Assembly (NCBI RefSeq): GCF_040250305.1 | Contig: NZ_CP158190.1 | Span: forward strand, 2,822,001 to 2,886,000 | Source: Peribacillus frigoritolerans | Lineage (GTDB): Bacteria > Bacillota > Bacilli > Bacillales > DSM-1321 | DNA length: 64,000 nucleotides | Reading direction: 5' to 3' | Program-made: the position numbers and the translations under genes | In this document: one piece after another, positions 1-64,000 of the stretch | Layout: each line of letters starts with the position of its first letter | Numbering within the stretch: the first letter of the stretch is position 1 | Notes under the pieces: model-generated | Told to the model about the DNA's origin: nothing | Databases searched by the model: none | Seen by the model: the letters and a program-made list of their open reading frames with translations, nothing else

Positions 1-305
1 CAAACTGTACAATAAAGCTCATGGTTATACAATATCTTGTCCATCGCCATGACCTGTGCCTCTTTTACATCAGCTGCAACTGTATCAATTACATCACCAT
101 CCCTGATTATGGTGGAGCAAGATCTTACAAGTTCACCATTAACACTCACTAAACATGTATCACATGTTTCGATAGGACCTAGGCTAGGATGGTAACAAAC
201 ATTCGGGACATCAATGGAGCTATCCGTCAGCATTTGTAATATTGTTTGATTACCTTCCATACTGGTCTCAGCACCATTGATTTTTATATGCACTTTCTCT
301 GGCAA
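1..305 (-). CDS. Formate dehydrogenase alpha subunit, N-terminal part (gene runs off the window)
   Basis: Translating the minus strand from a TTG at 303-305 gives about 100 residues of a [2Fe-2S] ferredoxin-like domain. The cysteines sit in CYHPSLGPIETCDTC and, about 12 residues later, in LVRSC, the pattern at the N-terminus of NAD-dependent, molybdopterin-containing formate dehydrogenases of Bacillus (YjgC/YrhE type). The enzyme oxidises formate to CO2 in the cytoplasm. An AGGGGAG ribosome-binding site (314-320) lies 8 bases before the TTG. The in-frame ATT three bases upstream is less likely. The molybdopterin domains are outside the window, so the family call rests on the iron-sulfur domain alone. 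NuoG-type or other oxidoreductases with this domain are the alternatives. Confidence 0.82.
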   Translation of the reverse strand, partial: MPEKVHIKINGAETSMEGNQTILQMLTDSSIDVPNVCYHPSLGPIETCDTCLVSVNGELVRSCSTIIRDGDVIDTVAADVKEAQVMAMDKILYNHELYCTV

Positions 306-443
306 AATAATCGCTCCCCTCTTACACAACGATAAAATTCATCATTTGGTATTTTCTACCCCCGCACATTTTTTCTCAAACTTGCGAAAGTAAATAATGG
401 AAGACTCCTTTTAACCAATTTCATATCAGCAAATGAACAAAGC

Positions 444-473
444 CGAAGTGAGACATAGTATTCCCTCACTTCG
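444..473 (-). terminator. Probable terminator of the pullulanase gene
   Basis: CGAAGTGAG and CTCACTTCG form a 9-bp stem with a short loop, just after the pullulanase stop codon on the minus strand. The following U-tract is weak (GGCTTTGTT), so efficiency is uncertain. Confidence 0.55.
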
Positions 474-481
474 ACCTTATG

Positions 482-2401
482 TCATTGGTTAGAATTTGCT
501 TTTAACACAAACGAACTTAAAGGGGCAACGGTTATCTGACTCCCTTTAATCCTTTCTATTTCTTCCAGGCCAGCCCGCTGACCATCCACTAGAACGGACC
601 AATTATCTTCGTGGGGAAGATTAATCGTTATCGCATCCCAATTTGCATTATGAATCACTGCAATTGTTGAATCTTCTGTTTTTAAAGAGAATGCAACCAC
701 ATTTGGCGGAGCATCAATGAATTGTAAATGCTCTTCAATTTCTTCGGGTGTGCTTAACCTAAAAACAGAATGATTTTTCCTGAGCGAAATCAGTCCTTTC
801 ATATACTCCACTTCCCGATCGAAATCAGCTCTTCTTTTCCAATCCAATCGGTTAATCCAATCAGAAGATTGATAGCTATTTTCATCTCCATCCTTTGTGC
901 GCATAAACTCTTGTCCAGCATGTATCATTGGAATTCCCTGTGACAGTAAGACAATTGCCGAAGCTAATTTATGCATTTGTTTCCGTTTTTCTTCTGTCGC
1001 ATCTGGATTAGTGATGAGAAGCTTATCCCATAAAGTATAATTATCATGTGCTTCAACATAATTGATCACTTGATCTGGTCTTTGATATGTCGCGATATCA
1101 TCATCATATTCCAAACCACCAGCAATGCCTTTTTTTATAATATCTTCCATTCCTGGTTTGCCATTCACGAATCCTTTATCATGTTCATTCATTACAAACC
1201 CTTTTAAACCATCACGGATCGCATCATTAAAGTGAGCGATTCCAGGCATTTTAAAAGCATTCTTTTGATTTGCTTTCAGCTCTTTGGCCAAGGGGGTATC
1301 CATATCCCAGCCTTCACCCAAAACAATGAGGGTCGGATCAATTTCTGCCAGTGCCTTTTTCACTTCATTCATCGTTTCCACATCATGAATCCCCATTAAA
1401 TCGAAACGGAAACCATCAAGGTTAAATTCCTTCGCCCAATAGGTTACGGATTCAACAATGAATTTGCGCATCATTTTACGTTCAGACGCGGTGTCATTTC
1501 CTACACCAGTTCCATTAGATAGGGTGCCGTCAGCGTAATAGCGAAAAAAGTAAGTGGGAACGAGTTTATGGAAGTTCGAGTCCTCCACAGAATAAACGTG
1601 ATTATAGACAACATCCATGATGACTCGTAAACCGTGATCATGCATTCCTTGAATCATTTCCTTTAACTCCCGAATCCTGACTTTTGGTTGATACGGATCA
1701 GTCGAATAAGATCCCTCGGGAGCGTTATAATTCTGTGGATCATATCCCCAGTTATATTGTGGTTCATTCAATTTCATTTCATTGACTGTAGCAAAATCGA
1801 ATATCGGGATAAACTGAACATGAGTAACGCCTAGATCTTTAATATGATCAAGACCCGTTTTCGCTCCTTCTGGACCTTTGGTTCCGGCTTCAATTACTCC
1901 TATGAATTTACCTTTATTATTTATTCCGCTTTCAGGATGAATCGACAAATCCCGAGTATGCAATTCATAAATGACTATGTCCTCAGCTTTTTCGAGAGGT
2001 GGTTTATCCCGTGTCCACCTTTTTGGGTTCGTATCTGTTAAATCTATCACGACTCCTTTAATACCATTAACAGTAACTGCACGAACATATGGATCGACGG
2101 CTTCACTCCAGATTTCTCCCACTCTCACTTTATATGTATAAATCAATCCATCCTGATCACCGTCCAACTCAATCGTCCAGGTACCTTTTTCCGAACGAAC
2201 CATCGGAATCTCCATTCCATCTGAATCATCCCAATGTTTATAAGTAACTAGCTTAGCTTCAGATGCAAGTGGCGCCCATAACCGGAATGCCGTTTTATCT
2301 TTAAGATAGGAATTTCCTAAATCTTTGCCTTCATAGAAATATAGGTCATCCAATTCCGACGGATTTACTGGATTAATATTAGCAATCGGCAGGGATTCCA
2401 A
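482..2401 (-). CDS. pulA: Type I pullulanase (glycogen/starch debranching enzyme)
   Basis: This GH13 enzyme hydrolyses alpha-1,6 branch points of pullulan, starch or glycogen. A CBM48-like beta-domain covers about residues 30-125. The type I pullulanase signature YNWGYDP is at 216-222, then DVVYNH at 263-268, GFRFDLMG with the nucleophile Asp334, GEGWD with acid/base Glu363, and the EAHDN motif near 455. There is no signal peptide, so it is probably intracellular like AmyX. The start is odd. TTG 2399-2401 has no good ribosome-binding site. The strong GGAGG (2488-2492) is followed 8 bases later by an in-frame ATT (2477-2479), which would add 26 residues. An ATG at 2484-2486 reads only three codons to a stop. 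Either a rare ATT start is used, or one base has been gained relative to an ATG-started ancestor. Confidence 0.93.
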   Translation of the reverse strand: MESLPIANINPVNPSELDDLYFYEGKDLGNSYLKDKTAFRLWAPLASEAKLVTYKHWDDSDGMEIPMVRSEKGTWTIELDGDQDGLIYTYKVRVGEIWSEAVDPYVRAVTVNGIKGVVIDLTDTNPKRWTRDKPPLEKAEDIVIYELHTRDLSIHPESGINNKGKFIGVIEAGTKGPEGAKTGLDHIKDLGVTHVQFIPIFDFATVNEMKLNEPQYNWGYDPQNYNAPEGSYSTDPYQPKVRIRELKEMIQGMHDHGLRVIMDVVYNHVYSVEDSNFHKLVPTYFFRYYADGTLSNGTGVGNDTASERKMMRKFIVESVTYWAKEFNLDGFRFDLMGIHDVETMNEVKKALAEIDPTLIVLGEGWDMDTPLAKELKANQKNAFKMPGIAHFNDAIRDGLKGFVMNEHDKGFVNGKPGMEDIIKKGIAGGLEYDDDIATYQRPDQVINYVEAHDNYTLWDKLLITNPDATEEKRKQMHKLASAIVLLSQGIPMIHAGQEFMRTKDGDENSYQSSDWINRLDWKRRADFDREVEYMKGLISLRKNHSVFRLSTPEEIEEHLQFIDAPPNVVAFSLKTEDSTIAVIHNANWDAITINLPHEDNWSVLVDGQRAGLEEIERIKGSQITVAPLSSFVLKANSNQ

Positions 2402-2700
2402 CTGATTTTCCGTTTCATTATCCGTAGGTTTTCGATTATTTTTATTTTCCTCTTCAAAATAAGAAAGTGAATCTTTAATAGGTCATTCCTCCATTGAAAT
2501 TCCCATTTCAGAACAGGAATTATTAATTTTTATAATCATTAGCGAATCTTCACTTATGTTATGATTCCACAGGCATTACCCATCAAAACATTTGATCGGC
2601 AAATTATGTCGAAAATTCAGAAATCTATATTTTTATCGAAAGCTGTAGGTCATTTAGCCGGACCTTACCCTTTTATGAAAACGAAGCCTAAAAAAGATAA

Positions 2701-2742
2701 AAAAATGCCTCCATAACAGTTTTACGGTCTTGGAGGCATTTC
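2701..2742 (-). terminator. Intrinsic terminator of clpE
   Basis: AAATGCCTCC and GGAGGCATTT form a 10-bp stem on the minus strand, followed by a run of T. It lies directly after the clpE stop codon. Confidence 0.85.
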
Positions 2743-2751
2743 TAGTACTCT

Positions 2752-4881
2752 TTATGGTGTTTTAATAATTTTCACAGAGTTATCTTCAACAATTGCAGTG
2801 AAGTTCTTAACTTCGGGCTGCTCAAAGATAAAGTCAGTGATGCCGTCTTCGAGCTGTTCTTGTAGAACCCGGCGTAGCGGTCTCGCCCCGAAAGTTGGGT
2901 GATATCCGAGTTCAATTAGCCTTTGTTTCGCTTCATTAGTTACATCTAAAGATAAACCATTTGCAGCAAGTGTTTCGTCAAGCTCGTGAATCATGATATC
3001 AACGATTTGCAGAAGATCTTCTTTCTTCAATGCCGAGAATTCAATGATGCTATCGAATCGATTCAGGAATTCCGGTTTGAAGAAGCTGCCTAAAGATTGT
3101 AGGATTGAAGCTTCTTCTACAGCTGAACTTGTACCGAATCCCATTACTTTTTGTTTCTCACCGACTCCAGCATTACTCGTCATGATGATCACGGTATCTT
3201 TAAAAGTAACGGTCCGGCCTTGACTGTCGGTTAAGCGGCCATCTTCCATGATTTGCAGGAACATATGCATTACATCCGGATGTGCCTTTTCGATTTCATC
3301 CAATAAGATGATACTGTAAGGCTTGCGGCGAACTTTTTCCGTCAATTGTCCAGCTTCCTCATGTCCTACATATCCAGGAGGAGAACCGATTAATTTAGAA
3401 ACACTGTGTTTCTCCATGAATTCACTCATGTCAAGACGAATCATCGCTTCCTTGTCCCCGAATAATTCCTCAGCAAGAGTTTTTGCCAATTCGGTTTTAC
3501 CGACTCCTGTCGGACCAACGAAAAGGAAAGAACCGGTAGGACGGTTTTTTGATTTTAACCCGGCACGACTTCTTCGAACGGCCTTGGAAACCTTTTTGAC
3601 AGCTTCTTCCTGCCCGATTACTTTTTTCATCAGCTCCGCTTGGAGGTGAACCATTCTTTCTTGCTCATCTTCTTGGAGCTTACCTACAGGTATACCAGTC
3701 TTTTGTTCGATGATATTTTGAATGTCTTCAACGGTAACGGTTGGCTTAATTGCAGCTTCCCCAGCCTGCAATGACTTTTCCAGTTTTTCTTCTTCATCAC
3801 GAAGAACCGCAGCTTTTTCATATGCTTCTTCTTTTAAGGCCATTTCTTTTTCTTTATAGATTTGAGCCAGACGCTCTTTCATGTTTTCTACTTGGCCGTC
3901 TTCGATGGTCAAGTTCAATTTGGAACCAGCTTCATCCATTAAGTCTATTGCCTTATCAGGCAGGAAACGGTCTTGAATGTAGCGGTTCGAAAGTTCAACA
4001 GCCGCTTTAAGGGCTTCCTCACTATATGTCACACCATGATAAGATTCGTAACTATCCTTTAATCCACGTAAGATGACAAGTGCCTCAGCCGTTGTCGGCT
4101 CATTAACGTGTACAGGCTGGAAGCGCCTTTCAAGGGCACCATCTTTTTCAATTTTCCTATATTCTGATAAAGTGGTTGCTCCGACAAGCTGGAGTTCGCC
4201 GCGTGCAAGTGCAGGCTTCAAGATATTTCCTGCATCCATTGATCCTTCGGCCGAACCCGCTCCCACTAGCTGATGAATTTCATCGATGAATAGTATGACA
4301 TTTTTTCTTTCCTGTAATTCGCTGATCAATTGCTTCATTCGTTCTTCGAATTGCCCTCTAATTCCAGTATTCGAAACAAGGGACGCTACATCAAGCATAT
4401 ATACAAGCTTATTACGTAATTTAACTGGCACTGAACCTTCAACAATCGCTAAAGCAAGACCTTCAGCAATGGCTGTTTTGCCGACACCAGGTTCACCGAT
4501 TAAAACTGGATTATTTTTATTGCGCCTATTTAGAACTTCAATGACGCGTTTAATTTCTTCATTTCGTCCGATAACCGGATCAATAAGTCCTGCTTTAGCA
4601 GCATCGGTCAAATTGCGGCCATACTCCTCAAGCAATCCTCCATCCTCGCCATGTTCAGCTGAATCCGGTTTTGGTACACCATTATAATTAAATGGATTGA
4701 ATGAATTTGGAGATCCGTTAAATTGGAATTTCCCTATATCCATTCCGCCCATAGCTGCTCCAAGTTTGTTTCGCTCTTCTTTATAACAAGTGGAGCACAG
4801 TTTCACATCATGCTCCTGACCATTCATATTTAGGTGAACTTGAATATTAGCTTGGTTTACATGGCATTTTTCACAAAGCAT
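2752..4881 (-). CDS. clpE: ATP-dependent Clp protease ATP-binding subunit ClpE
   Basis: This is a class I AAA+ unfoldase that feeds heat-damaged proteins to ClpP. The N-terminal zinc finger (CEKC ... CSTC, residues 3-33) is specific for ClpE within the ClpA/B/C/E family. AAA-1 has Walker [10 protein letters not shown] and Walker [13 protein letters not shown]-like coiled segment follows (about 335-380), and AAA-2 has GPTGVGKTE and a C-terminal D2-small domain. The length of 709 residues is close to B. subtilis ClpE. An AAAGGAGG site precedes the ATG at the right distance. CtsR-type operators overlap the promoter, so heat induction through CtsR is expected. It is a single-gene unit closed by its own terminator. 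Confidence 0.97.
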
Positions 4882-4917
4882 GTAGTACTCCTCCTTTAAA
4901 AAATGAATTTAAAAATC

Positions 4918-4973
4918 TTTGACCTTCTTTGACTTTCTGACTTTATTATACATTGACCTTCTTTGACTTTCAA
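4918..4973 (-). promoter_or_regulatory. clpE sigma-A promoter with two CtsR operator pairs
   Basis: On the minus strand TTGAAA (4968-4973) and TATAAT (4945-4950) are separated by exactly 17 bases. Heptads of the CtsR type (AGTCAAA/GGTCAAA, written TTTGACY on the plus strand) lie at 4918-4924 and 4928-4934, and again at 4952-4958 (first base off) and 4962-4968, each pair with 3-base spacing. One pair covers the -35/spacer and the other the transcription start. This matches the multi-site CtsR control known for clpE. Confidence 0.9.
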
Positions 4974-5202
4974 TAATTTTGTCTGGGAATTTTTTTGATA
5001 AAAAAAGAAATTACCTTGAATTGGTTTGCTAAGCATATTAAACTATCCATTTCCAGTCAAATAAAAAGATTCTATGTATGCCCCTTAGTATTTTCTGTTA
5101 GTATTGATTACCCACTTCAGGACTCACCATAACCTTAAACTATTACAAAACGCCAATTCTATTGTCCATATGCACCTCATCCACTCTTATTTTTTAAAAC
5201 AA

Positions 5203-5226
5203 AAAAAGACTTTATTAAGTCTTTTT
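5203..5226. terminator. Short AT-flanked hairpin, possible terminator
   Basis: AAAAAGACTT and AAGTCTTTTT flank a TATT loop. U-tracts exist on both strands. No gene ends directly here, so it may belong to the adjacent repeat element. Confidence 0.4.
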
Positions 5227-5249
5227 AAGGTTTGTACAATTTTTAAACG

Positions 5250-5377
5250 TTGGATTTCCACTCCAGGTACTCGCTTTACGCGGGCGGTCGGGGAGCCTCC
5301 TCGGCGTCTTCGCGCCTGTGGGGTCCCCCCTTGACGCGCTTTTCCCGCAGGAGTCTCTTACACCCGCTCCAATCAAC
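5250..5377. repeat. Dispersed GC-rich Bacillus repeat, copy 1
   Basis: This GC-rich block in AT-rich surroundings contains GGAGCCTCCTCGGCG, CCCGCAGGAGTCTC and ends CCGCTCCAATCAAC. Two related copies lie at 50610-50733 and 58827-58951 in the same orientation. Open frames crossing it (reading LIGAGVRDSCG on the minus strand) are by-products of the repeat, not genes. The sequence has internal complementarity (CTCCTGCGGG, GAGGAGGCTCC). Confidence 0.85.
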
Positions 5378-5541
5378 TTTGTTTTAACTTTAAGATAGAA
5401 CACTTTTGCCTACAGTCTTTTTTGTTTTTAAGTAGTATTAATACTTGAGGTGATATCGAACTTTCTAAAAAGTCCCCACGTTGTCCAACCCATGCCATGC
5501 TTTCCTTTCCGCTATAGCTGCTTCAATTCCAATAAAAAATC

Positions 5542-5579
5542 AAAAAGGTTTCGGAATGAAACCTTCCGAAACCTTTTTG
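5542..5579. terminator. Strong bidirectional terminator hairpin
   Basis: AAAAAGGTTTCGGAA and TTCCGAAACCTTTTT form a 15-bp stem around a 7-base loop, with T-runs on both sides. It lies downstream of the NlpC/P60 gene on the minus strand. A second small hairpin (AAGAGACTT/AAGTCTCTT, 5590-5613) sits between it and the gene. Confidence 0.8.
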
Positions 5580-5645
5580 TCTACAAATTGAAAGAGACTT
5601 CATTAAGTCTCTTAGCTTTTTTATATTAAGAATGATTTTCTTCTA

Positions 5646-6089
5646 TTATATACGTTTCGCACCAATATACTTTGGCTTCCAATAGGTATTATTGGTTTTA
5701 GCGTATGACACTCCTTTAGATGACGAAGAGTGTATGAATTCATTGTTTCCTATGTATATAGCCACATGTGTAGGTTTTTTCGCTTTATTTGGTGCAAAAA
5801 ACATTAAGTCACCTTTTTGCAGGCTTTTAACTTTCTTACCTTTTTTATATATGTCAGCAGCAGTTCTTGGTAAATTCTTACCAGCTTTTTGATATGAATA
5901 CTTCACTAAACCGGAACAATCAAAACCTGAAGAAGAAATGCCACCCATTTTATATTTTGTACCTAATTCACTTTTAGCCACTTTAATAGCTTTTGTATGA
6001 TATGAAGCAGCTTCCACTTGGTCCCCAGCAAAGGATGCGGTTACAAGCGTAATAGCCAATGACAATCCGACGACAATTTTCTTAAACAA
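5646..6089 (-). CDS. Secreted NlpC/P60 family peptidoglycan hydrolase
   Basis: The protein has a Sec signal peptide (basic MFKK, hydrophobic VVGLSLAITLVTASFA, cleavage near VEAA) followed by a single NlpC/P60 domain. Catalytic Cys lies in GFDCSGLVKYSY and catalytic His in PTHVAIYIG. The family cleaves D-gamma-glutamyl-diaminopimelate (or related) bonds in cell-wall peptides. At 147 residues it lacks the LysM or SH3b wall-binding repeats of LytE/LytF/CwlS, so it must reach the wall by another route or act freely. It is a single-gene unit between its own terminator and a long upstream spacer. Confidence 0.9.
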   Translation of the reverse strand: MFKKIVVGLSLAITLVTASFAGDQVEAASYHTKAIKVAKSELGTKYKMGGISSSGFDCSGLVKYSYQKAGKNLPRTAADIYKKGKKVKSLQKGDLMFFAPNKAKKPTHVAIYIGNNEFIHSSSSKGVSYAKTNNTYWKPKYIGAKRI

Positions 6090-6359
6090 ATTATTTTACC
6101 CCCTGATGTGATTTGCTAAACCTAATATACTAGAAAAGGTATATCACTCGCATCACAGGATCTTTACAAATATGTTACATTTAGTAGATTTAGGAAGAAT
6201 GACCATATAAAACATAAAAATAAGTCGAATGATGTGTCCTTTTCGCTTAAATCTTACTTTACCTCATAGAAAAAACAGTAGTTAGATAACCACTGTCCAG
6301 TTTATCGATTAAAGAAGATTCGAGAATTTTAATATCCTTCATGTTTTTTATTTGATTAT

Positions 6360-6510
6360 ACGAATGGATCCCGCTCTAAAATGAAGAAATTTGCGACGAA
6401 ATCCAGCTAGCCGAGACCCCACGTCCGCTTGCTTTCATGGTCGGCGGGAGCGAATTTCTGGAATCAACTAACTGCAGGCAAACTGGCTCTACTCCAATTT
6501 GTCTGCAGCC
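6360..6510. other. Structured intergenic segment, unclassified
   Basis: The 444-base spacer downstream of the DUF457 gene carries a GC-richer block (CCGAGACCCCACGTCCGCTTGC, about 6411-6432) and a hairpin in which CTGCAGGCAAACTGG (6471-6485) pairs with CCAATTTGTCTGCAG (6493-6507). It may be a decayed member of a second repeat family, or a terminator without a clear U-tract for the gene at 6534. No open frame or promoter is evident in 6110-6530. Confidence 0.4.
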
Positions 6511-6533
6511 TGAACAGCGATAAAAAAACACTG

Positions 6534-7160
6534 TTAAAATTCTTTTGAGAAAAATGGAAGAAATAATTTCACCCCACGTTTATTAAAAGGTAAACATTTC
6601 AAATCTGCAATTAAATGACTTATGTATCCTAATGAACAAGTTGCGAAAATCCCGTCAATCCCCATAAAGGCTTCGAATTGAAAGGCAATGATGCCAAAAA
6701 AAGCGATACCGGCAATCGAATGGGTATAACTTCTATGTGGTGTAAAGGATGCCAGGATAATATAGACGCCTAACAGCCACAACCAGCTTTCCTGCAAAGA
6801 TAAACCGCCGCCTAAAACCGCTAATCCAGTCAGGGTCAGCATATGCCTTTGCCTAATGAATGAAGAAATAATGATGATTCCGATTCCTGCACCTACACCG
6901 ATCCACTTTTCCGTATCAGAGCCTTCCAAAAGACTATAAATGATCATTAATATCCCAATCGTTTGTGCTATCGTTCGGATAAACTTATGTGAAAAGGTAA
7001 TCCTATTACTTAACTTCCCATCAATATCCATATCGGGCATCAGCCCTGAAACTCCCCCGATGCCCACCAAGAATAAAGTGGTGGTTGGATCTGTTTGAAG
7101 TGTGTTTGCCGTCAAGAATCCAACTGTTGCCCCTATAGCCATGTGTGCTGTACCGTTCAC
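6534..7160 (-). CDS. DUF457/YdjM-family membrane-bound metal-dependent hydrolase
   Basis: This multi-pass membrane protein of 208 residues has the family's conserved polar motifs: an N-terminal His in NGTAHMAIGA, the acidic LMPDMDIDGKLSN near residue 40, and HRSYTHS near 143-149. These are thought to bind metal at the membrane. The founding member, E. coli YdjM, is LexA-regulated. The substrate is unknown. The start is GTG after AGGAGAG. A LexA-like box lies about 45 bases upstream (7205-7218), consistent with SOS control. It is a single-gene unit. Confidence 0.82.
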   Translation of the reverse strand: MNGTAHMAIGATVGFLTANTLQTDPTTTLFLVGIGGVSGLMPDMDIDGKLSNRITFSHKFIRTIAQTIGILMIIYSLLEGSDTEKWIGVGAGIGIIIISSFIRQRHMLTLTGLAVLGGGLSLQESWLWLLGVYIILASFTPHRSYTHSIAGIAFFGIIAFQFEAFMGIDGIFATCSLGYISHLIADLKCLPFNKRGVKLFLPFFSKEF

Positions 7161-7204
7161 TGTCTCTCTCCTGTCCCTCTAAGATGTAATCTGCTTCCAA
7201 AAAA

Positions 7205-7218
7205 CGAATGTTTGTTCG
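7205..7218 (-). promoter_or_regulatory. LexA (SOS) box-like operator upstream of the DUF457 gene
   Basis: CGAATGTTTGTTCG differs at one core position from the Bacillus SOS pattern CGAAC-N4-GTTCG. It lies between a possible -10 (TATAGT, minus strand) and the GTG start. LexA binding is inferred. Confidence 0.55.
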
Positions 7219-7402
7219 AATCCCTGCATACTAACTATACAACATTTTGGGGAAAATTTCTCTAGTTCTTATAAATAAAGCCATAGAAATCAGTAATTAG
7301 ACCATATAAAGAACCTTATTATTTTAGTTTCTTAGCTCGTTCTATATAAAGTATACTTTCAACCTTTTTGGGTATTGGGAAATTAAATTCAGCCAGTAAC
7401 AT

Positions 7403-8368
7403 TTATTTTTGGAGATATAACCAATTACGAAGCTCAATTATGGAATGTTTAGGTGAATCAAAACTTAGAAATGAATAGTCAATGAAGTCCACATACTTAT
7501 TGATTGCAGAATTCCTTTTGTTGAATAAAGTCGGAATATAGTAAGGAAACTCTTTAACTGAATGAAGAATAGGTAACTGCTCATATACAATCGATAACGT
7601 TCTGATGATTCTTTTTTTTGTTTTGTGACGCTTAGCATCCGCTAGTAATCTTTCAAAATCGATATCCAGGTTTATAAGAAGTTGAATGATATCTATAAAA
7701 TACTTTAATGAATCCATGTTATGCCGCCACCCATGGAGACAAATCGTATAAAAAAGATGGTAATCGGAAAGTTGTTTAACATGAAGTGAGTCATTGATGA
7801 GATATCCTTCTTTCCAAAACTCGGTGATTTCCAAATTAGCGGTATCTTTCTTTAAAATATCCCAATGAAGTTCGATGGTTAGTGGGATTTTGGATTCAGG
7901 AAGGTATTTACTGAACGAAGTATGAAAATGATTAGGTATTTGTTTCTCCTTTTGTTTATACCCTAATTGTTTGACCGATTCAATTGCCTGATCCATGTCA
8001 CTAGCTTTAATTAGTAAATCGATATCAGACGTGGGCCGAGCTCCAAGATGGCCGAACTGTTCCTCAGAAAAAAGCGTCCCTTTTAAAGGAATAACATCTA
8101 AGCCGTTATGTTCAAATTCACGCAAAACCAAATCTGTTTGACTTTTAATCAGGATATTTTGATAAAAGACACTTTGAAATTTTTCAATTATTACTTGCTG
8201 AAAGAACGCTGGAGTATCCATAAACCTCCCATTCCCTTTCATTAGGAACAATATTTGCGGATGAATTTTCGATTTTTCTATTTCATTTAGAAGCTGCCAA
8301 TAATATTCTGAGTCAATTGGCAACTTTACTTGCGGTTCAAATAGTACCTGCAGAATCGTTGGATTCAA
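7403..8368 (-). CDS. Nucleotidyltransferase family protein (NTP_transf_5 type)
   Basis: The protein has a nucleotidyltransferase-fold motif KGTLFSEEQFG ... RPTSDIDLLI, with the paired aspartates (DID) that coordinate Mg-NTP, and a helical C-terminus of about 170 residues. The chosen start is TTG at 8366-8368. It overlaps the upstream TGA (TTGA) and follows AAAGGGGAG by about 9 bases, giving 321 residues. A GTG/ATG-started reading up to 8461 would overlap the peptidase gene by 97 bases. Relatives occur in paeninodin/pseudomycoidin-type lasso clusters, and a second paralogue is in this window at 40720. By context it may add a group to a phosphorylated peptide, but the reaction is not known. It is the last gene of the four-gene operon. 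Confidence 0.8.
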   Translation of the reverse strand: MNPTILQVLFEPQVKLPIDSEYYWQLLNEIEKSKIHPQILFLMKGNGRFMDTPAFFQQVIIEKFQSVFYQNILIKSQTDLVLREFEHNGLDVIPLKGTLFSEEQFGHLGARPTSDIDLLIKASDMDQAIESVKQLGYKQKEKQIPNHFHTSFSKYLPESKIPLTIELHWDILKKDTANLEITEFWKEGYLINDSLHVKQLSDYHLFYTICLHGWRHNMDSLKYFIDIIQLLINLDIDFERLLADAKRHKTKKRIIRTLSIVYEQLPILHSVKEFPYYIPTLFNKRNSAINKYVDFIDYSFLSFDSPKHSIIELRNWLYLQK

Positions 8369-8832
8369 TGGGAAAGTCTCCCCTTTACTCTTTGTTGTAA
8401 ATTTAGGTGCTTTCGTAACATCCTCGATATAAACGGAAATGTAAGTATTAATCCACCCCATGCTTTTGCTAGAAAACCAGAAGCATGCAATTTGGAATTC
8501 CGTTTTTGGACATAAACAAGTTTACCAATCAATTGTTCCAATTGTACTGTATGATCAAAGCTTACATTAGTATCTCCTTTGAAAAGGTATCCGGGTTGCT
8601 GATCACTTTTCATTTCCTTATAATACCGGTGGGCAATCAATCGATTAGATGAAGTGTAAAACAAAATAATATCCCCTTTTTTTAAATGAAAAGGATTGCA
8701 TTCATTAAAGTTACATATATCCCCTTCCTCTATAAAAGGATACATACTACATCCTTGCGCAGGTAAATTAAGTGAGCCCTCTTTTTTCAGTGTCATCTTA
8801 AATAATTCGACAATCTCCTTGTCAAATAACAT
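8365..8832 (-). CDS. S26 (signal peptidase-like) serine peptidase
   Basis: The sequence shows GCSMYPFI with the nucleophile Ser (near residue 29), GDIILF, a conserved His in LIAHRYY, and FKGDTN (box D). The Ser-His rather than Ser-Lys arrangement resembles the SipW/archaeal branch of S26. Unlike true signal peptidases it has no N-terminal membrane anchor. Only a weakly hydrophobic stretch occurs near the C-terminus (GGLILTFPFI). It overlaps the PqqD gene upstream and the nucleotidyltransferase downstream, so the three are probably translationally coupled. It stands where the transglutaminase-like leader peptidase B2 is found in the lasso operon of this window, so a peptide-maturation role is a reasonable inference. 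Confidence 0.82.
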   Translation of the reverse strand: MLFDKEIVELFKMTLKKEGSLNLPAQGCSMYPFIEEGDICNFNECNPFHLKKGDIILFYTSSNRLIAHRYYKEMKSDQQPGYLFKGDTNVSFDHTVQLEQLIGKLVYVQKRNSKLHASGFLAKAWGGLILTFPFISRMLRKHLNLQQRVKGRLSH

Positions 8833-9088
8833 GCTGAATTAATCCAAACTGTAATAAATCCAATAAATACGACTCTATGTCATCTTTTGCTATTTCCTCT
8901 GCCGTTAAATATTGATCAGTTAATGTCTGAATCAAGGAGTCCACTGTTTGTGCTTGGTTTAAAAGCCCCCAGCAAAACCCACCGATTTCATTTAGCTTTG
9001 TCACTGTGAATTTTTCAGTATGTAAAATAATCCATTCATCACCAAGTTGCGTGGCTTCCACATGATTACTTTGAATATATTGGACCAT
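8822..9088 (-). CDS. PqqD-family peptide chaperone (RRE domain)
   Basis: This is a small winged-helix protein of 88 residues. The conserved PqqD pattern is visible: GDEWIILHTEKFTVTKLNEIGGFCWGLL, followed by a four-helix tail ending in DLLQFGLIQ. PqqD-like proteins bind leader peptides of RiPP precursors and present them to modifying enzymes. The ATG (9086-9088) overlaps the kinase stop codon (TAATG). The nearest candidate leader with a YxxP motif is the 50-residue peptide encoded at 12503. Confidence 0.85.
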   Translation of the reverse strand: MVQYIQSNHVEATQLGDEWIILHTEKFTVTKLNEIGGFCWGLLNQAQTVDSLIQTLTDQYLTAEEIAKDDIESYLLDLLQFGLIQHVI

Positions 9089-9858
9089 TACGAAATCAAC
9101 TCCCAAAAAGTATCGTTTTTCTGAAAAAAGAGGTTATATATAGGTACTTGGTTAACCAGTTCCGTTAACATCCCTAGTATCACTTTTTTATTTGCTGGAT
9201 GATCTGACCAATAAAACACTTTATTTATCATTGTTATAAGCGAATCCGATTTAGTAAGTATTTCTCTTTGGTTTTGAAGAGACTGATGCAAGACTTGAAT
9301 ACTCCCTAATGGGAAAATTTCTTCTTCCCCAGCAGCTAGGATTTCACTTCGGAATGGCGAATTATATACTTCCATTTTTTCGGATGAAATTTTTAAAATG
9401 GTTGCTTCATCCGAGAGAAGGTTTCGCGGATAAGATAATTTTGCTGCCGTTGATTTTCCAGCACCAGAATGACCTGCAAAAATATGAGCTTTACCATTTT
9501 CTATTACGCAAGAAGAGTGAAGCAGCAGCCCCCATTCATGGTATACAATGAACGAACTGTATAAATTAATTAATGCATGCTTTAAAGCCAATTCATTATA
9601 AGCGGAAATCTCTGCATATTGATATTCTGCATCTACTTCCACTAGGTAATCAGACCTTCGAAAATAAATTCTATCAGCCTGCCTATCTTCTTTCACATCA
9701 TAGTTCACAAAAGATGATCCAAAGTCCATCTGGATTGTTACGGTAAGGTCAGGCCGATAATTTGCGCCCTCCAATTCTCGGAACATCCCATTTATATATT
9801 CGGGGGCATTTTCAAATTGAATGAAATGATCCCCTATTTTAGTGTGAAATATTTTCAT
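9088..9858 (-). CDS. HPr kinase/PEPCK-fold kinase, RiPP-associated type
   Basis: The protein (256 residues) carries Walker A GHSGAGKST and the following LLSDEATIL acidic motif of the HprK/PEP-carboxykinase fold. It lacks the N-terminal domain and the HPr-binding signature of housekeeping HprK. The same fold is used by lasso peptide kinases (ThcoK/PadeK), which phosphorylate a C-terminal Ser. A paralogue lies in the lasso operon at 42697. The ATG follows AAAGGA by 8 bases. It heads an operon kinase-PqqD-S26-nucleotidyltransferase. Substrate unknown; a peptide is likely. Confidence 0.82.
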   Translation of the reverse strand: MKIFHTKIGDHFIQFENAPEYINGMFRELEGANYRPDLTVTIQMDFGSSFVNYDVKEDRQADRIYFRRSDYLVEVDAEYQYAEISAYNELALKHALINLYSSFIVYHEWGLLLHSSCVIENGKAHIFAGHSGAGKSTAAKLSYPRNLLSDEATILKISSEKMEVYNSPFRSEILAAGEEEIFPLGSIQVLHQSLQNQREILTKSDSLITMINKVFYWSDHPANKKVILGMLTELVNQVPIYNLFFQKNDTFWELIS

Positions 9859-9961
9859 AATTAGATTCCTTTCTCCCCTTTTTTTATCGACCGAAAATGT
9901 TTAAACAGAATATCCAACATTAGGATAATACTCCTACACACGCTATTATAATTCATTATAT

Positions 9962-9977
9962 ATTCTTTTTAAAGAAC
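9962..9977 (-). promoter_or_regulatory. SinR-type operator at the kinase/PqqD operon promoter
   Basis: ATTCTTT-TT-AAAGAAC is one base off the perfect palindrome seen at 38877 and 45884. On the minus strand it lies immediately upstream of TATAAT-like -10 elements (around 9944-9961). SinR binds GTTCTYT half-sites; binding here is inferred. Confidence 0.6.
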
Positions 9978-10088
9978 ATTTTCAGCTACCTGAATTAAAA
10001 ATATAAGTATATAAAGCACAAGTTATCTTATACTTTACCTTATTATTTAATTGTTTTTACTGAATTAAATAATTTTCATAAACGCATA

Positions 10089-10117
10089 TTGTTCTTTATG
10101 AAGAACGATGGTATTCT
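10089..10117 (+). promoter_or_regulatory. Promoter of the BIG2/peptide operon with SinR-type operator
   Basis: TTGTTC (10089-10094) and TATTCT (10112-10117) are 17 bases apart. The palindrome GTTCTTT-AT-GAAGAAC (10091-10106) overlaps the -35 and spacer. A degenerate ATTCTTT half-site follows at 10222. The predicted 5' leader is long, about 190 bases. Apart from the two operators, the 454-base divergent spacer 9859-10312 shows no gene. Confidence 0.6.
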
Positions 10118-10312
10118 AAAAAAAGTCAGGTATTTAGTTCTAGTAAATATTATAAACATGAGATGTAACGAATGAGTGAGGAAAACATACCACTACAAAC
10201 ATCCTGTTTTTTTCTAGACTTATTCTTTATAAATAAAGGCTTCATGTGTGAAAAGGAGGGGATTTACAAGAAAATTCAGCTTATATAAACATTTAACACA
10301 GGGGGAAATTTC

Positions 10313-12487
10313 ATGTCATTTGCAAGGAATATTAAAACGCTCACAATTTTAACGATTGCAATCCTTTTTTTATGTCTTGTGGGCAACTCGCAGGCATATG
10401 CGACAAATGGAGGTGGAAAAGGAAGTAAACCTGTTCATGTGACAGGGATTTCTCTAGCTCCAGAGACTATAAAAATGAAAATTAATGATAAAGATGTGGA
10501 ACTTGTTGAAACGATCAAACCTTTTAATGCTTCAAATAAGCAAGTGACTTGGTCTTCATCAAACACTCGAGTCGCAACGGTTTCTAACGACGGTATAGTC
10601 CATCCGAAAGGTCCGGGTACAACAACTGTTACAGTCACGACAAAAGATGGGAATTTTAAGGCGAGAACGAAAGTAATAGTATGTGAACCGGATATTGCCG
10701 TAAAAAGTGTTACGTTAAATCCGAAACTAGTAAATCTTACTGTTAATGATGAATCGCAATTAACAGCCAAAGTCATACCGGAGAATGCAACAAATCAAAA
10801 GCTTAGTTGGTTTTCTTTAAACCCACGAGTAGCTACCGTTTCAGACGGTAGGGTTCACGCCGTAAGGCCAGGAATCGCCATAATAAAGGTTTTCACTAAC
10901 AATGGGCGGTTCGATTGGTCAATAGTGACCGTTTGTGCTAGTAAACTAGTACCTGTTGAGAGTCTATCACTTAATCCGAAGAATATAGACATGACTGTTG
11001 GTGGAAAAGATGAGATCTTAACTGCGACCATCACTCCATCCAATGCAACAAACAAAAAATTAATATGGACTACATCCGACTCGAATGTGGCAACTGTTAT
11101 AAATGGAATAGTCCATCCAGTAGGTCCAGGGTTGGCTACCATCACTGTTTCTACAGAAGATGGAAAAATACAGGAAACAGCTAAAGTGACCGTAACAGTC
11201 CCAGTGACTGGAGTAAACATTAGCCCGGATTCTTTGAATCTAACGGTTGACGGTGAGGATAAAGCTTTAAACGCCCAGGTTTCACCATCCAATGCAACCA
11301 ACAAGAATGTCACTTGGTCAAGCTCAGATTCAAGTGTTGCCACCGTTGATAATGGTATCGTCCACCCTGTCGGACCAGGCCAAGCAACAATCACTGTTAC
11401 CACGGAAGATGGCAACTTCACAGCTTCAGCAACTGTTACTGTCAAAATACCTGTTACGGGTATTTCACTGGATCCTGCATCTCTGGAATTGATTGTTGGT
11501 GGAAAAAACGGAACCTTAACAGGAACAGTTTCACCATCCAATGCAACAAACAAGAGCGTCACTTGGTCAAGCTCAGATTCAAGTGTTGCCACCGTTGATA
11601 ATGGTATCGTCCACCCTGTCGGACCAGGCCAAGCAACAATCACTGTTACCACGGAGGATGGCAGCTTCACAGCTTCAGCAAATATTACTGTTACCGTACC
11701 GGTTACTGGAGTAACGGTTGACCCTGACACACTTGAACTTATTGTTGGCGGAAAAGATAAAAGTGTAACAGAAACGGTTTCACCATCTAATGCAACAAAC
11801 AAGAATGTCACTTGGTCCAGTTCAGATTCAAGTGTTGCCACCGTTGATAACGGTGTTGTCCATCCTGTTGGACCAGGTAAAGCCATCATCACAGTTTCAA
11901 CAGAAGATGGCGGGTTCACGGATATTGCTACTGTCATTGTCACAGCCCCAGTAGTAAGTGTATCTCTAGATCCTAAAAGCCTGAATTTCAAACTTGGAGA
12001 CGCAGATCAAAGTTTAACAGCAAAGCTTAATCCCTCCAATGCAACAAACCAAAATGTAAACTGGACTACATCAGATTCTAGTGTAGCTACCGTTGTAAAC
12101 GGGGTTGTCCATGCGGTCGGTATAGGTCAAGCAACAATTACAGTCACAACCGAGGAAGGTGGCTTTTCAGACTCAGCTATCATAACAGTTGTCGATCCGG
12201 ATACCATACCACCGATTACGAAAAATAAAATGACTCCTATTTTTAACGACAAAAATACCTATGTAATAGCCTTGACGGTTACCTACAATGCCTCAGATGA
12301 TAAATCTGGAGTAAAAGAAACATTATACCGAATAAACGGAGGAACTTGGCAGGTCTATACAAAACCTTTTGATGTCACTGCCGATAAAACCCACACATTG
12401 GATTACTACAGCATTGACAATGCTGGCAATAAAGAAACAATCAATTTATATGATTTTGACAAAGGAACATGCTCATGTTCTAAATAA
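10313..12487 (+). CDS. Secreted seven-repeat BIG2 (bacterial Ig-like group 2) protein
   Basis: A signal peptide (TLTILTIAILFLCLVG, cleavage near AYA) is followed by seven BIG2 domains of about 83 residues. Each starts V(T/E)xxxLxPxxL and contains (N)ATNKxVTWSSSDSSVATV and GxAxITVTTEDG. The C-terminal 95 residues form a different Ig-like domain (YRINGGTWQVYTKPFDV, SIDNAGNKET) ending in CSCSK. No LPXTG or membrane anchor is visible, so it is probably released or bound non-covalently, for example as a matrix or surface protein. Start: ATG after CAGGGGGAAA. The gene for a 50-residue peptide follows 15 bases downstream in the same unit. A SinR-type operator at the promoter fits a biofilm role. Confidence 0.88.
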   Translation: MSFARNIKTLTILTIAILFLCLVGNSQAYATNGGGKGSKPVHVTGISLAPETIKMKINDKDVELVETIKPFNASNKQVTWSSSNTRVATVSNDGIVHPKGPGTTTVTVTTKDGNFKARTKVIVCEPDIAVKSVTLNPKLVNLTVNDESQLTAKVIPENATNQKLSWFSLNPRVATVSDGRVHAVRPGIAIIKVFTNNGRFDWSIVTVCASKLVPVESLSLNPKNIDMTVGGKDEILTATITPSNATNKKLIWTTSDSNVATVINGIVHPVGPGLATITVSTEDGKIQETAKVTVTVPVTGVNISPDSLNLTVDGEDKALNAQVSPSNATNKNVTWSSSDSSVATVDNGIVHPVGPGQATITVTTEDGNFTASATVTVKIPVTGISLDPASLELIVGGKNGTLTGTVSPSNATNKSVTWSSSDSSVATVDNGIVHPVGPGQATITVTTEDGSFTASANITVTVPVTGVTVDPDTLELIVGGKDKSVTETVSPSNATNKNVTWSSSDSSVATVDNGVVHPVGPGKAIITVSTEDGGFTDIATVIVTAPVVSVSLDPKSLNFKLGDADQSLTAKLNPSNATNQNVNWTTSDSSVATVVNGVVHAVGIGQATITVTTEEGGFSDSAIITVVDPDTIPPITKNKMTPIFNDKNTYVIALTVTYNASDDKSGVKETLYRINGGTWQVYTKPFDVTADKTHTLDYYSIDNAGNKETINLYDFDKGTCSCSK
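11210..11960 (+). repeat. Tandem 249-bp DNA repeats within the BIG2 gene
   Basis: Equivalent positions (GTCACTTGGTC) recur at 11309, 11558 and 11807, exactly 249 bases apart. The blocks around 11309-11425 and 11558-11675 are nearly identical at the DNA level. This marks recent duplication of repeats 4-6 and makes the gene prone to copy-number change. Confidence 0.85.
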
Positions 12488-12502
12488 TCGGGAGGAATAA
12501 TT

Positions 12503-12655
12503 ATGGAAAAGCAAATCAAAGCAAAAAAGAAATACGAAGCGCCTAAAGTATTGCATCATCAAAACGTCACCTTTGAAACAGCGATCTCTTCTGCAACGGG
12601 ACATTGGGAATTCCAATATATAGATGGATGCTGGGTAAGGGTTTTTGTTCCTTGA
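12503..12655 (+). CDS. Candidate RiPP precursor peptide (50 residues)
   Basis: The ATG follows GGGAGGAA by 7 bases, and a strong terminator lies 22 bases after the stop codon, so this is a real small gene co-transcribed with the BIG2 gene. The N-terminus KKKYEAPKVLHH has the YxxPxL-type motif read by PqqD/B1 proteins and aligns with the lasso leader in this window (KKEWEKPKLEIL). The rest contains FETAISS and then an aromatic C-terminal part with three Trp/Tyr-rich turns and one Cys, ending WVRVFVP. There is no signal peptide. It does not match the paeninodin core. The divergent kinase/PqqD/S26/nucleotidyltransferase operon 2.6 kb away is the likely partner. Function and modification are unknown. 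Confidence 0.75.
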   Translation: MEKQIKAKKKYEAPKVLHHQNVTFETAISSATGHWEFQYIDGCWVRVFVP

Positions 12656-12677
12656 TGGTTATAATAAAGTAAAATAG

Positions 12678-12717
12678 CGCGTTAAGGTCTTTTCTAAAGA
12701 TCTTAACGCGTTTTTTT
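12678..12717 (+). terminator. Intrinsic terminator of the BIG2/peptide operon
   Basis: CGCGTTAAGGTC and GATCTTAACGCG form a 12-bp stem (one mismatch), followed by seven T on the plus strand. Between it and the next gene (12718-12967) nothing further is recognisable apart from the GAAGGAG site at the end. Confidence 0.9.
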
Positions 12718-12967
12718 GTGCAACTTTTTATATTATCTTGTTTGTTTTTCGTTTCTGTAACTAGACCCATTCCCCCTCCTTCCGTTTAGCTATACAAATT
12801 TGAAAAATGATACATATAACTGTGCACTTTTGCCCTTACAACTTGTCCATAGATGAATATCATAATCATATAGATTCTTTAATCGATGCTATTTTGTGAG
12901 GATTTCTCGAATTATTATGAAAAATAAAGTGTGAGAAGTCTAATTCTTTTAATGAAGGAGAATTTTT

Positions 12968-15013
12968 ATGGAAAGTTCATATGTACTAGAATTGGACCGA
13001 TGGAACGTGAAAAATAATAATACTGACCCTGTTAATACTTCTAAAGGTATAAATAGCGCATTAGACTGGGCAGCCCAAGAAGGATATATAGAATTTGTAT
13101 TACCAAAAGGCACCTATTTAATAGATGAAAACAATCCCATTCAACCAAAAAGTTTTATGACATTTAATCTAGGCGGATCAGTTTTGAGGATTAGAGATAA
13201 TAGCTTGATTGGATATGCAATAATCTCTCTTAAAAATAAGCAGCAATATGCCAGAATAACAAACGGAAAAATTGAAGGTGACCGATACAATCATGATTAT
13301 TCTAGTGGAGAAACCCATGAATTTGGAGTGGGCATTGAATTAAAACAAGGAGTTCGTTATATTACTCTAGATAACTTGGAAATTTATAATACTACCGGTG
13401 ATGCAATTATTGCCATTACATCATACGGAGGTATTGTCGGTGGATACCCCTCAATTGGTGGAAATATAGAAAGTGGAGGAATAAATACTTCTAACGGCAC
13501 ATTAGTGAACGATACAAAGAGAGTACGCACAAGTATCAAGCTGCCCATCGTCAACCAGATATTAAACACAGGTTATTTTGGCTTATATGGAGATAGCTAC
13601 GGTGGCATTGGTAATGAAATAACAACTGATATATATGACGTGGTTTTTTATAAAAGTAATGACACTTTTTTATCATCTGTGACAAATGTACATTTTTTTG
13701 ATGAGGTAGAAGTCCCTTCTGGCGCAAGTTATGCTAAAGCAGTATTACATCAAAGTGCAGTGCCATCAAAAAACGGGAACACACTAGTTGTAAGAACCCC
13801 TGAGTTCCCCAAACATGTTTATATAGAAAAATGTAATTTACATCATTGTAGGAGGTTAGGAATTGCTATTTGTGGTGTTAAGCATTGTTATATCCGAGGC
13901 TGTGAGATTCACCACATTAGTGGGACAGCCCCAAGTGGAGCCATAGATATCGAAGATGGATATGACTTAAACCAATATATATATATAGACGGTAATAACA
14001 TATATGAGAATTCCAATTATAACATTATCGCTGTTTCAGGGCGTCATGTAAGTATTACTAATAATAAAATAAAACTTGGATTATTCACTATAAACCCTGG
14101 TGTTAACAAAGCAATTGTGAGTAATAACTATTTTCATGAAGCGGGCCAACGACTATCTGGCGATACACTTTTCACTAACAATCATTTATATAATTGTAGG
14201 TTAACCCTATTAGAAGAAAAAGAGGCACTTATAGATAATTGTTTCTTTCATAATAGTCCCTTATCCTTTGATAAAAAGAAAGACTATGTTGCCCAAATCA
14301 ATAATTGTAAATTTCTTTACGATGAAGATTTTTACTCAGCATCTGTGAATCCTGGTGCACCCTTAGTATTTAGTGCCAAACCTCAACATATATCTAATTG
14401 TGTATTTGAAGGTTGTGGCATTGAAGCATTTACAGCAGTACCAACTGGAACGTATGGATGGAGTTTAATCAATGTGACTTTTATAAATATTAAGCATCGA
14501 GAAAATAGAATAACTAGGCTCCCGGCTGGTACTTATATTGGGTGTAAGTTTGTTAATACCGGTCGTTTAGGCGAAGGACCTTCACCATTAAAACCAGTTT
14601 ATCATTTTGAAGGTTGCTACTTTGAATGGGATGGTTATTCTCAATTCTATATGGGTCCCACTGCAAAAATAGACCATTTTAAAATCAATAACAGCTATTT
14701 TGCTGGGAAGTCTAATGCTTTTTATCTAAGTGGCGTTTGGAGGAACTTAGAGTTTCATAATAATATGTTTAATTATCCTGTGTCGTCTACTGGTCGAATG
14801 ATAGAGCTAGTAAATACCCTAGCCGCTGAAACAGTTTTAATTACTAATAATAAATTTACATCTAACAATTCTCTGGTTGCTGTCTATGCTGAAAATTCTC
14901 CTTCTGTCCCTTTATTGTTTAAAGATAATGTTCTTCAAAATGTACAATTAAAGCTTAATTTTAATCATATTAAACTAAATAATTTTGTTAATGGAGTTTT
15001 AAATCCTAATTAA
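12968..15013 (+). CDS. Right-handed parallel beta-helix protein (pectate-lyase/tailspike-like)
   Basis: The 681-residue protein begins with a pectate_lyase_3-like segment (GINSALDWAAQEGYIEFVLPKGTYLI) and continues with regular short turns containing NN ladders (SITNNKIKL, VSNNYFHEA, FTNNHLYNC), typical of PbH1 repeats. Such proteins bind or cut polysaccharides. Active-site residues cannot be assigned from sequence alone. There is no signal peptide, which is unusual for an extracellular polysaccharide enzyme and is shared with phage tailspikes. The AAGGAG site is well placed. It is a single-gene unit between two terminators, next to the exopolysaccharide cluster, so action on that polymer is a possible but unproven role. 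Confidence 0.75.
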   Translation: MESSYVLELDRWNVKNNNTDPVNTSKGINSALDWAAQEGYIEFVLPKGTYLIDENNPIQPKSFMTFNLGGSVLRIRDNSLIGYAIISLKNKQQYARITNGKIEGDRYNHDYSSGETHEFGVGIELKQGVRYITLDNLEIYNTTGDAIIAITSYGGIVGGYPSIGGNIESGGINTSNGTLVNDTKRVRTSIKLPIVNQILNTGYFGLYGDSYGGIGNEITTDIYDVVFYKSNDTFLSSVTNVHFFDEVEVPSGASYAKAVLHQSAVPSKNGNTLVVRTPEFPKHVYIEKCNLHHCRRLGIAICGVKHCYIRGCEIHHISGTAPSGAIDIEDGYDLNQYIYIDGNNIYENSNYNIIAVSGRHVSITNNKIKLGLFTINPGVNKAIVSNNYFHEAGQRLSGDTLFTNNHLYNCRLTLLEEKEALIDNCFFHNSPLSFDKKKDYVAQINNCKFLYDEDFYSASVNPGAPLVFSAKPQHISNCVFEGCGIEAFTAVPTGTYGWSLINVTFINIKHRENRITRLPAGTYIGCKFVNTGRLGEGPSPLKPVYHFEGCYFEWDGYSQFYMGPTAKIDHFKINNSYFAGKSNAFYLSGVWRNLEFHNNMFNYPVSSTGRMIELVNTLAAETVLITNNKFTSNNSLVAVYAENSPSVPLLFKDNVLQNVQLKLNFNHIKLNNFVNGVLNPN

Positions 15014-15122
15014 CTTTGATAATTCCACTTAAACCAAATCCCATATTAATCCAAGAGGTTTTATTCGATGGGTTGTTCTCCAAGATGGAATTTCAGATAA
15101 TAATTTGAAGTCGATAAATATA

Positions 15123-15160
15123 AAATAATCCATCTCTCTTGTGTTAGATGGATTATTTTT
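15123..15160. terminator. Bidirectional terminator between the beta-helix and phosphoesterase genes
   Basis: AAATAATCCATCT and AGATGGATTATTT make a 13-bp stem with T-runs on both strands. It lies between convergent genes. Confidence 0.8.
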
Positions 15161-15189
15161 ACATGAACGATTTTTTAATACTTTTATGA

Positions 15190-15909
15190 TTAAATTTTCC
15201 CATTCAACACAATACTGCTCATTAATTTCTTATTAGGATAATCCAAAATTTCATACTGTTGAATAACTTCCTGAACATCATAATCAACTCTAATAATAGA
15301 TGCTTCAAAACTATCTTTTTCAATATTAAGTAATGCATATGATGATTTTCTTAGTCCATCAAATGGTAAACCAACACTACCAATATTTATAATGCACTTA
15401 CCTTCTATATATCTGATGTATGGTTTATGAATATGAGCATAAATGAATATATCGGCTGAATTATTTTTTATTAATTTTTCATTTATAGTTTCATCACTTT
15501 CTGAGGGCAAAACTACTTCGAATAAATCATCTGGAGTTGCATGAAACGCATGAATTTTAATATTTTCATATTCTAAGTTTAGTTTTAAAGGTAGATTTTT
15601 TAAGTACTCTTTATCTTCAGATGTGAGTTTAGAGTTTGTCCAATTTACTTCTGTGTTCATAATTTCCAACACCTGTTGAGGTACCTCTCCTTCATTTATA
15701 CCCCGAACTACCCATTCATCTGCATTCCCTTTAATTACAGATGTCTTTAAAGAACGCACTAGGTCAAGTGATCGCTTTGGTTCAGGTCCGCGAAAACAAA
15801 GATCACCAAGAACAATAATTTTATCCACATTTTGTTTGTTAATATTATTCAATACTGTCTCTAATGCTATGGCATTCCCATGTATATCAGATATAAATGC
15901 AAGTCTCAA
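15190..15909 (-). CDS. Calcineurin-like metallophosphoesterase (YfcE/MJ0936 type)
   Basis: The metal-binding motifs of the family appear in order: FISDIHGN (residues 5-12), VLGDLCFRGP (about 33-42), KGNADEW (GNxx(E/D) position), AFHATP and YAHIHKPY. At 239 residues it is a stand-alone phosphodiesterase domain without signal peptide, so it is cytoplasmic. The substrate is unknown. It lies at the far end of the exopolysaccharide region, 56 bases downstream of the flippase gene on the same strand, and could be co-transcribed with it. Confidence 0.85.
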   Translation of the reverse strand: MRLAFISDIHGNAIALETVLNNINKQNVDKIIVLGDLCFRGPEPKRSLDLVRSLKTSVIKGNADEWVVRGINEGEVPQQVLEIMNTEVNWTNSKLTSEDKEYLKNLPLKLNLEYENIKIHAFHATPDDLFEVVLPSESDETINEKLIKNNSADIFIYAHIHKPYIRYIEGKCIINIGSVGLPFDGLRKSSYALLNIEKDSFEASIIRVDYDVQEVIQQYEILDYPNKKLMSSIVLNGKI

Positions 15910-15965
15910 AATAAAAACTCCTTTGCTAAGTTAGGCTTGAGTATGATTTTAAACCGTGTTTCCCG

Positions 15966-17513
15966 CTAAATTATTTTAGTTTGTCCTTTTGAATGAATTT
16001 TACTTTTTATTATGTCTGTAAGCAACATGAATATATATTGAAACTCTTTGTTTCTGTAAAACAGTAAAAAATAAATTATATTTGGAACTATTAAACAAAT
16101 TATCCCTTTAAATATTAGAGGCAATATACCCATGCCTTCTATTAATATATTACAAATAAAAGTTGTTATACTACATGCCACTACTGTTAAGATTACATAA
16201 TATAAATAAATAAGGAAATATGAGTTAACGGGTTTCTTGAAAAGGTATTTATATACGATTATGGGCTGAGTCCAAAAAATAGTTAAAATAGTACTTATTG
16301 TGGTTCCCATAAATATCCCTGCTAAACCAAAATAGTTACTTAAGATTATAGAAGCTAATAAATTTATACCACCTTCTAATAATGGGATATACTTATCTTG
16401 AACAAATAAACCTGCCTTAATTTTAAAAGTAGAAATAGTTGTTCGCATTCCTGCTAAATAAAAATTGATTAATATTAGAATAAATGCATTATTATTAAAT
16501 AAATATTGACTCCCAAGCCACCAAGAAATAAACGGTTCTAATAAATTATATAAAAAAATAACACATAATGAATAAATCCAAAAATTAACCAAATATGAAA
16601 CTTTAAATATAGAGTAATTTTTCTCGTTACTTTCTGTTGCTATTAAATTACCCACGCTGGCTCCAATTCCACCTAAGATTGGGTTTACTAAAGCTGCTAG
16701 TTGTTGTGTTATCATTAAGTAGTTAGAATAAATTCCAACCATCGTGATACTAACCAATGAAGAAATTAGTATATTATCAGTACCAAATACTAAAAAACCA
16801 CCGATGTTATGTAAAAACATAGCTTTTACATTCGTGATTAAATTCCCTTTCGTCTCAATGTCAATAGGATACTTCTTTTTTGTTAGAATATATGAGTATC
16901 TTTTATTCACAATGTTTCCATTCACAATATTTTGAATTATAAATAATAATAATTCTAGAGACAAATAAAGTATATAGTTATTGGTTAAAACTAAGATTAT
17001 TATTTTGACAATTGTCGTCAATATCTGAAAAACTAGGTTAGTTTTTGCGATTACATAGCCTCTTTGATCTGCATTTATCAAGGCTAATTTGTATGCGTTC
17101 AAAAAGGAAACTATATTTTTAGCTATAAAAATATAGTATATTATCGTGAAGTTAGTTATAGATTCTCCACCTTTAACAAGGTTATCCATAAGTGGATATA
17201 AGCAAAGACCCAATATTAGAACGATTATAGCTAATACTCTATAAACTTTTTTATATAATTGAATGAGTGAAATAATTTTTTTCTGATCATTTTCTGAAAG
17301 AGGTTTATATAAATAATAAACAATGCTAATACCTATACCACTTTCAATTAGCGCAATAACAGATAAAACATTGGTTAATAATCCATCAATTCCTAAATAA
17401 TCTATTCCTAAGCTATCTAGAAAAACTTTCCTTGAGATAAATCCTAGTAAAATGATTATTATTTGAGAAAGAATGCCTATTGATATATTTTTCATTGAAA
17501 GAATGGTTCTCAT
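15966..17513 (-). CDS. Wzx-type polysaccharide flippase (MATE/MOP superfamily)
   Basis: The protein (515 residues) has about 12-14 hydrophobic segments. It starts with the typical KNISIGILSQIIIILLGFISRKVFLDSLGIDYLGIDGLLTNVLSVIALIESGIG pattern, written here as two overlapping motifs: SRKVFLDSLG and GLLTNVLSVIALIESGIG. It flips undecaprenyl-linked repeat units across the membrane, the role of EpsK in B. subtilis. It is the only flippase in the cluster, so it probably serves the whole operon. This gene and its neighbours up to about 21.6 kb are more AT-rich than the epsA-N part. A 270-base spacer without recognised signals separates it from the upstream GT4 gene. Confidence 0.85.
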   Translation of the reverse strand: MRTILSMKNISIGILSQIIIILLGFISRKVFLDSLGIDYLGIDGLLTNVLSVIALIESGIGISIVYYLYKPLSENDQKKIISLIQLYKKVYRVLAIIVLILGLCLYPLMDNLVKGGESITNFTIIYYIFIAKNIVSFLNAYKLALINADQRGYVIAKTNLVFQILTTIVKIIILVLTNNYILYLSLELLLFIIQNIVNGNIVNKRYSYILTKKKYPIDIETKGNLITNVKAMFLHNIGGFLVFGTDNILISSLVSITMVGIYSNYLMITQQLAALVNPILGGIGASVGNLIATESNEKNYSIFKVSYLVNFWIYSLCVIFLYNLLEPFISWWLGSQYLFNNNAFILILINFYLAGMRTTISTFKIKAGLFVQDKYIPLLEGGINLLASIILSNYFGLAGIFMGTTISTILTIFWTQPIIVYKYLFKKPVNSYFLIYLYYVILTVVACSITTFICNILIEGMGILPLIFKGIICLIVPNIIYFLLFYRNKEFQYIFMLLTDIIKSKIHSKGQTKII

Positions 17514-17784
17514 TTTATTTCCTCATTTAATTCAAGATTTATGATAGCGTTCAAAAGTTTATTTTAAAAAAATTTTATTCTGGTCCATGTTAATAGTAGC
17601 TTTTCTATATCAGTTTATTTTTTCAGTTTTCTGAAAAAATATTTTATTAGTGATAACACATTTATTTTTTATTCACAAATTAAAAAGCAGCTTGTTCTAA
17701 CTAGAATTTACTCATTGCTGGGAGTAAGATTCAATAATTAAGAGGTACTATAATACTGTTCATGTATCAATTTTTAATTCCTCT

Positions 17785-18972
17785 TTACTTTATATATGCA
17801 ATTAGCTTTTCAATTTCACGTCTCGTATCGAAATGCTGATTTGATAAATTTTTACTTAACTCGTTCCTTTTATCCTTATGATCTATTAAGTATTTTATTT
17901 TTTCGAATAAATCTTCTTCATTACAATTAGCTATTACCCCAGTCTTTCCATCGACAATTTGTTCAATAGCTCCCACAAAATTTGTTGCTACTATTGGTTT
18001 ATTTAATATTTTTGCTTCTGTTAAAGCTAGACAGTACCCATCATGTAGAGAAGGCTGTACATAAATATCTGCCTTTGATATCTGAGGATAAGGATTAGTT
18101 GTTGAACCACAAAGAATGAAATCATGTTTTACTTTGTATTCAGTAATTAATGTTTCGAGTTCTTTTCTATAATTTCCTTCCCCAATGCAATACCACCTCA
18201 CATCATATCCATTTTTTCTTAATCGTGATAAAACAGATATAGCAATATCTTGGCCTTTTTCTTTTGAAAGTCTCCCAACAGTGACAATCTTTATACCAGA
18301 AAAAGACCGATCTAAATACTCTTCCTTTTCCGACATTTCTTTAATTACTTTACTTGAGATAATATTCAAAAATGTACTTGTTTTTGATTTGTAATATGGG
18401 AATTTTTTAGTTAATTCATTCCTAGCCTCTTTTGATACGACATAAATTTTACTGAACTTTTTATAAATTTTTTTGTAGAACCTATCATTAATTTGATGAT
18501 TGGAAATATCAAAGTGAACCCATGATATTTTCTTTTTTGCTTTCACTTTATTTATAATGTAATAATCATTAATATCTGTTGGTCCTTGATAAGAGATAGC
18601 TACATCATAGTAATCATTATGATTGGGAACATTTCGAAAAATATTTTTGTAGTAGAAATACCTTTGATTGAACTTTTTGTCCAGATAATAGCTAAATAAA
18701 AAAATCAAAAGTTCAAGAAAATTTTTATTATGAATGTAAGTTTTTACTGTCATTTGAGGAGGTTGCGTAATTATTGGCTTGATATATTTATACCAATTAA
18801 CCTCCTCTACTTTTACCCAATCTGGTAGATAATTTAAAAACTCACCTTTTTTCTCTAAAAGTAAGATCGTTACTTCATAATTTTCTTTTGGAAAAACTGA
18901 CAGAAAAGATAGTAGGGATTTTTCTACTCCACCTATATTCATACTACTCAACATAATTAAGATTTTTTTCAT
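17785..18972 (-). CDS. GT4 family glycosyltransferase
   Basis: This is a GT-B fold retaining transferase of 395 residues. The N-domain begins ILIMLSSMNIGGVEKSLLS. The C-domain has the donor-binding VTVGRLSKEKGQDIA and the E-x7-E-type motif YVQPSLHDGYCLALTEAKI, in which the first Glu is replaced by Asp (HDG instead of HEG). It is clearly paralogous to the gene at 19027, with shared segments such as KKKISWVHFDIS and KIYVVSKEAR. Sugar donor and acceptor are unknown; it belongs to the AT-rich distal end of the exopolysaccharide cluster. Confidence 0.85.
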   Translation of the reverse strand: MKKILIMLSSMNIGGVEKSLLSFLSVFPKENYEVTILLLEKKGEFLNYLPDWVKVEEVNWYKYIKPIITQPPQMTVKTYIHNKNFLELLIFLFSYYLDKKFNQRYFYYKNIFRNVPNHNDYYDVAISYQGPTDINDYYIINKVKAKKKISWVHFDISNHQINDRFYKKIYKKFSKIYVVSKEARNELTKKFPYYKSKTSTFLNIISSKVIKEMSEKEEYLDRSFSGIKIVTVGRLSKEKGQDIAISVLSRLRKNGYDVRWYCIGEGNYRKELETLITEYKVKHDFILCGSTTNPYPQISKADIYVQPSLHDGYCLALTEAKILNKPIVATNFVGAIEQIVDGKTGVIANCNEEDLFEKIKYLIDHKDKRNELSKNLSNQHFDTRREIEKLIAYIK

Positions 18973-19026
18973 TTTTTCACCGATATTCTGAAATATTTCA
19001 AAAATTCTTTAATGAATTATTTGATA

Positions 19027-20211
19027 TTATATATTCACTATTTTCTTTATCTCATTTTTCGTATCTATTGTTTCTGCAGACAAATTCTCTATGAGTTTTT
19101 TGCATCTATTTGTTTCATTTATCAACGTTACAATTGCTTGATATATTTCATCTTCATCACAGTTAACGATTACACCAGTTACGCCATTTTTTATTTGTTC
19201 CTTTGCTCCGGTAAAACTTGTAGTTATGATAGGCTTATTTAAGCATCTTGCTTCAGCAAGGGTAATACAATAACCTTCATGTCTAGACGGTTGAACGTAG
19301 ATATCACAATTTTTTATATATGGGTAAGGATTTGGATCAGATCCTAATAAAATAAAATGTTCTGAAACGTTATTCTTCTGTATTAGTTTTTCAAAATTCA
19401 ATCTTGAATTACCTTCTCCAACACAATACCACCTCGCTTTATATCCATTTTGAATTAACCTAGTTAAAGCTTGTATTGCTATATCTTGACCTTTTTCGAA
19501 TGAAAGTCTACCAACTGTTAAAATTCTTACCCCTTCAAATTCGTCAGTGAATCCTCTTCCTTTTTCAGCTTGAAATTTAATTAACTCTTGTGAAAGTAAA
19601 TTTGAAAAAACTTCTGTCTTTTCTTTTATAGAAGGAAGGATGCTAACTAAATGTTTTCTGCCCTCTTTAGATACGACGAAAATTTTATCGAATTTTTTAT
19701 AAACCTTAGACGCAAAAAATTTATTAAAACCTATCTGACTAACATCAAAATGAATCCATTGGATTTTTTTTTGGGCATTTATTTTATTAATAACAAAATA
19801 GCTTATGAAATCCATTGGACCTGCATAAGCTACCGCTATATCGTATTCATCTTCTACAACTGGAAATCCTCTTAAAATATATTTATAATATAAACTTCTT
19901 TCCTTCGAAACCTTTGATATTAAGTAAAAAAACATCAAAACAAAAGATTTAATGAGATGCCCCTCTTTAAAAAGATCTAAAGCATACTTATGTAATGGGG
20001 TATTCAGTGAATTTTTAATGTGTTTATATTCTGGCACGATTTCAACTCGAACTCCATCAGGAAGATAATTTAAAAAGCCCCCGTATTTTTCTAACATTAA
20101 GATAGTAATATCATATTTATTTTTCTTAAGTTCTGAAATCATATTTAGCAAAGCCTTTTCAGTTCCCCCAATATTCAAATTTATTAACATAAATAATATT
20201 TTTTTATTCAT
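19027..20211 (-). CDS. GT4 family glycosyltransferase
   Basis: The GT-B protein of 394 residues has ILFMLINLNIGGTEKALLNM at the N-terminus, LTVGRLSFEKGQDIA for nucleotide-sugar binding and YVQPSRHEGYCITLAEARCLNKP carrying the intact E-x7-E pair. It is a tandem duplicate of the gene at 17785 and more distantly of that at 20236. The three lie head-to-tail on the minus strand with short spacers. It probably adds a sugar to the lipid-linked repeat unit at the inner membrane face. Confidence 0.87.
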   Translation of the reverse strand: MNKKILFMLINLNIGGTEKALLNMISELKKNKYDITILMLEKYGGFLNYLPDGVRVEIVPEYKHIKNSLNTPLHKYALDLFKEGHLIKSFVLMFFYLISKVSKERSLYYKYILRGFPVVEDEYDIAVAYAGPMDFISYFVINKINAQKKIQWIHFDVSQIGFNKFFASKVYKKFDKIFVVSKEGRKHLVSILPSIKEKTEVFSNLLSQELIKFQAEKGRGFTDEFEGVRILTVGRLSFEKGQDIAIQALTRLIQNGYKARWYCVGEGNSRLNFEKLIQKNNVSEHFILLGSDPNPYPYIKNCDIYVQPSRHEGYCITLAEARCLNKPIITTSFTGAKEQIKNGVTGVIVNCDEDEIYQAIVTLINETNRCKKLIENLSAETIDTKNEIKKIVNI

Positions 20212-20235
20212 GGATTGACTCCTTCGAATATGATG

Positions 20236-21435
20236 TTATCCCATTAAATTGTATATCTTTTCCATTTCCTCTACATTTCCTTTTTTTTCTGTTCTAAGAT
20301 AGTTAATGATTTTTTCTTTTAACTTTTCTTCTTTAATCAAAGTACGTATACCTTCACTAACCGCATTAGAGTCCATATCAACAACTAAACCATTTTTTTT
20401 ATCTATCATTTGATTGTAAACAGCATCAAATCGCGTTGTGACTACTGGTGTATTTAGCATTCTTGCTTCAGCAATTGCTAAGCCAAAACCTTCGAATCGA
20501 GATGTTTGTACATATATATCTGCATCTTTAATGAAGGGATATGGGTTCGCTTCAACCCCTAATAATCTGAAATGATCATTTAACCCCTCCTTTGCAATCT
20601 GTTCTTCCATTTCATCTCTTAATGGTCCTTTCCCTAAAACATACCACCTAAAATTCACTCCACTTTCTTTTAGTGTTTTACAAGCTGCTAATGCAATATC
20701 ATATCCCTTTTGTTTAGCAAGTCTTCCGATAGTAAGTATTCTTATTCCCTTAAAACCATCCTCGTAACTTTTTCCCATTTCAGCCATTTCCATAATTAAA
20801 TTCGCATTATTAATATCATAAATTACTTCAGTATTTAATTTGTATTGATTAAATGTTTCAATAAAAACCTCTTTTGCCGTTTCAGAAACCGCGATTATTT
20901 TATCAAATTGATCATAATATTTCTGTTGAAAGTTCTTCTCTACTTCATCTAATCGGTAAATTGCATTTACCCATGCAAATTTTTTCTTTGCTTTTATTTT
21001 TTCAGCAACATAAAAAGTGGGTACACCTTGTGCGTAACTTATAGCAAAATCATACACTTTAGTATTATGTTCAATGACATCACTAACGGATTGCCAAAAA
21101 ATCCTAGCCTTTTGAGGATTGTTAAAATGTTTACGACGGATTTTATATGAATATTTCAATCTGGAAGATATCATCTTGAAATTCAATTTTCCTAATGAGT
21201 ATTTGAATGCTGATGATAAACTAAGGTTTGAAAATTTTGTATAAGTTAGAGGTTCTAATATATTTACTTCTCTAGGTACTGATTTTATTAAAATTCCATC
21301 ATGCGCAAATAACATTAAGTCTACCGAATACTCTGAGTAATCTAATAGTGAAAATAAAGAAACTAAGCTTTTTTCTGCACCAGCACAATCCAAAGAATCA
21401 ATTACAAATAGAAGGTTTTTTTTCATTTTTCTCAC
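20236..21435 (-). CDS. GT4 family glycosyltransferase
   Basis: This 399-residue GT-B enzyme starts LLFVIDSLDCAGAEKSLVSL. It has ILTIGRLAKQKGYDIAL in the donor domain and YVQTSRFEGFGLAIAEARMLNTP with both glutamates of the retaining GT4 motif. It is the first of three similar genes at the distal end of the cluster. The 232-base spacer upstream (21436-21668) is very AT-rich and shows no clear promoter, so read-through from tagD is assumed. Confidence 0.87.
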   Translation of the reverse strand: MRKMKKNLLFVIDSLDCAGAEKSLVSLFSLLDYSEYSVDLMLFAHDGILIKSVPREVNILEPLTYTKFSNLSLSSAFKYSLGKLNFKMISSRLKYSYKIRRKHFNNPQKARIFWQSVSDVIEHNTKVYDFAISYAQGVPTFYVAEKIKAKKKFAWVNAIYRLDEVEKNFQQKYYDQFDKIIAVSETAKEVFIETFNQYKLNTEVIYDINNANLIMEMAEMGKSYEDGFKGIRILTIGRLAKQKGYDIALAACKTLKESGVNFRWYVLGKGPLRDEMEEQIAKEGLNDHFRLLGVEANPYPFIKDADIYVQTSRFEGFGLAIAEARMLNTPVVTTRFDAVYNQMIDKKNGLVVDMDSNAVSEGIRTLIKEEKLKEKIINYLRTEKKGNVEEMEKIYNLMG

Positions 21436-21668
21436 TTCTCTTTTAATAATTTTAATAAAATATATATAAATATAGAATTATATATATTTTACTTTTGTTA
21501 TACTTTGCCTAATTTTATTTTTAATCTAACTGATTCTTTTTTGAAAATATCTATCTTTAGATCCATCGTTTACAAAAATACTTCGCCTTAGTTAAAGACT
21601 ATGAAATTACACTATTTTAAATATTCACTTAAATAATTATCATAGTTATAAATAGGTAAAGTTAGTTC

Positions 21669-22088
21669 CTATAGTTTAATTTTCTCTTTGACAATTGATG
21701 TGGAGACTCCCTTCGTATAAGGGAAATAGATGATGTCTACACCCACCTGTTTAAATTTCATTTCCAATTCATTGAATAGAGGGTCACCTTTCCAATCATC
21801 CCCTACAAACATCCGATTGAATTGAAGGCTTTCCCATGCAGTAAACTTATCCCGATTCGTTTGAGAAACTACTTTATCTACATATTTTATACCTGCTATG
21901 ATTTCCATTCTTTCATTATGAGGGATTACAGGCTGTTGACTTTTATATTCCATCACAAGTTCATCTGTACTTACGCCAACAATAAGGTATTCACAGTTTT
22001 CTTTTGCTTTTTTCAAAATATTAAGGTGCCCAACATGAAATAAATCAAACACTCCTGTTGTATAACCTATTTTGTATTGATTCATCAA
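21669..22088 (-). CDS. tagD: Glycerol-3-phosphate cytidylyltransferase (TagD-like)
   Basis: The protein (139 residues, the usual TagD length) contains YTTGVFDLFHVGHLNIL with the HxGH motif of nucleotidyltransferases and the C-terminal TKGVSTSIV, the counterpart of the RTEGISTT motif. It makes CDP-glycerol from CTP and glycerol 3-phosphate. Its start overlaps the end of the CDP-glycerol glycerophosphotransferase gene by 44 bases. The pair therefore forms a self-contained glycerol-phosphate donor/transfer unit inside the exopolysaccharide operon rather than in a teichoic-acid locus. Confidence 0.9.
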   Translation of the reverse strand: MMNQYKIGYTTGVFDLFHVGHLNILKKAKENCEYLIVGVSTDELVMEYKSQQPVIPHNERMEIIAGIKYVDKVVSQTNRDKFTAWESLQFNRMFVGDDWKGDPLFNELEMKFKQVGVDIIYFPYTKGVSTSIVKEKIKL

Positions 22089-23259
22089 TTTTCCCTCCTG
22101 GTTTATTAAAGCAAATTTTTTCTATATGATTTAATAAACTTTCACTTGCTTTACCATCTTCATATGTTTTAATTCGTTCAAGAAAGCCGCTCAATTCGTT
22201 TTCATACATTTCAGTATTAAATTGTAAAATTTCCATATTTAAATCTGCATTATTGGCTGAACTAATATACGGTAAATCTGAAATGTCATAGTACAGTTTT
22301 CGATCCGTGTTTGTATATTCCAATAAATCTGGCACATATAAAAAACATGGCCGTTTCGTGATTGAAAAGTCAAAAATCATGGATGAATAGTCCGAAATTA
22401 GAATATCTGATATAGATAATAGTTCTTGAATATCGTCATATGCTGTTACATCCATAACATTTTCACCCTTTATTAATTTATGCGCTTCAGAGAGTAAATG
22501 AGGATGTAGTCTAACTAAAAAAACCCAATTACCACTGAACTTTTCTTTCAAAGTTTTTAGGGTACTTGAGTAGTCAAGGTTATAAATTTCAGTGCTGTTG
22601 CCTTTTCTGAAAGTAGGAGCATATAAAATTACTTTAGTTCCTTCTGGAATGCCTAGTTTAGTCAATATTCCTTGTTTTTGTTTAGGATCGGAATGAAAAA
22701 GGAAATCATTTCTTGGTATACCCTTTTTGAAAATTTCTCCATTATACCAAAATGCTCTTTTGAGAATTTCCGTACTATCGTGACACCCGGATAATAGTAA
22801 ATCACATTTTAAAGAATCCTTTTTAGCCATTTGAATATACTGTTCTGGTAAATTTTCTTCAGCGTCTTTTTCAATTTGTTTTAACCTTAAGGAACTGTGC
22901 CAAGTTTGAATGTAGTATTGATTTTTCCTTTTTATGAAGAATTCATTAGTTCTATAATTAGTTATGATTATCTTAGAAGTACATAATTCATAAAAATACT
23001 TAAAAGTCATGGTTTTAACTTTTCTGATGTTTGTTATTTCTGTTTTAGATTCTAAGTCATTAAAAGCCCAGACTAGATCGAAATAGTCTTGAGGGTAATG
23101 TTTTAGTATATATTCAGTAATATATTTAGGGTTACACCCATATTGGCTGCCATAATAACTATAAAGAAATATCTTATTTTTTTTAACAGGAAGCAGATTT
23201 AATAAATGAATAAGAAGAAAAGTGATTCTTTTTTTTAGAACTAGCCATAGTGTACCCAT
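22045..23259 (-). CDS. CDP-glycerol glycerophosphotransferase family protein (TagB/TagF-like)
   Basis: The protein has the PF04464 pattern: YYIQTWHSSLRLK, VILYAPTFRKGNS, FLVRLHPHL and ILISDYSSMIFDFS with conserved His and Asp residues. It transfers glycerol phosphate from CDP-glycerol to a lipid-linked or polymer acceptor. N-terminal hydrophobic residues (FLLIHLLNLLPV) suggest membrane association. At 404 residues it is one catalytic domain, so single additions (TagB-like) or short chains are possible. Context with tagD and glycosyltransferases suggests glycerol-phosphate decoration of the exopolysaccharide. Its ATG touches the stop of the preceding GT2 gene. Confidence 0.87.
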   Translation of the reverse strand: MGTLWLVLKKRITFLLIHLLNLLPVKKNKIFLYSYYGSQYGCNPKYITEYILKHYPQDYFDLVWAFNDLESKTEITNIRKVKTMTFKYFYELCTSKIIITNYRTNEFFIKRKNQYYIQTWHSSLRLKQIEKDAEENLPEQYIQMAKKDSLKCDLLLSGCHDSTEILKRAFWYNGEIFKKGIPRNDFLFHSDPKQKQGILTKLGIPEGTKVILYAPTFRKGNSTEIYNLDYSSTLKTLKEKFSGNWVFLVRLHPHLLSEAHKLIKGENVMDVTAYDDIQELLSISDILISDYSSMIFDFSITKRPCFLYVPDLLEYTNTDRKLYYDISDLPYISSANNADLNMEILQFNTEMYENELSGFLERIKTYEDGKASESLLNHIEKICFNKPGGKIDESIQNRLYNRSV

Positions 23260-24329
23260 TATTCAGGAATCCCCTTTATGTTGTTTGATAAATTTATACG
23301 TTCTAGTTTAGGAGACTTTGCATGAAACCCTGTCAATCTAAAAAATCTGTTTACAGCCAAATATAAAGTATGCAGATAAGGGTGTATGTTAAAGAGATGT
23401 AATTGAGTTTGTAATTGGCGATTATACGAAACAGCTTCATTAATTTCACGATAATGAGTCTTTAAATAGTTTTGAAGATCTTTCCTTAACAATCCGCCTT
23501 TGTCTTTTGATCGGTTAGCTAAAAGGAGATTATAATGAATAAGAATATTCTTTAGAAGAGATTGGTACGAATCATTGGCCAAGTTTTCATAAAATTCTTC
23601 TATAAAACTATGTCTTTCTTTTAACCCTTGTATAATATCCAAGTTCCTTGTGGTATAAGAGGCAACGATGCTGTCATCTCTTTGAAAATAGTAACACAAG
23701 GGTTTATGAACAATTACATAAGAATTGACTCGCTGCATAACATGATGAGCCCAAAATACATCCTCGAATAAAACGCCCTTTTTGAAAGGTATATCCTTTA
23801 TAATGCTGGTCCTATAGAGCTTCCCCCATGCAAAATTCTTCACTCTTTCATTAATGACTAACTCAGCCATTAATGATTGATTGTCTAATATTAATGGGGG
23901 GGCATCTTTGGTAAAATATCTATTATCAAAAATTAAATGATCTTCATGGGCATAATAAAAAGCAGATTGAACTATATCTGCTTTAAATGTTAAACTCGTA
24001 CGGACAAGTTCTTCAATCATATTAAGCTCCAACCAATCATCACTATCTACAAAAATAGTTAATTCACCTGTAGCTATTCTCATCCCGTAGTTTCTAGCAT
24101 CGGATAGTCCTCCATTTTTTTTATGAATTACTTGAATTCGGGAGTCCTTTTTTTCATAATCATCTGCGATTTTTCCACAGTTATCGGGTGAACCATCATC
24201 AACTAATATTATATCAAGATTAGTGAAGCTTTGATTGACGATACTATCAATACACCTTGTTAAGTATTTTTCCACGTTGAAAATAGGTACAATAACACTC
24301 ACTTTCGGTAACATTATCATTGTAACCAC
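23259..24329 (-). CDS. GT2 family glycosyltransferase (EpsJ-like)
   Basis: A GT-A fold inverting transferase: VSVIVPIFNVEKYLTRCIDSIVNQSF, DIILVDDGSPDN, LSDARNYGM and IFVDSDDW (DXD metal motif) fill the first 120 residues. The 356-residue length and C-terminal helical region resemble EpsJ of Bacillus eps operons. The leading residues before MLPKVSV are probably not translated: an ATG codes for the M of MLPKVSV. The product overlaps the next gene by one base (coupled translation). Donor sugar unknown. Confidence 0.87.
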   Translation of the reverse strand: MVTMIMLPKVSVIVPIFNVEKYLTRCIDSIVNQSFTNLDIILVDDGSPDNCGKIADDYEKKDSRIQVIHKKNGGLSDARNYGMRIATGELTIFVDSDDWLELNMIEELVRTSLTFKADIVQSAFYYAHEDHLIFDNRYFTKDAPPLILDNQSLMAELVINERVKNFAWGKLYRTSIIKDIPFKKGVLFEDVFWAHHVMQRVNSYVIVHKPLCYYFQRDDSIVASYTTRNLDIIQGLKERHSFIEEFYENLANDSYQSLLKNILIHYNLLLANRSKDKGGLLRKDLQNYLKTHYREINEAVSYNRQLQTQLHLFNIHPYLHTLYLAVNRFFRLTGFHAKSPKLERINLSNNIKGIPE

Positions 24330-24352
24330 CTAACTTTTATGAAAGCTTTATC

Positions 24353-24694
24353 TCATTTATTGGATGTGTTATTTTGCCATTTTATAAAATCAATTAATGG
24401 TTTGTACTGAGGAATATGTTCTTTCTCAAGACCATTCCTTTTTAGTTCTTGAACAAATTCAATCCATTCTTTTTCTAAATAATTTGGAGCGACCTTTGTA
24501 GTCTCTTGTAGAAGTGAAACAAAATCGACATTCAATACATGCGCAATTTTTTCCATAATGTGAAGTGAGGGATTGCGATTTAGATTGCGCTCAATGTTAC
24601 TTAGATAAGACTTCGATATATTTGCCTGTTCAGCCAATTCAGATAACGTATATCCTCTTTTCTTACGCAATTCTGCAATATTTTTTCCAATCAT
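24353..24694 (-). CDS. sinR: SinR homologue (XRE-family biofilm repressor) inside the eps operon
   Basis: The protein (113 residues) aligns over its whole length with B. subtilis SinR. An XRE helix-turn-helix (residues 1-64) contains IAELRKKRGYTLSELAEQANISKSYLSNIERN, quoted here as two parts, RKKRGYTLSELAEQA and ISKSYLSNIERN. A C-terminal SinI/SinR dimerisation helix pair follows (EKEWIEFVQELKRNGLEKE, LIDFIKWQ). SinR represses eps and matrix genes by binding GTTCTYT sites, and such sites lie at the eps promoter of this operon. The placement between the epsN-like aminotransferase and the epsJ-like transferase is unlike the sinI-sinR-tasA locus of B. subtilis. No sinI is visible nearby. SlrR-like function cannot be excluded. 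Confidence 0.88.
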   Translation of the reverse strand: MIGKNIAELRKKRGYTLSELAEQANISKSYLSNIERNLNRNPSLHIMEKIAHVLNVDFVSLLQETTKVAPNYLEKEWIEFVQELKRNGLEKEHIPQYKPLIDFIKWQNNTSNK

Positions 24695-24716
24695 TTGATT
24701 ACCTCTTCATCCTTTT

Positions 24717-25922
24717 TTACCCATTTCCAACTGGATTCCCTTTGGATGGATGGGTGTTATCAATTCCTTCATTTATAGCATTTTTTATTGAATTGATGAC
24801 TCTCATTTGATCATCCCGACTCATGTTTGATCCGGATGGTAAACAGATCCCTGTAAAAAATAACTGTTCAGAAACGCTCGTTTCTCTATAATGAGGGTAA
24901 TAGACATACCCTTTAAAAATAGGTTGCATGTGTAGCGGCTTCCAAACATGTCTAGCCTCAATATTTTTTTCCTGTAGATCCTGTAATAATTTTTTTATGG
25001 AAATTCCAAATTCAGCTTCATTTATGGTCAATGCGGTCAACCATCTGTTTGAACGGGTATTTTCTAATTCGGGCATGAATTTTAAACCAGGTAAATCAGC
25101 CAATTGCTGATAATATAAATCATAAACCGCTCTCCTTGCTTTTACTCTTTCCTCCAATACCTCTAATTGCCCTCTTCCAATTCCAGCAAGAATATTACTC
25201 ATACGGTAATTGTAACCAACCTCACTATGCTGATAATGAGGAGCAACATCTTTAGCTTGAGTAGCTAAAAACCGAGCTCGTTGTATTGCATTAGTATCGT
25301 TAGAAATTACCGCTCCGCCACCAGAGGTTGTGATGATTTTATTTCCATTGAATGAGTAAATTCCGAATTCCCCAAATGTCCCACTCGCTTTTCCTTTATA
25401 AGTGGCACCTAATGACTCGGCTGCATCTTCGATGATCGGGACTTCATACTGATTACAAATAGTTATTAGTTCATCCATTTTAGCTGGTTGACCGTATAGA
25501 TTAACTATTATGACGGCTTTAGGGAGTTTGCCGGCATTAGCAGCTTCTTTTAATGCTCTTTCTAAAGCATTAGGAGACATATTCCAAGTTTCTGGTTCAG
25601 AATCTATGAAAATAGGTTGTGCATTTAAATAAAGAATCGGATTGGCGGTTGCCACAAAGGTAAGACTAGAGCAAAAAACAGTATCATCTTTTCTCACACT
25701 CAATAAAGAAAGAGCCAAATGAATTGCGGCAGTTCCTGAGCTGACTGCAAGCACTTCTTTGACTCCTACATATTTGGCTATATCTTTTTCGAAAGCATCC
25801 AGATTTGGCCCCAGCGGTGCAATCCAATTTGTTTGAAATGCTTCTTTAATATACTTTTCTTCATTTCCGCTCATATGGGGAGATGATAGTAAAATTCTTT
25901 TTTTGCTTGTTGCATTTAGCAT
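24717..25922 (-). CDS. epsN: DegT/DnrJ/EryC1 family PLP aminotransferase (EpsN)
   Basis: The 401-residue fold-type I aminotransferase shows VSSGTAAIHLAL, EDAAESLGATYKG and YSFNGNKIITTSGGGAVI, with the Lys that holds PLP. With EpsC (4,6-dehydratase) and EpsM (acetyltransferase) it completes the route to UDP-N,N'-diacetylbacillosamine, in which it aminates the 4-keto sugar. The gene starts 2 bases after the epsM stop. Its C-terminal residues run to a stop 22 bases before sinR. Confidence 0.92.
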   Translation of the reverse strand: MLNATSKKRILLSSPHMSGNEEKYIKEAFQTNWIAPLGPNLDAFEKDIAKYVGVKEVLAVSSGTAAIHLALSLLSVRKDDTVFCSSLTFVATANPILYLNAQPIFIDSEPETWNMSPNALERALKEAANAGKLPKAVIIVNLYGQPAKMDELITICNQYEVPIIEDAAESLGATYKGKASGTFGEFGIYSFNGNKIITTSGGGAVISNDTNAIQRARFLATQAKDVAPHYQHSEVGYNYRMSNILAGIGRGQLEVLEERVKARRAVYDLYYQQLADLPGLKFMPELENTRSNRWLTALTINEAEFGISIKKLLQDLQEKNIEARHVWKPLHMQPIFKGYVYYPHYRETSVSEQLFFTGICLPSGSNMSRDDQMRVINSIKNAINEGIDNTHPSKGNPVGNG

Positions 25923-25924
25923 TT

Positions 25925-26566
25925 CTACACATCTCCTATACCTATTTTTTTCATTTTTGCAGGGGTTCCGACTGCTAAACTATGGGATTGAATGTTATTT
26001 ATAACAGTAGCTCCAGCACCAATCACGGACCATTCTCCGATATTCACATTTGGTATCAGTGTAGAACCGGCACCTACATGAGTCCCTTCATCTACTTTTA
26101 CGGCACCAGTTAATGTCGCATGGGGTGATATATGTACGAAATCACCTATTTCGCTATCATGTTCTATCACAGAAGCTGTATTGATGATTGAATGACGGCC
26201 AATTTTAGCATCAGCATTGATGACAGTTGATGGCATGACTACTGTCCCTACTCCTATCTTTATGCTTGGACTAATAATGGAAGAAGGGTGAATCACCGAT
26301 ACATAATAAGAATCAGGTATATTCAATTCCTCTACAACTTTTTTACGAATATGGTTATTACCTATTGCAACAATGAATTTTATATCCTTGAATTGCTCTA
26401 ATAAATCGGATACGATTGAAAGCGGTGCAAAAAACAGATGACCTTTCACGATTGTTCTATCATATTTATCGTCTAGGTATCCAATTAATTCGTAACCATC
26501 AGCTCTATCAATCATGTCCTTTATAACTTTACTATGACCGCCTTCCCCAATTAATACAATTTTCAT
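25925..26566 (-). CDS. epsM: Sugar O/N-acetyltransferase with left-handed beta-helix (EpsM)
   Basis: An N-terminal Rossmann-like PglD domain (KIVLIGEGGHSKVIKDMI, residues 1-20) is followed by hexapeptide repeats (IKIGVGTVVMPSTVINADAKIG and later SVIGAGATVINN), with the catalytic His in HDSEIGDFVHISPH. It acetylates the 4-amino group of UDP-4-amino sugar using acetyl-CoA. At 213 residues it has the usual family size. The ATG overlaps the stop of the sugar transferase gene by 4 bases. Confidence 0.92.
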   Translation of the reverse strand: MKIVLIGEGGHSKVIKDMIDRADGYELIGYLDDKYDRTIVKGHLFFAPLSIVSDLLEQFKDIKFIVAIGNNHIRKKVVEELNIPDSYYVSVIHPSSIISPSIKIGVGTVVMPSTVINADAKIGRHSIINTASVIEHDSEIGDFVHISPHATLTGAVKVDEGTHVGAGSTLIPNVNIGEWSVIGAGATVINNIQSHSLAVGTPAKMKKIGIGDV

Positions 26567-27186
26567 CCCTGCCCCTCTCTTTCCTGATTATCAGATCCCC
26601 TAAAGGGAAGCATGGTTTCATTTGTCCCTGAATTTACTCCTTCAGATCTAACCACTTTTACTATCGTGAGTAATAATATTTTAAAATCGAGTAAAAATGA
26701 TTGATGATTTACATACCAAACGTCCAATGTGAATTTTTCTTCCCATGATATCGCATTTCTACCATTTACTTGTGCCCAACCAGTTATACCAGGACGAACA
26801 TCATGACGTTTAGCTTGATCGTCGTTATATAAAGGAAGGTATTCCATTAATAAAGGACGTGGTCCGACTAAACTAAGATCACCTTTAACAACATTAACTA
26901 ACTGTGGCAATTCATCTAGACTTAACTTTCTAAGTGTATTTCCAAATCTGGTTAATCTCAAATGGTCAGGAAGGGGTATACCGTGTTCATCGGTTTGATT
27001 ATTCATGGAACGAAATTTATAAAGGGTAAAAGGCTTTCCATTAAAACCTGGTCTTGTTTGTTTAAAAAGTATAGGCGTTCCAAGGTTAAACTTTATTAAA
27101 ATTCCTAGTATCATCATTATTGGACTTAGGATAACTAATAAAATAAATGAAATTAAAAAATCAATTATTCTTTTCATAATCTTCAC
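26563..27186 (-). CDS. epsL: Undecaprenyl-phosphate sugar-1-phosphate transferase (EpsL)
   Basis: This monotopic bacterial sugar transferase (PF02397) has a hydrophobic re-entrant helix at 8-32, then FKQTRPGFNGKPFTLYKFRSM, shown here as TRPGFNGKPFTLYKFRSM, LSLDELPQLVNVVKGDLSLVGPRP in parts (LDELPQL, GDLSLVGPRP) and PGITGWAQVNGRN. It lacks the long N-terminal membrane domain of WbaP, as expected for EpsL/PglC types. It primes repeat-unit synthesis by putting the first sugar phosphate, probably diacetylbacillosamine, on undecaprenyl phosphate. Confidence 0.93.
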   Translation of the reverse strand: MKIMKRIIDFLISFILLVILSPIMMILGILIKFNLGTPILFKQTRPGFNGKPFTLYKFRSMNNQTDEHGIPLPDHLRLTRFGNTLRKLSLDELPQLVNVVKGDLSLVGPRPLLMEYLPLYNDDQAKRHDVRPGITGWAQVNGRNAISWEEKFTLDVWYVNHQSFLLDFKILLLTIVKVVRSEGVNSGTNETMLPFRGSDNQEREGQG

Positions 27187-27197
27187 TTCCGAGATTT

Positions 27198-27335
27198 TTA
27201 TTTACCATTTGTCATGACAATTTTTTGTTTGATTTCTTCTATTATAATAGATACTTTCATATCTGATTGATTACCCAAGTTGTAGGCAACTAATAAAATA
27301 TCTTTAAAGTTATCCTTCTTTGCTTTTTTGCTCAT
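27198..27335 (-). CDS. Unrecognised 45-residue small protein in the eps operon
   Basis: An ATG-started frame fills the gap between galE (stop 27352) and epsL (start 27186), with 16 bases before and 11 bases after it. It begins MSKKAKKDNFKDILLVAYNL, is rich in Lys and Ile and is predicted as mostly helical. A weak GGTG/AAAGG site precedes the ATG. The tight spacing argues that it is translated. It is not SinI, and the resemblance to Spo0E-type phosphatases is too weak to claim. Function unknown. Confidence 0.55.
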   Translation of the reverse strand: MSKKAKKDNFKDILLVAYNLGNQSDMKVSIIIEEIKQKIVMTNGK

Positions 27336-27351
27336 CCTTTACACCATTTTT

Positions 27352-28425
27352 CTAATTATTTGGTATTAAAAAATCCTCGCTTTGTATTAAGCGGGGATTT
27401 TCCAATTCTTCATTTATTTTATATCCATCAGGATTACGTGATTGCCATCTCCAAGAATCCTCACACATTTCGTGAATGCTTTTGTTTGCAATCCAGTTTA
27501 ATTCTTTTTCCGCTTTCTTAGGATTTGCATAACAAATGGCGGCATCTCCCGGCCTAGAATGTGTAATGTTAATGGGGATTTTCACTCCTGTTGCTAATTC
27601 AAAAGCTGACACTACTTCTAACACGCTGTATCCTATTCCAGTTCCAAGATTATAAATATTAACACCGGTTGATTTTAGAGTTTTATCCAGTGCTGCTACA
27701 TGGCCATTTGCAAGATCAACTACATGTATATAATCTCTTACACCTGTCCCATCTTTCGTTGAATAACCATTTCCGAAAATATTAAGTACATTTAACTGAC
27801 CTACGGCCACTTTAGTGATATATGGCATTAAGTTATTAGGGGTTCCGCTTGGATCTTCACCTATCAAGCCGCTTTCATGTGCTCCTATTGGATTGAAATA
27901 TCTCAGGATTGTAATGCTCCATTCATTGTCTGAAATATATATGTCCTGAAGAATTTCTTCGACCATTAATTTTGTCCTGCCATATGGATTCAAAGCTTTT
28001 AAGGGAAATCCTTCTGATATTGGTACTGTATCCGGCAACCCATATACAGTGGCAGATGAACTAAATACCAGTTTTTTTACACTATATTTTTGCATAAGGT
28101 CACAAATTATAATGGTCGTAGTGATATTGTTTTTATAATATTTCAGAGATTCTTTAACAGATTCACCTACCGCTTTAAGTCCGGCAAAGTGGATAACTGC
28201 TTCAATTTGATTTACTAGGAACACTTTTTCTAAAGATTGCGAATCTAAAAGATCCAAATGATAAATCATGATGGATTTTCCTGTTATTTCACAAACACGT
28301 TTTAGCGATTCGGGTTTACTATTAGAAAAATTATCTACCACAATAATCTCATAACCTTCATTCAAGAGCTCTATGCATGTATGGCTGCCGATGAATCCAG
28401 CTCCGCCGGTGACCAGTATTGCCAT
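27352..28425 (-). CDS. galE: UDP-glucose 4-epimerase
   Basis: This extended SDR enzyme (357 residues) begins with the glycine motif VTGGAGFIGSHTCIEL, has the Ser-Tyr-Lys triad in FSSSATVYG and NPYGRTKLMVE, and carries NPIGAHESGLIGEDP typical of GalE. It interconverts UDP-glucose and UDP-galactose (possibly the N-acetyl forms), supplying galactose-type donors to the surrounding glycosyltransferases. It sits in the middle of the eps operon, directly after a GT4 gene. Confidence 0.93.
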   Translation of the reverse strand: MAILVTGGAGFIGSHTCIELLNEGYEIIVVDNFSNSKPESLKRVCEITGKSIMIYHLDLLDSQSLEKVFLVNQIEAVIHFAGLKAVGESVKESLKYYKNNITTTIIICDLMQKYSVKKLVFSSSATVYGLPDTVPISEGFPLKALNPYGRTKLMVEEILQDIYISDNEWSITILRYFNPIGAHESGLIGEDPSGTPNNLMPYITKVAVGQLNVLNIFGNGYSTKDGTGVRDYIHVVDLANGHVAALDKTLKSTGVNIYNLGTGIGYSVLEVVSAFELATGVKIPINITHSRPGDAAICYANPKKAEKELNWIANKSIHEMCEDSWRWQSRNPDGYKINEELENPRLIQSEDFLIPNN

Positions 28426-28454
28426 TTATTAGTTTCCCTCACTTTCATTTAAAT

Positions 28455-29684
28455 TTAATTGTTAATTAATCCATAGATTTTATTAATTTCATTTTCATTG
28501 CCATAATCCTTTGAAAGTACGTTCGAAACTATTGCCCCCCTAAATTCATCGTCTACAATCATTTTTGCAATCCCTCTGGCAATTCCATCCTGACCGCACT
28601 CTGTAATTAAAGCATCAAACCCATTATCCGCTTGGCTTTTTGCGGTAGGGAAATTGGTTATTACAACTGGTTTACCTAGTACTTGTGCTTCTCGTATTGT
28701 TACTGCTTTACCTTCATAGCGTGAGGGTTGAACATAAATATCACAAGCTGCAATATATGGATATGGATTGGTTTTCTTCCCTAATAATATAAATTGCTTT
28801 TCTACTCCTAATTTCTTTATTAAATTTCTTAACTCGTTTTCGAGAGGTCCATAACCTACCACATACCACTGAATGTCAAATCCCTCGTCTATTAGTTTTT
28901 TACAAGCTCTTATTGCTTCATCTAAACCTTTTGCATGTGTTAAACGTCCCACTGTTACTAATATGGTTTTTCCAGGCAAATTAATGATTTCTTTTGGAAT
29001 ATCTGCCTTTGCTTGTTCTCTAACAAAATCTGGAGAAAGAATATTTTCGATTACGGTTGTTTTTTCCTTGAAGTCAGGAAAAACATCTAAAAAAGTTTGT
29101 GAACATTCTTCAGAAACCACTACAATATCATCTATTTTCCCCCACATTTTCTTCTCTATTTTCTTATTCACATAAATATTGGAATAATCGGTATGAATCC
29201 AACCGATTTTCTTCTTGGCTTTGACTTTATCCCCGATAAAGTGATGCGGCCATAAAAAACCTATGGCAACATCATATTCTTTATTAAGATTTGGTAAATG
29301 ACGGGTAGTTAGCTCCCAACCGTACTGAATGGATAAATAACCTGGTTCTTCAACCTTTTTTACTTTTCCATGTACTACACCTGAATACTTTGCGATGACT
29401 CTAGAGATAGCGATAGGATAAAAACCCTCTTTTACTATTTGTTGAATTGATTTTCTAAAGGTTGTATACGAAGGTTCTTCCGGTAATAAATTGGGACCGT
29501 CCGGGATATATGACAGGAATTCTCCTTCATGTTTAAATAATAATAAATCGACATCGTATTTAGCATAATCGATTTGATTTAACAATCCTATTAGACTTCT
29601 TTCGACTCCTCCGATTGCCAAGTCAAAAGATGTGATCAAAATCTTTTTCTTCATCGTAAAAACCTCTTTTTCAGGAAACATCAT
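28455..29684 (-). CDS. GT4 family glycosyltransferase
   Basis: The true start is probably the internal ATG giving MKKKILITSFDLAIGGVERSL, because the first ten residues precede a good initiation region (AAAGAGG). The GT-B core has VTVGRLTHAKGLDEAI, LLGKKTNPYPYIAACDIYVQ in the donor domain, and PSRYEGKAVTIREAQVLGKP with the E-x7-E pair. It resembles the three GT4 genes at 17.8-21.4 kb in motif details (NPYPYI, ADIYVQ). It overlaps the upstream GT4 gene by 14 bases. Confidence 0.87.
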   Translation of the reverse strand: MMFPEKEVFTMKKKILITSFDLAIGGVERSLIGLLNQIDYAKYDVDLLLFKHEGEFLSYIPDGPNLLPEEPSYTTFRKSIQQIVKEGFYPIAISRVIAKYSGVVHGKVKKVEEPGYLSIQYGWELTTRHLPNLNKEYDVAIGFLWPHHFIGDKVKAKKKIGWIHTDYSNIYVNKKIEKKMWGKIDDIVVVSEECSQTFLDVFPDFKEKTTVIENILSPDFVREQAKADIPKEIINLPGKTILVTVGRLTHAKGLDEAIRACKKLIDEGFDIQWYVVGYGPLENELRNLIKKLGVEKQFILLGKKTNPYPYIAACDIYVQPSRYEGKAVTIREAQVLGKPVVITNFPTAKSQADNGFDALITECGQDGIARGIAKMIVDDEFRGAIVSNVLSKDYGNENEINKIYGLINN

Positions 29685-30810
29685 ATAGCCTTAACCAATC
29701 CCTAACATTCCCATGTATATCATAACCCTTATTCGATATTTTTCTTTTAATAGTTTCATTGTCAGGTGTATCGATCAATAAGGATCTAATTACTTCGTTA
29801 CACCAAACATCTAGTGGCTCCTGCAAACTAATAAATGATGCTAAGCCCAGGTCCATATCTATACTTTTTGGTAAAGTATCCGACATAATGCAAGGCGTTC
29901 CAGATCCTTGTGCTTCTAATGCAGCAATTCCAAAGCCTTCGAATAATGATGGGAATATGAAAACATCAAAAGCTTTCATTAATCTAGGAATATCCGTTCT
30001 TACACCTAAGAACTTGATATTTTCTTGAATTCCTAACGCTTCTGCTTTTTGCTCTATTTCCAGTCTTAAAGGACCATCTCCGATTAAAAGGGCAAAAAAC
30101 CTTCTATCTTTCTTTAATAATGTATTTAAAAATTGCAAAATAAAAAGGTGGTTTTTCGACTCCGAAAACCGCCCCACATGTCCAATGATTTTTACATCTT
30201 CGTTTAAACCAAACTCTCTAATGATACTATCCTTACTATTTACATTTGTTTCAGTAAAGTCGTTTACATTTATTCCATTCTTTAATATCGTGACTTTTCC
30301 ATTTTTTACTCTTTGTTTACCAAACATGAATTGAGCGGCCTCAGGACTACATCCGCAAAATCTATTAGCAGAAATTTTCATGATTGTTTGAAGGAGCTTA
30401 AGCGTAAATCTTTCTTTGAAATGGTTTCCTTTTGCCCAATTATTACTGTGTGAATGACAGATCCTTATTTTAATCCCTGCTATCTTTGCTGCTAATGCTG
30501 GAAAGCCTGCTTGATAATCCGTATGGGCATGAACAGCTTGGTAAGGGTTGGAAGACATAATTCTATTTAGTTCTTTAAGATAGGATATTGGACCAACTTT
30601 ACCTAAGCTTGGTATTTTAATCAGTTTTCCACCTAAACCAATAATTTCATCTTCAAAATCTTCTTTCTTATTTGAATGGGTAACAAAGTCAAATTGAATC
30701 TTCTCTCTGTCCAGATTTCTATATATATTCATAATAATTGTTTCTGCCCCGCCACGATCCATTGCACTGACAATATGTAATATTCTCAAAGGAGCACTTA
30801 ATTTAACCAA
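29671..30810 (-). CDS. GT4 family glycosyltransferase (EpsF-like)
   Basis: The N-terminus LRILHIVSAMDRGGAETIIMNIYRNLDREKIQFDF (quoted in parts: VSAMDRGGAETIIMN, REKIQFDF), the AHTDYQAGFPALAAKIAG segment and the C-domain PSLFEGFGIAALEAQGSGTP match EpsF of B. subtilis over its length (379 residues). It adds one sugar to the lipid-linked repeat unit. A second EpsF-like gene is at 32823, so the function was duplicated or diversified in this operon. Confidence 0.88.
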   Translation of the reverse strand: MVKLSAPLRILHIVSAMDRGGAETIIMNIYRNLDREKIQFDFVTHSNKKEDFEDEIIGLGGKLIKIPSLGKVGPISYLKELNRIMSSNPYQAVHAHTDYQAGFPALAAKIAGIKIRICHSHSNNWAKGNHFKERFTLKLLQTIMKISANRFCGCSPEAAQFMFGKQRVKNGKVTILKNGINVNDFTETNVNSKDSIIREFGLNEDVKIIGHVGRFSESKNHLFILQFLNTLLKKDRRFFALLIGDGPLRLEIEQKAEALGIQENIKFLGVRTDIPRLMKAFDVFIFPSLFEGFGIAALEAQGSGTPCIMSDTLPKSIDMDLGLASFISLQEPLDVWCNEVIRSLLIDTPDNETIKRKISNKGYDIHGNVRDWLRLYDVS

Positions 30811-30828
30811 TATATTTCCCCCCTTCCG

Positions 30829-31911
30829 TCAAAATAGGTTTTCTAATATTTCACTTTTATACAAAATATTCAAACTGGTAACATTTTCATAAAAATAAAG
30901 AACAAAAAATAAAGCAATTATTGAATAATATAATAGTTTTTGATCTTTCTTACTGAATAGCTCAATAAGCCAGGAAATCAGAATGAGTTGATATAAATTA
31001 AAGTAGATGGAAATCCTTGCAAATATCCATTGTTGAGTTGAAACAATCATAAAAATCAGACCCAACAATGCCATATTTACTATATAGTCACTTTTTGGAA
31101 ATATTTCACGAAGTTTATCTTTACCTAAATATGCAATAACTAAGGGAGCGGCGCTTACAGCTACTCTGAGTATATTAGCTCCCCCTTCATTAAATTTAGA
31201 ATAGTCACTATATTGTGAGTCCTCGATAGCTGAAAATAATAAGGAAGAGAATTGTTCATAACCCAAAACGACAATGACCGAAAAAGATAACCAGGCAATA
31301 GTGGACTTTGTCCAAGCTTTTGTTCTAACTAAAAAATAAATGGGTATAAGGATAAGAGCACTTTGGTGAAATGTAGATGCTATTAAAACAATTAATGAGT
31401 ATTTCATAAAATTTCCGTTTATTAAATATTTAGTAGCTGTAAAAATAATGGCAGCTGCAAGCACTTGCCGTATTCCATTCATTGATACTAAATGCAAACC
31501 ACCTGTAATATATACAAAGGTGCTTAGTTCAAAAAGTCGTGAATATTTATATAAAACCATGACAATTAAAACATTTGTGATCATAGCAGTTGTAAAAATC
31601 AGTATCTGAGGGTCATCCGAGAATTTCTTTAATAACATCTGCAGAATGCCAAATCCCATATCCTTTTGTGAAGATATATACTCCCAAGTAAAGTCATTTT
31701 CGATATAAATATTTTTATAATTGAAAGTATCACCAATATTTGTCCTGAGTCCCGAAACACATACTAAACATACAGCAGCTAAAAAAACCAACATCTTATT
31801 CGGTTTAAAGTCATATAATCCAGTCGGTGTTATAAGTGAATATGTTGAAAAATACCTACCTAAATATGAAAAAATAAATACGATGGCGAGATTGATCCAA
31901 AGTATGGTCAT
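30829..31911 (-). CDS. epsG: EpsG-family exopolysaccharide polymerase (Wzy-like)
   Basis: The protein (360 residues) has about ten membrane segments, starting WINLAIVFIFSYLGRYFSTY, and the family motif CVSGLRTNIGDTFNYKNIY in the first large loop (R and D residues typical of EpsG/Wzy). It polymerises flipped repeat units on the outer membrane face. The position after a GT2 gene and before an EpsF-like gene is close to the B. subtilis eps order. It starts 6 bases from the stop of the preceding gene. Confidence 0.88.
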   Translation of the reverse strand: MTILWINLAIVFIFSYLGRYFSTYSLITPTGLYDFKPNKMLVFLAAVCLVCVSGLRTNIGDTFNYKNIYIENDFTWEYISSQKDMGFGILQMLLKKFSDDPQILIFTTAMITNVLIVMVLYKYSRLFELSTFVYITGGLHLVSMNGIRQVLAAAIIFTATKYLINGNFMKYSLIVLIASTFHQSALILIPIYFLVRTKAWTKSTIAWLSFSVIVVLGYEQFSSLLFSAIEDSQYSDYSKFNEGGANILRVAVSAAPLVIAYLGKDKLREIFPKSDYIVNMALLGLIFMIVSTQQWIFARISIYFNLYQLILISWLIELFSKKDQKLLYYSIIALFFVLYFYENVTSLNILYKSEILENLF

Positions 31912-31917
31912 TTAACA

Positions 31918-32826
31918 TTAATTCCTTTCAATTAACCTAGTCCTTGTTTTACTGATGATCAAAGCATATAAAAGTATGCCTAATGGAAAGGCCAAAACAG
32001 TGAGTGCTTTCTTAGGAGTTTCAATGAACAGCTTCGGGTTTTTCATTAGTAGGTTGCTTGATACATAATGAATGGCTTGCTTATATTTGAAAAGCTTCCC
32101 TCCAAAAGGTAACTTCATAAGCTCTTTCCGGTAAAATGAGAAGCCTCTAGGATTTTTAAGATATTGGTTATACATATTTCGAGAGGATCCATCAGGAAGA
32201 TATTCAACATGACACAGCACTTCATTCATCAGTAACAATTCATATTTCTTATCCAGCATATAGTATTTATATGCTAGCCCTACATATTTCTCGTTTTTAA
32301 AAACAGGATAGGGATATTGCTTCGTCAATTCTGTTCGATAAACCAATTTCTTGTCTCCTGTTACACCATATTTGTTATAGAGATCAAACAATGTAGAACT
32401 TTTTAATTTCTCTGGTAACCTTGACCCTATAATTTGATGATCAATTGTTGCATCTAAAGCTGCTATACCACTTACATTTTCGTTACCATGCTTTCTCCAA
32501 AATGAAAGGATACTTTCTACTGCCCCATCCGCCATATAGTCATCGGAATCAATACAAACATTCAATTCCGTTTCAATTATTTTATAGGCTGTATTATGTG
32601 CACCATGCATTCCTTGATTTTCTTGCCAGTAATACTTAATATCAATTTTCTTTTCCTGAATCCAATGATGTGCCATTTCTTTTGTATTATCTGTTGATCC
32701 ATCATCAATAATTAACCAAATAAAATCTTTATTGTTTTGACGTACTAAGCTCTTATAACATTTTTCTAGACAATAAGACCTATTATAGGTTGGAGTAAAC
32801 ACTGTTAAAGTTTTCATATGATTCAC
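31918..32826 (-). CDS. GT2 family glycosyltransferase
   Basis: The GT-A core shows LTVFTPTYNRSYCLEKCYKSL, in short TPTYNRSYCLEKC, then FIWLIIDDGSTDN and LNVCIDSDDYMADGA, which contains the metal-binding DSDD. A 100-residue C-terminal extension holds two hydrophobic stretches (ALTVLAFPLGILLYALII), suggesting membrane contact. It is 302 residues long, close to EpsE/EpsH length, but I cannot tell which eps transferase it replaces. Start overlaps the upstream gene by 4 bases. Confidence 0.86.
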   Translation of the reverse strand: MNHMKTLTVFTPTYNRSYCLEKCYKSLVRQNNKDFIWLIIDDGSTDNTKEMAHHWIQEKKIDIKYYWQENQGMHGAHNTAYKIIETELNVCIDSDDYMADGAVESILSFWRKHGNENVSGIAALDATIDHQIIGSRLPEKLKSSTLFDLYNKYGVTGDKKLVYRTELTKQYPYPVFKNEKYVGLAYKYYMLDKKYELLLMNEVLCHVEYLPDGSSRNMYNQYLKNPRGFSFYRKELMKLPFGGKLFKYKQAIHYVSSNLLMKNPKLFIETPKKALTVLAFPLGILLYALIISKTRTRLIERN

Positions 32827-33932
32827 CCTGACATTGATATATAAAAATCTTTTAGTTCATTGGCTGTTTCATTTATCGAATACCCCTGTTTGGATAATGA
32901 ATCCGGTTGTATACTTCTTTTCGTATTGTTAGTAGTTAATTTCATTAAATGGGAGGTCCATTCTGATTTACTGGTAATGGGCAGAAATTTAATAAGATTG
33001 ATACCCAAGTCTACCTCTTTGGAAATTTGGTCCGAGATTAAGCAAGGCAGTCCAGCTGCCTGAGCTTCGATAAGTGAAACCGGCAATCCTTCATGTAAAG
33101 AAGGAAAGACAAAAACATCGAAGGCTTGTAGGACTTGATTTATATCACTCCGTATCCCAAGGAATTTAACTTTTTCTTCTAATTTATGAGCTTTAACCTT
33201 TGCTAAGATTTCTGGTTTCAATGGCCCATCTCCGACTAAAATCAAGTAGGAATTTTCCTTTTCTCTAATAAAATTTGCAAAGATATCAATCAAAAAAGCA
33301 TGATTTTTTTGTTGAGCAAATCTTCCAACGTGTCCTAAAACACATGCATCACTTTCGATATTTAATTCTTTTCTTAATTTACATCTTGTCTCAGGTGAGA
33401 AAGAAAATAATTGGTATTCAATGCCGTTTTTTAAAATATTGGCATTATTTGTCTTATCTTTAAATAACCACTGTGCTGCCTGTCTAGAACAAGCTAATAA
33501 ATTTGTAGCATTGGGCAGGATCAATGTCCCTGCATACCATTTATAAATCCTGGAAGCTAAGCCACCTTCACTTTGGGTGTTATGACTATGTGAAATTCTT
33601 TTTGGAATTCCTGCTTTTTTAGCTGCTTGAAGAACGATTCCGCTCATTTTATCCATATGGGCATGAACGACCTTATAGGAATGATTTTTCCTAAAGAATC
33701 CATCTAACTGTTTTTTATAAGCAAAGTGACCTACATCAGAAATATAAGGAATTCTATGAATCTTACCGCCAAGTTTTACGATTTCATCATCAAATACGCC
33801 TTCTTTGGATGTAAGAAAATCAAATTGAATTTTCGAGCGGTCCATATTGCGATACAAGTTCATGATCAAGGTTTCCGCTCCGCCCCTATTCATATTAACG
33901 ACAACATGCAGGATCCTTAGTGGATTCCCCAT
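32823..33932 (-). CDS. GT4 family glycosyltransferase (EpsF-like)
   Basis: The sequence begins LRILHVVVNMNRGGAETLIM, has VLGHVGRFAQQKNHAFLI for donor binding and FPSLHEGLPVSLIEAQAAGLP with the catalytic E-x7-E pair. It is a paralogue of the gene at 29671 (shared MNRGGAET, AHxD, GxLGHVGRF features). The start overlaps the end of the epsD-like gene by 16 bases, an arrangement that usually implies coupled translation. Confidence 0.88.
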   Translation of the reverse strand: MGNPLRILHVVVNMNRGGAETLIMNLYRNMDRSKIQFDFLTSKEGVFDDEIVKLGGKIHRIPYISDVGHFAYKKQLDGFFRKNHSYKVVHAHMDKMSGIVLQAAKKAGIPKRISHSHNTQSEGGLASRIYKWYAGTLILPNATNLLACSRQAAQWLFKDKTNNANILKNGIEYQLFSFSPETRCKLRKELNIESDACVLGHVGRFAQQKNHAFLIDIFANFIREKENSYLILVGDGPLKPEILAKVKAHKLEEKVKFLGIRSDINQVLQAFDVFVFPSLHEGLPVSLIEAQAAGLPCLISDQISKEVDLGINLIKFLPITSKSEWTSHLMKLTTNNTKRSIQPDSLSKQGYSINETANELKDFYISMSG

Positions 33933-35074
33933 ACTCTTTCCTCCGTATCTTCCATGTAGGATTTATAAAGTTGGCTTTTAGCTTCCAAGATTTTTTTTGT
34001 ACTATATTTCCTTTCCACCATTTTATAGCTACTTTCACCAAGCATTTTTCTCATACCCATATTTCCAGCAATTTTTATGACCTTTTCAGAAAATGATTTT
34101 TCATCATTCCTGCCAATTAACCACCCATTTTGACCATTGAAGACCAACTCCCTATGGCCTCTATTTTCATTAGCTATTATTGGCAGCCCACAAGCCATTG
34201 CTTCCATGATATTTACCGGTAGTCCTTCTCTCAAACTTGACGCTACAGCGAGATCACTGATTTTCAATAATTCATCAATATCTTTCCGAAAACCAAGAAA
34301 ATCAACCCTATTTCTAATTCCTAAAGAATCTGCAAGCATCTTGCATTCGTCTAATAATGCTCCATCTCCGGCCAATAGTAACCTTGCATTTGAAACCTCC
34401 TCTTTTATCAAGGAAAAAGCTCGAAGCAATAGTTGCTGGTTTTTGTTTTTATTGAACTCGGCTGCATAAAACATAAGGAAATCCTCTTCACAATACCCTT
34501 TTTCTAACCTTAGTTCAGTTTTCTTATTTGTGGAGACAGGATGGTATTGATTTGTATCAACTCCAACACCAAGGATATGAGTAATCTCCTGTGCCCTGAA
34601 GTTTCTTTGTATGGCAATTTGAAAATCTTCATTATTGATCGTAATCAAACAATCTGTCATTCTTGCTAAAAATTTTTCAATGGGATAGTAGACTAGCCAG
34701 TTTAGGATAGGAGCGCCTTTGAAAAAATGGAAGCCGTGTGCCGTATATAGCATTTTTGTATCACGTTCTCTCGCTTTCCGACCAGCAAGTCTGCCTAGAA
34801 CTCCCCCCATTGGGGTATGACAATGAATGATTTGAAAATTATTGTTATCGATGATGTACTTTAATTCTTTGTATGCCATAATGTTTTCTTTTTTAAATGG
34901 AGACCTCTGAATGGGAATAACATGCTTTTTATCAACAAATGGGAGATTCAAATCACCATGTGCCGCTGTATGAACCTTATACCCTTGCTCTTTAAACCAT
35001 TTAAAATATGGCAAGTGAAACGCTTCAAAATGATAATCCTTTGTTGCACAAAATAGGACTTTTTTCTCCATCAT
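33917..35074 (-). CDS. epsD: GT4 family glycosyltransferase (EpsD)
   Basis: The N-domain segment YTAHGFHFFKGAPILNWLVY followed by YPIEKFLARMTDCLITIN matches EpsD of B. subtilis very closely. The donor domain contains LGFRKDIDELLKISDLAVASS and SLREGLPVNIMEAMACGLP. EpsD acts early in repeat-unit assembly at the inner membrane face. It is 385 residues and lies directly after epsC, with 94 bases between them, as in B. subtilis. Confidence 0.9.
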   Translation of the reverse strand: MMEKKVLFCATKDYHFEAFHLPYFKWFKEQGYKVHTAAHGDLNLPFVDKKHVIPIQRSPFKKENIMAYKELKYIIDNNNFQIIHCHTPMGGVLGRLAGRKARERDTKMLYTAHGFHFFKGAPILNWLVYYPIEKFLARMTDCLITINNEDFQIAIQRNFRAQEITHILGVGVDTNQYHPVSTNKKTELRLEKGYCEEDFLMFYAAEFNKNKNQQLLLRAFSLIKEEVSNARLLLAGDGALLDECKMLADSLGIRNRVDFLGFRKDIDELLKISDLAVASSLREGLPVNIMEAMACGLPIIANENRGHRELVFNGQNGWLIGRNDEKSFSEKVIKIAGNMGMRKMLGESSYKMVERKYSTKKILEAKSQLYKSYMEDTEERVWGIH

Positions 35075-35168
35075 TCACTATCCTTTCGATATCCTGTTCC
35101 TTGTTTCATTCCATGTTTCTTGCAGCAATATTTTCTTATATATAAGATCTTAATTATCGTTTAGTTGT

Positions 35169-36995
35169 TTAGTTGGAAACTTGCACAAGTAAAGGGGCAG
35201 TGTCACGCTCATTCGCCAGATCTACAAGTTTTTTTCTTAGTGATTCTTTATCCATATCAGGATAACTGTTTATAATATCTTCAATCTCCTTTGAATATAA
35301 ATTCCCCGTCTTCCCTATGTAAATATTTGGATATATTTGTTTTTCATGAATTTCATCTTGATTCAACAGCTCTTCAAATAGTTTTTCACCTGGTCTTGTT
35401 CCCGTGAATTCTATTGATATATCATCTTCAGAATGTCCGGAGAGTTTAATCAAGTTTTTCGCCAAATCTACAATCTTCACTGGATGGCCCATATCAAGTA
35501 CAAAAATCTCCCCGCCTTGTGCTAACGCCCCCGCTTGGATGACAAGTCTTGAAGCTTCAGGGATAGTCATGAAATAACGAATCATATCAGGATGTGTCAC
35601 TGTGACTGGCCCGCCTTTTTCAATTTGTTTGGTGAATAGCGGGATGACACTTCCTCTGCTCCCCAGCACATTCCCAAAACGAACGGCTACAAACTTCGTT
35701 TTGCTTTCTTTATTTATTTGTTGAATCGTCATTTCCGCTAGCCTTTTTGTGGAGCCCATAACACTCGTAGGGTTAACTGCCTTATCACTGGATATCATCA
35801 CAAAAGTCTTTACTCCGCTCCAGCTAGCCGCATTGGCAACATTCCTTGTACCTATTAAGTTATTTTTGACGGCTTCTTCAGGGTTTCGCTCCATCAATGG
35901 TACATGTTTATGTGCTGCTGCATGATAAACGACATCTGGTTGATATTCTGCCATAACAGCCAGCATTTTTTTTTGATCTTGAAGATCAGCAATTTCTGTT
36001 AAAAACTCGATTTTTTTGTTTTTATATGTTTCTTTCAACTCCATTTCTATTGTATAAATACTGTTTTCACCATGACCGAGTAAAATTAACCTTGATGGAT
36101 TAAATTTAGAAATTTGGCGGCAAATTTCTGATCCAATTGAACCTCCAGCCCCAGTGACTAGAATTACCTTTTCGGTTACATACTCTGAAATTACATCAAT
36201 ATCTAATTCTACAGGTTCTCTTCCAAGAAGATCTTGAACCTGTACATCTCTAAATTTATTGACTGAAAGCTTTCCTGTTAATAAATCTTCTAACATTGGG
36301 AGGATTTGTGTCTTAGCATTTGTTTTTGCACATTCATGGAAAATTCGATTCATTTCCTGTTTATTCAATGAAGGAATGGCAATGATAATATGTTCGATAT
36401 TCAATGCTTCAACTTTTCCGGAAATTTTGCCCACTCCTCCCACAACAGGTATGCCTAAAATATCAAGATTATGTTTTCGTACGTTATCATCAATAAATGC
36501 TACTGGTAATAAATCCACATCATTATTCTTTAATAATTGCCGGGCAACCATCGTACCTGCTGAACCTGCCCCTATTATTAACGTTCTTTTCTTATTTTCA
36601 TATTTGATTAAGTATTGATCTCTAAACATCCTCCAACAAAATCTTGATCCGCCTATCAATAGCATGTGAAGTAACCAAGTTACCGCCAACAACCGATAAT
36701 ATACATCTTGAAAAAGGAGCGCCTGTACGATTGATGTAGTAAAAATTGATACCGTAACAGTTTTGAATATAATGACTAATTCACCTATGCTCGCATACTC
36801 CCACGCTTTTTTATATAGATGAAAGGTAATAGCAAAAATATGATGGCTGAGGAGAATCGTAACAGAGCTGAGCACAATCGGAATAGTAAAAACATAAATA
36901 CTGGCATCTACTAAAAATCGCCCTAAAAAAATAGCTGATAAGACAATACATGAATCTATTAATATAAAAAGTGATAGTCTTTGCTGATATGTCAA
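35169..36995 (-). CDS. epsC: Membrane-bound UDP-N-acetylglucosamine 4,6-dehydratase (EpsC)
   Basis: Four N-terminal membrane helices (to about residue 120) precede a CoA-binding-like Rossmann domain (LIIGAGSAGTMVARQL) and an SDR domain with VTGAGGSIGSEICRQI, the altered SMK-type active site in FVMISSDKAVNPTSVMG, and VRFGNVLGSRGSV. The 608-residue architecture is that of CapD/PglF. It makes the 4-keto-6-deoxy sugar used by EpsN and EpsM. It follows the EAR RNA and a large hairpin, so its expression probably depends on antitermination. Confidence 0.94.
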   Translation of the reverse strand: MTYQQRLSLFILIDSCIVLSAIFLGRFLVDASIYVFTIPIVLSSVTILLSHHIFAITFHLYKKAWEYASIGELVIIFKTVTVSIFTTSIVQALLFQDVYYRLLAVTWLLHMLLIGGSRFCWRMFRDQYLIKYENKKRTLIIGAGSAGTMVARQLLKNNDVDLLPVAFIDDNVRKHNLDILGIPVVGGVGKISGKVEALNIEHIIIAIPSLNKQEMNRIFHECAKTNAKTQILPMLEDLLTGKLSVNKFRDVQVQDLLGREPVELDIDVISEYVTEKVILVTGAGGSIGSEICRQISKFNPSRLILLGHGENSIYTIEMELKETYKNKKIEFLTEIADLQDQKKMLAVMAEYQPDVVYHAAAHKHVPLMERNPEEAVKNNLIGTRNVANAASWSGVKTFVMISSDKAVNPTSVMGSTKRLAEMTIQQINKESKTKFVAVRFGNVLGSRGSVIPLFTKQIEKGGPVTVTHPDMIRYFMTIPEASRLVIQAGALAQGGEIFVLDMGHPVKIVDLAKNLIKLSGHSEDDISIEFTGTRPGEKLFEELLNQDEIHEKQIYPNIYIGKTGNLYSKEIEDIINSYPDMDKESLRKKLVDLANERDTAPLLVQVSN

Positions 36996-37050
36996 TACTT
37001 TCCCCCCTTATAAGATCAATTTATTGTTACAGTTAAAAGGAATTAAATGA

Positions 37051-37101
37051 TAAAGTGCTAATGAATGCTGTCTTATTAAGACAGCATTCATTAGCACTTT
37101 A
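37051..37101 (-). terminator. Very long perfect hairpin between the EAR RNA and epsC
   Basis: AAAGTGCTAATGAATGCTGT pairs with ACAGCATTCATTAGCACTTT and the stem continues inward to a TTAT/TTAA centre, about 24 bp in all. Its U-tract is short (TTTATCATTT). It would block or process the transcript unless RNA polymerase is modified by the upstream EAR element. Confidence 0.65.
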
Positions 37102-37111
37102 ATAGAATAAT

Positions 37112-37217
37112 AGGGCATTTAACCCTCCCTCACCCCACACTCTTGACGACTGGCGTCTAAGGTCCATTAAACCCACAGCATGATCGAGTGCCTCCGTTTA
37201 TAATGGCAAGGAGACAT
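37112..37217 (-). ncRNA. EAR (eps-associated RNA, Rfam epsC) antitermination element
   Basis: The epsB-epsC spacer, exactly where B. subtilis carries EAR, encodes a GC-richer structured stretch. On the minus strand it contains a CTCC...GGAG stem, CACTC pairing with GAGTG, a GACG-CCAGT-CGTC hairpin, GGGTTTAATGGACC and GGG-TTAAATG-CCC. Single-stranded motifs such as GATCATGCTGTGGG separate them. EAR makes RNA polymerase read through terminators in long exopolysaccharide operons. Boundaries are estimated by eye. Confidence 0.75.
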
Positions 37218-37285
37218 CACCAAATACTTTATTAATTTTATTTTCGTTCGCAATAAAGAACGGTACTGTAAAAATTTTTTCGTCT

Positions 37286-37990
37286 TTATAAGATTTTCTT
37301 CAATAAATTGGTAAACAGATTTTCTGGATTATCGTTTAAAACGACTCCTACAATCTTTTCTTCAACAAATTGAAGGATTCTTTTTGTAGCTAAAGCTTTT
37401 TTTAACTCCGTTTTGCCGTTATTGAACACCAGAATGATCCCATTGCAATAATTGGCCAAAATTTTTGTGTCTGTAACCTCCAATATTGATGGGGAGTCTA
37501 TCAGAACAATATCGTATTGCTCTTCACACTTAACAAGGAAGTCCTGCATGATTGGCAACCCTATTATTTCGCCTGGATTGAAGGGTATAGGCCCACTTGT
37601 CAAAACATCTAAATCACCCATTCCCGTCCTGTATACAGCCTTTTCAAGAGATGTGAAATTTGAATCAGATAAAATATTTGTCAATCCTACTTTATTTGGA
37701 ATCTTAAAAATCGAGTGAATTGCAGGATTCCTTAAATTAGCATCTATCAGTAAAACCTTTTCTTTGTTTTGGGCCATTGAAACAGCTAGATTTGCAGCAG
37801 TGGTTGATTTACCTTCTCCAGATGATGGAGAGGTTATCATGATGATATTCCGTTTTTTCGATACGGAGGAAAACTTAATATTTGTTCGAATCGTTCTATA
37901 TTGTTCGGAGATAAAAGAATCCGGACTTGAAAAAGCTACAAGATTCCTTTTCTTTAGTCTATCCCCGATTTTTTGTTTATTCATCGTCAT
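37286..37990 (-). CDS. epsB: CpsD/CapB-family tyrosine kinase (EpsB)
   Basis: This BY-kinase catalytic domain of 234 residues has Walker A SPSSGEGKSTTAANLA, Walker A' KVLLIDANLRNP and Walker B IVLIDSPSI. It works with the Wzz-like EpsA, encoded 10 bases upstream, to regulate polymer synthesis. The C-terminus ends LFTNLLKKIL without the usual cluster of tyrosines, so the autophosphorylation tail appears to be missing. The gene stops before the EAR element. Confidence 0.92.
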   Translation of the reverse strand: MTMNKQKIGDRLKKRNLVAFSSPDSFISEQYRTIRTNIKFSSVSKKRNIIMITSPSSGEGKSTTAANLAVSMAQNKEKVLLIDANLRNPAIHSIFKIPNKVGLTNILSDSNFTSLEKAVYRTGMGDLDVLTSGPIPFNPGEIIGLPIMQDFLVKCEEQYDIVLIDSPSILEVTDTKILANYCNGIILVFNNGKTELKKALATKRILQFVEEKIVGVVLNDNPENLFTNLLKKIL

Positions 37991-38000
37991 TCAAACCACC

Positions 38001-38750
38001 TCACAATTCTGCTCTTGTTTCTTTTGAATGTTTAGCTTGTTGCACTTCTTTAATTTTTTTTATATTGTTTTTACTGACATTCGAATTCTTTTTATTCATT
38101 TTAGATACATGTCCTATAACTGGAAAACCTATGATATCCTCTACTTCTTGCTCGTTACGAATTGTATAATCCAATGAATTCAATAAAAATGTAAGCCCGA
38201 TGCCCAAAAATAAACCTATAATTCCGCTTTTTATAATTGTTCCATTATTGTCTCCGTTAATGGGCACTAAGTTTACCTTGGCCGGGGACAAGTTTCGTAT
38301 TTTTTTAAAGTCCACTATATTAGGAGCCTCATTTTTAAATACTCTCGCCGTCGTATTGGCGATCTCGGCAGCTGTATAAGGATTGGATGATGTGACGCTG
38401 ATACTGACTACTTCTGATTCCTCTACACTGGTTACGTTTATAGCCCCAGCCAATGCTTCTGGTGATAGCGGTAATTCCATTTCATCGATAACTTTCTGTA
38501 AAACTGTAGTATCTTTTATTATGACTTGAAGAGTTTTCATTTTATCTTGATTGGCTTCAATAATAATTCTCGTAGATGCCTGGTAAAGAGGGGTTGTTGT
38601 TAAAGTTTTCAAATATCCTGCCAGTATGAATAAGAGTGTGACAATAATGACGATCCAGATACGCCTACTAATGATTCCGATCAGTTCTTTTAAATTTATC
38701 TCTTTGGCAGGTTGTTGATTTTCAAAGTTCCTTTTTGAGTAATTTGTCAT
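38001..38750 (-). CDS. epsA: Wzz/YveK-type polysaccharide co-polymerase (EpsA)
   Basis: Two membrane helices flank an extracytoplasmic loop: IWIVIIVTLLFILAGYL (residues 32-48) and IIKSGIIGLFLGIGLTFLL (about 170-190). Between them lies the Wzz region with YQASTRIIIEAN, and after the second helix the cytoplasmic VIGHVSK segment contacts the kinase. The 249-residue length is normal for Gram-positive CapA/YveK. It is the first gene of the eps operon, about 110 bases after the predicted start of transcription. Confidence 0.9.
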   Translation of the reverse strand: MTNYSKRNFENQQPAKEINLKELIGIISRRIWIVIIVTLLFILAGYLKTLTTTPLYQASTRIIIEANQDKMKTLQVIIKDTTVLQKVIDEMELPLSPEALAGAINVTSVEESEVVSISVTSSNPYTAAEIANTTARVFKNEAPNIVDFKKIRNLSPAKVNLVPINGDNNGTIIKSGIIGLFLGIGLTFLLNSLDYTIRNEQEVEDIIGFPVIGHVSKMNKKNSNVSKNNIKKIKEVQQAKHSKETRAEL

Positions 38751-38772
38751 TGAACCACCTTTTCAACTCACT

Positions 38773-38788
38773 TTTCTTTATTAAGAAC
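38773..38788 (-). promoter_or_regulatory. Second, degenerate SinR-type operator in the eps leader
   Basis: TTTCTTT-AT-TAAGAAC matches the 38877 palindrome at 14 of 16 positions and lies just before the epsA start. Two sites would allow cooperative or looping binding of a SinR tetramer (inference). Confidence 0.5.
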
Positions 38789-38870
38789 AATAGTGTTTTA
38801 AGCCTCGATGTAAAACAGCTAAAACTGTACTATTCTTCTTATGTGTTAATTTTCCTATGAATATATCCTT

Positions 38871-38899
38871 ATTTTAGTTCTTTATAAAGAACGAGTCAA
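38871..38899 (-). promoter_or_regulatory. eps operon promoter with a SinR box filling the spacer
   Basis: On the minus strand TTGACT (38894-38899) and TAAAAT (38871-38876) are 17 bases apart. The perfect palindrome GTTCTTT-AT-AAAGAAC occupies 38877-38892, that is, almost the whole spacer. Bound SinR would exclude RNA polymerase. No terminator is visible between the end of the lasso operon (38931) and this promoter, so read-through from the lasso operon is possible. Confidence 0.85.
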
Positions 38900-38930
38900 C
38901 TAGTTATCTACTTTTATTTTAGAAATTCTT

Positions 38931-40718
38931 TCATGAATTTATCGTATCCACTTCTCTTGTTAGCAATTGTTTAAATAAACCTCTTTCTTTAGACAACTCA
39001 CTATATTCACCGTTCTGTAAAATTTCACCTTTCTCTAATACGATGACTTGATCGGCATTCCTTATGGTGCTTAAACGGTGTGCAATGACAATGATGGTCA
39101 TGCGGCCCTGTAAAGTTTCGATAGCTTTTTGAATTTTGGCTTCAGTGTCGTTATCAAGGGCGCTGGTAGCTTCATCCAAAACCAGAATCGATGGTTTACG
39201 TAATATAGCCCTTGCTAGAACTAGTCTCTGTCTTTCTCCCCCGGATAACCTAATGCCTCTATCCCCAATTACCGTATCTATATTTTGAGGCAATTTAATC
39301 ACAAAATCAGCTGCGGCAGAAAATTCCAATGCTTCCCATATTTGTTGGTCGCTTGCCTTCGGATCGACTAAAAGCAAATTCTCCTTTATACTTCCATTGA
39401 ATAAAAATGGATCTTGGGAAACATAACTAATCGATTTCCTTAAACCGATTAAATCTTTTCTAGAAAGTTTTTTACCATCAACTATAATCTCTCCCACATC
39501 AGGGAGCATGAGGCCCATTATTAGATCGATTAATGTGCTTTTACCTGCCCCGGATGGACCAACGATAGCCGTCAACCTATTAGCGGGTATTGCTATATTG
39601 ATATTTTGCAGAGTATAGTCTGCTTCAGTTTTGTTATAACGAAAAAAAAGATCATGACATTCCAGTTTTTGTTCGATGACAATTGGCATGATATTCTCAA
39701 GACTATAAGCCTCTTTGTAGCCTTTCGCTTCACCTTCTATTTTCATAATGGATTTGAAAGCTGGTAAAGTTGAAGAAATATTTTCCATATTGCTTTGTAT
39801 GGCTGTAAATCTAGGCCATAACCTTGAAAAAATAAGGATAATGAGTAAAAGTTCTTCCTGTTGAGCAGCAAAAAGTGTAATGGATAAAAAAACGAAAGAT
39901 GCAATTAATAAGGCAGATGATACTTTATATGATAATTGAGATTTTGTGTTTAATTTAATATACTCAACTTGCTCGTCATTCATTTCTTTCGTTAAAGAAC
40001 TGATCCAATTTACATGTGATTTCTCTAAATGATAGCTTTTTATATCCTTAATTCCATTTAACTGATCGGTAACGCTGGCTAAATATCTTAGTGCTAATTG
40101 AGACGTCCTACTTCCTAATGACTTAGCTTTTCGGATGAATTTCCTTGAAAATAAGGCCAGGACCAAACCAGCAACCAAAACGAATATTGTAATTTTCGGA
40201 GCTAACCAAAACGCCACACAAATTTGAATGAAAGTAAAGATCACTGAGGCTAATAATTGTAAGATTAAATTAATTCCTGCACTAACTCGTGCTAAATCGT
40301 TTGTCATGATATTTATTAAATCCGATTTCCGTGTTTTAATAAAGAACTCCCAGTTGGCATGTAATAATGACTGATACAATTGAATCCTTAAATGACTTAT
40401 ATATGCTTGCTGCATTCTCACATCACGTATTGTAAGATTTCGTTGCAGGATGTTTTGGAGAATCACTAAAACAATATAAAAACCTAAAATAATTGATAGA
40501 CTTATCATTTTAGGTATCTCGACTATCCATGAGAGCGTGGAAGGAAGATTATTTGATAGATCTATATCTATAATTCCACTAACACTTATCATCGGTACTA
40601 ATAAAAGAATGCCTACACTGTCCAATAAGCTAACAATGACCATTCCTAGCATATTGATAAAAAGTATTTTCCCTGTGAAAGTGTATAGCCTTTTGAAAAA
40701 GAACCACAGCTGTTTCAT
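38931..40718 (-). CDS. ABC transporter, lasso peptide exporter (D protein)
   Basis: This fused half-transporter of 595 residues has six membrane helices in the first 320 residues, then an ATPase domain with Walker A GPSGAGKSTLIDLI, signature LSGGERQRLVLARAI, Walker B ILVLDEATSALD and the H-loop VIAHRLSTI. In lasso clusters such D proteins export the mature peptide and often give self-immunity. It has no peptidase C39 domain, as expected when leader removal is done by B2. It is the last gene of the lasso operon, with its start 2 bases after the nucleotidyltransferase stop. Confidence 0.9.
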   Translation of the reverse strand: MKQLWFFFKRLYTFTGKILFINMLGMVIVSLLDSVGILLLVPMISVSGIIDIDLSNNLPSTLSWIVEIPKMISLSIILGFYIVLVILQNILQRNLTIRDVRMQQAYISHLRIQLYQSLLHANWEFFIKTRKSDLINIMTNDLARVSAGINLILQLLASVIFTFIQICVAFWLAPKITIFVLVAGLVLALFSRKFIRKAKSLGSRTSQLALRYLASVTDQLNGIKDIKSYHLEKSHVNWISSLTKEMNDEQVEYIKLNTKSQLSYKVSSALLIASFVFLSITLFAAQQEELLLIILIFSRLWPRFTAIQSNMENISSTLPAFKSIMKIEGEAKGYKEAYSLENIMPIVIEQKLECHDLFFRYNKTEADYTLQNINIAIPANRLTAIVGPSGAGKSTLIDLIMGLMLPDVGEIIVDGKKLSRKDLIGLRKSISYVSQDPFLFNGSIKENLLLVDPKASDQQIWEALEFSAAADFVIKLPQNIDTVIGDRGIRLSGGERQRLVLARAILRKPSILVLDEATSALDNDTEAKIQKAIETLQGRMTIIVIAHRLSTIRNADQVIVLEKGEILQNGEYSELSKERGLFKQLLTREVDTINS

Positions 40719-40719
40719 C

Positions 40720-41901
40720 TTATCCTCCTATGACATTTCGTATTCTCGTTTTTCTCCAAAACCATAATAAAGGCCTCAAAGGAAAATATAAAAAATGGAA
40801 CTTTTGAGGCAACGGCAAGGTTTTTGTATCCTCAAAATAAGGATGAAGAAAACTGAGGATGAATAACAGTTTATTCTGAAATGACATGAGTGAAAATAGA
40901 TGCTTTTTATGATAACTAGCAATCTCTTCAGATAGTGGTTCATCATGAAGGTTAATGAATCGTTTAATATAAAATAGTGCTTCTTGTGCCAATCGATTGG
41001 AACGGTATTTTAATGTAAGATCGTTTACTTCCTTGTATATCGGTGTATTTAACAATTGGGAAGTCAGGACTAATGTTTGACCTGCAACATGCATATATTG
41101 ATATTTTTTTAGCAGACTAATGATTTTATCCCAATCCAATTTTTTTTGGCAAAGTCGGTCGATATCCACTAGCCAGCGAAGGCGTGACCATCCATGACGT
41201 GCCCCATGTGAAGTTAGAAATAAAAAGAGATCCTCATTACCTAAACAATATATCGGATATGAAGTAGTTAGTGAGCTAACCCTTTTTCTTAGCCATAATT
41301 CATTAAAAGTTGGTTCCTTGGCTGGACCTGGGTTTAAACGCCAATGAATTTCAAGTTTAATCTCTTTCTCGGTATGAAAATAGACAAAATGATGATGGCG
41401 CCACTTCCAATCATTTAATACGGTTTGTATATATTCATCTTTTACATATCCCATTTGAATTAAAAGGGACTCGATCTTTTCTAGATCATCGATGTTAACC
41501 AAAATATCAACATCACTTGACGTCCTTTGGGATATACCTCCATATAAGTCAGCTGCCAGTATAGGTCCTTTTAAAAAAAGCGTGGAAATTTCATTTTCAA
41601 AAACAACTCGGGAAATTCTTTCGATTTCCCCACTTAGCTTTAACATTTTAAAGGTGTTTTTTTGATAATCGTAGTACATCGATTGAGTTATAGGTGCAGG
41701 AATATAATTTGCGGATTTTAGTTTTGGATAAATAAGTGGGTAAACCCGATGATGCCTGGCTAGTTTCAAGAACAAATTCCAATCAAGGTTTTGTTCTACA
41801 TTAAATGGAGACTGCTTGTTTGTTTCACTTTTCAGACAATCCAATAAAAACTTTAATTCATTAGATATGCTTGAAGAATCGAAATTGGTTTTGTCATTCA
41901 T
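40720..41901 (-). CDS. Nucleotidyltransferase family protein of the lasso operon
   Basis: The 393-residue protein has FLKGPILAADLYG and RTSSDVDILVNI, the nucleotidyltransferase metal motif (DVD), followed by an EIHWRLNPGP motif and a helical C-terminal half. It is a distant paralogue of the gene at 7403. Such genes accompany the kinase in pseudomycoidin-type lasso clusters, where a further modification of the phosphorylated C-terminus has been proposed. The exact chemistry for this protein is not established. It sits between B2 and D in the operon. Confidence 0.83.
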   Translation of the reverse strand: MNDKTNFDSSSISNELKFLLDCLKSETNKQSPFNVEQNLDWNLFLKLARHHRVYPLIYPKLKSANYIPAPITQSMYYDYQKNTFKMLKLSGEIERISRVVFENEISTLFLKGPILAADLYGGISQRTSSDVDILVNIDDLEKIESLLIQMGYVKDEYIQTVLNDWKWRHHHFVYFHTEKEIKLEIHWRLNPGPAKEPTFNELWLRKRVSSLTTSYPIYCLGNEDLFLFLTSHGARHGWSRLRWLVDIDRLCQKKLDWDKIISLLKKYQYMHVAGQTLVLTSQLLNTPIYKEVNDLTLKYRSNRLAQEALFYIKRFINLHDEPLSEEIASYHKKHLFSLMSFQNKLLFILSFLHPYFEDTKTLPLPQKFHFLYFPLRPLLWFWRKTRIRNVIGG

Positions 41902-41915
41902 TTAATTCCCTCTTT

Positions 41916-42371
41916 TTAAGCTTTTTTTGTTTTAGCGAATTTCCCGACAACAATGAATTTACCCATTTCTTCTGCGCCCGTTACATAATACGGACCACTC
42001 CGCAACCAAGCATGAGCAATCAAATCACCTTTTTCATCTCTTGCCGTGCCAAAGTAAACTGTACTTTCCATTCCTCTTCTTTCAAGCATTTTCATTCCAG
42101 CTACCGCCTTAACTAAACATTGGCTCTCCCAGAATGTATAACGGCTCATGATATGTATGGCATCTGAAATGTTCTTGATTACTTCTTTATCTAAATATTT
42201 TATAGAATAGCTGGTTTCTTCCATGTGGTTTCCCAGTAATCGGGCACTCTTAATAAATGGAAACAATTTAAAAATACGGCCCACTGCTAAAAAAAATAAA
42301 GCTTCAAACAATAACCCCTTCATGCTCCTATTGAATGATATGAACGTGTTAATTTTTTTATAAAGATTCAT
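41916..42371 (-). CDS. Lasso peptide biosynthesis B2 protein (leader peptidase)
   Basis: The transglutaminase-like cysteine protease (151 residues) shows the catalytic Cys in WESQCLVKAVAGMKML and the catalytic His in LIAHAWLRSG, with a downstream aspartate-free YYVTGAEEM region. It removes the leader of the precursor after the leader is delivered by the separate B1 protein encoded just upstream. Splitting of B1 and B2 into two genes is normal for Firmicute lasso clusters. Confidence 0.92.
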   Translation of the reverse strand: MNLYKKINTFISFNRSMKGLLFEALFFLAVGRIFKLFPFIKSARLLGNHMEETSYSIKYLDKEVIKNISDAIHIMSRYTFWESQCLVKAVAGMKMLERRGMESTVYFGTARDEKGDLIAHAWLRSGPYYVTGAEEMGKFIVVGKFAKTKKA

Positions 42372-42404
42372 ATTTTGCCCCTATATAAACTGGAATATAA
42401 ATGC

Positions 42405-42704
42405 TTAAATTTCAGCTGGTAAGATAATTAACCCCTCATTATATAAATCACTTAAAAACGATAACACTTCTTCTTCGCATTCTTGTTGACTGACGTCATA
42501 CTGTGAAATCAATTTATCTAGTAAGTCACTAATTATAATTGGTTTTTCAATTAAACTCCAAATTTCCCCACCTAGAACTCCCAGATTATAATAATTCCCT
42601 TTTTCAATGCTAAGCATGACCAATTCCCCATCCATATCACTAACAATATTTCCCTGACTTTGAGTAATTACTTTATTTTTTGATAGAACTGATGCGTTAA
42701 TCAT
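42405..42704 (-). CDS. PqqD-like lasso peptide B1 protein (leader-binding RRE)
   Basis: The 99-residue protein contains the PqqD pattern DGELVMLSIEKGNYYNLGVLGGEIWSLI, quoted as GELVMLSIEKGNYYNL and GGEIWSLI, then SDLLDKLISQYDVSQQ and a helical LSFLSDLYNEGLI end. It binds the YxxP-type motif of the leader and hands the precursor to B2 and C. Its start overlaps the kinase gene by 8 bases. Confidence 0.9.
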   Translation of the reverse strand: MINASVLSKNKVITQSQGNIVSDMDGELVMLSIEKGNYYNLGVLGGEIWSLIEKPIIISDLLDKLISQYDVSQQECEEEVLSFLSDLYNEGLIILPAEI

Positions 42705-43635
42705 TTATTTTCTCTCCTTTAATTACACTTAGAACCGTGGTTACAATTTCGTGGGCTGTGAATGTTGAGGTTGGACGACTTAATCGATAAATCGGCACGG
42801 AATTCATACACTTTGCACAAATCTTGAAATGCCAATCCATCATATGCATTCTTTCAATTAGAGATCGTCTATAGGTATGTTCGTGCATTACTTGAAATCG
42901 ATGAAGCTTTTCAATAGTTTGAAGTTCAATCGATTCTATATCAGCTCCAACTAATTCGAATATCCCTCCAAGTGGCAAAGGTTTGTTATAGAAGTCTGCT
43001 TGCACTGGTATCGAAAATTTTGTCGTCCTATCGAATAAAGGTTGGTAATCAGTTGAATTCAATCCAAAAGCGTTTAAACTTTCCTGCCATAACTTTTGTT
43101 GAGGGTATGAGGGGTTAACCCATGGCTGGTTTTCCTCCATTAGAGATATTGCCACTACATCATCACTTAAAAGTTTATACCCCTTGTTTACGAAAGAGGA
43201 AGCTAGAGTAGATTTGCCAGCTCCTGATTCACCAATAAAAGCATATGCTTTTCCTTCAATCGCTATTGCACTTCCATGCAGTGGCAATACCTTTCTTTGC
43301 ATCAACAAAATTCCTAAACAGCTTCCTAAAATATAAAGCCGAATCTTATCATCGTTATCACTGTCGTAAATTGTAAACGTAATGGTTTTCCCATCTTCTA
43401 TTGAAAAAACAGCTACTCCCGGCACTTCGAACATTACGCGATTTCCTTCAACGACAAAACTTGTACGAATTAAAGGATTTATGTTTGACCAAACATTTGA
43501 TAAATCTTTCTTTTTAATCGTAATATCTGCTTCCTTTTCAATATCTGTCAATTTCTCTAACTCAGGAAGAGGAAGTACACTTTCTGCAATTAACCCAAAT
43601 GTGGTATACGTATATGTTTTTTCCGTGCTTAGCAT
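42697..43635 (-). CDS. Lasso peptide kinase (HprK-fold, PadeK/ThcoK type)
   Basis: The 312-residue protein has Walker A GESGAGKSTLASSFV, the LLSDDVVAI acidic motif and a conserved PSYPQQKLW loop, as in HPr kinase-fold enzymes of paeninodin clusters. Those enzymes phosphorylate the C-terminal Ser side chain of the precursor. The precursor encoded just upstream ends in Ser, which fits. Compared with the kinase at 9088 it has a longer C-terminus. It lies 90 bases after the precursor gene and its stem-loop. Confidence 0.9.
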   Translation of the reverse strand: MLSTEKTYTYTTFGLIAESVLPLPELEKLTDIEKEADITIKKKDLSNVWSNINPLIRTSFVVEGNRVMFEVPGVAVFSIEDGKTITFTIYDSDNDDKIRLYILGSCLGILLMQRKVLPLHGSAIAIEGKAYAFIGESGAGKSTLASSFVNKGYKLLSDDVVAISLMEENQPWVNPSYPQQKLWQESLNAFGLNSTDYQPLFDRTTKFSIPVQADFYNKPLPLGGIFELVGADIESIELQTIEKLHRFQVMHEHTYRRSLIERMHMMDWHFKICAKCMNSVPIYRLSRPTSTFTAHEIVTTVLSVIKGEKIND

Positions 43636-43677
43636 TCTTCTTCACTCCAAACATATCATCACTGTTTCCAAAAGAAA

Positions 43678-43702
43678 CCCTTACACTTACACGGTGTAAG
43701 GG
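43678..43702 (-). terminator. Intercistronic stem-loop after the lasso precursor gene
   Basis: CCCTTACAC and GTGTAAGGG form a 9-bp stem with a 7-base loop between the precursor and kinase genes. It is probably an attenuator or mRNA stabiliser that raises precursor over enzyme levels; the U-tract (GTTTCTTTT) is weak. Confidence 0.65.
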
Positions 43703-43724
43703 CATAAATCCTTTTAAATGAAAT

Positions 43725-43850
43725 TTAACTGAATTTTACCGGATCATCCGGATCTGGTTGAATCGCATCAGGAAGTCTCCTTCCTGGTCCAGCCATTGTT
43801 AAATTAACATTAAGTATTTCTAATTTTGGTTTTTCCCATTCTTTTTTCAT
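43725..43850 (-). CDS. Paeninodin-type lasso peptide precursor (41 residues)
   Basis: A small ATG gene with AAGGGAGGTGAAACG ahead of it. The leader MKKEWEKPKLEILNVNLTM carries the W/YxxP-x-L recognition motif and the conserved Thr at position -2. The 22-residue core starts AGPGRRLPD, so the predicted ring is an Ala1-Asp9 isopeptide bond. The tail AIQPDPDDPVKFS is nearly the paeninodin tail and ends in Ser, the expected site of phosphorylation by the neighbouring kinase. The ring differs from paeninodin by Arg-Arg-Leu at positions 5-7. It lies between the cyclase gene and the kinase gene, so C precedes A here. Confidence 0.94.
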   Translation of the reverse strand: MKKEWEKPKLEILNVNLTMAGPGRRLPDAIQPDPDDPVKFS

Positions 43851-43864
43851 CGTTTCACCTCCCT

Positions 43865-45781
43865 TCAAAAATGTTTTTTTATAAATCGTGACACGATTAT
43901 GCTGCGCATTAAAATTCTGAAATCATCATCAAACACTTTTTCTGGAAGAGGGTTTTGTTCGACGCTAATAAGTGCTTTTCTAACTTCCTCCAAATTTAAA
44001 AATTCAGACATGACTTCATCTTTACTAACACTATGCATTTCATCTATAAATGAACTCCATGATGATGCCATCCTATGAATTCCATCTGAGCCTTGTATTC
44101 CGCGCGTTTTATTATTCAGCCTAACATTATCAGGCAGAAACCCCTTAGTGGCCCTTCTTATTAAGGAGCGATCCTGACCATTTAATACATATTGTGATTC
44201 TGGAACTGAATTGCAAAATTGGATGATACGCAGATCGTTAGTTGGATCACGTTCAGCTATAGAATGTCTTAAGGATAGCTTGGTGGAAATATTCCCATTG
44301 ATATTCCAATAGTATAATTGTTCAAATTGAGTTCTTTTCATAGTAAAAACATTTTGTCTAATGGTACCTTTAACATCAATGTTATGTTCTTCTAATTTGG
44401 TGAATACTTTCGTTCTTCTTGCGAATTCAGGGTTTATTAACATTGGATAAGGTTCTCCTGCTGATGATGGGAAGGCTTTTTTTCTTACCTCTGTCATAAC
44501 TCTTGATTTGTTCACTCCATGATTTTCACTGAATGAATGTAATTCTTTGTAAAAGTGAACCAGTTTAAACTGCTTTAATAAACTAGCTTGATAGTCTAAA
44601 GCATGTCCCCATGATATGGTCCAATTACCTCTTTGACCATTTAGTAGCACCCTGATATTTTCTTGTGCAGCTTTTTCATAAATTCCTTTTAACCAAAAAC
44701 TATTTTCATAATATTTATAAGGCATTTCTAGCACTTCAAGCCAATCATCCACCTCTGATAAAGGGCTTTTATCTTTAAAATCCAAATAGTGATCCCTGAT
44801 ATTTCCTACATGTTCAACAGTAGAAGAAATAAAAGGCCTTTCATCAGCTACTCTGCTTTTAGGAGTCCAATCGACAAAATCCTCAACTGGTACATAGCTG
44901 TATGTATATAACTGTTTTTTTTGCTCATCTAAAGCCCTGGCTGCAAAGCTAACGACGGATCCAGAGTCCAGTCCTCCACTTAAATGTGAACCAATATTAA
45001 ATGTGGTCCTTAATTTGGATCTCACTACTTTATCGAAAACTTCTCTGAAAGCTTCCTCATATTCTTCATTAGTCTTTAACTTTAGCTTCACTTCGTTTTT
45101 AATAAAGGAATAACGTGAAAACTTTATATTTCCATCAATGATCGTTATTGAATGTGAAGGGGGTATCTGTTTAATGTTTTGATAAACTGTTGAAGAGGAA
45201 TCTACTGATTCCACATTAATGGGAATGGCCAAAAACTCCGATAACCACTCCTCATTCAATCTCTTTTCTATATATGGCAAATTAAGCAACGGTTCAACCG
45301 TAGTACAAAATGCTAATTTATCTTGATTTATAAAAAAATAAAGAGTGCGACTTCCTGAAAAGTCACGAGCTCCAAACAATTTGCGTTGTTTTTGATCCCA
45401 AATCATGAAAGCAAATTCACCAACCAAATACTTTGGTGTTTCCTCTTCCCACTTATAATAGGCAAGCAGAATCAATTGGCTATCCGTCATATTCAGTCGG
45501 TCAGAATTCTTAACCTGTAATCGTTCAAATAATTCTTCCCGATTATCAATGATTGCGTCGGAGGTAATGGCAAGCTGTCTGGCATAATCATAAAATGGCA
45601 GAGTTTCATTCACCGATTCAGGGGTAATCCATTGATTATGGCAGCCAAATAGGACTCTCTCATCATTCCATATTTGAATGCTGTCTGCCGGAAATTTATG
45701 TAATGATTTCATTAATATATCCCCATGATGGAGATTGATTGGTTCTTGGTTTAAATGATAGAGGCCAGCGATTGCACTCAT
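43865..45781 (-). CDS. Lasso peptide macrolactam synthetase (asparagine synthetase-like C protein)
   Basis: The 638-residue protein has the two-domain asparagine synthetase B fold. The N-terminal domain starts MSAIAGLY, with Ser instead of the catalytic Cys at position 2, so it has no glutaminase function. The C-domain has the ATP-binding PP-loop HLSGGLDSGSVVSFAA and the C-terminal KTRGIQGSDG region. It adenylates Asp9 of the core and closes the ring on the alpha-amine of Ala1. AGGAGGAAAAAT precedes the ATG. It is the first gene of the lasso operon. Confidence 0.92.
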   Translation of the reverse strand: MSAIAGLYHLNQEPINLHHGDILMKSLHKFPADSIQIWNDERVLFGCHNQWITPESVNETLPFYDYARQLAITSDAIIDNREELFERLQVKNSDRLNMTDSQLILLAYYKWEEETPKYLVGEFAFMIWDQKQRKLFGARDFSGSRTLYFFINQDKLAFCTTVEPLLNLPYIEKRLNEEWLSEFLAIPINVESVDSSSTVYQNIKQIPPSHSITIIDGNIKFSRYSFIKNEVKLKLKTNEEYEEAFREVFDKVVRSKLRTTFNIGSHLSGGLDSGSVVSFAARALDEQKKQLYTYSYVPVEDFVDWTPKSRVADERPFISSTVEHVGNIRDHYLDFKDKSPLSEVDDWLEVLEMPYKYYENSFWLKGIYEKAAQENIRVLLNGQRGNWTISWGHALDYQASLLKQFKLVHFYKELHSFSENHGVNKSRVMTEVRKKAFPSSAGEPYPMLINPEFARRTKVFTKLEEHNIDVKGTIRQNVFTMKRTQFEQLYYWNINGNISTKLSLRHSIAERDPTNDLRIIQFCNSVPESQYVLNGQDRSLIRRATKGFLPDNVRLNNKTRGIQGSDGIHRMASSWSSFIDEMHSVSKDEVMSEFLNLEEVRKALISVEQNPLPEKVFDDDFRILMRSIIVSRFIKKHF

Positions 45782-45831
45782 ATTTTTCCTCCTGCCGGTG
45801 AATGTTCAAGATAAAATACATCATATGATAT

Positions 45832-45847
45832 GTACTTAAAAAAGAAC
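45832..45847 (-). promoter_or_regulatory. Degenerate SinR-type site in the lasso leader region
   Basis: GTACTTA-AA-AAAGAAC keeps one perfect AAAGAAC half-site and lies between the 45884 operator and the first gene. It parallels the two-site arrangement at eps. Confidence 0.4.
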
Positions 45848-45883
45848 TTCCCAAACCATAATTCTTGTAAGCTTTCATTATTC

Positions 45884-45932
45884 GTTCTTTATAAAGAACG
45901 CCTATGTATAAAGTACCACCTACGTTAATCAA
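45884..45932 (-). promoter_or_regulatory. Lasso operon promoter with perfect SinR-type operator
   Basis: On the minus strand TTGATT (45927-45932) and TATACA (45905-45910) are 16 bases apart; TTGACA/TACTTT with 18 bases is an overlapping alternative. The perfect palindrome GTTCTTT-AT-AAAGAAC lies at 45884-45899, over the predicted start of transcription. The same 16-mer is at 38877. The rest of the spacer to 46133 shows no gene. Confidence 0.75.
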
Positions 45933-46133
45933 CTGTCAATATACAACAAATATATTTTACGAATATTTTGATTTTCCTTTTTTATTGACATTTATTTTAT
46001 TTCTCGGAAATCATCTTTTAATACTATATTGAACGCGGAACATCATAAAGGAAACAACATTAACATTTTTTAATAAATTGAGGTTTTTCATGAAATTTTA
46101 TCCATAATATGAATATACTAATCTATAAGGGGA

Positions 46134-46316
46134 GTGATTCAGATAGCTTTTTTAAATGCCTTCAATAATTTTAAAAATGGGAAAAAGTCTAAGAAAATAA
46201 AGAACATGGATTTTAGGGAACAGCATGTCAATAAATCGTCTGAGCTCATTGGAAACAATGAAATTGTCCAAAATATAATTAACAATCACCTTTCCAAAAA
46301 AAATAACCACTTGTAG
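46134..46316 (+). CDS. Unrecognised small ORF (about 60 residues), start uncertain
   Basis: A plus-strand frame rich in Asn and Lys (AFLNAFNNFKNGKKSKKIKN ... NNEIVQNIINN) ends inside a terminator. AAGGGGAGTGATTC is an excellent ribosome-binding site but merges with the only canonical start (GTG 46134), so a rare ATT/ATA start a few codons on, or a mutated start, must be considered. No known family recognised; it could be a decayed gene. Confidence 0.38.
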   Translation: MIQIAFLNAFNNFKNGKKSKKIKNMDFREQHVNKSSELIGNNEIVQNIINNHLSKKNNHL

Positions 46317-46329
46317 GGTGGTTTTTTTA
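46305..46329. terminator. Bidirectional terminator between convergent genes
   Basis: AACCAC and GTGGTT flank a TTGTAGG loop, with seven T on the plus strand and eight T on the minus strand. It overlaps the stop codon of the small ORF and the end of the gene at 46327. Confidence 0.75.
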
Positions 46330-47232
46330 ATTATTATGGGAAATGGTTTCATTCTTTTCCAACTTCTCGCTCGCTTCGTAAATATAGTTATATTGTAAAT
46401 AGTAATCGTAAATGACGTTTTGCAGGATTTTTAGCATTGATTTATCGAATGTATCGAATTCAGTTTGATAACTATTTAAGACAGTGACGAATTTCCCGTC
46501 CATGTTTTCGAAATAAAAAAGAAGGAAATTCTTGTAATACTCACTATCGCTGTTACTTTTATTCGTAATGCACGGATCGCCGGTTTGAATCGACTTATCA
46601 AGAATCGTTTTGATGGATTTAGGCAGCTTTGCTTTTTTGAACTGGTTCAGGGTATAGATATCATAGGTAAAGGAAAGTCCTAATTGATCGGAATAAAAAT
46701 CCACGGCACAGTCCAATGTATAGACTAAGGGTGCTTTAAAATCCTTGCTGTTGGCAATTTCCTCTGATATCTCCAATTGAAATTCCTCGGATGTTAAATA
46801 CGCAGCAAATTTCATTTTTGAACTGCTCATGCTGAATACTTCATAAACGGCTGCATCTTGTTTTTCAATTTCAATTTCGATATTAAAAAATTTAAAGTGT
46901 TTTAAACGGTAAAAAGCAATCGGTGCTAATAGGAAAAGCAATATCCAAACTAGGTAAAGAAATAACGTGTTAAAGATGATTTGATAAAATTCAGATGTTA
47001 CGATCGGTTCGATGATTAACGATATCAATGTATGTTCAAAGCCTTGAGAAACAGGGGGGGCAGGTACAACGGTTTCCTCTGGCTTTTTCAAAGTTTGGAT
47101 ACCTAAATGAGCCATCGCAACTAGCGTATAAACAAAAATTAAAATTGTTCCAATCACATAAAATTTCGGCATGAATCCAATAATCCTGTCGAAAACAGAA
47201 ATCCGTTTATCTTTCTGCTCCTCTATAGCCAA
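46327..47232 (-). CDS. Membrane-anchored protein with GAF-like cytoplasmic domain
   Basis: Two membrane helices (FYVIGTILIFVYTLVAMAHL, residues 24-43, and LFLYLVWILLFLLAPIAFY, about 92-110) are separated by an extracytoplasmic Pro-rich loop. The remaining 190 residues look like a GAF-type sensor: a late segment GKFVTVLNSYQTEFDTFDKS followed by an amphipathic helix is typical of GAF ends. No output domain follows, so it may act through a partner. The TTG start has GGAG 8 bases upstream. Family uncertain. Confidence 0.55.
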   Translation of the reverse strand: MAIEEQKDKRISVFDRIIGFMPKFYVIGTILIFVYTLVAMAHLGIQTLKKPEETVVPAPPVSQGFEHTLISLIIEPIVTSEFYQIIFNTLFLYLVWILLFLLAPIAFYRLKHFKFFNIEIEIEKQDAAVYEVFSMSSSKMKFAAYLTSEEFQLEISEEIANSKDFKAPLVYTLDCAVDFYSDQLGLSFTYDIYTLNQFKKAKLPKSIKTILDKSIQTGDPCITNKSNSDSEYYKNFLLFYFENMDGKFVTVLNSYQTEFDTFDKSMLKILQNVIYDYYLQYNYIYEASEKLEKNETISHNN

Positions 47233-47470
47233 TGTGGTTGCTCCTTTTAAGATTATTAATATCAGGAAAAGTCTACAGGGACTTAGAACTTCCTGGAGAC
47301 TGCCTATTAAATTTATATGTTTGCTATTATGTTAAAATACGTAAAATTCGTTTAATCATTGACATATTCCAAATTACTTTCGACGTTTTCATTAAAATTA
47401 ATAATATTTCGTCGTTAAAAATGCCCAACCTCTTCATTGAAAATGAAAGGATGAGCAAATGTTTAAGGTT

Positions 47471-48364
47471 TTATTTAGGACGGCCCTTTATCGCAAATTC
47501 TTCGACCTTCCTTAAAAACAACTCCATGGCTTTTGATGCTTCGAAGTCCAACTTTTTCACGATCGAAAAAGGTCTTATAATGGGCTCATTTTTCAAATGG
47601 AAGGTTTTCAATTCATTGGACTTCAATTCTTTTTGTACAGTCAATCGAGATAAAAGGGCAATGCCAAGCCCAGCCATCACCGCTTCTTTCACTCCTTGGA
47701 TACTGGTGAAAATAAAGGTTTTCTTTATGTCTAACTCCAGACTGCTGAGAAGTTTATCGGAATATGTACGGGTTCCCGATCCTTGCTCCCTTAGTACCCA
47801 TGTTTGGTTTTGGAGCAAGGTGCCCTCGATGAGATCCATCTGTGAAAGTGGATGATCAGGGGGGACGACAACTATCATCTCGTCATTCATGAATGGTCTG
47901 ACATCTATATCTTTATAATCCGTTTCACCTTCAATCAAGCCGATATCAAGCTTATTCGAACGTATTCCTTGAATGACATCATTTGAATTCGAGATGATGA
48001 TTTGTATGTCCACCATCGGATATTGAGCCGCAAATTCTGCCAATACTTTTGGAAGGTAATATTCTCCTATCGTGAAGCTTGCACCTATTTTCATCGTTCC
48101 GCTAACCACGTTATTAAATTCATTTATTTCTCTTTTTGCTGTCTCATAATGATTAAGCATTTGCTTTGCATGTCTATACAAAATTTTTCCCGGCTCTGTT
48201 ATTTGAACTTGTTTGGGAGAACGATAAATTAATTTCGTTCCTAACTCATTTTCCAGATTCCTTATGTGAAGACTGACTCCTGGCTGCGACAGGTTCAGAA
48301 TGTCCCCTGCTCTTGAAAAGTTTTTCTGTTCGATTACGGTTACGAATACTTTTAATGGATCCAT
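47471..48364 (-). CDS. LysR-family transcriptional regulator (CysL/YwfK-like)
   Basis: An N-terminal winged helix (FVTVIEQKNFSRAGDILNLS, QPGVSLHIRNLENELG) is followed by a periplasmic-binding-protein-like effector domain (KIGASFTIGEYYLPKVL, LDIGLIEGET). The 297-residue length is typical. It is divergent from the YeiH-type exporter gene, and LysR regulators usually control the divergent gene. CysL, which controls sulfite reductase genes, is the closest type I recognise, and a YeiH/CysL pairing would fit sulfur metabolism. Confidence 0.88.
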   Translation of the reverse strand: MDPLKVFVTVIEQKNFSRAGDILNLSQPGVSLHIRNLENELGTKLIYRSPKQVQITEPGKILYRHAKQMLNHYETAKREINEFNNVVSGTMKIGASFTIGEYYLPKVLAEFAAQYPMVDIQIIISNSNDVIQGIRSNKLDIGLIEGETDYKDIDVRPFMNDEMIVVVPPDHPLSQMDLIEGTLLQNQTWVLREQGSGTRTYSDKLLSSLELDIKKTFIFTSIQGVKEAVMAGLGIALLSRLTVQKELKSNELKTFHLKNEPIIRPFSIVKKLDFEASKAMELFLRKVEEFAIKGRPK

Positions 48365-48401
48365 GGTTACCTCCCTATTTACCTATGCGTTTCATTTTAT
48401 C

Positions 48402-48447
48402 ATAAGTAGAAGTAATCATTGAAATAGCAAAAATATATTTCACTTAT
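48402..48447. promoter_or_regulatory. Nested inverted repeat in the LysR/YeiH divergent spacer
   Basis: ATAAGT...ACTTAT (48402-48407 and 48442-48447) encloses TGAAATA...TATTTCA (48420-48426 and 48436-48442). Position and symmetry suit a LysR-type operator controlling both genes; not tested. Confidence 0.5.
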
Positions 48448-48488
48448 TTTTAATTAAGCTTTAAAGTTAAGGCATCAACATAGATGGA

Positions 48489-49523
48489 GTGATCACACTG
48501 GAACAAACAAAGGTTATAACTAAAAAACTTGGATTTACAAAAGGAATAGCATTGACTTTGCTAATTGCCATTGCAGCAAAATACTTAGCAGAGCTTCCAT
48601 TCCTTCATATAATGGGACAGTTAGTCATTGCGATACTGATTGGTGTTGTTTGGAAATCGCTAATTGGCGTCCCAGCCTACGCCGTTGCAGGGACAAATTA
48701 TTCAAGTAAAGTCCTTTTGAGAGTGGGCATTATCTTATTGGGCATGCGCTTGAACCTAAAGGATATTTTTAATGCCGGTCCGAAAACATTTGCAGTTGGT
48801 GCCATTAGTCTTGCATTTGGTATATTAGTAGTTTATGGATTGACCCGCCTATTTAAAGTTGAGAAAAAACTTGGCATATTGACAGCTTGCGGAACGGGAA
48901 TTTGCGGAGCTGCTGCCATCCTGGCAATTTCCTCGCAAATAAAAGCAAAGGAAAAAGATACAGCAATAGCTGTAGCGACGGTTGCTGTTTTAGGCACAAC
49001 CTTCACTTTCGGATATACGATCCTATATCCATTATTGCAGTTATCCGATCAAGGATATGGTATTTTTTCGGGTGCGACACTCCATGAAATTGCTCATGTC
49101 ATCGCTGCAGCAGCTCCAGGGGGAAATGAGGCAGTCGACTTGGCAGTGGTGGTCAAATTGACAAGGGTGGCACTGCTCATTCCCGTTGCCATTTTAATTG
49201 GGTTCATCATGAATTGGAAAGACCGATCAACAGTTACCGGAAAGAAATTTTCCTGGAATTCCATTCAGATACCGTGGTTCATTTTTGGATTTTTAATAAT
49301 GAGTGCCATTTACTCTACTGGTGCAGTTCCTGAACCTTTAGCTGATAAACTTGTTATGCTTTCCTATATCCTCATGGCTATGGCCATGGCAGGACTAGGA
49401 TTGAATATTGACCTTGTAACTTTTAAAAAATATGGAGGTAAACCTTTTTTAGCTGGACTGATCGGCTCTATCTTATTGACATGCCTCGGGTATGTATTGG
49501 TGCAGGCATTCCATTTAAATTAA
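48489..49523 (+). CDS. YeiH/UPF0324-family putative sulfate exporter
   Basis: The protein (344 residues) has about ten membrane helices and the family motifs GIILLGMRLNLKDI, ACGTGICGAAAILAI and ATLHEIAHVIAA. It is a predicted anion exporter whose substrate (sulfate or related) has not been proven. The GTG at 48489 sits inside the ribosome-binding sequence GGAGTGATC, so translation may really begin at the in-frame CTG 48498, 8 bases after GGAG. Downstream is a terminator shared with speD. Confidence 0.85.
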   Translation: MITLEQTKVITKKLGFTKGIALTLLIAIAAKYLAELPFLHIMGQLVIAILIGVVWKSLIGVPAYAVAGTNYSSKVLLRVGIILLGMRLNLKDIFNAGPKTFAVGAISLAFGILVVYGLTRLFKVEKKLGILTACGTGICGAAAILAISSQIKAKEKDTAIAVATVAVLGTTFTFGYTILYPLLQLSDQGYGIFSGATLHEIAHVIAAAAPGGNEAVDLAVVVKLTRVALLIPVAILIGFIMNWKDRSTVTGKKFSWNSIQIPWFIFGFLIMSAIYSTGAVPEPLADKLVMLSYILMAMAMAGLGLNIDLVTFKKYGGKPFLAGLIGSILLTCLGYVLVQAFHLN

Positions 49524-49529
49524 CTTTTC

Positions 49530-49568
49530 AAAAAAACAAGCATCCCTTAATCGGCATGCTTGTTTTTT
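49530..49568. terminator. Bidirectional terminator between yeiH-like gene and speD
   Basis: AAAAAACAAGCAT and ATGCTTGTTTTTT form a 13-bp stem with T-runs on both strands between convergent genes. Confidence 0.88.
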
Positions 49569-50383
49569 TCTATTGGATGCGGAACATTGGCACCATAAAA
49601 AATTTCATCCATCTCCGTTTGAAGCCTTTCTATAATTTCTTGCCTTTCCTCTTTATTCAGCTTTTCCTCTGTATAACCGAATAAGTAATTATTAATATCA
49701 AATCTTTTCAGCTTACATTTTGTATGGAATATATTTTCCTGGTATACATTCACATCAATCATGTCATATAAACCCTTTACTTCATCAGGAATATAGTTTT
49801 GAATGGAATTAATATCATGGTCAATAAACAATTTCCGCCCATCTTTATCTCTCGTAAAGCCTCTCACTCGGTAATCGATCGTGATAATGTCGGTATCGAA
49901 GGAATGAATGAGATAATTAAGGGCTTTAAGAGGTGATATTTCTCCACAAGTAGAGACATCAATATCGGCCCTGAATGTGCTAATGCCTTCATTTGGGTGG
50001 TATTCAGGGTATGTATGTACGGTAATATGGCTTTTATCCAGTTGCATGACCACATTATCAGGTAAAGGTCCTGGTGATTCCTCATAAGTCCCCATAGGTA
50101 CTTCGACGACAGGTCCTTCTGAAACAAGAATGGTTACACTGGCGCCTTGAGGGACATAATCCTGTTTGGCCGTATTTAAGACATGCGCCCCTATTAAATC
50201 CGCAACATTGTGCAAGATCTTCGAAAGCCGCTCTGCATTATATTGTTCATCGATATAATCCAGGTAGGCCTCCCTCTCTTCCCTGGTTTTTGTGTAACAA
50301 ATATCATACATATTAAAGCTTAAAGATTTCGTAAGATTATTAAAGCCATGAAGTTCAATACGCTGCTCTGGTGTAAGTTTCAT
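49547..50383 (-). CDS. speD: S-adenosylmethionine decarboxylase proenzyme, long (E. coli) type
   Basis: The pyruvoyl-forming self-cleavage site [14 protein letters not shown] (near residue 117-130) and the processing Cys in [18 protein letters not shown] identify SpeD. At 278 residues it belongs to the long group known from E. coli. B. subtilis SpeD has only about 126 residues, so this is the other subfamily. It provides decarboxylated AdoMet for spermidine synthesis. ATG with AAGGGGAA upstream. It is a single-gene unit; no spermidine synthase gene is adjacent. Confidence 0.93.
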
Positions 50384-50512
50384 GATTGATTCCCCTTATA
50401 TTTTTTTAGCACTATCCTTATAGTTACCCTTTTTCTGAAATAAAAAACTAAGCAGACAGGGCTCAACTTCCATCTTCTAAAAGGAAAAAGTTATTTTCTG
50501 GTATATAAACCT

Positions 50513-50548
50513 GATAAAAAGAGCCATTGCATCAGCATTGGCTCTGAG
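50513..50548. repeat. Hairpin repeat with CATCAGCATTGGCTCT, copy 1
   Basis: AGAGCCA and TGGCTCT form a stem around TTGCATCAGCA. The same 16-mer CATCAGCATTGGCTCT recurs at 51271-51286 in a similar hairpin, in the same orientation. The two copies flank the transposase remnant. Confidence 0.7.
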
Positions 50549-50609
50549 TCTGTAGACAACCGTTAAAATGATTTTGCCTATAGTTTCTTTATGGCTTACA
50601 TTTTGAACG

Positions 50610-50733
50610 TTGATTTCCGTTCCAGGCACTCGCTTTCCGCTGGCGGTCCGGGAGCCTCCTCGGCTTGTGCCTGCTGGGTCTCCCCTAGACGCGCTTTTCC
50701 CGCAGGAGTCTCGCACACCCGCTCCAATCAACT
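50610..50733. repeat. Dispersed GC-rich Bacillus repeat, copy 2
   Basis: Shares with copies 1 and 3 the ends TTGATTTCC and CCGCTCCAATCAAC and the cores GGAGCCTCCTCGGC and CCCGCAGGAGTCTC. Lies directly upstream of the transposase remnant. Confidence 0.88.
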
Positions 50734-50929
50734 TTGTTATAAAATATAGATAGAAAACATACCTGAGAGTTGAAGGCGTTGCTTCAAATCAGTTGTTTTG
50801 GAAACATCACTTGAGGAAAGATTCTATTAAACGAAGAAATCACACCTGCTTTCCCCCTATACACGTTCTCGCACAAAAGAAGGATTCTTTCGCATCAAAA
50901 ATGACTTTGTTTACGATAAACACTTTAAT

Positions 50930-51212
50930 TGTTAATGTTACCTTTGCCCCTTCGGACGAAATTTTTAATTACTCAACAATTAAAGAAGGTTATCGCGAGT
51001 ATCGCCAAAACAAATTAGTGCAACATGCTCATCTTTATCACGATGTACAGAAAGCAAAGACCATCAAAAGGTAGTGACACGGCATCTGGCAAGCTTATTA
51101 GAAGAAGCAGATTATCTGCGGGAATCATCAAGATGTAAAACCTATATATGCGAAACGCAAAGTAACGAGCGTGTTTTCGCAGATGCAACAGAAAACCAAA
51201 GGGAATTTTAAA
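50930..51212 (+). pseudogene. Decayed IS1182-family transposase fragment
   Basis: Conceptual translation across frame changes gives APSDEIFNYSTIKEGYREYR, then SRCTESKDHQKVVTRHLASL followed by LEEADYLRESS, and finally QSNERVFADATENQREF. These are the order and wording of the C-terminal part of IS1182-type transposases (YSTxNREGYREY, C-x2-C-x5-C, VVTRHxW, ERVFADxKE). Cysteine spacing is damaged and the frame is broken near 51000-51030, so no product is expected. Confidence 0.75.
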
Positions 51213-51248
51213 AGGGGTTCGGAATTTTTTTATTCCGAACCCCTTTTG
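51213..51248. terminator. Strong bidirectional terminator
   Basis: AAAAGGGGTTCGGAAT and ATTCCGAACCCCTTTT form a 15-16-bp stem. It ends both the remnant transposase side and the osmoprotectant ABC operon (minus strand). The copy-2 hairpin repeat (51262-51286) lies between it and opuCD. Confidence 0.85.
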
Positions 51249-51261
51249 CCTAGAAATTGAG

Positions 51262-51286
51262 AGCCGTTTCATCAGCATTGGCTCTT
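51262..51286. repeat. Hairpin repeat with CATCAGCATTGGCTCT, copy 2
   Basis: AGAGCC and GGCTCT flank GTTTCATCAGCATT, followed by TTTTATT. See copy 1 at 50513. It may also act as a terminator on the plus strand. Confidence 0.65.
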
Positions 51287-51305
51287 TTATTGTCTTGATT
51301 TTGTT

Positions 51306-51968
51306 CTATGCAGTATGAATTTTTTTCTTTTTTATCGGTGAAAGAATTCGTTCCAGCCATCCGAGTATAAGATCTGAGAGAATGGCCATCATTGCCGTCG
51401 GGATTGCTCCTGCAAGTATGATTGCCGTTCCATTTGAAGCATTCGTTCCCCTGACAATGATATCCCCCAGTCCGCCTGCCCCTACGAATGTACCGACAGC
51501 AGTTACTCCAATTGCAACGACAAGCGCTGTACGTAAGCCAGCCATGATGACAGACAGAGATAATGGCAGTTCGACCATTCTTAGTAACTGCAGCTTCGTC
51601 ATCCCCATTGCCTTTCCAGATTCTAAATAAGCATGATCTATACTTGTAATACCGACATAAGTGTTCCTCAGGATCGGCAGTAAGGAATATAAAAACAATG
51701 ATAAGATTACTGTATTTGTTCCTAACCCCATTACTAGCATCAAGAGTGCGAGCATAGCCAATGCTGGTGTGGTTTGTATGACATTCGTTATCGAAAATAC
51801 CCAATTACTCAATTTCTTATGTTTAGCGATGAAAATGCCTATCGGGATGGCTACAATTGCTGCAAATAAAACCCCATATGCTGACATTAAAAAATGGCGA
51901 TAAAATTCAGTAAGTACATACATCCAATTCTGTGAATAATAAGTTCCCAGCTGTTGCAAGGTTTCCAT
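51306..51968 (-). CDS. opuCD: Osmoprotectant ABC transporter permease (OpuCD-like)
   Basis: This is a membrane permease of 220 residues with five or six helices and the BPD_transp_1 EAA loop around YLESGKAMGMTKLQLLRMVELPLS. It is followed by the GTFVGAGGLGDIIVRG segment that contacts the ATPase. It forms the channel with OpuCB for uptake of glycine betaine, carnitine, choline and related solutes. It is the last gene of the four-gene opuCA-CB-CC-CD operon. GGGAGGT precedes the ATG. Confidence 0.9.
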   Translation of the reverse strand: METLQQLGTYYSQNWMYVLTEFYRHFLMSAYGVLFAAIVAIPIGIFIAKHKKLSNWVFSITNVIQTTPALAMLALLMLVMGLGTNTVILSLFLYSLLPILRNTYVGITSIDHAYLESGKAMGMTKLQLLRMVELPLSLSVIMAGLRTALVVAIGVTAVGTFVGAGGLGDIIVRGTNASNGTAIILAGAIPTAMMAILSDLILGWLERILSPIKKKKIHTA

Positions 51969-51985
51969 TAGTTTGCACCTCCCAT

Positions 51986-53568
<1,583 letters not shown>

Positions 53569-53580
53569 CTGATTCACCTC

Positions 53581-54735
53581 CTAAAACATTTCTGCCATTT
53601 CTGCCATTTGATTTTCTTCCTCTCCCCAGATGCTGTCATATACGATGTCGACCAATGTTGCCCTAGTGACAATTCCGACCAAATGTTTATTCTGGTCAAC
53701 CACCGGCACATATTTGAACCCTCGCTTTAAAATCTTTTGAACGGAATCACGGATTAAAGTATCCTGTTTCACTGAATAGATTTCAGTATTAATGACTTCG
53801 CTGATAAATTTAGCTTTTTTTCGATATTCACTGATCGTTTCAACATCTACGAACCCTTTCAAAACATTTTGCTCATCGACCACAAGTAAAGAATCGACTC
53901 TTTTCTCCCGCATTATCGTTATAGCATCGGTAAGGGATTTTTCTTCTGTAATGGATATTGGGTTTCGACTCATGATTTGTTCGACCAACTCAACATTCGG
54001 TCTTGTTTGGAGCAATCGATCTTTTCCGATGAATTCTTCCACGAACTCATTGGCCGGGTTTCTTAGAATTTCATCCGGTGTTCCCACTTGGACTATTTCA
54101 CCAGCCTTTAAGATGACGATCCTGTCGGCTAGCTTAATGGCTTCATCCATATCATGGGTAACAAAAACGATTGTTTTATCAAGTGTGCGCTGCAGATTTT
54201 TAAATTCCTCCTGAAGGGCATCGCGGGTGATTGGATCTAGTGCACCAAAAGGTTCATCCATTAAAATGAGTGGAGGATTGGAAGCAAGTGCTCTGAGAAC
54301 GCCTATCCTTTGTTGCTGCCCGCCGCTCAATTCGTAAGGATACCTTTCCAGGTATTCGGGTCCCATATCGACAAGCTTTAGTAATTCCATTGCGCGTTCC
54401 TTTTTCTTCTGTTCATCCCATTTAAGAAGTTTTGGAACGAGGGTGATATTTTCTAGAATCGTCATGTGAGGGAAAAGTCCGATTTGCTGGATAACGTACC
54501 CAATCTGTCTTCTTAGCTCGACTGGATCTTTATCCATGATATTTTCACCATTAATAAGTATTTTGCCTTCAGATGGTTCGATAAGGCGGTTAATCATTTT
54601 CATTGTCGTTGTTTTACCACATCCACTCGGACCAATGAAGCAAATGAACTCCCCTTTTTTAATATCCAAAGAAATATTCTTTACAGCTTTCTTTCCTCCC
54701 TTATAGATTTTCGATACATTTTCGATTTTTAACAT
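53581..54735 (-). CDS. opuCA: Osmoprotectant ABC transporter ATP-binding protein (OpuCA-like)
   Basis: The ATPase domain has Walker A GPSGCGKTTTMKMI, signature LSGGQQQRIGVLRAL and Walker B LILMDEPFGALD. Two CBS domains follow (about residues 255-370: SLTDAITIMREKRVDSLLVV, IRDSVQKILKRGFKYVPVV), which sense ionic strength or nucleotides. The ATG at 54733-54735 has GGAGGTG 6 bases upstream and is preferred over an upstream in-frame ATG. 384 residues, first gene of the operon. Confidence 0.93.
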   Translation of the reverse strand: MLKIENVSKIYKGGKKAVKNISLDIKKGEFICFIGPSGCGKTTTMKMINRLIEPSEGKILINGENIMDKDPVELRRQIGYVIQQIGLFPHMTILENITLVPKLLKWDEQKKKERAMELLKLVDMGPEYLERYPYELSGGQQQRIGVLRALASNPPLILMDEPFGALDPITRDALQEEFKNLQRTLDKTIVFVTHDMDEAIKLADRIVILKAGEIVQVGTPDEILRNPANEFVEEFIGKDRLLQTRPNVELVEQIMSRNPISITEEKSLTDAITIMREKRVDSLLVVDEQNVLKGFVDVETISEYRKKAKFISEVINTEIYSVKQDTLIRDSVQKILKRGFKYVPVVDQNKHLVGIVTRATLVDIVYDSIWGEEENQMAEMAEMF

Positions 54736-54883
54736 AACAAGCACCTCCATCATTCGCATACAATTACAAATTTTACAAATATATTAATTTTTCATATGCA
54801 CAGTCTCTTGTACCCATAAGATAAGCTGTATAAACCTTTTTATTTAAAAAACTAGTCATATGTAATTATATTGAAAAAATGCT

Positions 54884-54912
54884 ATAAAAAACCACCTCAT
54901 TTTAATTGAGGC
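54884..54912 (-). terminator. Terminator of the acyl-CoA dehydrogenase gene
   Basis: GCCTCAATT and AATGAGGTGG pair on the minus strand (CCTCA/TGAGG core), followed by TTTTTT. It lies 30 bases after the stop codon. Confidence 0.75.
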
Positions 54913-54942
54913 AGTTGATTGATTTAAAGTATTAATAATGAA

Positions 54943-56118
54943 TTAAAACCCGATATTTTTAGCAATCAGAATTTTTACTGTTTCATCTGTCCCTGTAAAG
55001 AATGCTGACAAAGGAATGTCCCGGTGACGCCGGGTAATTTTATCGTCTTCCATATATCCGTATCCATCATGTAACTGCATGCACTTTTCAGATATTCGCT
55101 TAGACATCTCTGTTATCCAATATTTAGCCATCGATACTTCAGTAATGATATTCTCCCCAGTCATATGTTTACAGATCAACTCATCAACAAACGTCCTTCC
55201 CAGGTGAATATCGGTCGCTATTTCAGCAATGGTAAACTGTGCATTTTTAAATTTACTTATTTTCTTATCAAATGCTTTTTGTCTTTTTATAAAATTCATC
55301 GTTAAGTGAAGCATGTCTTTCGCTGCGATTAAGGACCTGATCGCACATATTAGTCTTTCCTGCTGCAGTTTTTGCATGATATATGAAAGACCCTTCCCTT
55401 CCTCACCAAGGAGGTTGCCAACAGGTACTAAAGCATCATCGAAAAAAAGCTCGGCTGTGTCTGAACTTCCCTGTCCTGCATTACCAAGCTTTCTTCCTCG
55501 TGAAAACCCTGACGTATCTTTATCAATGAGCAGCAAACTGATTCCGTCCTGAGAAGGAACAGCATTAAGATCAGTTTTGCATGCTACTATCATGAAGTCA
55601 GCTTTAAAACCATTTGTGACAAACGTTTTAGCTCCATTGACTATATAATACCCGTCTTTCTTGATGGCTGTGGTTTGAATATCCGCTATTTCCGAACCCA
55701 TTCCCGGCTCTGTGAATGCAAATGCGGAAATCATTTCTCCTGTAATGGACTTTGGTAAATACCTTTGTTTTTGATCTATTGTTCCGAATGAAGCTATATA
55801 AGGGGCTACAACATCCGAATGAATGGATATTCCCCCTAAGGCTGATCCAACCATTTCCAATTCTTCTGTCAGCACAACTGAATATCCAAAATCTGCTCCT
55901 AACCCACCGAATTCCATATCAAGCCACGGACATAAAAATCCATTATCTCCAATCTTTTTCCAAAACGAGCAAGGTATCTCCCCTTCATTTTTCCATTGAT
56001 CATAAAAGGGGACAGCCTCCTTGGCGAGGAATTCACGAATTGATTGTTTAAATAATAAGTGCTCTTCCGTTAGGAAGGAACGGGAATCATCTTTATTGAT
56101 TGCCATCGTGCTAACCAT
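54943..56118 (-). CDS. Acyl-CoA dehydrogenase
   Basis: This FAD enzyme of 391 residues contains the family signatures FAFTEPGMGSEIADIQTTA, GAKTFVTNG and, near the C-terminus, QLHDGYGYMEDDKITRRHRD. The active-site region (GTDETVKILIAK) is of the bacterial long/medium-chain group. It oxidises acyl-CoA to enoyl-CoA in fatty or branched-chain acid breakdown. It is a stand-alone gene with a perfect cre-consensus site upstream, suggesting catabolite repression by CcpA. GGAGGTTAACCC precedes the ATG. Confidence 0.92.
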   Translation of the reverse strand: MVSTMAINKDDSRSFLTEEHLLFKQSIREFLAKEAVPFYDQWKNEGEIPCSFWKKIGDNGFLCPWLDMEFGGLGADFGYSVVLTEELEMVGSALGGISIHSDVVAPYIASFGTIDQKQRYLPKSITGEMISAFAFTEPGMGSEIADIQTTAIKKDGYYIVNGAKTFVTNGFKADFMIVACKTDLNAVPSQDGISLLLIDKDTSGFSRGRKLGNAGQGSSDTAELFFDDALVPVGNLLGEEGKGLSYIMQKLQQERLICAIRSLIAAKDMLHLTMNFIKRQKAFDKKISKFKNAQFTIAEIATDIHLGRTFVDELICKHMTGENIITEVSMAKYWITEMSKRISEKCMQLHDGYGYMEDDKITRRHRDIPLSAFFTGTDETVKILIAKNIGF

Positions 56119-56210
56119 GGGTTAACCTCCATTCGCTAATGGTTTTGTTAAATACATCAATGTGAAAATAACCTATAATCACTCCCACGAAAATATGTTA
56201 AATACCCAGA

Positions 56211-56224
56211 TGTAAACGATTACA
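56211..56224. promoter_or_regulatory. cre (CcpA) site upstream of the acyl-CoA dehydrogenase gene
   Basis: TGTAAACGATTACA fits the cre consensus TGWNANCGNTNWCA at every defined position. It lies 93 bases upstream of the ATG. The remaining spacer to the 2OG oxygenase gene (56225-56500) shows no gene. Confidence 0.7.
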
Positions 56225-56513
56225 ATAACACATCATCAAACAGTAAAAATGTTCCACAATATTCATGTTCAACAAAAGTATTGAATTCCCTTTAACAAAT
56301 CTATTTTTTACCATTTTAATTATGTATTACTTAACTGCTTTGAATATGGTTTTATCATATATTCTACCGAGGTTATTTTTGGAATACTGATTGGAATAAA
56401 TTAACACGACTTCTTTTTTAAATCCCATATCCCATTTTTTCGACAAAATGTTCAATTAAATTATCTCAATATAGATGTTAGCAGAATAAGAAACAGTTAT
56501 ATAACAACGTTTA

Positions 56514-56522
56514 TGGTATAAT
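56514..56522 (+). promoter_or_regulatory. Extended -10 promoter of the prolyl hydroxylase gene
   Basis: TGGTATAAT is an extended -10 about 65 bases before the start codon. The -35 region is weak, as often with extended -10 promoters. Confidence 0.5.
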
Positions 56523-56588
56523 TAACAGGGAAACCGCTTACAGAAACTAATTGTTCGGAAAATTCATTCTTTTAGGAGTCGATGAAAG

Positions 56589-57221
56589 TTGACAGTTAAA
56601 GAACAAACCATCTTTAATCATATTGGAAATAAAATTATAACAGAAGATCGAGAAATTAACGTAATTGCTAGATTAGAAGAACCTCTAATTGTAGTTTTAG
56701 GAAATGTTTTAAGTGAGGATGAATGTGACGAACTTATTAGATTGTCAAAAGACAAAATGCACCGTTCCAAAATTGGAGTTACACACGAGGTAAATGAAAT
56801 AAGAACAAGCAGTAGCATGTTTTTTCAAGAAAATGAATTTGACATCATAACCAAAATTGAAAAAAGAATATCAACCATCATGAATATCCCCATTGAACAT
56901 GGAGATGGTATTCAAATTCTTAAATATACTCCTGGTCAAGAATATAAAGCTCATTTTGATTTTTTTACATCTACAAGTCTGGCAGCAAAAAATAATAGAA
57001 TTAGCACAATCATCATGTATTTAAATGATGTGGAGCATGGAGGGGAAACTTTTTTTCCTAAATTGAATTTTTCAGTGTCACCTCGAAAAGGAATGGCTGT
57101 ATATTTCGAATATTTCTATAACGATAAAAACCTAAACGAACTAACTTTACACAGTGGAGCGCCAGTTATCACTGGTGAAAAATGGGTTGCAACACAATGG
57201 ATGAGGAGACAAAAAAAATAG
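56589..57221 (+). CDS. Prolyl 4-hydroxylase-type 2-oxoglutarate/Fe(II) oxygenase
   Basis: The double-stranded beta-helix enzyme (210 residues) has the iron ligands H-x-D in YKAHFDFFTS and the distal His in LTLHSGAPVITGEKWVATQW, plus Lys of GEKWV for 2-oxoglutarate. The length and sequence resemble the B. anthracis/B. cereus P4H (about 216 residues). It hydroxylates proline in collagen-like or other proteins, though no collagen-like gene is in this window. The TTG start follows TAGGAG by 10 bases. The ATG seven bases upstream is out of frame and stops after five codons. Confidence 0.9.
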   Translation: MTVKEQTIFNHIGNKIITEDREINVIARLEEPLIVVLGNVLSEDECDELIRLSKDKMHRSKIGVTHEVNEIRTSSSMFFQENEFDIITKIEKRISTIMNIPIEHGDGIQILKYTPGQEYKAHFDFFTSTSLAAKNNRISTIIMYLNDVEHGGETFFPKLNFSVSPRKGMAVYFEYFYNDKNLNELTLHSGAPVITGEKWVATQWMRRQKK

Positions 57222-57267
57222 TCTGCAGCTTGATAATGTAAACGCTGGACTATAAATGCTTCAATTT

Positions 57268-57294
57268 TAGGTGCCAAATGAACTGAGGCACCTA
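57268..57294 (+). terminator. Terminator of the prolyl hydroxylase gene
   Basis: TAGGTGCC and GGCACCTA form an 8-bp stem followed by TTTGTTC; moderate U-tract. Confidence 0.65.
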
Positions 57295-57473
57295 TTTGTT
57301 CATTTGGAATCTGTTTTTTTAAAATGGCCAAACGAATGGAATCAAAATATTAATGTTCCCTTGAACTTCATAGCGCTCTGGATCCTAAACAATCGATTCG
57401 TTTCAAAACATGCTTTTTCCCTGGAATTCTCGTTAAGTTTGATTTGATCATACTTTGTATTATTTAAACACTC

Positions 57474-58253
57474 TCATTTACCTTTGTTGCTCTTTCTAAA
57501 ATTATCGTAATCAGTCTTAATGTAATGAAATACCTTCGCGTTGCCATTATGGTCAGGATGAGTTATTTTTAATAACCCTTTATATTCTGCTAACACTTCT
57601 TTATTGCTCGCCATTTTAGAAAGCCCTAATTTTTTACTATAATCATTTGATTGAGCAGTGGAGTCAATATTGTAATTATTTCTGATGTTTTCTTTTAATT
57701 TTATCAATTCATTACGTAATTCAATATTTTCTTTTAATAAATCCTTTGTTTCATTTTGTAATTCACTTTTCTCATTCTTTAGTATGGCAACTTCCTTTTT
57801 GAACATATCCCTTTGCTGAATCAATATTCTTTTTGCAGTTTCATGAAGTTCTTCGATTCCTTCTATATGCTTATCTTGAGTTTGTATTTTCAATTTTAAT
57901 CGGTGTATGATTTCGTCCTTATTTTGATCTATAAAATCATTTATAGCCAGCTTTGAAGCAGTTTCATCGCTTATGTATCCAGTGTTCCTCTTTCCGTTTC
58001 CCGCCTTTTTAATTTTACCTTCACGAAGCCAGCGCCTAACAGTTTGTAAGCTATTACTTTCTGTTATTCCTGCATCTTTTAACATTTCAAATGCTTGATC
58101 TGTGTCATCCATTATGTATCCAGTTTTTCTAATCCCGTTTCCTCCCTCATATTTAATCTTACCTTCACGAAGCCAGCGTCTAACAGTTTGTATACTGCTG
58201 CTTTCTGTTACTCCTGCATCCTTTAACAGGTCGAAAGCTTGATCTGTGTTCAC
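57474..58253 (-). CDS. Tandem HTH - coiled coil - J-domain protein
   Basis: Two near-identical 45-residue modules (TDQAFDLLKDAGVTESSSIQ with TVRRWLREGKIK, and TDQAFEMLKDAGITESNSLQ with TVRRWLREGKIK) look like MerR/excisionase-type DNA-binding helices. A coiled coil follows (about residues 120-205, rich in E/K/L). The C-terminus (LGLSKMASNKEVLAEYKGLL, ITHPDHNGNAKVFHYIKTDY) carries the HPD tripeptide of a J domain, which stimulates DnaK ATPase. GTG start after AAGGGGG. No known family of this full architecture comes to mind; it may be plasmid- or phage-derived. Confidence 0.7.
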   Translation of the reverse strand: MNTDQAFDLLKDAGVTESSSIQTVRRWLREGKIKYEGGNGIRKTGYIMDDTDQAFEMLKDAGITESNSLQTVRRWLREGKIKKAGNGKRNTGYISDETASKLAINDFIDQNKDEIIHRLKLKIQTQDKHIEGIEELHETAKRILIQQRDMFKKEVAILKNEKSELQNETKDLLKENIELRNELIKLKENIRNNYNIDSTAQSNDYSKKLGLSKMASNKEVLAEYKGLLKITHPDHNGNAKVFHYIKTDYDNFRKSNKGK

Positions 58254-58494
58254 GTTGTTCCCCCTTCCCCCTTATTACGCAATGTAATATTACTTCGATT
58301 GATATTAGCCTATTAAAAGGAATATATTTTACAAACAATGCGGCTAATTTGTATGCCAATGTTTTAAATGATAGCATAGCCATTTTCTAAACAAAGAACA
58401 AACAGATGAAGAATATATGACGAATATCACAGAGAGATAACGATAAGGTATCAAAGTTAAAAGTGGACCAGCACGGAGCACGGAAAATTGTAGA

Positions 58495-58580
58495 TAAGGA
58501 CAAATGACAGCGAGAGCCCGTATGGCAGTGAAGAAAGCACGTGAATTGACCCGGAGGAAAAGTGTTTTATTTTGGAATCT
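58495..58580 (+). pseudogene. Fragment similar to the GyrB/ParE C-terminal domain
   Basis: One frame reads TARARMAVKKARELTRRKSVL, matching the conserved type II topoisomerase B segment (ARxAxKKARELTRRKSALE). The reading then diverges and stops. The upstream sequence has no matching frame. It is a scrap of a topoisomerase gene or of a mobile copy. Confidence 0.5.
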
Positions 58581-58611
58581 TTCTGAAGGCCTATATAATA
58601 CATAAACGTGG

Positions 58612-58770
58612 TCTTACCTGACATGATATCCTACCGCCGGAATGAACTTAGACAGCATGGGAAAAGCGATAGGTATCATACCTATAATTCCATAAGCAGT
58701 AATGTTAAGGATACACACCAATATTAAAAATCCCAATCCCTCAGTGATATTTAATTGAGAAATTGGGTTT
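58612..58770 (-). pseudogene. Short fragment of a membrane protein, no start codon
   Basis: A minus-strand frame of about 60 codons without usable start reads GLGFLILVCILNITAYGIIG followed by MIPIAFPMLSKFIPAVG and a stop. It resembles the end of a transporter. Too short to assign. Confidence 0.3.
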
Positions 58771-58826
58771 TTTATTAAAGCTGTTTTCGCATACTTTGTT
58801 GCTATTTACTAAGTAGTGCGGTGTGG

Positions 58827-58951
58827 TTGATTTCCCCTCCAGATGCTCGCTTCCCGCGGGGCGGGCGGTGAGCCTCCTCGGCGTAAACGCCTGTGGGGTC
58901 TCACCTGTCCCGCTGCTCCCGCAGGAGTCTCGCACTTCCGCTCCAATCAAC
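58827..58951. repeat. Dispersed GC-rich Bacillus repeat, copy 3
   Basis: Same ends and orientation as copies at 5250 and 50610; cores GAGCCTCCTCGGCG, CCTGTGGGGTC, CTCCCGCAGGAGTCTCGCAC, and the end CGCTCCAATCAACC. Confidence 0.87.
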
Positions 58952-59054
58952 CTTAAATAGTTTCGTTTTAAAAACAACAATCTTTACGAAAAGAGCCTTT
59001 AATAACAGTTGTAACTAATATTCACCAAAGCAGCTGCTATTATTTTACTAGAGA

Positions 59055-59480
59055 TTATTGTTGACCCTCTGTATACACTTGAAAGGTTACACCGAATTTG
59101 TCTGTTACAATTCCATATGCAGGGCTGAAAAAAGCTTCCTGCAGCGGCATTTTCACTTCTCCGCCTTGAGACAAAGTTTCAAAGATTCTTTTTGATTTTT
59201 CAATATCGTTTATTGAAATACAGATCGTGACTTGATCTCCAGATTGACTGGGTTGACCTGGAAACGTATCGGAAAACATGAGGTCCGTTTCCCCAACCCT
59301 TAACATTGCGTGTGCCACAAGATTTTTTGCTTCTTCTGGCAGAGGAAATTCCGGATTTTCTGGCATTTCTCCAAAAGATTGATTAAAAAGGACTTTTGCA
59401 TCCAATGCTTGTTCGTAAAATTGGATCGCTTCCTTCGCATTTCCGTTCATCATTAAATATGGAGATAATCGCATGGTCAT
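59055..59480 (-). CDS. VOC-superfamily (PhnB/glyoxalase-like) protein
   Basis: The 141-residue protein shows LSPYLMMNGNAKEAIQFYEQ at its start and the repeat GETDLMFSDTFPGQP, ICISINDIEKSKRIF, FSPAYGIVTDKFGVTFQVY, typical of PhnB-like VOC proteins. Such proteins form paired beta-alpha-beta-beta-beta modules; the substrate is unknown. The ATG at 59478-59480 follows AAAGGAGC; longer in-frame readings up to 59564 lack a ribosome-binding site. A LexA-like box is in its predicted promoter. Confidence 0.85.
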   Translation of the reverse strand: MTMRLSPYLMMNGNAKEAIQFYEQALDAKVLFNQSFGEMPENPEFPLPEEAKNLVAHAMLRVGETDLMFSDTFPGQPSQSGDQVTICISINDIEKSKRIFETLSQGGEVKMPLQEAFFSPAYGIVTDKFGVTFQVYTEGQQ

Positions 59481-59594
59481 AATTAAATTGCTCCTTTTGC
59501 TATAAATTTTTATAAAGCGTAACTCAAATTCAAAGTTTCCTTTTGAACTGGTCAGTGGAATCAACCACTATACCATTATTACCCATGATTGTAT

Positions 59595-59622
59595 TTTATA
59601 ATAAAGAACATGTGTTCGTCAA
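59595..59622 (-). promoter_or_regulatory. Promoter with LexA (SOS) box upstream of the VOC gene
   Basis: On the minus strand TTGACG (59617-59622) and TATAAA (59595-59600) are 16 bases apart. CGAACACATGTTCT (59605-59618) overlaps them and fits the Bacillus LexA pattern CGAAC-N4-GTTC. The remaining spacer (59623-59820) shows nothing recognisable. Confidence 0.6.
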
Positions 59623-59821
59623 CAAAAATTCACTGGAAACTATCAATTATTTTGTTTGTTAACGAATGAATAGATGATTGTTTCAACCTTGCAGTATTGT
59701 CATCTCGCAAAGTATGTCACGATAACGTAGTCATGGGAAGCTTCTGTTGATTAACAAAATCTGATTTGATTTATTACTGTTTTTCAAATCATGAAGATTT
59801 TCAAACTAGAACAAGGTTAAA

Positions 59822-59863
59822 TGAAAAAGGCATGCCCCCAGTAGATTACCGGTTTCATGCCTT
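59822..59863 (-). terminator. Terminator of the DoxX gene
   Basis: AAGGCATG and CATGCCTT pair on the minus strand around a 21-base loop with inner pairing (ACCGG...), followed by TTTTTC. Confidence 0.7.
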
Positions 59864-59926
59864 CATGACTGCCTAATAAAGAAAATGTTCAATTTTTCAA
59901 AGTCGCTGTTATAACGTTCATTCTTA

Positions 59927-60355
59927 TTAACTTGCTTTTATTTCTGAATCTTGTTCTTTTTTAAGGGCAGGTAACTTAGAATCTATCGATAGGAATCGAC
60001 TTCCATTTAAAACTAGATGAAGTGCAATAATCATAAGAACGAGATCCAGTTCGTACCCTGAAGCTTCTCCACTCCCCATAAAACCTGCAGGGAATTTCAC
60101 ATAAACAATTGCACCAGCCATGATGAATACAAGGAGGGCAGATATTATTCTTGTTCCAAGACCTAAAATTAAAGCAATTCCTCCAAACAATTCAATAACA
60201 CCGACTACATAGGCCATAAATCCCGGAATGCCTATACTTTGAAACCATCCAGAAGTGTTCTCCAATCCACCTTGGAATTTTGACAATCCATGTAACAAAA
60301 ATGAAATTCCCAACATAACTCTTAATAAAAAGGTACCGATCTCTTGTTTATTCAT
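59927..60355 (-). CDS. DoxX family membrane protein
   Basis: Four membrane helices in 142 residues (LRVMLGISFLLHGLSKF, GVIELFGGIALILGLGTRII, LVFIMAGAIVYVKFP, LDLVLMIIALHLVLNGS) with the family's early Arg and Gly pattern. DoxX-like proteins are linked to redox or quinone stress (MhqP, CatD relatives), but the activity is unproven. An operator identical in core to that of the BlaI gene lies just upstream, so BlaI-type repression is likely. AAAGGAGATGTGAC precedes the ATG. Confidence 0.87.
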   Translation of the reverse strand: MNKQEIGTFLLRVMLGISFLLHGLSKFQGGLENTSGWFQSIGIPGFMAYVVGVIELFGGIALILGLGTRIISALLVFIMAGAIVYVKFPAGFMGSGEASGYELDLVLMIIALHLVLNGSRFLSIDSKLPALKKEQDSEIKAS

Positions 60356-60377
60356 GTCACATCTCCTTTATTTATTT

Positions 60378-60398
60378 TACACTACAAAGTGTAGTGTA
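60378..60398 (-). promoter_or_regulatory. BlaI-type operator at the DoxX promoter
   Basis: TACACTACA-AAG-TGTAGTGTA is a perfect 9+3+9 palindrome. Its core ACTACA-N3-TGTAGT is repeated at 61708-61726 before the BlaI-like gene. Confidence 0.75.
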
Positions 60399-60426
60399 AT
60401 GTGGTAAAAAAATCAAGTGAAAGTCA

Positions 60427-61278
60427 TCAGACAATCACTATAGTCATTCCCAAAAGTATAAGCAAAACATAAATAGAAACAAAAATCGTAGCAGTTTCAG
60501 CCCTCAAAGGAATTTTTTTATGGGGATCGATTAATTGCTGAAGTCTATAGTTAACTGATTCATTGGAGAAGTGGACAAGGACGGGCGAGGATTTATCAGT
60601 GTAACCATGTTTAATTAACTTCAACAAAGCAGAACTTATGCCTAATTCAGTCCCCATTTTATTTACCGCATTTTCGTCGGCTGATAATTCACTTATTATT
60701 TTGTAATTTTTATGACACCATTTTGTCAGTGGGACAAACCATAAAGCATCCGATATCAACTGTAAAATAAAGATTACCAGCGGATGATATTTTTTTTGGT
60801 GAAAGGCTTCATGCTCTACTACCGCTTCTAGTTCATCCAAATCCAATAATTTAATTAAACCCGAACTGAACACAATGAATGGCCGCCAAAAACCAAGCGT
60901 AAACGCAAGAGGCTGATCAGCATTCACGACTAAGATATCATCGTTGACCCGGTTGAATGTTTCATTTATAAACCTTGTCTTTTCAACATTTTTGGAAAGA
61001 AAAAGCTTTTGTTTAAACCTTCTGGATAAGAAATATTGCTCTGCAATTTTGAATAGGGTGCTCAATATGCTATATGATATTATTAAACTAAGCAGGGTGA
61101 CGACTACAAAATAGTATACTGAATCTTCCTTGAATAGACTAAAGCAAAATTTAAAAAAGTTGGCTTTAATATTCACACCAAAAAAGATGTGTACCAAAAA
61201 CGCTCCCATTTGGCACCATACTACACAGGCAATTAAAAGACTCAGGCTTATCACAAAATAAGACTTCCTCTTCCACAT
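60427..61278 (-). CDS. M56-family (BlaR1-like) membrane metallopeptidase
   Basis: The protein (283 residues) has four membrane helices and the zinc motif HEAFH in VVEHEAFHQKKYHPL, followed by LSADENAVNKMG with the third ligand. It lacks the extracellular beta-lactam sensor domain of BlaR1, so the signal is different or comes from a partner. On activation such proteases cleave or relieve the cognate BlaI-type repressor. The ATG overlaps the repressor stop codon. Confidence 0.88.
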   Translation of the reverse strand: MWKRKSYFVISLSLLIACVVWCQMGAFLVHIFFGVNIKANFFKFCFSLFKEDSVYYFVVVTLLSLIISYSILSTLFKIAEQYFLSRRFKQKLFLSKNVEKTRFINETFNRVNDDILVVNADQPLAFTLGFWRPFIVFSSGLIKLLDLDELEAVVEHEAFHQKKYHPLVIFILQLISDALWFVPLTKWCHKNYKIISELSADENAVNKMGTELGISSALLKLIKHGYTDKSSPVLVHFSNESVNYRLQQLIDPHKKIPLRAETATIFVSIYVLLILLGMTIVIV

Positions 61279-61694
61279 TATAATTTATCCTTTTTTAACG
61301 ATTGGATTTTTTGTTCCAATTTTTCAATTAAACCTTGGTCAGCGTCTTTCATGGCATCCAGCATATGGCTTATGACCGCTCCACCAAATTCATCGAGCAA
61401 ATTCTCAGTCAGTTTCTTTGACTGCTCTTCTAAAAACTCCGCTTTTGATTGTACCGGGCGAAATAATGAGAGCCTTCCTTCAGACCTCTTTTCAAGAATG
61501 CCTTTTTCGACTAAACGATTCATTACGGTCATTACTGTGTTGAAATTGATAGGTTTGTCAAGTTCCAATGATTGCTGAACCGCTTTGATGCTCTGTTCAT
61601 CTTTATCCCATAAATATTCCATGATATTAGCTTCCAATGGACCAAAGAAACGATTCAGTCCAACTTCATCATATTTAAAATTTTTAATATTCAT
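61278..61694 (-). CDS. BlaI/MecI/CopY-family transcriptional repressor
   Basis: A winged-helix domain (PLEANIMEYLWDKDEQSIKA, FNTVMTVMNRLVEKGILEKR) and a C-terminal dimerisation region (138 residues in total) define the family. It is encoded directly before the M56 protease gene, in the usual repressor-sensor order. An operator with core ACTACA-N3-TGTAGT at 61708 implies autorepression, and the same site lies before the DoxX gene. Confidence 0.92.
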   Translation of the reverse strand: MNIKNFKYDEVGLNRFFGPLEANIMEYLWDKDEQSIKAVQQSLELDKPINFNTVMTVMNRLVEKGILEKRSEGRLSLFRPVQSKAEFLEEQSKKLTENLLDEFGGAVISHMLDAMKDADQGLIEKLEQKIQSLKKDKL

Positions 61695-61707
61695 CCTTTA
61701 CCACCTC

Positions 61708-61726
61708 CCACTACAAATTGTAGTGG
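61708..61726 (-). promoter_or_regulatory. BlaI-type operator at the repressor promoter
   Basis: CCACTACA-AAT-TGTAGTGG is a perfect palindrome 14 bases before the ATG. The core equals that at 60378-60398. Confidence 0.75.
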
Positions 61727-61917
61727 ATATCACTGTTACAATCAAGTTTCATCTGGAAGATTAGTATCAAGGATTTCTCTAGATTGACTTTAATTGATAT
61801 TAAAAAATCTTTTGGCCTTGCTTTTTCTTCTGGTTAACTGCCTCTATTACACTTCACTACCTTTTTTCAGTAGCAAAAGGTCATCCGTTCTTTTTCCTTT
61901 TAAGCGTATTAGATTAA

Positions 61918-61943
61918 AAAACGAGCCTTTTGCAGGCTCGTTT
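61918..61943 (-). terminator. Terminator of the NAD-binding protein gene
   Basis: AAACGAGCC and GGCTCGTTT form a 9-bp stem with a 7-base loop and run into TTTTTT on the minus strand. Confidence 0.85.
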
Positions 61944-61945
61944 CA

Positions 61946-62617
61946 CTAATTAACCCTTTGTGCAAGTTTCTCTATTTCATCAGAATTATAAAAATGATAT
62001 CCTTTTGCCGTCGTTTGGGCAGCAGCGTACATTGCAGCAGCTACTTTGTTTGCTTCTATTGCACGATATGGGCGTAAAGGGCCTACAAAGACAAATTTAG
62101 CAAAATTGCTTAACAGCCCAGAAATCTTTTCACCTGCCCTGAATTCCTCGCGTTCTCCAAGAAGTAAGGAAGGGCGGAATATATGTACAGTATTCAATTC
62201 CAGGTGTTGTAGTGTTCCTTCCACATCTCCCTTAACACGACTGTAAAAAAACTTTGATTTGGAATTGGCGCCCATGGCCGTTATGACGAGTAATTTTTCA
62301 ACATTGGATGTCTTCGCCATTTTAGCTGCTTCGATTATATAGTCATAATCAACTTTACGAAAAGCTTCCTTCGATTTAGCCTTTTTGATCGTTGTACCCA
62401 AACAAATGAAAACATCGGTGACATTGAACAAATAGGCATACTGGGACAAATTATCGAAATCCACAACATGTCCTGTGCACTTGGGCTCCGCGAATTTCAT
62501 TTCCCTTCTTGTCAGCAAATGAATTTCACTATATTTATTGCTGTTGCTCATTTCTTTAACCAACTGGGTGCCGACCACACCTGTAGCGCCTAAAATCAAT
62601 GCCGTCTTATTAGTCAT
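61946..62617 (-). CDS. NAD(P)-binding SDR-type oxidoreductase (HTATIP2/YraR-like)
   Basis: The protein (223 residues) starts with the Rossmann motif LILGATGVVGTQLVKEM and has FICLGTTIKKAKSKEAFRKVDYDY, quoted in parts FICLGTTIKKA and KVDYDY, followed by LLVITAMGANSKSKFFYSRV with an atypical-SDR active site. The PSLLLGEREEFRAGEK segment is typical of the NAD(P)H-binding family. Substrate unknown; cytoplasmic. Confidence 0.85.
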   Translation of the reverse strand: MTNKTALILGATGVVGTQLVKEMSNSNKYSEIHLLTRREMKFAEPKCTGHVVDFDNLSQYAYLFNVTDVFICLGTTIKKAKSKEAFRKVDYDYIIEAAKMAKTSNVEKLLVITAMGANSKSKFFYSRVKGDVEGTLQHLELNTVHIFRPSLLLGEREEFRAGEKISGLLSNFAKFVFVGPLRPYRAIEANKVAAAMYAAAQTTAKGYHFYNSDEIEKLAQRVN

Positions 62618-62658
62618 GATATCCCACTTTCCTTCATTAGCTGCTGAATAATATAGGA

Positions 62659-63192
62659 CTAGGATAAATGATTCACTTGATTGAAATCATCAATTATCCA
62701 AGAATCGACTTCAAATCTAATCGTACTCAAACATGCATTGAACAAGCGCATTTCATTTGATACGATTGACTCGTTTGACATCAAGCGTAAAATAAAATGA
62801 ATGACTGCACCATGTCCAACAAGGATAACTTTCTTCTCAGGATACTCCTTCTGAATTTCCTGAAGTCCATTCATCAGCCTGCTTCGTAAAGATTCCTGAG
62901 TTTCCTGACCAGGATATTCTTTATCAATGAATGCTGACGCCCTTTCAGCTGCTGTCATTCCTTCAGCGACGCCAAAGTTCTTTTCAATGAATTCCATTTT
63001 TTCAATGACCGGGACTTCAATATAATGCGAAATGATATCTGCCGTTTCCCTTGCCCTTTTTAGGGGGCTCGAGATAATCACATCCCAAGTAGCCTCTTTT
63101 GATAAAAATTCACCACATTGCCGTGCCTGTATCCTTCCTAGTTCATTTAAAGGAATATCAGTCTGCCCCTGCAGTTTCCCTAGTGCACCCAA
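62659..63192 (-). pseudogene. Histidine phosphatase-family gene lacking the RHG motif
   Basis: The frame encodes most of a phosphoglycerate-mutase-like domain: TDIPLNELGRIQARQCGEFL, ISSPLKRARETADII, the Glu of KNFGVAEGM and the second His in LVGHGAVIHF. The catalytic RHG at the N-terminus is absent. In-frame translation upstream of the TTG (63190-63192) reads [20 protein letters not shown], where relatives would have IYxVRHGE before this. A deletion of a few codons and loss of one A in the AAAAAA run (63261-63266), which would restore a GTG start, would explain it. A catalytically dead protein starting at TTG is the alternative. Confidence 0.65.
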
Positions 63193-63257
63193 TCTGTTTG
63201 ACCATGCCGCACTAAACAGATAGTAGTAATTGTCCTCAAACCCTTCTATGTAGATTG

Positions 63258-63608
63258 TTATTTTTTCACTTCTTCAATGATGGAGTGTCCTTCAGTCTGT
63301 TCTAGATCTGACCATTTCCATTTTTCATGCAAGCGTATCCTACCATCTGGCAATAGTTCAGGAGTGGAAAGACAGCTGCCTCCTCTAATTTCACCTTTTT
63401 CATTGATATGATTATACCTGAATTCTAAGGAACCATCCATATTGACAAGCCCTATTAAAGTTCCTTTAACAATCTCTCCACCATGATAACTTGCTGAAAG
63501 AATTGAGCCTTCTTGTGAATAGTGGAAGGAAGTATTTCCTGATACTTCTCCATTTTCAGAATTGACTAAAGCTTTGAAAATCCTACCATCATAATTAAAC
63601 ATCATCAT
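63258..63608 (-). CDS. Uncharacterised beta-rich protein (family often labelled N-acetylglutamate synthase)
   Basis: The 116-residue protein contains [40 protein letters not shown] and a final [15 protein letters not shown], a conserved Bacillus pattern. The name N-acetylglutamate synthase in databases has no support in the sequence: there is no GNAT motif. It is probably a small beta-barrel with unknown ligand. One of three consecutive ATG codons after GGGGGA is the start. Confidence 0.7.
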
Positions 63609-63841
63609 TCCCCCATATGAATTAATAAGGATAATGATACCAAATTTATCAAAAAATGAATATTCAAAAATCTTTCGGGGTTTTAGTTTTGTGTCAATGG
63701 AAATGACAAAAAATACATAATATTCCCCATTGAATTCCCCTATTATGTTGTGGTTAGATTATGGAAGATGTTACTTATGGAATGAACAATTCCTTAGTTG
63801 AAACGTCTAATCAAACTGGAAGATGTTGGTGAGGTGCTCAA

Positions 63842-64000
63842 TTGAAAGAAATACTTCTGATTCTACTATTACAACTTATTTATGTTCCGATTTATACGTT
63901 GCGAACCATTTTCTTAGTAAAAAATATTACCATACTTGCCTCGATACTGGGTATCGCAGAAATGTTAATATACGTTTTTGGATTATCCCTAGTATTTGGC
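63842..64000 (+). CDS. UPF0316 (YebE/DUF2179-type) membrane protein, N-terminal part
   Basis: From TTG 63842 the plus strand encodes KEILLILLLQLIYVPIYTLR, then TIFLVKNITILASILGIAEM and LIYVFGLSLVFG to the window edge. This is the N-terminal membrane region of UPF0316 proteins, characterised by YVPxxTLRTIxLVK. GAGGTG lies 7 bases upstream. The C-terminal DUF2179 domain is outside the window. Confidence 0.85.
   Translation, partial: MKEILLILLLQLIYVPIYTLRTIFLVKNITILASILGIAEMLIYVFGLSLVFG

Follow-up and report, generated by a model that had tools for sequence, protein, structure and literature searches.

A Peribacillus-type variant of the Linear Polyphosphorylated Peptide cluster with its precursor gene behind a Big_2 protein

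Introduction

Which pathway is encoded by a block of genes in which a kinase, a PqqD protein, an S26 peptidase and a nucleotidyltransferase (NTase) face a BIG2 protein and a 50-aa peptide? The block lies at positions 7403-12655 of the window, that is, the whole 64-kb stretch of DNA analyzed here, to which all coordinates refer, and it belongs to a 5.6-Mb Peribacillus genome (G000). The preliminary description of this DNA took it for a possibly undescribed system, but the family is that of the Linear Polyphosphorylated Peptides (LPP), published in Nat Commun on 20 May 2026 (PMC13381572), and the locus is a new Peribacillus-type variant of this already published pathway. The leader motif and gene set presented below were derived independently of that report. 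Gene content, leader motif, catalytic and recognition residues, co-occurrence and the grouping of the RRE rest on the present analysis, and the capture, phosphorylation and cleavage steps are transferred by homology from the tested P. alginolyticus lpp cluster (PMC13381572). Taken as a whole, with these transferred steps included, the best explanation of the locus is very probably an LPP biosynthetic cluster.

According to the main text of PMC13381572, the reference cluster is lppAKBSDN of Paenibacillus alginolyticus DSM5050, with precursors of the family ranging from 35 to 200 aa. LppK places multiple phosphates on core Ser3, and LppS, a SipW-like enzyme with S29/H68/D93, cleaves after T-1 in an RRE-dependent manner; the functions of LppK, LppS and LppB were shown experimentally, LppN had no visible effect in B. 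subtilis, and LppD, an MsbA-like exporter, is counted in the conserved set.

Organization of the locus

Four overlapping genes run from 9858 to 7403 on the minus strand. The first (9088..9858) encodes a 256-aa LppK homologue, a kinase of PEPCK/HprK fold predicted to (poly)phosphorylate core Ser3, and is followed by a 94-aa LppB homologue (8822..9106), a discrete RRE with the PqqD fold (PF05402, 52 bits) and the predicted leader binder. Next come a 155-aa LppS homologue (8365..8832), an archaeal/SipW-type signal peptidase and predicted leader peptidase, and an LppN homologue, an NTP_transf_5 nucleotidyltransferase (7403..8368). The open reading frame of the latter reaches 8461; reading of the S26/NTase junction places its start probably at TTG 8368, where it overlaps with the stop of lppS, rather than at ATG 8461.

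Divergent to this block, an operon on the plus strand comprises the BIG2 gene (10313..12487) and the gene for the 50-aa LppA-type precursor (12503..12655). By reading, the BIG2 protein has a Sec-type N-terminus. It contains seven Big_2 domains, and its C-terminal domain is of the OmpL47 type (NF047446, 69.8 bits); PF02368 matches in seven stretches, in agreement with the seven repeats counted before. The ATG of the peptide gene comes 15 bases after the stop of BIG2, with a GGGAGG ribosome site, and an intrinsic terminator with a 17-pair stem followed by a T tail (12676..12712, plus strand) ends the operon. These features support a single BIG2-precursor transcript, which the preliminary description had assumed and which stays a reading of the sequence. 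The components named there are all present as judged by open reading frames, HMMs and the fold model, and, as it also stated, no cyclase, B2 protein or exporter is seen among the open reading frames listed in 7403-12655. Beyond the precursor operon, a right-handed beta-helix protein (PF13229; 12968-15013) borders exopolysaccharide-type genes; exopolysaccharide-like genes, glycosyltransferases included (by reading), fill the space between the block and a lasso peptide cluster further along the window.

Precursor peptide and leader motif

The peptide gene at 12503 does encode 50 aa, but not with the start quoted in the preliminary description: the frame begins MEKQIKAKKKYEAPKVLHH, and KKKYEAPKVLHH is internal, at residues 8-19. 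By homology to LppA, a cut is predicted after T26, separating a leader of residues 1-26 (12503-12580) from a core of 24 aa (12581-12652), in which 12587-12589 is the predicted phospho-Ser codon. The leader fits the LPP motif YxxPxVLxHQxIxFETxxS with YEAPKVLHHQNVTFETAIS, at an E value of 5.2e-11 against a leader profile (A2) of 40 rows built from relatives, one row being the leader of the window itself. The predicted core, AISSATGHWEFQYIDGCWVRVFVP, contains Trp and is not Gly/Asn-rich; by pattern reading, it reads like a strand-turn-strand (hairpin) element, as do a few precursors of two other genomes (G128 and G212).

The gene appears to be more than a chance reading frame, since it differs between G000 and G013, the one other genus genome with the block, in 17 codons, 10 of them synonymously (for codon 14 and beyond, 9 out of 11), and since a profile of 24 such peptides gives 230 database matches at E ≤ 0.01. 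When the window precursor is compared with seven relatives from databases, of which four are named Peribacillus, 28 positions are invariant; T26 and Ser29 are present and invariant in all 8 sequences.

A regular expression for the leader recovered 54 precursors in 50 loci; matches in L067 and L092, both on the opposite strand, had been dropped as chance before counting. As the expression fixes P, F and T and restricts other positions, the counts at those positions are not free: V or I stands at -8 from F in 54/54, Q at -4 in 47, H at -5 in 45, E directly after F in 52, and Ser three residues past T in 49. A set of 126 database peptides was made up of the seven relatives and of 119 further ones taken from the best 120 of the 230 matches; 124 of the set passed a motif filter, with Ser three past T in 123 of the 124. 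Tyr at motif position 1, reported as important for RRE binding (PMC13381572), is found in only 32 of the 54 precursors (loci L008-L105) and is absent from 22, with Trp there in none; recognition by the RRE thus looks looser than published, although the window precursor has the Tyr. Eight representative precursors were also compared with family collections. NCBIfam holds no family for five of them, and the other three gave one CFI-box-CTERM match above cut-off, one sub-threshold LPXTG match and one chance match (E 0.13); Pfam has no family for seven, with one chance match (E 0.2).

The four enzymes

The kinase stays below the cut-offs of NCBIfam and Pfam, and by sequence it finds among solved structures only weak P-loop matches, the best to PhnL at E 0.0049. 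Fold comparison of its AlphaFold model gives the PEPCK/HprK fold, and by this model it is an HprK-like kinase as LPP clusters have. The peptidase clears TIGR02228 narrowly (52.1 vs 51.85 bits), and its S29, H68, D93 and F42 lie at LppS numbering, each 100% conserved in 51 aligned sequences. In the RRE protein, N39 and D76 correspond to N33 and D70 of LppB by a constant numbering offset, LppB itself being outside the alignment. The NTase scores 108 bits against PF14907 (cut-off 31.2), with its GARPTSDIDLL region conserved.

Membership in the SynChlorMet family was considered and rejected: the kinase reaches 29.1 bits with TIGR04249 (ScmC) and the PqqD protein 30 bits with TIGR04248 (ScmD), against cut-offs of 125 and 100. 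The SynChlorMet family has radical SAM genes, and none was found among the window genes looked at. A kinase paired with a nucleotidyltransferase is also known from pseudomycoidin, as PsmK and PsmN; the likeness lies in this pairing. PsmN has been linked to a hexose on phosphoserine (PMC9266682). Pseudomycoidin is a lasso peptide modified on its C-terminal Ser, whereas the predicted Ser of the window peptide is the third residue of the core.

Co-occurrence of kinase and leader

Genomes were sampled at the levels of order, class, family and genus, the first three samples overlapping in part. In the order sample, the kinase family (E ≤ 1e-40) is present in 39 of 397 genomes, and the leader (E ≤ 1e-3) in the same 39 and in none of the 358 others. 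The kinase occurs in 8/398 genomes of the class sample and 3/43 of the family sample; in the former, the leader is found in 7 of the 8 kinase-positive and 0 of the 390 kinase-negative genomes. Because profile A2 was built from peptides beside the kinases of these same genomes, its sensitivity is circular, but the absence of the leader from kinase-free genomes is independent of this. The co-occurrence search that the preliminary description proposed thus finds the leader, in order and class samples, only where the kinase is. Its suggestion that peptide, PqqD protein, kinase, S26 peptidase and NTase form one pathway is borne out by this co-occurrence together with published experiments on the homologous cluster (PMC13381572).

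Within the genus, the kinase has a match at E ≤ 1e-5 in 4 of 36 genomes and a close full-length counterpart in two (G000 and G013), the same two of the 36 that have the peptide. A leader match in G032 (E 0.005) proved by eye to be a frame without leader and was treated as chance. The left flank of the block (~5600-7311) has a full or partial match in 13 of 14 genus genomes tested, and 7401-12656 is matched only by G013 among these 14; G024, of the same species, is without the block. Judged by this comparison of sequences, the LPP-type block is accessory in the window genome.

In databases, the kinase has 607 matches at E ≤ 1e-5, and among the best 120 of these the named ones come nearly all from Bacillus-type genera and Paenibacillus; for kinase and peptide alike, close homologues that carry a name belong to Peribacillus. 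Apart from the window, 54 loci were collected from the surroundings of kinase matches and from 6 named loci, the latter taken at 50-55% identity from 15, with nine weak ones (26-48%) left out; two of the 54 (L010 and L060) coincide, and L106 has a third kinase copy standing alone. PqqD is present in 53 of them, S26 in 52, a cassette-type ABC in 50, NTase in 53, a leader reading frame in 50, a lasso cyclase within 10 kb in 22, and a BIG2 protein in one. The commonest layout has precursor, kinase, PqqD, S26, ABC and NTase in one direction, the precursor being directly upstream of the kinase, with exceptions such as an NTase between precursor and kinase. A precursor behind BIG2 is seen only in the window and G013, among the loci seen. 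One genome (G724; L093, L105 and L106) has three kinase matches, one of them in a fetched stretch that shows no cassette, and another (G555; L085) has two inside one locus. Among 72,556 plasmid records, tblastn gave no match for the kinase or for one Gly/Asn-rich precursor, the latter being a low-complexity query that was possibly filtered.

The missing exporter

An LppD-type ABC gene is found neither in 7403-12655 nor in the G013 locus, and the best match to the cassette exporter in G000 is 35% identical, compared with 58% in G042. The lack of an exporter, listed in the preliminary description, is not typical of the family: with a cassette-type ABC in 50 of the 54 kinase loci, its absence here most plausibly reflects a loss, and in our judgment it makes the locus a variant of the LPP family rather than excluding it. 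In G076, the fetched 20 kb hold no full exporter, only a 29-bit open-frame match. In G629, which has no LppD-type gene in its locus, the ABC beyond the NTase (L068:5215-7005) is a second lasso-type one (887 vs 318 bits), which fits the idea of lasso exporters standing in.

The loss could also mark a cluster in decay, which would still be of LPP ancestry and have no present product. Besides the exporter missing from both the window and G013 and the poor best match in G000, the confinement of the block to 2 of 36 genus genomes and its absence from the same-species G024 speak for decay. It is nonetheless improbable, given that the catalytic residues checked are all intact, that the 28 positions noted above are invariant across the window precursor and its seven relatives, that G013 has retained both BIG2 and the cassette, and that a precursor and a kinase also occur in Peribacillus NPDC097675 and NPDC097295, on contigs of equal size. 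In a working LPP cluster, the lineage that lost LppD might export its peptide through another ABC transporter, plausibly LasD of a paeninodin-type cluster ~26 kb from the precursor, a step with less support than the enzymatic ones; alternatively, the product may stay inside the cell.

Relationship to the paeninodin-type lasso cluster

This possible exporter source lies at 38931..45781 on the minus strand and consists of D (38931-40718), NTase (40720-41901), B2 (41916-42371), B1 (42405-42704), K (42697-43635), the precursor A (43725-43850, ATG at 43850) and C (43865-45781), A and NTase being identified by HMM and the others named by reading. Its precursor, pointed out before, is real: it reads MKKEWEKPKLEIL and scores 56.9 bits against the NCBIfam paeninodin family (cut-off 27). 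B1 has G42, as does PbaB1, and the lasso leader has W (WEKP), as described for paeninodin systems (PMC13381572).

The four enzymes of the block might then be accessory to this cluster ~26-30 kb away, considering that kinase, RRE, NTase and ABC exporter of LPP and paeninodin-type cassettes are homologous, their K, B1, NTase and D profiles matching across cassette types (hhalign 97.5-100%), and that a lasso cyclase lies no more than 10 kb away in 22 of the 54 LPP-type loci. That linkage is local only; a lasso cyclase is present in 42 of 199 genomes, and no enrichment of LPP with lasso is claimed at genome level. The window lasso cluster, however, is equipped with K, B1, B2, NTase, D and C of its own. 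When 53 LPP and 22 lasso RREs are placed in one tree, a single branch with support of 100/99 separates the groups, and the window RRE falls with that of G013 among the LPP ones, although the columns are few and many other forks are unresolved. Moreover, Y vs W in the leaders and Asn vs Gly in the RREs fit the discrimination rule given in PMC13381572. Paeninodin-type clusters have a macrolactam cyclase and a transglutaminase-type B2 peptidase, with W in the leader where LPP has Y; neither enzyme is seen among the open reading frames of 7403-12655, and the S26 and B2 profiles are unmatched (hhalign 25.7%). A service of the four genes to the lasso cluster is accordingly very improbable. That the BIG2-linked peptide has nothing to do with the kinase operon and lies near it by accident is scarcely credible, for despite the divergent orientation and a precursor outside the kinase operon here, the leader (E ≤ 1e-3) is confined to kinase-positive genomes of the samples and in the commonest layout precursor and kinase are adjacent and co-directional, with the precursor first.

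Proposed pathway and comparison with the reference cluster

As an LPP cluster, the block would work as follows. The RRE (8822-9106) would capture the YEAPKV leader, the kinase would phosphorylate Ser29 (core Ser3) once or several times, and a cut after T26 by the SipW-like peptidase would set free AISSATGHWEFQYIDGCWVRVFVP. If the analogy with PsmN of pseudomycoidin holds, the NTase may attach another group. Co-transcription with the Big_2 gene suggests a joint role at the surface or in the matrix, beside the exopolysaccharide locus.

With the P. alginolyticus cluster as given in PMC13381572, the window shares the leader motif, an RRE with Asn/Asp contacts, an HprK-like kinase, a leader peptidase of signal-peptidase type with Ser-His-Asp, an NTP_transf_5-type enzyme and the absence of a cyclase, and both have a paeninodin cluster and polysaccharide genes close by. 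In contrast, the window is without LppD, its precursor gene follows that of a secreted Big_2 protein in a divergent operon and is not beside the kinase, and its core of 24 aa with Trp is strongly different from the 45-aa core of P. alginolyticus. The variant shows that the exporter, the position of the precursor and the core are all open to change; leader, kinase, RRE and peptidase are retained, which tells what the pathway requires.

LPP leaders on larger proteins

LPP leaders are also found on proteins much larger than the window peptide. In G712, one (E 8.9e-6) starts a 564-aa Glu/Pro repeat protein with 13 PETNPAPE units (L120:4646-6340), encoded on another contig than the lpp cassette, beside sulfite reductase genes and behind the ribosome site AAGGAG. 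In G212, a genome marked as 7% contaminated, a leader (E 1.5e-6) is on a 214-aa protein with LPNAS, a hydrophobic stretch and a basic tail (L121:9167-9811), 46 kb from the LPP kinase and near a lasso cluster. A protein of at most 208 aa in G076 (L127:2111-2737), 40 kb from the kinase, has a Gly-rich stretch, LPNTG, a hydrophobic stretch and a basic tail; it carries a probable LPP leader, its E value of 0.19 being within the chance range. Reading of the G212 and G076 proteins revealed no Sec signal. Their sorting signals are likewise called by reading, since the NCBIfam LPXTG model gives the former 13.5 against a cut-off of 15.9 and does not report the latter.

These proteins suggest, without proof, that the LPP machinery also handles surface proteins. 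A broader possibility, put forward tentatively and rather doubtful at present, is that LPP leaders serve as a general targeting device for surface proteins of up to 564 residues, which would be phosphorylated on a Ser near the new N-terminus, trimmed, exported independently of Sec and in some cases anchored by sortase, with the Peribacillus phosphopeptide working together with the co-transcribed Big_2 protein in a surface matrix and leaving by a borrowed transporter. Leaders on repeat-rich and apparently sortase-anchored proteins would thereby offer a testable phospho-modifying, possibly Sec-independent route to the surface in Bacilli. In the main text of PMC13381572, the terms Peribacillus, Ig-like, repeat, LPXTG and sortase were not found, and its supplements may hold more; a search of the literature for LPXTG with RiPP leaders and phosphorylation turned up only a 2016 review on cyclisation. 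Beside two cassettes, the leader is carried by CFI-box-CTERM proteins, and in G428 it is found on two Ser/Thr-rich proteins, one of which has FEH in place of FET.
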